Shown: one piece after another, positions 1 through 64,000 of the stretch
Layout of the letters: each line of letters begins with the position of its first letter
Position numbering within the stretch: the stretch's first letter is position 1
NCBI GenBank assembly: GCA_018398805.1
Contig: JAGFBZ010002556.1
Span: 620,001-684,000, forward strand
Direction of reading: 5' to 3'
Source: Hirundichthys speculiger
Taxonomy: Eukaryota; Chordata; Actinopteri; Beloniformes; Exocoetidae
Length of the DNA stretch: 64,000 nucleotides
Translations under genes and position numbers: made by a program
Notes under the pieces: generated by a model
The model's input: only the letters and a program-made list of their open reading frames with translations
Database searches by the model: none
What the model was told of the DNA's origin: nothing

Positions 1-1065
1 TTTTAAAGGAGATTGTGTAAGGACTAAAACTAAGCTAAGAAAATCTTCTAGCATTACTTCTCGATGATAATGATATAGAGGCATGTTTTGTGGTAAAACC
101 ACAAGGCAGTTGGCATTATTTTCCACTTTTTATTTACCTAATAAGTTGAAAAACAATGGCAGTGAACTGTCATTCAAAGCGGTGACCCTCTTTGTGTGCG
201 AGACTCGGAGGAATGCTGTATCCCCATTATACTGGAGCGTGGGACTCTGTTGCCTGCAGGGAGGCTAGGATGACCCTCAAGAATGCCATTGTTGTGTTCT
301 CAATTCCCTTTTCTAAATGCAACAGGCTCTATCAGACTGATGGGCCTTTTTAGCTGAATGCGATATCCACGGGTACCGTGGGCAAGAGAGGGGAGAATTG
401 GTCCATAAAAAGGCCTAAATAAAAGGCCGTTCTCTCTGCTCCGTCTCCCCTGTCCTGCGCTGGAACGGCAGGAATGTGGCAGGCAGACCGACTGGCCCTC
501 AGAGCCCTCAGCCTCTAATGAATTTTAAAAGGTCTTTTTCATTCAAAGCAGGGTGCTGGCGAACAGTGTGTCGCCTGGCTAAGCACTCAGGGGGGGGAGG
601 AGAGTGGAGAGAAGTAGCACTGGGTAGCTGGAGGGAGAGGGAGAGAGAGAGGAGGAGGGTAGGTACTGGCAGAGTGAGCTGGCACCGAGGCCGGCTTGGG
701 TATTGGATGTCCCTCACAGGGAGAGATAATCGGACACTGGATGAGAAGTCCGTGTAGAAGCATTCTTGACCCTGACACGAGGATCTAAAGAGAAAAGGGG
801 GGGAATGTGAGACAAGAAAAGATATAGTGAAGAAGGTGAGGAGTAGAGAAATGGGTTAGACGCACTCGGTCAAACAAGACGCGTTGATTAGGCGAGACCC
901 GAGCCCAGCCGGGTGATCTTGATGTTTTATCTTAGTTTAATCGACTGTACACAATTGGAAATCATATCTTTGTCCTTGTTTTTGTCGCAAGAAGGTAACA
1001 GACCCAGTTTGACCCGATGTCTCACAAAGGTTTGCAAGTTCCCATGCTTTCATTGTATACCTCAG

Positions 1066-1730
1066 TAGAGCTGAGCGATTTTATCGATTCTGCGATATAT
1101 ATCAATATTTTATTTCCCCAGAGTATTGATTTTTCAGCCGCGGGTATCGATATTCTAAGCTCCTTTAAAAAACCCCCATGTCCCGCAGGGGTGCCATTAA
1201 CTCCGCCAGCTACTCTGCTGAGATGGGTGCAATTTTAACGTGGCTCAAACGTTGCTCCAATGGACTTGAATTATTGGCTGCCATGGTTTGTTTTTACTTA
1301 ACCTGGTGGCTAGAATGGCTAGTAGCTACCTCCATATGTTCAGTATCAAGCCAAAAAAGCTGCCAAAGAAGGCCACTTGCTGTACTTTAACTCTCCATTG
1401 TGCCCTTACCTTTTTAAAAGCTTGCAAGCAACAATTTGCACTATTAAATAAATGAAACTATTTTTCTCAACAAATCTTTTTATTCATTTTGTCCAGCATT
1501 TGCAAGCTGCCTGTCAGCCATATAATGTGTAATTGATGCTTTCAGTTCAATTAATTCAAACAAAGTCATTGGAACACTCACAAGATGTCACCAAAATCAC
1601 TTTGTCCCTTTTAAAATCTTTCAGAAAATGATGTAAATGTATCTTAGGATATATATCATCGTATATTCATCTTATCGTGAGCCGAATATCGGGTATCGTA
1701 TCGCAAGATTAGTGCATTGCTGCAGCCCTA
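1066..1730. mobile_element. non-autonomous hAT-type element with perfect 8-bp target duplication
   Basis: Flanked by identical TACCTCAG at 1058-1065 and 1731-1738. Ends are TAGAGCTG... and ...GCAGCCCTA, a short imperfect inverted pair. The interior is AT-rich with repeated ATCG/CGATA motifs (several ATATCGATA-like words) and no transposase frame. The 8-bp duplication and TAG(A/G)GCTG ends fit hAT. Confidence 0.8.
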
Positions 1731-4700
1731 TACCTCAGGACTAAGGGTTGCTTAGGTCAACTGGATGTTGTTAATAATACTAATAATAATACCTTTTTGG
1801 CTTTGCAATATGTGGACTTCTCTTGTATGCCGCTTTTTTATTGGGAATACACAACTCCGTCCCATCAGTGATGTAAAGAATTATCAGCCTGACTAAATGA
1901 CATGAACTATAAGCTTAATATGGATTCATGGCCATTTTTCAGCTGCTGATGTGCTAATTGTTTGTCCACTGTCCAGAAACTACCAAGAAACTCTTGAACA
2001 ATTTACCACAACCTTTGGCAACATTCAGGAACGAGTCGTTGTTTGACCAGACTGATGGAGGTGAAGGTGTCTAAAGAAGAACACCAGAGAATTAAATGTC
2101 TGTTGCATTCACTGGCAGCTTTATAGTTGGAGCACACCTGCTGATGTCCTCTGACGACTGCAGATACACCAGACAGATGAGGCGAAGAGTTGTGTTGTTG
2201 TTTTTGATATAATGTTACAGTGTAAAAGATATCTGATCTTAGTTTTGACATGCTATTCTTTAGGGACTTTCCTGTAGTACATTAAGATGAAGTCTTGTGG
2301 TGATAATAATGGTCAACTGATTAAACAAGAGTTTTGATGTTACTGTTTAAAAAAACATGGTGTCAGAAGACAAATAAAGACACTTTAAACCGCTGCTTAT
2401 AAAAAAGCAGAAACATGCAGTTGGAATCCACCGTAAACGGCATGAATGATGCAGAAAGGTGGAGGTGTTACGGCATTAGGAAGGTTTTTCTGGCTTCTAT
2501 TAGATCTTTTCTTTCCAAACAAGAATAGTTTAAACACTAAATTCTGCAGAGAACCTGTAGCTCAACAGGTGTGTGCATTTTTAGAAACGCTCTATACAGT
2601 CCCCCTCTTTCTTTTTCTTTCCTTTTTTTTTAATGAATAGCTCTAAAATAAATAAGATTTGCTCCTGGGATTTCCAAAGGAGTATCTTTTTTCAGACGAA
2701 ATGGAGCAACACATTTGGAGAATTTCCCGTGCGAGGCTGTTTCTACAGAGTCAGAACCCTCGTAGGATTGCGGGGATTTTGAACGAGCTTAAAGGAGCGT
2801 TGTCGAGTAAAAACAGCCTGAGGTCTATTATTAGATGGCAAGGCGGGACCGAAACGATGTGGATCGAGCTGGTTTTGAGTTGGAACAGAACGTGCGTTTG
2901 CAGCAAAATGGCGATTTAACGCTAACCCTGAGGGCAGTTGACCAACATCAGAATAAAAAGCTATTTTAGAAATTTAATTTTACTAAAGTGGTAGCGTGGG
3001 CGGGGTCCCGACAGACAAACCGATGTAACCAAGGATCGTCTCCATAACGCTTGGAGAAGAATTCATCACGATCTCTGCTTCCATTGAACTGAATCAGTAC
3101 ATCATCATTTGTGACGTAATGGGCAACCATCAGAACATTTAATGACATGTCAAAACCAAATTTAACAAATTCTATCTCTGCAGAATATCGCTAAATTGAA
3201 TTTCCGAGCACTTGGCCTAATAGCAGTGGAATTAACGCAGCTCAGCTGAGGTGTAACCGTTGGACCTGCGATGCCACAGATGTGAAGCTACTCTGCTGCT
3301 GCTGCCACGGACCAGCTGCTGTCCCTGAAATTATTCCAGAACATTAAAGATTTACACTGATGGTGAGATGATAAAGTGAGGAAGGGTGCTGTGCAGTTGA
3401 CAGATCGGTGAAGACCCCAAGGTTCATTTAGTACCAAATATGGACGGAACATCTGAAGCATGACAGTCGTCGAAAAAGTCGGACTTGTTGTTTTTGTTTT
3501 GGTGGAATGGTTGTAGCATGGTTTATTACATCATGCTAGACAAATCTGGATAAATATCCTGCATGGAAAGTTAAAGACCAATTGCTCTGGCCTGCATACT
3601 TTCCACAACGTTATTAGGACAAATTGTCTTGGACAGACTTCAAGAATACACAACTCCTCCCGATAATCGGTTTGGTTTTAAAAACAAACGCAGAACAAAT
3701 CCATATGCGGTTTCTCGCCGACCGACGGATTGCAGGACGTGGGAGTGCGTGCACAACACGAGGCCGCAGTTGCAACACAATATCCATGTGTTTGACTGGA
3801 CACATCGGTCACGTTTGACAGAAATATTTGAGGGTAATTTTATTGCTTTAACATCGTATCTGCGCTCCTTCCAGAGGCTGTTGAGGTCTGACTCGCTGGA
3901 ATAACGCCACTTGTTGTTTTTTTAGTTTGCCCAGTAGAGAGATGAACCTTGATAAAATGGGAATACGGTTGGAGGTATGATGTGGAGAGAGCAATTCATC
4001 ATCTGATGCGCTGTTTACCGACGACCTGGCTGTCCTGTCTTCTCATTGAGGTTATGTAAGACAACTAACCATGAGTCTAGTGACGTTACGATGTCTGCAT
4101 TTGAATTTATAAAGCGCATTATGACGATTGCTGCAGCTAAGGGGAAGATATTCCCATCATTCATGGCAAATCGAGTGCTGAAATTGGCAAATTTGGATTT
4201 TTTTTAAACATAAGGACAAAGGATTGACCAATCTATATGGAAGGTATAACCTCAAAGATAATTTTTATTTCACGTCTCAAATTCCCTCAGAGACTGTGAA
4301 GTGAAAGGATTTAGTTTTGTAGACAACTTTTAGGTTTTCCAGAAAACCCTCAAGTTTTCGACGGTTTTAAACAAAGCTTCAGGTCATACTGGATGAATTA
4401 AAACTGAGGAATAACTCAACAGAGTGTATAAATATGAGGATGAAAAAAAGATGTACCAAGTTTACTGATGGAACACAAACCTAAATTATTCAAGAGAAAA
4501 GACAGGCCCAACATGTACCACACACACACACACGTCAGACAAAGAAGATGGTGCGCTGCCATCTCTGTTTTAGCGGCTGGTGCGCTTTCCCATGGTGGTC
4601 CGCGGAGCCTAAACACTCTCTGGGACGCATCACCTCTAATGTTGTCAGAGGAAATGCCAGAGTGCTGAGGTAAAGGACTGCCTCATGCAGTCCGCCAGAT

Positions 4701-6085
4701 TCCTGGGAAGATGACCACTGTGATGCGAAGGCTGCGACGCCGCGAGATCAGGAGGAGGCACCGATGTGTGAGCCGCTGTGGGTGAAGATAAGACTTTTCA
4801 CAAACATCAGACGAACCGGCTCTTATCTTCTGCTGATGAAATGAGTGGACAGCAGTTCAGCTCTGCTCTGGAGACGCACAACGGGTGTCTTGAATGAATA
4901 AAATGTCAGAACGCTCACTTGACTGAAGTGGACGCAGTACAGTGTGATGAATCGCACAGGAAGCACTTTGCTAACGCTCCACTGCGATGACACACGACGT
5001 GACTTAAACAAGCATCAAAAAGATAAATTTGCTTTCTCTCATCTGGATTATTCTTCATAACCTGAACCCACCTCTTAATTCCCTAAGAACATATCTTCAA
5101 ACGTCACTAAACAAAAAGCAAAGCAAGGCTTGGCAGTTTGAAAAGAAGAAAAAAAATGAGGAGGATTAGCTGTTACTTACACTGAATATGCTGCACACCG
5201 TCGCTGCCTAAGCTTTTAAGAAACCACTAATGAATTTGTGAACCCGGTTTCTTGGAAGGACGTTATGTTCCTCCTGGTTAAATGGAGCAGGAAGATGAGC
5301 TTGCAGCGAAAACGAAGCATGGAGGGGGAAAGTTTGTCTTTTTTTTCTGGAAAGATGCCAACCTCAACTATTTAAAGTGAAGGTTCCAACGGTTTGAAAA
5401 CCGCTTTTTCAGAGGAGACATGTGATGAAGCTTGAGACTGTGTTTATTTGGGTGTTTTGAAGTCGCTACCAGCTCAAAACTATGACATAAACACAGCCCT
5501 GTCTGTTTGTTTGGGACTTTCAGGTCTAAAAATATCTCGTTCTGTGAGCCATTTAGATCACAGACCGATTTTAGAGTCAAGTTATTCAGCTTCTCCATAT
5601 TTATCTCCACATAAAGGTGCATCTGCTGAACGTCTGGGCAGGATAAGCTTTTAACACCAATATCAAAGCAAGCACATCCCGCGGACCATGGGGGGGTGGA
5701 GTCAAGTAGAGCGCCTGACGACCCCCCCCCCCCAAGCTACTATGAAGAGATCTGTGAAGACATTGTTGACCAAGGAGCTCTCGTACGGTTTTCTGTGGTA
5801 TTTGAACCAAAACATGATACATGATTTCGTTAAGACCTCAAAAAATTGTGTGTACCATTCAAAAAAAGAGGAAGACTGTTTGTTTTCTGGATCATCTTCT
5901 TCAAAGCCGACATAGCCATGAAGACGATGCACAGTTAGCCGGACCAGCCATCCTATGTCTATTCCTCTTTGACACAAAGAATTATCGTAGTACGGCTCCT
6001 CTTGAGTTGGCTTTGGCTTCCAGGGGACAGTACCAACAAGTGCAGAATCAAAGAAATTCTGCAGCCATCTTGGTTCTCTTTAAAC

Positions 6086-6638
6086 TAGGGTTTCTCAACG
6101 GAGGCGGTACCGCCCCCCAGGGGCGTTCTGAACCTTTAGGGGGGCGCTGGAAACATCAGGGCTAAGAGGGGGGCACTCAGGCACAAATGAGGGGCGCCAC
6201 GCCCTGAGAACTCTATTTTAAACTTCCATAGTTTCTCAAGGTTTTTTTTTTATAGTTCAAATCTACTAAGGTTTCAATAAAATGTTGTGCTCAGATTTCC
6301 TTTCCAAAAATAAAGCTGCTGTCTGAGACCAAAACGCCCATAAACACACACAGCAGCGGAGAAACCCCTTTCCAGCGCATTAATTCAACAACCAATGAAA
6401 ACATATACAATCAAGACTCGCGTTAAATCAGAAATATTTACAGTACAATCAAAAATGGCCTATAGCTGGCGCTCCTATCAGTATTCAGATACCGGGGATT
6501 TGCCACCTTATTAAAGCAGCGTGTTCCCCAGGTTCTGACAGTACACTGCGTCTTGCACCGGCACAACTTGGTGGGGGGCGTTAAGAGCATCATGGTGGCC
6601 CAGGGGGGCGTTTGTTCAAAAAAGGTTGAGAACCACTG
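6086..6638. mobile_element. hAT-type MITE
   Basis: Ends read TAGGGTTTCTCAAC at the left and GGTTGAGAACCACTG at the right, an imperfect inverted pair of the common CAGTGGTTCTCAACC type. Flanks TCTTTAAAC and TCTTAAAC look like a slightly decayed target duplication. G-rich stretches near both ends (GGGGGGCG) also mirror each other. No coding capacity. Confidence 0.7.
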
Positions 6639-8419
6639 TCTTAAACTCTCGTATGAGTCACGTTGGCCCCCTCCACCCGTTGGCGATCGGTTCGTTCTGC
6701 ACTGATGGGAATCGGTGTGAATGGGAGGGGGGGATAGATTCATTTCCCCGAGAGAGAATTCTCGCAAAGTGAATTGGTGTTGGCATCTTTTCATCAGTCA
6801 TTGCACAGTTTACTACGCGTGCATTTTTGCACTAATGGCTGCTTTTAGCAGGTATTAGGAAAGTACATGTGTGCTTTCATGCGTTCTGATCTTAGGCCAC
6901 CACTGTGTTATCTGAAAGCACATGGCGGCCTACCTGGATGACCTAATGGTTTTGGCTTTTTACGGATGAGGAGAAGCAGAAGCATTATGTTCACACAAAA
7001 TCACAGTTAGCAGGCTTAGGTCATAGTGAGATAGGGCTAGTGGAAACACTGATGCTCTCGCTAACATGACTGGGCTTGGAAACTGCTCCCGCAGGCACCC
7101 CAGAAAACAGGACAGTAAAATCTCACTGGGCGGTCAGACAGGAGAGCAGACCAGCCAGAGTTCAGCCGGGGGGGGAAAAAAAACAACAGAACGACCTGCT
7201 CTGGCCTCTGGTTTTGGTTTCAGCAGAGGGGGACGTGGAAGCAAAACGTGGAGTTCCCGTAAATTTTCCATCAAGGGATGCGTTTCATAATATTTTCTAA
7301 CGTTATCCGGGTGGCAAAAACCCCTTCCACTTCCTTCCTATAAATGTTCGAAAGATAGACGACCCGGAACGGGAGGACGGGAACAGGTATTTGCAGAGTT
7401 TGTGTTGGTCCTTCATCGTACTTATTTTCCCAACCGCTGCCTTGTAAAAGTTTTAACATACTTCCTACCAAAATGACATCATTTCATAGCCCATTGAAAT
7501 TATGTCATCCTAACCTTTTTGGAGAGAGAAGGTTTTGTTTCATTGCGTTCGATCTCAGGAACTTTGGACCAGATAGACGAAGGTTTGGAGTCTCTGCAGA
7601 GACACAAAGGCACAAATTTGCGTCGACATACCCTACTTGGCAGATTTGATGGAAAAACTTAAAGATGAGAATGAAAACTAAATAATGTAAGTGATCAGCT
7701 CTGAGCAAATGACTCTACAGTGGCTTTAAAAAAGTAGAAATGGACAAATTACAAACAAAAGGCCTCAAGTTGAAAGGATCATGATTTGAATTATGACCTG
7801 GATTATGCATGAAATACAGTGAAGTGGACTGATGATATGATTTGGAACTAAATGGACCATATTTAACTTTGAAAACTTAGAAAAACAGAATTGAATACTA
7901 GTGACGCAGGTAACTCCCGCTTTATTTGAAACTAAAGAACACAATCTGTACAAATGGACCGTGGTATGTTGCCTTCTTTTGACCGAGCAAGTCTAAAGTT
8001 GTTCAGCAGCCAGCCATCTTCTCATGTCTAGTAAAAATAACAGTCACTACTTGTCTTAATGTTGCAATAGCAGCGTTTCCCATCACTGTCGGAGGAGCCA
8101 TCCTCATGCATGACCATTAGGTTCATATCCACAACTAAATGAGATTTTTTTTTTGATTATTTAAAAACAATATGTTTAGCAACTGCAGAATTGGCACCAA
8201 ACCAGAATGAAATGATAAATAAGGACTAATTCAGAAGTGCAGTGAGTGCAATAAAATGAAATTATGGACCTCTGTTAAAGTGAGAGGTTGCAGTACAGGG
8301 AGGCGGTAGCTACGTTGCAGTCTTATGGTTTTATTCTGTAAGTATCCAGAGGGTCATGGAGGAAGACGGATGGGGTCATTTTAAGATGCATCCGGCTTTC
8401 TTCTGGAGTCTTCTAATGT

Positions 8420-9290
8420 GAATGAATGTCTCTGAGGGGTTAGTGTTGATCCGCTCTGCTGCATCCCACCACCCGCTGCAGGTCCTTCCTATCCTGATCC
8501 GTGCAGCTGGTGAACCACGCTGTGCAGCCACAGGTCAGGATGCTCTCTGGGGCTCACCGGTAGAAGTTAGTCAGCAGGTGTTGAGGCAGAAGAGGAAATG
8601 CAGCCTCTGCTGGGCCTTTCCCCCACCTGAAGAGATGTCTGTGTGTATGACAACTTGAAGCTCTCTACTCTCTTTATCTCCTCACCGTGTACGTGGAAAG
8701 CAGTGTGCTCAGCGTGCTTTGATCTCCTGAAGTCTATTACTAGTTCTCTGGTTGGTTGTTGGCACTTTTTTTTTTTTTAATGCCCAGGTTTCTGTTGCAA
8801 CACTTCTGTCGGGTGCTGACCGTCCTCCCTGTAAGTCGTTTCATCACTGATATGAGGACTGGGACGGGGTTGCTAGGATGGATGGTGGAAGAACTATGGA
8901 CAAGCAGAGCTTTAAAAGTCGAGAACACACCCCTGTGGTGCACCGTTGTTCAGGATTAGAGTGGTTGAAGTGTAGTCTCCCATCCGGACTCTCTGGAGTC
9001 TAAGATCTATGAGCACAGTGAACTGCCCTGGTTCTGGAGAGTTACAAGCGACGGTCCACCATCAGCATTCATACGTGGGTGCTGTTCTGGTCAATGTGAG
9101 TAAAAGCTGTGTTGTGAGCCATGATGGCTGCATCCTCCATCAACGCGCTTGATCTATAGACAAGCTTGTGTTTGTTGAGGTCAGCGAGGATGGCAGGTTT
9201 AATGAGGCAAACTGACTTCTCTCAAAGCATTTGGTGATAACGGGGGGTGAAGGCAACAGAGTGGTAGTCACTGAAGCATTTCATTGTGCT
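8420..9290 (-). mobile_element. decayed non-LTR retrotransposon (LINE) fragment
   Basis: The plus-strand text carries wording typical of the complement of teleost LINE reverse-transcriptase genes (for example GTGCAGCCACAGGTCAGGAT and GGTGCTGTTCTGGTC). It is interrupted by many stops and small gaps, so it is a relic. Clade not determined; recognised from general familiarity, not by alignment. Confidence 0.5.
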
Positions 9291-9843
9291 TTTATTTTTT
9301 TTCTTAATTGCAGACGTCTTAAGGCATGTTGAAACAGCAGGCTGTTGTAGTGAATTAAAAATATAGTAAATGCTGGGTCTGCACAGACCGTCATGATCCT
9401 GTCAGCGAGTCCATCAGGACTGTTTAACCCTGCTCAAGGTGCATCAAACCTGAGGTTTCTAATCAAATCTGCTTTGGTTTTATACAAAAATTGTATAAAA
9501 ATGTTTTCAAATGTGTGCACTGTGAAGTTCAGTACAGCTGTGGTGGGAAAAGTTGTACACAAAGTTTTGTATAGCAGCATTGTCTTTTTAATACCGTGGT
9601 GTAAATCAGTGAAAATCCACATCTTGTAGTGAAGATTACAGTCTTGTCGTCACATGTCTGACTAGAACTGGACGTGTTGTTGTACTGATGAGTCTCAATA
9701 AAAACAGACGTTTCAGAGTCCTAAAGACTTGAACATCCAGGATAATGTTGTGCAGTTTTATCATTACTGTACAATAACTGCATGAAGAACTTGCTGAAAC
9801 TTGATTAAATTTTTTCATGTGGAACATTTATTTCAGTTTATCA

Positions 9844-9878
9844 TGCGTGCGTACGTGTGTGTGTGCGCGTGTGTGTGA
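9844..9878. repeat. GT-rich microsatellite
   Basis: An imperfect alternating GT/GC tract just before ddah1 exon 2. Confidence 0.7.
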
Positions 9879-9887
9879 GGAGGGTGA

Positions 9888-36845
<26,958 letters not shown>

Positions 36846-37271
36846 GAATACTTGCCGGTGGTGTCTGAGTGCACGGTAACCAAGCGGAGCCTGTACTGCA
36901 GTCACCACGTATCCTGAGGTTGGGGGGTGGTGGGGGGGGCAGGGCTACTCTGGTACTTAGAGACCACCAACATGTTTAATCTTGTTAAGGAGCAAACGTT
37001 AATGAAAATGGAGTAATCGGGTGCAGTGAAAATTCCCTTAAATTCCATTGACATGTCATGATGTTTGTGAATAGATGAGCTGATAAACAGTAGTTTCAGG
37101 TTAACCACGTCTCTGTAGGAAATAGGAGCTCACATTAAAATTTGTTGCATTTTTCAATAAGTTGGAAATCCACGCTGTAAAAAAACACACAAACAAAAAA
37201 AAACATTTGCAGTATTTTCTTCTCTACAAATAGAATACTTTTGATTTTCATTGATTCCAGACCAGAAGAGG

Positions 37272-37277
37272 AATAAA
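37272..37277 (+). promoter_or_regulatory. candidate ddah1 polyadenylation signal
   Basis: An AATAAA hexamer about 427 nt after the ddah1 stop codon. Further AATAAA hexamers occur downstream (for example near 38145), so the used site is uncertain. Confidence 0.35.
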
Positions 37278-40200
37278 CCAAGTGCCATCCTTCAGCTCTC
37301 AAACCATTTAAAGCTTGTGGGTTGACCTTTTATTACTGTCCAATGTTAACAACACCCTGGAGAACCACACAAAGATCACTAGGATAATAGAACTAGTTAG
37401 ATATGTTTAATAGTTTGGGGTGTTTTATTGTTGCTTTTCTTTTAGTCATTGTAAAGTACACAGTTTTGCCAATATGGGACTGCAGATTTATAGATCGCTA
37501 AAACCCGAGACATCCACAGTAAGACAGAAGGCTTAGGTAGATGCTTCACGATGTTTTCACGCTCCATCGTAACTGTGACAACACTGTGTCTGTGCTTTTC
37601 TTCGTGAAATGAAAGTGAAACCACGTTTTCAAAAGCTGTATTTTGGACCAAAATGGAATTAAGTTGAGATTTACAACTGTGTGACAAAGAAAGTGCACCT
37701 TCCTTCAGTTTGAGGTTTCACTCAATTCTAAGGTTTATTTTCAAATCAACCTCAGATGAACACAAGACATACATTATTTTTTTGTAACAAAGACTAAACT
37801 GCAGAGGCAGAGACAAAAGAAACTTGACCGGCCATAACTTGAAGTAGTCAAACGTATGATGATGAGTCTCTAACACTGTTGTGGAGGAACTTTGCTGTAG
37901 TTCATTGGGGTTTGTGAGCATTAGACTGTTAATGGTTTTCTAACGGTTCTGTCACGTTGCAAACAGGCTGAGCTCTGGACTTTGACAGTGAAATGGCAGC
38001 AACTTCATTCATTTCTTTCTTTCTTCTGGGATGCCATCAATATATCTTTTTGGGCTCTGTGGGTTGTGTTGTCCCCGTGGAAGGGCATCGCTTCCCACAG
38101 ATGCCATCAGGTCCCATCATATTGCTGTCTGTGGAGTTTGAAGGCCAAATAAACACCTCAGATTATTTGTTGCTTTCTTTAAGCACTTCCTAAAAACAAA
38201 ATTAAAAATAGTTGAGAGAGCCCACTGTTGACCTGCTTGGGAAGGCAGCTCTTGTTAGAGAAAGATGTTGCCATGTTGAGGGTGTAATTGGTCTTCAAAA
38301 GAATCTTTGGCAGGTGCCAAGTACCAAAATAGGATTAATGTGAATGTCAGCATGTAGGTTTTCCCAGCAGAAACATTGCACTGTAACAAGATGAGTTCTG
38401 TTTCCTCACGTTGCCTGTCAGCGGTCATAATGTTCAGCTTGACTGGTGTGTTTAATGAGTCATAACTAGCCAACATACTAGAACATACTTTCTTATAGCT
38501 GATATATTGGCTTTTTTTTCCCTAATTGTACTGATTTTCCAGATTGGAAACACATCGTGAATGTTTTCTCCTTGTGAATAAGCTTTCTCACTGTAGATTG
38601 ATTGACCAAGGTGTTTGATAATGACCTTTACAACCCTTCACAAATTAGAGACGCAACAGTTGCTTTTTTGCTAATATCTGTCTTACGCTGCTCCAGACCA
38701 GTGGACCGCTAAAAGCTCTGGTTTTATTGAAGAAGTCAACAATGATCAGTTAGTCAAGTACTACAATTACTGTTTTAATTCATTTGAAATCAGTCAGGGT
38801 GGTACCTTTACTTTCTCACACTGCTTATCCATCTACAGATAGTTTTTCTTAATTAAAAAATGGTGCAATTTATTGTATTGTAGTTCATCTGAGGTTGTAT
38901 TTGTGTAAGTCAAAGATATGGCATCAGTCAGTTACCTTATAGAAATGTTTTCCCGAACTGAGAGAGCGAATACTTTCTTTTTCACAGGACTGAAAACCAT
39001 GGTTTCACCTGGTCTTTTTTGCCCCATTTTTGCGGTTAAACTATTGTTTCATTATAGCTGCTTCCTAATCAAAACTTGTCCAGAAGGCTATTTAGAGGTC
39101 TTGATTTCTCACTCTGGAAATCCAGTTTTTGAAATGTTTCTTATAACTGTTTCGTTAAGGAGTTTTACCAATTTAGACCTGAGGTACTGTTGATTTTCAT
39201 AACTTTCATAGCTGTTGCTTACAAATTATTGCTGTTTGTTGGATGGGACTGGAGGCATTTTTTTTTTTTCTTACCAATTCTTACAGCAGCATGGCAGCAA
39301 CCCTCCGGGCGTTCCTTCTGACGTGCCTTCGCCACACCAAAAACAACCTGTCACATTTCCTCCTGCTTGTTACTCAAATAAGCCACGTGCTTTGAAACTG
39401 TACGGTTTCACTGGCCTGCATTAGCTTGGTAGCCACAATGTCGCTGACTGACGCCCACGTTGAAGCGTTAGGAGTTGGCCGTTGGTCAACATTCGTGCTT
39501 GGGTTCTTGTGAAACGTCATCAGTCGCAGCTGTTCCAATTTTAAGTCTGCGTCTGGACGAGTTTGGTCGAAGCCTCTGGGTGTGTTTTGGTACACTGCTG
39601 TTAGACCGAACTGCATCCTCCAAAGTACATTCTCCTGAATCGCACTTGCCAAGTATGAACTTCCAAGTCCAGACTTGGCATACTTGGAACTGAGAAATAG
39701 AAGCTGAAAATTCCCCGACTTTTTGGCAACACTCAACATCGCCCCATTCAGGGCGAACAGACGGCTTTCAGCGTATGTGTGAGCGGTTGTTTAACAGGTG
39801 TCACCATCTAGAGAGGCGAACAGCAGGCTGTTTAGTGCAACAATAAGAGCTGTAAATAGTCGAGCTTGTAAAACGTCTTGTGAGCCTTGGTTTCATAAAT
39901 GCGTCGATGCCAGATTTTACAAACACATGCTGCTGAGATCATGAATGTTTGTTCTCAGCACTATAAGATAAGATGAGTTTTCACTTAACACCGAATAGCG
40001 CCTCTGCTTCTGTTAACATATTAGTGCCTCTGTGGAACTGTGAACATCGATTACTGCTGCTGTGAGACTGAAGGCCCTGCAGTTTCCCTGATCAAGCTAC
40101 TTCTGCCAAGGGGACACGTAGAAAGAACCGGTGCTAAAACTGGTTACAGATGGGTCAGTGTTAAACTGCTGACAAGATCCAGGACATTCTGTGCAGCTGT

Positions 40201-43200
40201 GCGTGTTTCTGCTAATGTGAATTATTTGTGATCAACTAATGTTGACAAAGCTGCTGCCTTCAGTCATCGTGCTACGTGTACCTCATAAGTGTTTCAGCAT
40301 TCTGTTCTCCATTCATGACCAAATTCTCCAAAAGTGCAGGCTAGCTCCACCAAATGCATCAAACAGCAGCAAGCGATGGTTGCGTGTCAAAGTAACCCGA
40401 CTAAATACTTGCAGATACACTTTGAACAACTCCAAACTGCTTTAGCCAAGCAGCTACTGCCGCTACATCCCCAGTGCAGCCTCCTCCTGCCTCCGGCGCT
40501 GTCAAGCTTCGCCAACACAAACATGCAAACCTCCGAGTTTGTCGCGTCAAGGGAATACACATCATTACAAAAGTAAGTTTGCAGTTACATAACATGGTGG
40601 TCGTTTTACACACATCTAATTTATGTTTGAAAGGCCCACAGGCCGCGTGAGCCAGTTAGCAGCTATAGCTTTTGCAGATGGAAGACACCAAGCATTATTT
40701 CTCATACGACTAAAGAAAAAAAAAACAGAAAGTCATACAGCTGTTGCCAAGTTTATTCTGAGAGATTTATGACCGTTAACTCCAGTGAAGTGGAGCCGGT
40801 TCAGGTATGCTCCGTTATCAACTGCTAAGATTTGCTAATAAATTGCTTTGCTAAGTCCCCAGCCAAAGTAAACGTGCAGAGCGTCAGGGGTCTTGACAAA
40901 CACAGATATCTGATCATGTCTGTTATTTACGATTAATTTATTCAGCTGCACTTCACACTCAGGTCAGGTCAGGTACAACAACAGAACGTGAAGCGAGCAA
41001 CGCAGCCAGCTAGGGTTTGAGGTCGGTACATTTAAAAACAAGTTCACACTGTAAACTAACTTAGAAAAAAACTGTTTTTTTGAGCTTATGAAAATACATT
41101 TCAAAATAGGTCACAAAATCCAGCAGGACCAAACGTGGCTGCACGCCACGATTGCGCTCGCCACGCAAAACAAGCCACAAGTTCGCAGGATGTTGTCCCG
41201 CCACAGTGGCCTTGTTTCTGTTGTTAGATTTATGTCTGAGGCCTGCAAACACGGCGACGTAGTAACTGTAACGTAAACACGTGTGCCGTGATTAATAGTA
41301 CAGCACGTTGAAGTCTATCACATCTGAGACCGTGTTGGATCTCTGTGTGATTGTAAGAGAAAATTAAGGAAATGACATCAGGAGGTGACTCAACCTCCCT
41401 CCATAGACTCGAGCGTATGGGCAAGTGGTCAGTGATGAAACATGGAAAGAATTCATGTCGAGAGGATAGGCCCGTACGCCAGTAAACACTTTTTTTTTTT
41501 TTTCTAATTTTCTCTTTTACTCTCCGCGCTCACTTTCTCCCACCCTCTGCTATTGCCTCATGGACAATTCTGGGTTAATTTACGGCCATGATATCATACA
41601 GTCTGGCAAACACAGTAGATGTGATGACCCGCCGTTAAAGCACGACGGCGGTATATTTTACTGAAGCCGGCTGGCTGAATGCGGGGATGATGGCGTACAG
41701 TAGTTGGGGAGCCAGAGCTGATTCTTGTGCTTTTTAACCGAAGACGGGGAACAAGTCAAACACTGTCTGATTGCACTGCGACATGTCAACCACTGGTTTC
41801 AAGGACAAAAGAAAATGTTTTATTACTTAAATCCTTCACTATTGATTTCTGAATCAGCAACATGGTGATTGAAAATGAGGCTGCGATGCTGTTTGGCTTC
41901 TGAGGAGGGAAAACTGAGGATTCATACACAATATTTACCATTAAAGTCTGTTATCTGTCTTAGTAGTTACCTGTACTCACTTATGTTCAATTTTTCCATC
42001 TCAGGTCTCTTGGTTGTCGAACAAGTTGTAAATAATAATTTGAATCATCTTAATATGAGCCTTTTGTCAACTAAGTTTAATAAATTAGCATCTACCATTT
42101 ATCTGTGTTGTGGATTTTTTTTTTATTAATAAGATTACATCATTTATAGTCAAAAGGTTTTGGATAAAACCTTGACTGTGAATTTATTTGGAAAGGGTGT
42201 GGCCTTTATGTATGAATCTGGGTTAAAATACCAACCAGAGTAAAAAATCTAAATGCCTCATGTCTTATTTTAAGTTGTGACGTCTCTGAAGGACTCGTTG
42301 AGACAGCACAGCTTAGCTTGTTAATATCTACCACCACCTAGTGACGCTAAAGGTATAGCACAGCTAACAAATAGAGTTTCTAAATAGCCACATGCTGTGT
42401 GGTTTCAGGGAAGTAAAGTTGTGTTTCAGTTAAATACAAACACCCCAAAAAGTCTTAAGGCTTGAACAGTAATATCCCAGAAAGGAACAAGAGGAAAGTA
42501 AGCTTTTTATATATTTATTGTCAATACATAATATGAAAACATAATGTACTGCAGAATAAACAAATTAAAAGGAAATCATCAGGGATTAACATCAACCTCA
42601 CCTGAGTCAACCCTCTTCATTTCTTGTTTGTTTGCTTTTTCTTTTGTTACATTAATACAAATCTCTCAAAATATATTCAATATAAATGTGCATATTGTAA
42701 CAAACAAGCAAAACTGTACAAACTATCAAAAAAATGTAAAAAGAAAACCTGAATTCACAGATGCAACATACAATAGAAATCCTGAAAGGCTGCATAGAAA
42801 ACCTGTTCAGGGTCATGTGCACATGTTGTTTTATTCACCATATAGCAGAAAATATATCAAACGCTGAAAGTGAGACTTTTCTGAAATTTCATGGAGAATA
42901 TTCACTCATTTCAAATTTGATGGCAACAACTCTCAAAAGTTTTGACAGGGGGGAAAAAAAGGCCGGAAATGTTGGTGGTGCCCAAAAGAAACACCAGGGG
43001 CCTGTTTCAGAAACAAGGTTTAACAACCCTCCAAACCAGGGAGGAGGTGGTCCAGGTCTGCAGGTCTGCCGTTCACTTCCTAATAGACTATGTTCAGCAT
43101 CCCCGTGGTTATTAGGAGAACTGACATTTGCAATTAAATAATAGCTAATGAAATAAAATAACCCAGGGTATTGCATGTGAAGTATGGGATTGTTGATATT

Positions 43201-43269
43201 TGTGATGCACGGAGGAATAAGATCGAGTATAAGTGATGTGACTCTGCAGTAAAACGGTAGAGCTAACAT

Positions 43270-43633
43270 TAGAAGGTGTGAAAAAAAATCGATTTGGCGA
43301 TATATCGCCAGATATTATATCGATTTTTCAGCTCCTAATATCGATTTTTTTTCTTTTTTTTTTTAGAAAAATTCATTCATTCACTTAAATGTGCAAAAAC
43401 ACTAATAATAAACAATAAATAGGTTGTTATTGAAGCAAATAGTTTTGACTCAATTTGTCCTCTGAATGATCAATATCATCTGATGAACATATACAGCAAC
43501 TTAATTTTTCATCTCTACTTTTAATTTTGATATTAACTGGGTAGAATATCGCAATATTGCGATCATATCGTATCCTGACCCAAGTATCACGATACATATC
43601 GTATTGCGAGGTCCTTGCCAATACTCACTTCTA
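43270..43633. mobile_element. hAT-like MITE rich in ATATCG
   Basis: Ends TAGAAGGTGTGAA and (minus strand) TAGAAGTGAGTATT. Interior has repeated ATCGATTT, ATATCGCC and ATCGTATTGCG words. No clear target duplication, so the superfamily is inferred. Confidence 0.5.
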
Positions 43634-43979
43634 ATCGGAGTCTCACAAATGGTGATTACCGACTTGACAGCAGTACTTTCCCAACACAAATGCGACATCT
43701 CATCGTTCAAACGTCCCCAAAATGCGCATTGTTTGATTGATTGATGAAATCTGTAAAATCTGTATTATCTCTGGATTATTTCACTGTATATATCTGTCCG
43801 TTTACACTAGGTTACTTTTCTTTTTCTTTTACTAGACAGGGTATTTTGAAATCCCTAATTTGTAAATTGTAAATTTGTTTTGTAAATTGTAAATTTGTCA
43901 TTTTTTGTAATTTTTTGTACATTGTGTAGTATTTAAAGTGTTAATTTACTTATTTTATATGTAGAATATTGTTGTTTTA

Positions 43980-44070
43980 TAGGATGGAGCACTGCAACGA
44001 AAGAATTTCCCGCAAGGGATTAATAAAGTATTTTCAATTCAATTCAATTTTCAATTTTCAATTCAAATTG
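43980..44070 (+). repeat. probable retroposon 3' tail with TTCAA repeats
   Basis: Wording GAATTTCCCGCAAGGGATTA then ATAAAGTA, followed by imperfect TTCAATTCAATT repeats, is typical of the 3' end of fish LINE copies. No coding sequence is attached. Confidence 0.45.
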
Positions 44071-44893
44071 AGCTTGTTTCAGCTTCATGAAGGGGAGAAG
44101 ACAGAAAGTAAATCTTCTCCCGACCAGGTTTAGTTCTCAGTTCTCCAAGTATGAGTTACATCAGTTTCTGAAACCGGCTCAACTGAACCCTCTTGCTCAG
44201 AGTTAACTTACCTCGCTTTGTGGAACGGACCACTGAGTTTCCCCAAGTTCAGGTTTAACGTACTCAGAGTTTCTACATAAGATGAACTGCCCTGCCTACA
44301 GACCAGACCTTACACCAATTAAAAAAACAAAAAACAAAAAAAGAATAAAAGCCTATGGGCAGATCATGAATTAGGGGGAAAAAAGTCACATGAGACAAAA
44401 CCATTTGTCTCCCAGGAGCTCCAGCACATGGTCTCCTCAGCTCCCAGACACACATGTTGTTATGAGAAGAGAAGATGATGAACAGCGAAACACGTTACCC
44501 TTTCACACTTTAAGATTTGTTGCTGCCATCAAATTCAAAGATGTACTGCACAATATTGTCCCTAACTCTGACTCACAAAGAACCACATGAGAAACCGCTG
44601 AAAAAAGTTTGCTCGAAAGTCTCCAAGAGCACTTAAATCTTAAAAAAAAAGCGCTTAAATCAAAACCTTCAGCTGGAAATGTGTAATTCTTGTTCTCAAA
44701 ATGTTGACTTGCCTCATGCTTCATAACAGTATGATCAACGAGAAGCAAAAGTAGCAATTGTTGCGTTAGTGCAAAGCTCTGTGCAGCTCTAACTCGCTCT
44801 GTGACCTCAGATGGTGTTCCCTAGTCAGGAACGTGCATCATATATATTAAATTTGCACTGCTGGAAACAAAGCACACCGGCTGGACTGTGCAT

Positions 44894-44907
44894 TTTATTT
44901 ATTTATT
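44894..44907 (-). promoter_or_regulatory. mpl polyadenylation signal
   Basis: Three overlapping AATAAA hexamers on the minus strand, about 38-51 nt after the mpl stop. If used, the 3' UTR would be very short. Confidence 0.5.
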
Positions 44908-44944
44908 CGGCAGGTTAGTATAAAGGTTTCCGACACCTCTTTCG

Positions 44945-45331
44945 TCACAGATCTTTGCACTTCTCTCCATCTGCGGTTTCAACTACAGGTAAGTAGGAAT
45001 GGTTAACCATTTCATTTCCCAAGTACAGTTTGGCATGAGGTGACCCATCAGTGGGGGGGTAATGGCAGGTCTGGACGAGCTCGTCTCCTACCTCAGGATT
45101 TCCATTCACCAGCTGGCTCACGTAGCTGTTTCCTTCGATGTAAAGGAAAACGGTGTCTTTATTCAGAGTCACGTAGTCTGGAAAGAGGTCGGGACTCTCG
45201 TCTGTCTGTTCACTGGAGAGGCTTTCGACAGACGACAGGAGCTCAGAGGATTCCTCCGATGGCTTCCCCGGCCCTGGAATCTCAGCTTCAGATAAAATCT
45301 CCACCACGGATGGACTGGTTTCTTCAAAGCA
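44945..45331 (-). CDS. mpl: mpl exon 12 (Box 2, tyrosine-rich tail, stop)
   Basis: The acceptor AAACAG|TGC is the only nearby AG that keeps phase 0; its pyrimidine tract is weak, so this border is the least certain of the gene. It encodes CFEETSPSVVEIL (aligned to human Box 2), a Ser/Glu-rich stretch, and tyrosines in DYVTL, FLYIE, SYVSQ (a YxxQ STAT-type site), KLYLG and HSYLPV. Stop TGA at 44947-44945. Confidence 0.88.
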   Translation of the reverse strand, partial: CFEETSPSVVEILSEAEIPGPGKPSEESSELLSSVESLSSEQTDESPDLFPDYVTLNKDTVFLYIEGNSYVSQLVNGNPEVGDELVQTCHYPPTDGSPHAKLYLGNEMVNHSYLPVVETADGEKCKDL

Positions 45332-48300
45332 CTGTTTGCCTGCGACAGGAGGATTCCTGCGTTGTATCCACAGGAAAATTATTTTTCAATGCCTGGTGAC
45401 AGCGACTCATATTCATATATAAGTGCAAGAATTCACGCTAAACATTAGAAACTCAATTTGTGCATTTTTTTGCATTAGATCAGTTTTAACAGCTTATTTC
45501 TTTACCCACTGAAAGGAAAGAAAATTGGGATATTTGTAAGATTTGGTGAAATGTAATAATGCGTATTGTGTAGTTATTATACATGTATGTTTATGTTAAA
45601 TAATTTACCCATTTATGCTTGTTGATTTCTGTCAGAAAGCCTTGCAGGACTTTTTGAAGATTGGGCACTGGGGGGAAGAAGTACTCCTTGATCTTACTGA
45701 AAATACACAAAAGAACAAACCTTTTAAAAGTGACCTTTGTAGTAGTTTTGTTAAACTTCTAGAAAAATTCACTCCAGATCTTTTTTTTAATCCAGAAATG
45801 TTAATAAGGAGAAAAATTACACTACAACTATGACTTTCGATTCATTTAATTCCCCCTGGGGGATATGACATGCCCCCCCCCCCCCCCCCCCTTTTTTTTT
45901 TTTTTTTTTGGCTTTTTGACAGATAATATGAATGAGAGATGAAAGTTCTACCTGCTGTAAAAGCAGAAGACACTGACGGAGATGATGATCAATAGCACAG
46001 GAACGGAGATGCACCAAATGAGCAGCAAGTCTGAAAAGATTAGATGAACACGATTACATTTCACTGGATCCATGGATGTAGTTTTAGGGGGGGACACAGG
46101 GGACATGCTGATGGCAACTTTAGAAAAATCAGAGTTAGTGAGCTTGTAGCATCCGCGGCCTAACCCCGACCCCCAGTATCAGTATCCAAACCAGTTGCAT
46201 CTGTGCTCAAAAACAAAAATGAGGCGAAATCGCACATCAGAAAATGACTGGAAGTCTTTACTGATGTAACTATACTTGAAAACTTGTGAAACAAAATGCC
46301 ATGTCAAAGGTCAGCGGAGATCAAGATGGTCATTCATCATCACCTTGATTCACTGGTTTGGTGTTACACTATGACAATTACACGTTCCATTGGTTTAATT
46401 ATTCATTTATTTATGAGCAGTAAAGTTGTTGAATAAAAGTTGTGCAACTTCTTTCTTGAATGTTTAAAGCTTACCGACGTCAGCTGCCGTGTCACCGGTG
46501 AGCACATGTGACCAGTCGCTCCAGTGACCAGAGTAAATGGTCCCAGTGGGTTTTGCCCTGATCTTAACGCTGAACCGGCTTCGTCCTGGAATCTTTGCAC
46601 ATGTGTTCGTCTCGGGGCCCTTTTTTATCTGTGGACAGAAGTGACGCAGTGACATCGGTGATGATGCATTACTTTCAAGTGTTTCTCTTAGTCGTCTCGT
46701 TTCCATCAAAGTGCATTTATATTTGCTTGTAATACCTTGTTTTGATGTAAATGTGAATATTACATACACGCTTATGAATTCGACCATTTTGTCAGCTGGC
46801 AGTGGTGCAGCACCCAGTATTATATCTTAAGAGTCAAAGATTCCTTACTTATGTATCTAATTACTGAGTAGGTAGTTTTATTTTTATTTTTTTAGTAGTG
46901 GGATTGAAACAACAGCCACAACTCTCAGTTTGCAGGAGAGCCTCTACGAATTAACATGAGAAAGTTCTCCAGTCGTAATAATACATTACAGCAGTGATTC
47001 CCAAAGTGTGGGCCGCGGCCCCCTGGTGGGCCGTCGCAGTACTGCAGGTGGACCGTGAAAGGTCATTAAAATGAAATATGTTTTAAATCCGCTATCTTTT
47101 TTTAAATATGTTTTTAATTGCCATAAAATATTAACGACATGATTTAAAAACATTAATAAGTAACAAAACAAACCAGTTAAGTGTGATTCTACCATCATCT
47201 TAACTTAATATGACAAGTGTCACCTTATTTGTTGACCCCTTACATTAATATCTAAACATAGCTTCTAGTCCTGTATGTTGATCGCAGTTATGATTAAAGG
47301 TTCCGGTGGGTCACTGAGATTTTTCACATTTCAAATTGGGCCTTGGTGTTCTGAAGTATGGGAATGGCTGAATTACAGTATTACTGTCATAATAACACAA
47401 ACTAGCTTGTCTCTGTGCAATTGAATGATAATGACTCAGAAAACTCCAGTTTACCTCCCATTGTTCTCCTCCTTTGATCTGAAAGTGAACTTCATACTCT
47501 AGGTGGGCTGACAAGGATGGAAAAGGGGCTTCCCAGTCCAAGCACAACTTATCTTTTGTGGACACTCCTTTCAGACAACCTGGTGGTGATGTTTTAACTG
47601 TGAACGTAAAAGTATGCAAAATCTATGAGCAGACAAATCCATGAACTTTTCTTCTGGGGCTTCATCTACAGACTGTGAAGCGTTCTAATGACAATACAAG
47701 GAATCTTAAAGGCGGGTTAAGCAACATCTGGATGATGTCTCATCTATGGATGTTTCAAATAGAACCATCAACAAAATACGGAGCGCTATCTCGCCCCATC
47801 ATGAACTCTCCCCATCAACATGTGCATGAGCATGAGCATGAGCTCTACTCCTATTGGTGATTGGATGGAGGAATGTTGGGGGTTGTTATTGTAATGTTTT
47901 GCTAAATTTGTACTATTAGTTTCCAGTTTATGGAGCCAGAAGTCTGAAGATCGGTGTCTATCTGTTTAACAGTGTATTTATGAGATCAGCAGGTAGAGGA
48001 TGGCGAGGAGATAAAGGCCAAATGTGACAAAAAGTCTGCTCTGGGTTAAAAAATCAAATATAATCTCCTACCCTAACTTTAGAGATGACAGGAGCTGAAA
48101 CATGCAGTTGACTGTACCTACTACGGGCTAAAGAGCTTTTCTGACTTTCATCAGCCTTTCAGTTTAATGATTCACCAAATATATAGAAAAAAAAATTGAG
48201 TCAGTGTGAGTATGTCATATTCATGACTCACTCCAGATGTTTAGTGAAATAATGCTCAATACAACCCCGATTCCAAAAAAGTTGGGACGCTGTGTAAAAC

Positions 48301-51300
48301 GTAAATAAAAACAGATTTGCGAATCTCATAAACCCATATTTTATTCCCAACAGAACATAAAGAACATATCAGATGTTGAAACTGAGACATTTTATCATTT
48401 CATGGAAAACATTAGCTCATTTTAACTTTTAAACAGCAGCACATCTCGAAAAAAGCTGGAACAGGGGCGACTAAAGACTGGAAAAGTAATTGGGGCAACA
48501 AATCGAAAACAAATGGAGGAGCATTCGATGACTAATTAGATTTTACTGACAACGGGTCAGTAACATGACTGGTTATAAAAGGAACATTTCAGAGAAACAG
48601 ATCTTCCTTTAGATGTAAAAATGGACAGAGTTTCACCAACCAAAGAAAAAAATAAACAAACAAAACTGGATGAATTTGATCTTAGGAGCCCTCTGGTGGC
48701 ACTACAGCCTGAAGAGTACTGTTAAGGTTTAGAGCAGAGGTGTCCAACTCCAGTTCTCCAGAGCCGCTGTCCTGCAGGTCTCAGATGTTTCCCTTCTTTA
48801 ACGCACCTGATTCAAATGAATGGGTCGTTAGACTTGGGCAGACCTGGATGAAAAGCTGAGATCCATTCATGAGAATCAGGCATGATGTGTCAGAGAAACA
48901 TCTAAGACAGTGATTCCCAAAGTGTTGGCCGCGGCCCTCTGGTGGGCTGTCATGGTACTGCAGGTGGGCCGTGAGAGGTCATTAAAATTAAACAAATATG
49001 TTTTAAATCCTCGACCTTTTTTAAATACGTTTTTAATTACTGTAAAATATTAACGACATGATTTAAAAACATTAAGAAGTAACAAAACAAACCAGTTAAG
49101 TGTTATTCTGCTGTCATCTTAACTATTATAACAAGTGTCACCTTATTTGTTGACCCCTTACATTAATGTCAGAACATAGCTTCTAGTCCTGTATGTTGAT
49201 CACAGTTGTGATTAAAGGTTTCGGTGGGCCGCGGAGATTTTTCACATTTCAGATTGGGCTTTGGTATTCTGAAGTTTGGGAATGGCTGCTCTAAGACATG
49301 CAGGACAGTGGCCCCTTGAGTTTGGACGCCCCTTGTTTGGAGCAACATCTGCTCCCATCCAGACAGGACCTCTTTCAGGGGAAGGCCTTGCATATTTCAG
49401 CAAGACAATGCTAAACCACAAACTGCATCCATCACAACGGCATGGCTTCACAGGAGAAGAGTGCAGGTGCTGAACTGGTCCTTCCTGCAGTCCAGACCTT
49501 TCACTGATAGAAAACACTTGGTCCAAATGGAAAAATCTGTCAACAAAGGTCCAGGACTGTCGAGCAGCTGGAATCCTCCATCAGCCAAGAATGGGACGAC
49601 AGTTCTCTCCTAAAATTCCAGCAACTGGTCTCTGCATGTCTTCAAACATTAACAGATAGTTTGTTAAAGAAGAGGTGATGCTACACAGCAGTTGTTGTGT
49701 AGCATCACAGAGCTGCTGCCATCAAAGTCAAAATGAGCTAATATTTTAATTTGGGAAACATTTTTGCTGCATTTGATTTGTGAATGGAGAACGCCTAAAT
49801 GTAACACCCCAAAATGCACGACCGGCTGCTATGGGAGAGGGTGGCTGAGAATCGTTTTGTAACTGGATTCATGTGATATCATTACAGTGCACACGCTCTG
49901 TAGTTTTAACACCTCCAACAGGAGAAACGGGAGCAATACTCACTGGACTTGTTGAGCAAGAACTCTTCCGTAATGTAGGTTCTGTTGATTGAAGGCGAAG
50001 TGCTGCTGAGCTTGACCCTGATTTGTTTCGACTCGTCTCCACGAAAGTAACACGTGTCAGTAACGATGCTATCAAGCAGACATTCGGTCCATTCAGCGTT
50101 TTTCCTGCAATAGTTGTATTATCGTCATGTCAAACACACAAATCAAATGTAATGTTACCTCTTTATGCATGCTTTGACTAAACTATGACATAAACTGGAG
50201 TCATACAGACTTTTCGCTTTCATCAGTACAACTATTTTACTTTACTTTAGTCAGCCACAACATTACTGTGAATTTATCACATACTAATTGAGAACTATTT
50301 TGGATCTGTAATAAGTGTTTTTTTTCTGCTTACCCAAGATTCATCTTGTAGAAAAGTTTGTCATTATTTTCTTGATCATTTGTGTGACCATCCCAGCGAC
50401 AGGTAACAGTCTGCAGGTCGGAGGTGAAGCACATCAGTGCAATGTCATCTGGAAGGAGAAACGGTGTCGCACACGTCAGTAAAAAGGAGCTTTTCTTTTT
50501 CTTTTTTGCTCTTGCGTACTCGTTCATACAGCCGGCCTTGACTCAGTTAGACACACCTGCTTTCTGGGGAACTGCAGCTCTGACGGGCTGTGACCAGCTG
50601 CTCCAGTGTCCTGCATCCGAAAACTGAGGGGCTTTTACAGCAACCTGGACCTCAACCACCTCACCTGGTTCAAGCGAGAGCTGCACGACGCTTTCCGTCA
50701 CCTGAAACCATCAAGATTATCAACTATAGTTTATACAAACCTTCAAAAAAAAAAAAAAAAATATTAAACGTTGCCATCCAGGTGAATGTTACACTGAGTC
50801 TGAGTGGAAACCAAATTTAGGTTACAAAGTTTGGTGCAAAAAACATGTTTGAGGAAAAAAAAAGTTTTTGTTTTGTAAATTAGTAAAGAAAAGACCACAG
50901 GAATGTTTGACAAATCTGAAATATAACTTATTTAATCAATTCACTTGATTGTGAAGTTTTATTTTTTTTTGTGTTTTTATCACTTGAAAAAAAAAATGAA
51001 TACCCAAAAATAGATTATGAAATTATTCTTGATGACCTTGTTTTGCTGTTGGTGTTACTTTTTAAACTTGTCTGAAAACTCCTTTTGTACATGTTTCAGT
51101 TCTATGGGTCTTTTGATTTGAACCCCTAACCTCTAACCCCTAACCCCAACTCTAATCCTACCTCTAACCCCTAACCTCTAACCCTAACTCTAATCCTACC
51201 TCTAACCCCTAACCTCTAACCCTAACTCTAATCCTACCTCTAACCCCTAACCCCTAACCCAACTCTAATCCTACCTCTAACCTCTAACCCCTAACCCTAA

Positions 51301-54300
51301 CTCTAACCCTAAACCCTAACCTCTAACCCCTAACCCTAACTCTAATCCTACCTCTAACCTCTAACCCCTAACCCTAACTCTAATCCTACCTCTAACCCCT
51401 AACCCCTAACCTCTAACTCTAACTCTAATCCTACCTCTATTGTCTGGATTCCATGAGCCTTGGAGGAGTAACGAATCTTGTACTTGAATTCCAAGTATTT
51501 CATGTATTTTGTGTGCCATGAAACCTGCAGTTGTCCCACATGGTCATTTGGGTGTAAAGACACATTGAACGGAGGATCGAGAAGATCTGTAATGAAAAAA
51601 AAAGAGAAAAATTTTGGTTCTTATGTCGTTGTAGTCAAGAGATTCAGTTATAGAAGAAGTGCAGGCTAGATGGTGTCCAAGTATCATTCAAGAAAATTGG
51701 GAAACTCACCAACCTTTAGCCCTGCTATTTAAAATAGATTATTTCTATTTTTCTAACACTATTTAGCTTCCTTCCACCTTGTACTTCAAAATAAGATGCA
51801 AGAGGAAGATGCAAGGATGGATGCAAAGATGGATTAGCTGCAAGGATGCAAAGTTTTCACGGAGTCCCCTGAAGGAAAAGGGAAAATATCTTTAACTTTG
51901 GTTCTCTCTTGCTTTTGAGGTACCTTGCAATATGTTTTTGTGTTCTCTCACAATGCATTTTTGCATCCCTCTCATAACTATACACACCTCAGAATATTTT
52001 TAAGAGGACTTGGTCACAGCTTTGAGGTTACCAGTTTGCAGGGCAGCTTCCAAACACTGTGAGCATATAAACCAAAAAAAAGACACCACCCATTCAACAG
52101 ACCTTTTGGTCATTCAGTGAAGTAACACTGACCAATGGACAATATGTGGTGTCAAGCAGAAAAGTGCTCTACCTGATAGTGTTTGTTGGAAAAGGGTTAG
52201 GGTTAGGGTACCATCTGCATATCTTCTTTCCTTCACATCTCCTCTTTGTTTTTTTTCCCTCCTCCCTTGCAGCTTCATTTCCAGCATCCTTCCACCAATA
52301 TATTAACTATCCCTCCTCCATATTCTGTATGTCCAAACCATCTCAACCTGGCCTCCCTTATTCAGTCTCCATCACGTCTCGCCCTGGCTGGAGACTTTGG
52401 TATAGTTGCGCTTTGATCCCATCAGCCCTCGTCACTCCCAAAGAAAATCTCTCCCTTCTGTCTCTCGGTCAGCAACATCATCTCTAAACCACATGGAAGG
52501 GCTCGACTATCTACTTCTATCACTAATAGCTCCAGACACCGTTCTCCTCTTGCTCCACCTTCACTGAACAAGCTTCTTCATCTCCCCCCGTTGCAAAAAC
52601 TGGGAAGGTAAAAGTATTGCAAGGAAATACAAAATAAAAACTCTGTTCAGTCCCTTTTAGAGCAGTGGTCCCCAACCCCCGGGCCGAGTTTTTTTTTTAA
52701 GTTTTATTTATTATACAAGTCTGAACAAGCTTTTATTGTGAAAAATCTTTTATTCTGAAAAATGATCGGATTCTCTCGGTTACATCTCAGTCGCTTATGC
52801 GCCAAAATGGTAACCCAGCTAGCAAAATGAGTAAGAAACAGACGTCTTTGGAAAGTTTCCTTGTGAAGGGGAAAATGCACAATTAAGAGAAAGAAGAACA
52901 GCCTACGACTTCCAGGAAAAAGAAAGCTTTTAACCGACAATACCAGGAGTCCTACTGAAATATGGATTTATCATGACAGGTGATTCTACGTACTAAGCTC
53001 GGCGTGAGTTTTTTTTTTTTTTTTTTTTTTACCTCCAGCAAGGAGGTTATGTTTTTGCCGGCGTTTATCTGTTTGTCTGTGTTCAAGATAACTCAAAAAG
53101 TTATGAATGGATTTAGATGAAATTTTCAGAAGTTGTCAGAAATGTGAAAAGGAAGAACTGATTTCATTTTGGGTGTGATCCAGAAGAAATCCTGGATTCT
53201 GGATCACTTTCAAATTTTTGATAATTGTTGTGCTTGGCGGAGGTCTGTGCCTTTCTAGTTTTTATATTTAATGGGTATAGAGGATGTTACCAGAGACTTC
53301 AATATTATACTCATGTTATGTTATTGGCGTAATGTAATGAGGAAGCTTGTGGTAAAATTGTGAAGCGTTGACCGGTCCGCGGTTACAAAAAGGTTGAGGA
53401 CCACTGCCTTAGAGGGCTCTTTAAGTATTTGGACAGAATTCCTTTAATTTACCTTTTTAAAAGTAGCAAAAATGTGACAAGGGTAGAAATGTTTGCTTTA
53501 TGATGAATCAAATATCACTTTTTGCTGTTATTTAATCAACAAATCAACCAAGATAAAATGCAGAAGCAGTTTCTAAAAAAAAGATAAGAGTACCACACTT
53601 ACGCTTTCACAGGAAATGAAACGCCCTCAATCATTTGATAAGGAGGGAGTGACCACCTCTGTTAAAGACAAGTTTTAGTTCTTATTGCAGAATTCAGGTG
53701 TTTGTTAACACACAGTTGCTTTTTCATCAAAAGCTATTATTTTGTTTTAATAAAGTGAAAAGCAGATGCCAACTTAGAGTGAGTCAGACTGTGCAACGCT
53801 GAGAAAACCTGCTAAAAAAAACTCCAAAACTGCATCTCGGACTCTTCCAGGCCTTTGGCAGCATGTTCAATGTTAAAACTCACTACGGTGCAGAGAAGGT
53901 TTGCCGGAGCAAAGTCTCTTCTTTCTAAAGAGAACATGCTGAAGAGGCGCTGGAGGCCGACATCACTGCTCACTGCTCTGTGTCTGGCTGCTGGACTGCT
54001 TCATCTCTGCAGGATACTGGCGGCAAACACTATCACAAACACCATCACAACTCAAACCACCACACAAACTCACACCTACTACACCACACACGTTACACAC
54101 ACAACGTCATCACTGTCTGTCTCGTGTCTTTTGTTTAGTGTCTTTATCTGTCCCTAACTGTGCTTTTGTTCTCCACTGTCGGTGATTTAAGTCCTCTCTG
54201 ACAGAATCAAGGTTCAAGGAGTTAATAAAGCACGTTAGATTTGACAGTCAGAGAGGACTGGTGATGCACACACTCACACTTGCGCACAAGAAAACTGACA

Positions 54301-56993
54301 CCAGCTGCAAGATTAAATTGGTTTTGCCAGATTGTGGCAGTAACCATCAATATACAGTCATGGAAAAAATTATTAGACCACCCTTGTTTTCTTCAGTTTC
54401 TTGTTCATTTTAATGCCTGGTACAACTAAAGGTACATTTGTTTGGACAAACATAACGATAACCACAAAGATTGCTCATAAGAGTTTTATTTAAGAGCTGA
54501 TATCTTACCATTTTCCATGGTTTTCTTGATTATAACCGAAATCACTTAAGTTTTTACATCAATAGCTATGGTGTTGTACTGCCAAAACCACTGCTTTTAT
54601 GCATTCAGTGTTTTCTTTTCAGTCTGTTTTAGTCACATGACGACATTTAGTGGTACCAGGTATTAAAATGAACAAGAAAGTGAAGAAAAAATGGTGGTCT
54701 AATAATTTTTTGTCAATGACTGTATATATATATATGCAGAATATATATGCAGACACACACATAAAAATAATATGGCAACACAACTTAGATTTGCAAAGTG
54801 TCATCTGAACAGACCACAAGTCTCCTGGACAATGTCCTCTGGACAGAAAAGACCAAATGTTTTCATACTGCACAGCACGCTGCTTTGAGAAAACCAGTGG
54901 AGGGATAATGAATTTTACAGCCCCAGAATCTGGGCAGCTTCTACTCGTTGAGTTAATTGTGACCCTTTTCTGCATACCAAAGATTTCTAGAGTCTACTGT
55001 AGGGTCATCCATCTGACAGAAGGAAACTTGATCATGTGACCAGACATGTAGCTGGTCCCAAGCTTACCATAAATATATACAATAGTGGAGTTTAAGAGGA
55101 AAAGAATAACCGCATTGCTCAAAGTCTAGACCTCAGTGCTACTGAAATGCTGATATGGGATTACAAAAGGAACATGTGAATAAAAGATCCAGATCACAAC
55201 AGATCCCAACATTCCCATCTTTATCTCCAACCTCAGTGAGCAGTGCGAAGCTGTGAGAACAGTTTAAACCCCCCAGTGGATGAGCGTTTGCAGCTGCAGT
55301 CCTAAAACCAGCCGCTGCAGTCAGAGCTGCAAAACTGTGCTGGAAATGGGAGCTGTAGTGCTCTATATCTGTGGTATTTTAACTGAAGCATGTCAGAGAT
55401 TTCATTGACACCTCAGGAAAAGTATGTCAACTTTTGAAATTATCCGTTTCTGCATTATCAAGGAACCACAAACCCTATTGACGTCATCAACGTTGCCTGA
55501 AAAGGTTACCTCAAGTTCTTACTGCAAAAGGTGCAACAAACGATTGAATCGTAGGGTTTAATATGTTTTCTGCTCACTGCTTCTGCATTTTAGCTCTTTT
55601 TTTCCTAATGAAACAACCCTACAATGTAAGCAAAGTGAACAATTGTAGATGAAAAGGCAACAGGTGAAATACGTGAAATATTGAAATCTGAGATTTACAA
55701 CCAAATCACCATTTTTGATAGATGATTTAGAAAAAAAAATCTTTTTGGCCTCATAACATTAGCATTTTCCTTTTTTTTTTCAAGTTGAGGAAACAAATAT
55801 TGAAACAAATGTCTTACAGTGGTCCTCCACACTGACGACTCGGTTGTAGACAGTCTTGTTACGTTCTACCACTTTAATGTCTATATCAGCAAATGAGTGA
55901 ACATCCGATCCGGGAAAGTAGCAGACGTGCAGAAAAGCTCCTTCTTCCGTTCTGCTGACGGACATCTCACACCTCTTCCTGGGCCACCTTAAATGACAAA
56001 AGGGATGCACAAAAAAAAAAACTTGAATATTAATTAAGAAGTTGAAGAGTGAAGATGTTCAAAGATCACTCTCTTTAGTACCAAAAAGCTTTAGAAATGT
56101 GTCAGATATGACTCAGATCATTCAAAAAAGGAGCTCTTTATAATGACTTTCTGAAGTGTCTTGTTGACAAATCACAATCGGATTAAACAGCGTACCTGCT
56201 GTATTTGTAGAACAAGTCATAAGTGTTGTTGTCGCTCGTCTCAAAGAAGCAGGTGAAGTCCCTTTCAGTGCGAGTGAAACACTTTGGGCTCTCCTCATCT
56301 TTTAAGAGTAAGACATCTGTGCCAGAAATAACAAACACTGATCATGCAAACAATTCAAGTCACCAGAAATTGTAATTATTTAGAATTATGAATACATGCT
56401 GTTAAAATAAGAATTTTTTTTTTTTAGTTAAAGTCAGAATAATATCTTTCTGAGGAACGGACAATGTTGCCATCTGGTGGGAGTAACTCAGAAATGTGTT
56501 GAACCCCAAAGTAGAAGTTGTGCGTTGCATTTTTTCTTCACCCAGATGATATTTGATTCCTCTGATTATGTTGTGCCCTTTTAAAGACCCCCTGTGGCGC
56601 TCGTACAACATTTCATCACCAGAACTCATAGTCAGACCTTGTTAATTTGTTAAAGATTGAAACACCTTGAAGAAAGAGCTGCATAACATCAGAAACACTG
56701 AAGGCAAAGTAACAAAAGCAAGTTAAAATCAAGATTTTGCCATTAAAACAAATTTATATATATATATTTTTTTTGTCTTGTAATTACATAAATACAGCAT
56801 AATTTAACAACAAAAGAGACAGCTGCTGCTGTAAACTGTAAACTGGGGTACATTCACATCAAGCTCTATTTCAACATGATTATAATGACGCTCAAATCCT
56901 ACCTTCCTCTGACAGGTGACCGGTGATCCCGGGCATCAAACCCACTTTTATCCACCAGATAATGACGATCCTCCACCTGCAGAGCAAATTCAT
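44945..56993 (-). CDS. mpl: mpl, thrombopoietin receptor (complete, 12 exons)
   Basis: Type I cytokine receptor that binds thrombopoietin and signals through JAK2-STAT in blood stem cells and thrombocytes. Twelve GT-AG exons give 1806 nt, 601 residues (human MPL about 635). In order: hydrophobic signal region from MNLLCRWRIVIIWW; first module with CFTRTERDFTC and WSSWS at about residues 211-215; second module starting CFTSDLQTVTCRWD and ending WSDWS at about 402-406; membrane helix about 419-443; Box 1 PPVPN at about 452-456; Box 2-like CFEETSPSVVEIL; tail with DYVTL, SYVSQ and NHSYLPV, the last matching the human MPL end. Two receptor modules and the NHSYLP tail separate it from erythropoietin receptor, which has one module. 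All phases agree. Odd: no Trp lies between the membrane helix and Box 1, and CFF replaces the usual CFW in module 1. Confidence 0.93.
45609..45696 (-). CDS. mpl: mpl exon 11 (Box 1)
   Basis: Acceptor TTACTGAAAATACACAA region ending TTCAG, donor AAATGG|GTAAAT. It encodes KIKEYFFPPVPNLQKVLQGF then LTEINKHKW. The PPVPN proline motif is Box 1, the JAK2 docking element. Confidence 0.92.
45873..45909. repeat. C19-T18 homopolymer junction
   Basis: In mpl intron 10, about 43 bp from the exon 10 donor. On the transcribed sense strand it reads A18 followed by G19. Confidence 0.85.
45952..46030 (-). CDS. mpl: mpl exon 10 (transmembrane helix)
   Basis: Acceptor CTTTTCAG and donor AGCAG|GTAGAA. It encodes LLLIWCISVPVLLIII then SVSVFCFYS, one hydrophobic helix of about 23 residues. 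A C19-T18 tract starts about 40 bp into the following intron. Confidence 0.92.
46475..46628 (-). CDS. mpl: mpl exon 9 (WSDWS box)
   Basis: Acceptor TCCACAG and donor GACGTCG|GTAAGC. It encodes the strand SRFSVKIRAKPTGTIYSG followed by HWSDWSHVL, the membrane-proximal WSxWS box of the receptor. Confidence 0.94.
46992..47370. mobile_element. hAT-type MITE, CAGTGATTCCC family, copy 2 (mpl intron 8)
   Basis: 379 bp, starts CAGTGATTCCCAAAGTGTGG, ends GTATGGGAATGGCTG. Flanks CATTACAG (46984-46991) and AATTACAG (47371-47378) match at 7 of 8. Confidence 0.85.
47455..47597 (-). CDS. mpl: mpl exon 8
   Basis: Acceptor GTTCACAG and donor TGGGAG|GTAAAC. It encodes KTSPPGCLKGVSTKDKLCL, DWEAPFPSLSAHLEYEVHF and QIKGGEQWE, the first half of the second FNIII domain. 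Confidence 0.92.
48735..49334. mobile_element. hAT-type MITE inserted in the Tc1-like element
   Basis: Starts CAGAGGTGTCCAACTCCAG and ends AGTTTGGACGCCCCTT. Flanks GTTTAGAG (48727-48734) and GTTTGGAG (49335-49342) match at 7 of 8 and lie in transposase wording (GAGCAACATCTGCTCCCATC follows). Interrupted by 48908-49288. Confidence 0.8.
48908..49288. mobile_element. hAT-type MITE, CAGTGATTCCC family, copy 3
   Basis: 381 bp inside the previous element. Flanks ATCTAAGA (48900-48907) and CTCTAAGA (49289-49296) match at 7 of 8. Ends as in copies 1 and 2. Removing it restores CATCTAAGACATGCAGGACA in the host MITE. Confidence 0.88.
49944..50104 (-). CDS. mpl: mpl exon 7
   Basis: Acceptor TATTGCAG and donor AAGTCCA|GTGAGT. 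It encodes KNAEWTECLLDSIVTDTCYF, then RGDESKQIRVKLSS and NRTYITEEFLLNKS. It carries the second Cys pair of the module and NRT and NKS glycosylation sequons. Confidence 0.9.
50334..50448 (-). CDS. mpl: mpl exon 6 (start of second module)
   Basis: Acceptor CCTTCCAG and donor CTTGG|GTAAGC. It encodes DDIALMCFTSDLQTVTCRWD and then LFYKMNL. A CxxxxxxxxCxW pair opens the second cytokine-receptor module. Confidence 0.92.
50557..50701 (-). CDS. mpl: mpl exon 5 (WSSWS box)
   Basis: Acceptor GGTTTCAG and donor AAAGCAG|GTGTGT. It encodes 48 codons with LEPGEVVEVQVAVKA and GHWSSWSQPV; the WSSWS box closes the first receptor module. Phase 0 in, phase 1 out. Confidence 0.93.
50702..51434 (-). other. mpl: mpl intron 4
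   Basis: 732 bp, with the telomere-like minisatellite covering its 5' part (51121-51434). The rest is AT-rich with short A- and T-runs. Confidence 0.8.
51121..51439 (-). repeat. telomere-like minisatellite containing splice-donor copies
   Basis: Imperfect tandem array of about 38 bp. The word CTCTAATCCTACCTCTA recurs with starts at 51150, 51188, 51226, 51263, 51340, 51378 and 51423. On the minus strand it reads TAGAGGTAGGATTAGAG amid TTAGGG, TTAGGGG and TTAGAG variants. The last unit supplies the exon 4 donor of mpl. Confidence 0.93.
51435..51586 (-). CDS. mpl: mpl exon 4 (first fibronectin-like domain)
   Basis: Acceptor TTCATTACAG and donor ATAGAG|GTAGGA. It encodes LLDPPFNVSLHPNDHVGQL then VSWHTKYMKYLEFKYKIRY. 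The DPP linker and the VSW..FKYKIRY strand pattern are those of a receptor FNIII domain. The donor is the last unit of the tandem repeat at 51121-51439. Confidence 0.92.
52193..52209 (+). repeat. short interstitial telomere-like run
   Basis: GGGTTAGGGTTAGGGTA, between two and three TTAGGG units, about 0.75 kb from the minisatellite and in the opposite orientation. Confidence 0.6.
52663..53406 (+). mobile_element. hAT (Charlie-like) element with transposase N-terminus relic
   Basis: Ends CAGTGGTCCCCAACCCCC and AAGGTTGAGGACCACTG form an inverted pair; flanks TTTTAGAG and CCTTAGAG agree at 6 of 8. At 52829 a frame reads MSKKQTSLESFLVKGK, then a stop and frameshift, then RKKKAFNRQYQESY, like the start of the hAT transposases related to vertebrate ZBED/FAM200 genes. 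The rest of the transposase is missing; an unrelated repeat (53031-53263) lies inside. Confidence 0.72.
53031..53263 (-). repeat. dispersed repeat nested in the hAT relic
   Basis: Minus-strand copy of the repeat at 34242-34487, from CTAGAAAGGCACAGACCTCC to ACCTCCTTGCTGGAGGT. It is preceded by a T-run on the plus strand. Confidence 0.75.
54190..54262. repeat. inverted repeat (possible hairpin)
   Basis: AGTCCTCTCTGAC at about 54191 is mirrored by GTCAGAGAGGACT at about 54248: a 13-bp perfect arm pair with a loop of about 45 nt. Confidence 0.6.
54355..54722. mobile_element. mariner-like MITE
   Basis: 368 bp bordered by TA. Left end CAGTCATGGAAAAAATTATT then AGACCACC, right end GGTGGTCTAATAATTTTTTG then TCAATGACTG, a long near-perfect inverted pair. 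No transposase. Confidence 0.85.
55210..55400 (+). repeat. dispersed repeat, copy 2
   Basis: Shares CCCATCTTTATCTCCAACC and the GGGAGCTGT...TATCT...TATTTT block with 35055-35345. Confidence 0.45.
55818..55987 (-). CDS. mpl: mpl exon 3 (rest of first domain)
   Basis: Acceptor CATTTAAG and donor CCACT|GTAAGA. It encodes WPRKRCEMSVSRTEEG, LHVCYFPGSD and VVERNKTVYNRVVSVEDH, holding the second Cys pair of the domain and an N-glycosylation site (NKT). Confidence 0.9.
56196..56316 (-). CDS. mpl: mpl exon 2 (first module, first Cys pair)
   Basis: Acceptor TGGCACAG and donor AGCAG|GTACGC. It encodes VLLLKDEESPKCFTRTERD then FTCFFETSDNNTYDLFYKYS. The SPKCF..TCF..YxLxY wording is that of the first cytokine-receptor domain of MPL. 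Confidence 0.92.
56903..56993 (-). CDS. mpl: mpl exon 1 (start codon, signal peptide)
   Basis: ATG at 56993-56991, donor GAAG|GTAGGA. It encodes MNLLCRWRIVIIWWIKVGL and on to LSEE, a hydrophobic stretch typical of a signal peptide, ending in phase 1. The start was chosen as the first ATG giving a signal-like N terminus joined in phase to exon 2. Confidence 0.8.
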
Positions 56994-57131
56994 GCTGAGT
57001 GGAGGTTGTGTGTTTCCTAACCCCCCACCACAGGACAAGGTTGTGCATCTGCTGTATGGTTGCGTAGGCATGGCTGAGTAAGAGCGAGCAGGGCGGAGGG
57101 GTCGGCCCATTTCGACAAGTCATAATTAAAG

Positions 57132-57162
57132 CAGGAAGTGAGCAGTGTGTGCAGTGGAAGTG
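57132..57162 (-). promoter_or_regulatory. candidate ETS-type sites upstream of mpl
   Basis: Two close GGAAGTG cores (57132-57140 and 57154-57162), about 140-170 bp upstream of the mpl start codon. Mammalian MPL promoters are known to use ETS and GATA factors. No clear TATA box was seen. This is motif spotting only. Confidence 0.3.
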
Positions 57163-59730
57163 GGCACTGAAAAAAAAGTAGTTAAGGAGGGCTGATGAAC
57201 AAAAAAAATGCATCTATTTTTCATTACTGACCAGATTTAACCGAGATTAATCACTAACAGACTATTTAAAAACTCCAGGAAATATAGAACTGATGTTTGC
57301 AGACGCACATGAGGACTTGTGCCCTCTGAAAAACTTTCGCCAACACCCTGTGTGCAGTTGAACAACAACACAGGTGTTGCACAAGAGTGTGGTTTTACTA
57401 ATCAAACATATCTAAACAGTTTCATTATTCTATCAGATTCTTATAAACTGCCTTCTGCACTCTGGAAACTTGAACTGACAAGTGGCCGAAACAGGTCAGT
57501 GTTCCAGAGGGTAAAAGAGGGTTTGTGCACCGAACTGGCCTGCAGTCCTGACCTGGTACCAACAGAAAAGAAAAGGGCAGTGATGAAAACCCTGTACTGT
57601 TGTGTTTGCAGGAAAAAAGGGACAAATAACAGCTGAAAAGCTTTATTGTCTGGTTTACTCAAAGCCAGAAAAAAATTGCAAAAGAATTGCATTAGAAACA
57701 TTGCAAAGTGGTAAAAGCTTTATCGTCCTAACTTTATTTGGACTGTGTTGGACGGCTGGCATGCAAAAACTTATGATTTTTAACTGACAAAATGAAGTTG
57801 ATGAGAAAAATCATAGAATAGCTTCGGTCATATTGTCTGCAAAGAAATAAAAGTCAAAGTAAAAAAAAAAGGATTTTGACATTGTGTTTCAGTTGTACTT
57901 GGTAAATGTAAAACTTTCTCCCCTCTTTAAAGTATCGATAATCAATAATGTTCTTGGGTTTCAAAACAATGAGACAGAAATATAGTAGAATAACTGATGA
58001 TGATAATAAGCAGAGCTTCTTCTAGTCTGTGAATTTCAACATATTGACAAAACATTTTTATGCATGTTGATTCAGTGTTTTTGAATCAGCGAGGGAAAAA
58101 AAATGCAAAAAGTCAAACCATAAGAAACATGTTAACTGGTCAGACCCTCAATCTTTTCCCCCTTTTTTTAGTTTCAGGTATTTACAACACATTAAAACTG
58201 AAACTTTTGAGCAAAAAAACATTCATTGCTGGTGGAAAGAATGAAGACAAAAGGAAACTTTTATCAGTGCACGTGTGCTGATCGTTTTGCTGATATGACC
58301 ATTGGCAGCTTTGTGGCTTCCGAGATAGAACATAGATATTCTACAGAATCTGCTCAGAAAGTTGCAAACAAATGATGCAGATGTCTCTCAAGATTCTTCC
58401 ATTCAAGTCTGATACTGACTACTTACTACTTTCTTACCAGTCTGAGAGTAATGCTTTTTGAATACTTGGAAGAATTAAGATGCCGCATTCAGATTGACAG
58501 ATTACTTTACTGTCCCAGCGGGGTATTTGCTTTCACAGACTGTTATAGTGGAGAGGACAACACCAGACATTCAACACATTCCATTAAAAACAAAGCAAGT
58601 AGGCAACAGAAACCACAGAAAAAAACATTAACACAACTGACAAAGCTGAGTGAAATGAAAGTGAAAGTCAGTGACCAGTGAGCTTGATTGTTGAGTGAGG
58701 AGAATTTGAAGTGGAGGTTGAGGGGTTGCTCGGTGTCCGTGGCTATTGATTTGGCGAGGCGGGCTATTGCTCTGTTATTGGCCTGATCTTGTAAACTTTG
58801 CACAAATCATATCCCAGTGATACAGTATGAACGTTGCCTGGTGGTTTCAATTGTGTTACGGCCGGTGCACTTTGCACTGAGAACAGTCAATCCTGAAATG
58901 GATTATCTGATTTTGAGTCTGTACTCTGGCTAATAAAAGAAAAGTATTTAAATAATCAAAAATCTGCCAATCCCTCCAGCATATCTGCATTTGACTTACT
59001 TTTTTCCCCCTAATCAAAAAAAGTGACACGGTTTAATATTTCATGCATGGATCTATACCAGTTCTGCATGAAGAAAACCATTTCTCTACTGTCATTGCTC
59101 CTGAGCTGACAATTCATGGCCCAGTCGATTGCTTACAAGACTCTAGCCTGAGGGAACCGCTCACAATCTTTGCTCTTGTTCGTCTCTTCCACTGGATTTA
59201 GCTGATTTGTAAAATCTCAACTTGTCACTCGTCTCCTTAAAGGGACGCGTCAGTTGATGGGAAACGTATGATGAAGACACAGGTCATGAGTCTTCACTGT
59301 TATGTCTTATTAGTCTCTGCTTTAAATGAAGCAATAATTAGAGTTTATGATGACTCAAATAAATGTGGTTTTATTCTTACAAATGTCTTTCCTGCAGTTT
59401 CATAGTAGGCAAAACACTGGTATTATTGATGGAACGCTGACAAAAATCTGATGGATATTGATGAGCAGTCAGTTTTTGGTCTTTGCTCAGTCAGTATGTG
59501 TGAAGAACTCAAAGATGCATCAAAGTGGCTTCCTGACACATCACTGAGCCATGTCTGATGCAAGTCAGATGTCTAGTTTTCTGAATAACCGGCACTATTG
59601 GCAACTCCTAATCGAGCACCAGCCAAAAAAAAGCAAAGCATCAAGTGTGCTCACTGTCAGAAAAAGAAATCTACAAGGGGGACATGCTGTACAAAACTGA
59701 ACACTGAACAAAATTATGGCTAAGAGGAAT

Positions 59731-60095
59731 CCATCCATCCATTATCTATACCCGTTTCATCCTCCGAAGAGTCATGGGGATCTGCTGGAGCCTATCCCAG
59801 CCGTCTATGGGCAAAAGGCAGGGGTACACCCTGGACAGGTCGCCAGTCCATCGCAGGGACACATATAGACATATATAGACAACCACTCACAGTCACACTC
59901 ACTCCTACGGGCAATTTAGAACCACCAACTAACCTGACATGCATGTCTTTGGACTGCGGGAGGAAGCTGGAGGAAACCCACACAAGCACAGGGAGAACAT
60001 GCAAACTCCACACAGAAAGGCCCCCTGCCGAGGTTCGAACCAGGAACCTTCTAGCTGTGAGGCAACAGTGCTGACCACTAAGCCTCTGTGCTGCC
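59731..60095 (-). mobile_element. tRNA-headed SINE, minus orientation
   Basis: 365 bp, flanked by an 11-bp direct repeat CTAAGAGGAAT (59720-59730 and 60096-60106). Plus-strand text starts with the (CCAT)n tail, then CCTATCCCAGC, GGTCGCCAGTCCATC, and near the right GAGGTTCGAACCAGG (B-box complement) and GCTGACCACTAAGCC. Full-length or nearly so, and fuller at the head than 25994-26336. Confidence 0.92.
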
Positions 60096-60984
60096 CTAAG
60101 AGGAATCAGAGTGGCAAAAAAATCATCACGCAAAAAGCTTGTACTGCTCCTTTTTTCACTTGTCCATTTTCAAATGAGAAGCTCCTGTTTTACAAGCGGT
60201 TGAGCATCATTTCCTGTCAATTCTGTTTTGTTAACAGAACATGATTTTGATTTTTGTCAAATTGAATGCCTGTTCCCAATCAGTTACACAGTGTGAGCAA
60301 CATAATACTCTAGTAAGTTGTGTAGTCTGAACAGAACAGCAATCTGCTGGCATTGAAAATCATGTTGTCTGATGCCGCCATGAGCCAGCTGAGAGAGGGA
60401 ACCTTTCCAGCAAGTACTTAGTTTGCCAGAAACCTCCCAATAATGGAGCATGCATGAAACACCTCCTGTTGTATCTCTTTGTGTCTACATTTGCTTTGCA
60501 GAGGCAGCACAGGAATCTTTGTGTAATGTATGTGTGAACTTCAGTTCCCTAATTGCTTCAACTACACCTGCAAAGGTGTAATTGAAGCAAATTAGGTATT
60601 TGTTGCGGGTCATAAAAGTGGTCAAGTGCATATGGCCTTGTCCCTACTTGAGATCTTCTGAAGTTGTGAAACATCATCAGTCACAGTAGATGTGCTGTCC
60701 CAATTGGAAGACCGCCATCCAGCGAAGCACAGTTAAAATCCCTGAATGTGTTCTTTCTCTGTTCATTTTATTGAGAATATGTCTTGGAGACTTATGTAAA
60801 CTTAAGATGGCAAAGTATCCCAGAATGCATTTTGCATCATAGAATGGAATCAATAGCTGCAGAAAAACCCTCACAGCTGTAAGTTACAATTATGAAATAC
60901 TACTTCTGTTGCATAACATAATGCAGTTTTAAGATGTTTGCATGCATGAATGCCAATTCTTCTAACTTAATTGTTTTTGGGATT

Positions 60985-61580
60985 TGGCAGACTGGGGTGG
61001 TGGTTTCCCTTTTTAGGAAAGAGGAACAGAGGGTGTGTTCCAGTTACAGGGGAATCACACTTCTCAGCCTCCCTGTTAAGGTCTATGGAAGGGTGAGTCC
61101 GATCGATTGTCAAATCTTGGATCCAGGAGGAACAATGTGGGTTCCGTCCTGGCTGTGGAACACTGGACCAGCTCTATACCTTTTCTAGCATCCTGGAGGG
61201 AGCATAGGAATTTGCCTAACTAGTCCACATGTGCTTTGTGGATCTGGAGAAGGCATTTGACCGTGTCCCTTGGGGTGTCTTGTGGGGGTTACTCCAGGAG
61301 TATAGGGTCCTGGGCCCATTGCTACGGGTTCTCCAGTCCCTGTGCAAACAGTGAGAGTTTGGTTCGCATCGCCGGTTGTGAGTTGGATTCATTTTCAGTG
61401 AGAGTTGGACTCCATCAGGGCGGCCATTTGTCACTGATTCTGTTCATCACATTTATGGACAGAATTTCTCGGTGCAACCAAAGAACAGAGGGTTTCCAGT
61501 TCAGTGGTCTCAGGATTCCATCTCTGCTTTATGCAGATGATGTGGTCCTAAAGTTAATGGATGAATGGATGGATAGATAA
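60985..61580 (+). pseudogene. non-LTR retrotransposon reverse-transcriptase relic
   Basis: Frames joined by shifts read QTGVVVSLFRKEEQRVCSSY, YRGITLLSLPVKVYGRV, CGFRPG, CFVDLEKAFDRVPWGVL, LDSFSVRVGLHQGG and LLYADDVVLK. YADD is the reverse-transcriptase catalytic box. Stops and frameshifts near 61130-61360 break it, and it ends in ATGGATGAATGGATGG. Clade not assigned. Confidence 0.85.
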
Positions 61581-61694
61581 GTGTTGTGCACCTAAATGAA
61601 GAAAAAGAGCCTTTAAAGGTCTTCCAAGAACTCTTGAGTCCCAAAACATCCAAGATGACAAAGATAAAATATGGGGGGGGAAAAGCCTCAACTA

Positions 61695-62345
61695 CTGTAT
61701 CGGCCTGAATATTGGACGGTATTTTATACTAAAAATCATATTCTCAAAAATGGGTGTCGTCTTATAAACGAGGTCTAGAGCTTTGTATTGTTGTTACATA
61801 TCTGCACCACTAGATGGAGCCACACCGAAGCAACTAGTAAGTGAGTTGAGCATCACGGTGAACGCATGAAGCAGGATTTGGTGTAAAATGGAGGAACCAC
61901 ACGATCGCACTGAACAAAGGGGCTTGAAAGGTTTGTTGCAGTTCAGATTTTTTTTTTTTTTAATAGACCGAATTGTAAATATTTTTTATTTAAATTGAAT
62001 ATAACATGGTTATGCAGTTATCAACATCATTAATGCAGTTATTGAACTACATGGCTGTTGCTTATTCACTGAGTCATAGTCTCAGATTTTAAGAGAATAC
62101 ACTTTATTAAACAGTACTATACCTTGATCTTAAAGAATACGGAAACCTGACATGTACCTTACCTTAAGTATGGTAACCATACTTACTAAAAAAGATGAAA
62201 TCATTTAACTTTTTAACAGTACAGCAGAATGTTATATCTATGATTTTTTTCTATAGTAATTGTACAATAAAAAGTTTTATGAACAGTTTTATTGAAAAGT
62301 AGGAGTCGTCTTATAATCAGTCGTCCTATATTCAGGCCAATACGG
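61695..62345. mobile_element. terminal-inverted-repeat element bordered by TA
   Basis: Ends CTGTATCGGCCTGAATAT and (minus strand) CCGTATTGGCCTGAATAT, 16 of 18 alike, each bordered by TA. The inner ends GTCGTCTTATAAACGAG and GTCGTCTTATAATCAG are direct rather than mirrored. No transposase. Superfamily not assigned; TA borders suggest Tc1/mariner. Confidence 0.65.
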
Positions 62346-64000
62346 TAATTGCTGAGGTTACAATATTGAAGATGCAACAAAATTTTATGGATTCGTCCCC
62401 TGCTGAAGCTCAAACTTCATGAAAAGCACACTGACAGTTTTTGGGCAAGGCTGCTAGGAGACAAACAAAAACAGAAACTCCTCGAAGGAGGTAAAGCTAC
62501 ATGAGAGGATCAGATGTGCTGCTGAATAGTTTTATTTTTACCCTAGAACTACATTAAAGTTAATAGGAATGTTGAGGTCGCAAGATGGTCTGTAGTCAAC
62601 TGTTTCCATTTCCAAAACAGACTTTCAAATGACATGGGTTAAAAATAAATTTCAGGCCATGCTTGTTTCCTTAATACGACAAGAGTTTTCAGGAAGCTGG
62701 CCTGCTGAAACAAAGTTTGACTGACACTCTGTGCCTGTGGTTGGTTTGTGGAGGAAACCCACTGACAGATCAGCTTTGAGCAGCTGGCAAGGCCCCCAGC
62801 AGTGTCCTCACTGTTGAGCAAGCCAGAAAAATTTGAAACGATATAATCCTGGTCAGAGTCAACAACAGAAAGTTGTTGTGATAAGTTCCGTCATCACATA
62901 AAACCTTTATTCAAGAATCCAGTTAATGAACATTTTTAAACAGTGTATATTTTAGTGTTACTGCTAGATTTAACACTTAGACTTTAACGTTCATAGCTGA
63001 TAGATTTTCTACATTTCTTTTGTGTTATCGACCTATCAGACATCTGAATTTACCCTGTGGTTAGTGTGTGTTTCAAGATTCTCATCCGCAATGTTGCAGA
63101 GAACAGAACAAAACCTTTGCAGCTTTAAAAACCTAAATGGGACGTGGTCAGTTTGTATTTCTTTTTCTTTATTCTTTTTCTTTTATTACACGTAGCATAG
63201 CTCATCTTAAACGACACAGGGGTTTTTTTGTATCAGGACGTTATACAAATTGCCTCATCCTTAGCAGGTCTTAATTAGAGTAAATGGAACAACACACAGC
63301 GAGATATAAAGTGTCATTGAATATTTACTCAAAAGCGAAAATCCAACAGTGGTGCTTGAAAAAATAAGTGCACCCTTAATTTCTCATTTTTCCATAGGAA
63401 TTAACAGGTGAAGTCGCAGCCAGGTGCTGCACTTGATTAGCTGATCGTTAGCAAGCAGCAGAACCGCTACAACAGAAGACATGTCCGTCAGTTTCCTGGT
63501 CCAGTATTGAGGTTCTACATTGTTGCTTGCACAAACTCTGCTCATGCTGTCTTTCTTTGCAAACATCTTGAGATTTTCTATTAGGCCTTTTTTTCAGTTT
63601 AAGACACTGAATTTTTAAATAGTTTTCTACGCCAGTGTGGATGTTGAACTTCCTGAAGGATTTCTGTTAGTAGTTCATCTCCTGTTCAACATCTCCTCTC
63701 ATCAGTAACCAAGACAACATTGGTTTACATATGAGAGCGGCTGATTTAGCCTTTCAGCCCAAGCAATGTTTAAAAAGAGACCTCAGATCCTGACAGGTTG
63801 AAGAGCAGACATGAAGAAGGTAAGCTAATTTAAGCTAGCTGGCTCATAAAAATGGAGGCACTTGAAATGCTGAGGACAAATCCGTTCAGTCTGAAATGAA
63901 GTATCAAGTAAATGCATTTCATTAAAGTGTTGCAAGAACATTTTATGGACTTGAACACCTCTCTTTAAAAATTTCAGATTATTTTTGAAGACAGAGCAGT

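What the first reader, a model, noticed from the sequence alone, without database searches (positions are those of the whole stretch)
51121..51586. Minisatellite built from the mpl exon 4 splice donor, in telomere-like sequence
The exon ends ATAGAG|GTAGGATTAGAG. The intronic array repeats TTAGAG|GTAGGATTAGAG about every 38 bp, giving at least six decoy donors identical over the core to the real one within 300 nt. Use of sequence past the true donor adds GTA GGA TTA GAG and so on, then an in-frame TAG after 11 codons. The array may have grown from the exon-intron junction, or the donor may have been captured by a telomere-like array. Copy number could tune receptor mRNA output by splice-site competition.
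Basis: partly seen in the sequence, partly recalled or inferred. Interest (0 to 1): 0.75.

Follow-up and report, generated by a model that had tools for sequence, protein, structure and literature searches.

The report
Telomere-like repeat carries a splice donor
In a fish blood-cell receptor gene, a short telomere-like repeat array starts exactly at the end of an exon and contains the cut-here signal of that exon plus six identical copies of it; similar arrangements are known in two human genes, so this is a notable new example rather than a new kind of thing.

Summary
The mpl (thrombopoietin receptor) exon 4 donor, ATAGAG|GTAGGATTAGAG, is the first unit of a 314-nt array of 38-bp units. Six further copies of the nine-base donor lie at +45 to +273. 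Reading past the true donor meets TAG after 11 codons, so every decoy product is predicted unproductive. The array belongs to a class of degenerate TTAGGG-like arrays scattered over this 1.04-Gb fish genome. Its exact 19-mer occurs only here, but the underlying change, loss of a T from GTTAGG, is common elsewhere, mostly as GTAGGG and rarely as GTAGGA. The exon end looks old: Glu in 96 of 120 homologues. I favour a telomere-like array that took over the donor, over an array grown from the junction, with moderate confidence. No RNA data were available, so decoy use is unproven. Precedents: the human ABCA7 intron-18 VNTR, whose first GT is the exon donor, and the IFI6 minisatellite. In ABCA7, repeat length changed exon skipping, not decoy use, which argues against simple donor competition. 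New points: a telomere-like unit, UAGG (hnRNP A1) motifs overlapping every donor, and a complementary telomeric tract in intron 3.

The parts
51435..51586 (-). mpl exon 4 (152 nt, phase 1 in, phase 0 out), ends ...CAG ACA ATA GAG
   Evidence: reading frame and homologues
51433..51434 (-). true GT donor of exon 4, first two bases of the intronic array
   Evidence: exon-exon join supported by protein alignments
51121..51434 (-). 314-nt telomere-like 38-bp minisatellite at the 5' end of intron 4 (TRF's 7-bp row extends it 5 nt into the exon, to 51439)
51388..51389 (-). decoy donor GT at +45 (GAG|GTAGGA)
51350..51351 (-). decoy donor GT at +83
51275..51313 (-). unit 4 of the array: telomere-like TTTAGGG where the other units have GTAGGA
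51273..51274 (-). decoy donor GT at +160
51236..51237 (-). decoy donor GT at +197
51198..51199 (-). decoy donor GT at +235
51160..51161 (-). decoy donor GT at +273
51399..51401 (-). in-frame TAG met by read-through and by every decoy product, before the first decoy
50702..51434 (-). mpl intron 4, 733 nt
50557..50701 (-). mpl exon 5, starts GTG ACG GAA
52194..52210 (+). short telomeric tract GGGTTAGGGTTAGGGTA in intron 3, inverted relative to the intron-4 array (CCCTAA in the mpl RNA), so complementary sequences flank exon 4

Best explanation
A degenerate telomere-like minisatellite sits at the very start of intron 4 of mpl, G-rich strand in the sense direction, and has taken over the donor of exon 4. 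The exon end (Glu codon GAG) is ancestral; the intronic half of the donor is now an array unit in which GTTAGG lost a T and became GTAGGA, a better donor. Unit exchange spread that variant, making six decoys. Most transcripts probably use the exon-adjacent donor. Decoy use and intron retention hit TAG at codon 12, and exon 4 skipping shifts the frame, so each would give unproductive mRNA: the array can lower receptor output but hardly diversify it. The likeliest regulator is hnRNP A1 on the dense UAGG motifs, which overlap every donor. Shown: anatomy, membership of a telomere-like class, a unit private to this locus, conservation of the exon end. Inferred: donor takeover, unit exchange, hnRNP A1, mRNA decay, any effect on output.
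For: Array search: 125 matches at 77-100% identity on 39 contigs (hand count, mpl's own included) from 40 scored of 1390 first-look candidates. The exact 19-mer is private to mpl, 5 of 5 hits, while TTAGRGGTAGGRTTAGRGTTAG has 118 hits, 0 for the reversed control; of the 100 listed, 4 are in mpl and 96 elsewhere (18 not listed). GTAGGATTAGAG occurs in other arrays on C12 and C275. Unit 4 has TTTAGGG in the donor position; units 6 and 7 are identical. Glu at the exon end in 96 of 120 homologues. Predicted U1 pairing -9.3 kcal/mol for the true donor and all six decoys, -6.2 for the two GAG|GTTAGG sites tested. TAGG 25 times in the 314-nt array, 0 in the other 419 nt of the intron, 131 in the 64-kb sense strand. 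hnRNP A1 motif UAGG; binding just downstream of the donor goes with exon repression (PMC4932749, passages).
Against: The true donor is identical to the repeated motif over 12 intronic bases and the exact unit is private to mpl, which a junction-born array also explains. Elsewhere the T-loss variant is nearly always GTAGGG: only 4 of the 96 listed outside places have GTAGGA and one of these GTAGGATTAGAG. No relative's intron was seen, so the order of events is inferred. No RNA evidence. The T of ATAGAG may be a chance substitution. A check of 40 other array edges found no second exon-abutting case.
Confidence: 0.5

Rival explanations
1. The array grew from the exon-intron junction by tandem duplication, so the decoys are descendants of the original mpl donor.
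For: The exact donor-bearing 19-mer is found nowhere else in 1.04 Gb; GTAGGA is rare in other arrays (4 of 96 listed outside places); the array stops within 5 nt of the exon end; the 38-bp unit is homogeneous, whereas the top TRF rows of the other loci are mostly periods 6, 7, 13 and 20.
Against: Units carry no exon sequence beyond TAGAG; the rest of the unit is ordinary telomere-like words of a genome-wide class; T-loss variants arise elsewhere without mpl; unit 4 would need several changes all toward the telomere form.
Confidence: 0.25
2. Chance and neutrality: with very many telomere-like arrays, one happens to abut an exon; decoys are silent and the array has no effect. (About function, so it can hold together with either origin.)
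For: A rough estimate gives about 6 array edges within 5 nt of a donor by chance, from 1390 first-look candidates taken as arrays and an assumed, recalled 200,000 donors. In ABCA7 one-unit retention is about 2%, by my reading of the order of two figures (PMC5954066, passages).
Against: Decoys have the same nine bases and the same predicted U1 pairing as the true donor; the similar ABCA7 VNTR goes with altered splicing and expression.
Confidence: 0.4
3. Array length tunes Mpl output by donor competition.
For: Six identical decoys within 273 nt, all leading to a premature stop.
Against: In ABCA7, VNTR-unit retention did not change with length, whereas skipping of the next exon did (PMC5954066, passages). 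No length variation is known here; exon 4 has a single match in the assembly, so only one allele is held.
Confidence: 0.15
4. The array acts by RNA pairing: its UUAGGG units pair with the CCCUAA tract in intron 3, looping out exon 4 and promoting its skipping or circularisation, much as the 38-bp TERT intron-6 repeats promote skipping.
For: A 30-mer at the intron-3 tract is the best partner of the array among 6361 30-mers of the sense strand (-37.4 kcal/mol at 52210). TERT precedent with compensatory mutations (PMC3948165, abstract and passages).
Against: Two unrelated 30-mers elsewhere in the window reach -35.2 and -34.3; TERT needed at least nine repeats, here there are eight units; the tract may be an unrelated small telomeric insert.
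Confidence: 0.12

Closest known systems
Human ABCA7 intron-18 VNTR ('An intronic VNTR affects splicing of ABCA7...', PMC5954066; passages seen)
   Same: Minisatellite (25-bp unit) flush with the exon end; its first GT is the exon donor; a donor one unit downstream can be used and gives a frameshift with a premature stop.
   Different: Non-telomeric unit in a region those authors call C-rich; polymorphic, hundreds to thousands of bp; length goes with exon 19 skipping and lower expression. Here a G-rich telomere-like unit in a fish, one allele, no RNA data.
Human IFI6 (6-16) minisatellite, Turri et al. 1995 (paper not held; title seen in reference lists, and one describing sentence in PMC4526556)
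   Different: There two downstream repeat units serve as donors and give isoforms; here decoy use would hit a stop codon.
Human TERT intron-6 38-bp repeats (PMC3948165; abstract and passages seen)
   Same: 38-bp intronic tandem repeat; RNA pairing with other parts of the pre-mRNA shown there, possible here.
   [quoted passage not shown] the equal unit length was not examined further and I take it as coincidence.
Interstitial telomeric sequences (PMC7215372, PMC2246262; passages seen)
   Same: TTAGGG-like arrays, some in introns; a few nucleotides in register at the insertion point are frequent.
   Different: The surveyed short ITSs were chosen for near-pure TTAGGG; this array is a degenerate 38-bp unit. 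Those authors name an effect of intronic telomeric repeats on splicing as interesting to test.

Membership tests
Donor-containing intronic minisatellite (ABCA7/IFI6 kind) | tandem array whose first unit supplies the exon's donor | tested here: met
Donor-containing intronic minisatellite (ABCA7/IFI6 kind) | further units carry the same donor sequence | tested here: met
   6 identical nine-base donors
Donor-containing intronic minisatellite (ABCA7/IFI6 kind) | downstream units are used as donors in RNA | not testable with these tools
   no fish RNA reads available
Donor-containing intronic minisatellite (ABCA7/IFI6 kind) | array length varies between individuals | not testable with these tools
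   one allele only; exon 4 has a single match in the assembly; identical units 6 and 7 suggest recent exchange
Interstitial telomeric sequence | array of TTAGGG-type hexamers at a non-terminal site | tested here: met
   18 TTAGGG and 22 TTAGAG in the array, about 671 kb into a 771-kb contig, so about 100 kb or more from either contig end
[quoted passage not shown]
   the longest perfect run is two units; mismatches per unit were not scored as that paper did; hence filed only as telomere-like
Interstitial telomeric sequence | empty orthologous site in a relative | not testable with these tools
   fish proteins but no fish intron DNA were reachable

The most novel reading that the evidence does not exclude
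A telomere-like array replaced an ancestral splice donor, and concerted evolution then couples the two: selection improved the exon-adjacent unit from GTTAGG to GTAGGA, and unit exchange copied that improved donor into the array as decoys, so donor and minisatellite evolve as one. The same UAGG that makes the donor is an hnRNP A1 site, making mpl output sensitive to a splicing repressor that also binds telomeric repeats.
Probability: 0.25. Interest if true: 0.65.

Novelty: new member of a known kind. Interest (0 to 1): 0.42.

Why it matters
It is a natural case in which a telomere-like repeat appears to supply an exon's splice donor, and it makes testable a question named in print (PMC7215372, passage): whether telomeric repeats within introns affect splicing. 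It also suggests how such a repeat class can be tolerated at an exon end, since words such as GAG|GTTAGG are latent donors.

Tried and rejected
Looked for a second allele or paralogue of exon 4: one match only. Looked for other exon-abutting arrays: 41 G-rich-strand array edges in 30 loci, mpl's included (of 44 loci held, 12 duplicates were dropped and 2 gave no edge with 300 nt upstream; the loci were the 8 best and the first 30 by contig). Apart from mpl, 21 open frames of 35 aa or more reach an edge; 20 of the 21 (longer ones cut to their last 80 aa; the one left out was itself array sequence) were scanned against Pfam: no hit above a curated cut-off, two sub-threshold hits for one frame. 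This is a weak test; short exons would be missed. G-quadruplex: the pattern of four runs of three or more G with gaps of 1-7 does not occur in the array, so a G4 mechanism was dropped. The sea-bream myostatin-2 paper PMC3045353 (passages) proved unrelated. A search for hnRNP A1 and choice between two donors did not list the classic papers; that hnRNP A1 favours the upstream of two donors is recalled and not used as evidence. I do not claim that telomere-like donor arrays are absent from print: the listings of searches (20 or fewer rows seen of each, open-access library only) showed none. The first look at motif content read the arrays in one orientation only and is superseded. Recalled, from no call: the donor weight matrix, the U1 5' end and the 200,000-donor figure, and the rules of nonsense-mediated decay. 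U1 energies of the other mpl donors used shorter windows than exon 4's, so that comparison is not used. After checking, I lowered the best explanation from 0.55 to 0.5 and raised the junction-growth rival from 0.2 to 0.25, because GTAGGA, unlike GTAGGG, is rare outside mpl.
Full report
Anatomy. On the minus strand of the window lies mpl. Exon 4 is 51435-51586 and intron 4 is 50702-51434 (733 nt). The intron begins with 314 nt of telomere-like repeat (TRF period 38, 7.9 copies, 93%). The exon ends ACA ATA GAG and the intron begins GTAGGATTAGAG; GAGGTAGGA recurs at +45, +83, +160, +197, +235 and +273. With a recalled weight matrix the true donor and the six decoys score the same (7.4), above the array's GAG|GTTAGG sites (6.35); one higher-scoring GT (11.3) lies at +770, inside exon 5. 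Predicted U1 pairing is -9.3 kcal/mol for the seven, -6.2 for the two GAG|GTTAGG sites tested. Reading through gives 11 codons and TAG at 51399-51401, before the first decoy, so decoy products and intron retention carry the same early stop. Exon 4 is 152 nt, not a multiple of three, so skipping shifts the frame. That such mRNAs would be removed by nonsense-mediated decay is inferred.

Gene identity. The protein of exons 4-7 is closest to thrombopoietin receptors in the PDB set (8g04, E 4.9e-16, best stretch in exons 5-6), with leptin and EPO receptor matches running across the exon 4/5 join. Pfam matches are below the curated cut-offs (best EpoR_lig-bind, E 6.9e-5). The 388-residue model of exons 2-9 finds fish thrombopoietin receptors, best Xenentodon cancila at 66% over 100% of the query, a needlefish of the order Beloniformes. 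No tool names the species of the window.

Age of the exon end. Among the 120 listed homologues (of 150 found; some are partial or isoforms), 96 have Glu at the last residue of exon 4; the residue before it, Ile here, is Lys in 63 and Ile in 7. The corresponding exon of the second receptor module (exon 8) also ends in a GAG Glu codon, followed by GTAAAC. So the exon end looks ancestral, and a Lys-to-Ile change here may have extended the match between exon and array; this is inference, as no codons of relatives were seen. Predicted proteins vary in length at this place (by eye).

Class of the array. The genome (1.04 Gb, 3002 contigs) holds many degenerate TTAGGG/TTAGAG/TTAGGGG arrays: 125 matches on 39 contigs (hand count, mpl included) from 40 scored of 1390 first-look candidates, a lower bound. 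None of the stretches held of the seven best other loci (L002-L008) has GTAGGATT. The exact 19-mer GAGGTAGGATTAGAGTTAG is private to mpl (5 of 5 hits). The looser pattern TTAGRGGTAGGRTTAGRGTTAG has 118 hits with 0 for the reversed control; 100 are listed, 4 in mpl and 96 elsewhere, several of them within one array. Of those 96, 92 read GTAGGG and 4 GTAGGA; one, on C12, is a single base from the mpl unit. GTAGGATTAGAG also occurs in an array on C275. Loss of one T is thus recurrent in the class, while the GTAGGA form is rare. Among the top four TRF rows of 32 loci, most periods are 6, 7, 13 or 20; some loci have other longer units (43, 44, 48, 89, 121), and period 38 appears in two others with about 3 copies at 83-84%. 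The homogeneous 38-bp unit is local to mpl as far as seen.

Origin. Unit 4 (51275-51313) has TTTAGGGTTAGAG where the other units have GTAGGATTAGAG; going from the donor form to this would need several changes all toward the telomere form. Together with the recurrence of the T loss elsewhere this favours a telomere-like array that took over the intronic half of the donor. Against it stand the privacy of the exact unit and the rarity of GTAGGA elsewhere. Telomeric inserts in rodents and primates often share a few nucleotides in register with the break (PMC2246262, passages); the five shared exon bases fit that but prove nothing. The position is not surprising by itself: a rough estimate gives about six array edges within 5 nt of some donor (from a recalled donor number and the first-look candidate count).

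How it may work. The array has 25 TAGG in 314 nt; the other 419 nt of the intron have none and the whole 64-kb sense strand has 131. UAGG is the iCLIP-derived hnRNP A1 motif, and binding just downstream of a donor goes with exon repression, relieved by blocking the site (PMC4932749, passages). Here UAGG also overlaps the donor (+2 to +5). So hnRNP A1 could repress exon 4 as a whole, or silence the decoys; which dominates cannot be told. A second possibility is pairing of the array with the intron-3 tract CCCTAACCCTAACCC: a 30-mer there is the best partner among 6361 sense-strand 30-mers, though two unrelated ones come close, in the manner of TERT (PMC3948165).

Known kinds. ABCA7 intron 18 holds a 25-bp VNTR whose first GT is the exon-18 donor; retention of one unit is rare (about 2%, by my reading of the order of figures) and independent of length, while exon 19 skipping rises and expression falls with length (PMC5954066, passages). 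IFI6 has a minisatellite giving several used donors (Turri et al. 1995, not held; one sentence in PMC4526556). The fish case is the same arrangement with a telomere-like unit. A published survey found none of its 229 human ITSs in exons and 31% in introns, and named effects on splicing as interesting to test (PMC7215372, passages).

Verdict. Observation confirmed. Origin partly resolved in favour of donor takeover, moderately. Function open, with no RNA evidence. A new, well-placed member of a known kind.

Noticed in passing
52194-52210: Short telomeric tract (GGGTTAGGGTTAGGGTA) in mpl intron 3, opposite in orientation to the intron-4 array, so complementary sequences flank exon 4.
   Followed up: partly
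G000 contigs C1212 and C1062 (rows): The telomere-like GTAGGG variant recurs there at regular spacing (about 607 nt or multiples on C1212; about 5.8 kb on C1062), as if embedded in longer satellite units.
   Followed up: no
47020-47380 and 48930-49290: Two similar stretches about 1.9 kb apart in mpl introns (around CATTCCCA.ACTTCAGAA.ACCAA), apparently copies of a dispersed repeat (seen by eye).
   Followed up: no
28539-28584: A 46-base C-rich run (TRF period 1, 91%).
   Followed up: no
about 50664, inside mpl exon 5: The best-scoring donor-like site of 51600-50560 (CAG|GTGAGG, 11.3 with a recalled matrix) lies 37 nt into exon 5, a possible cryptic donor.
   Followed up: no
exon 4/5 join in homologues: Predicted fish proteins differ in length right at this join (for example Labrus bergylta and Pampus models), which may reflect shifting donors or gene-model errors.
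   Followed up: no
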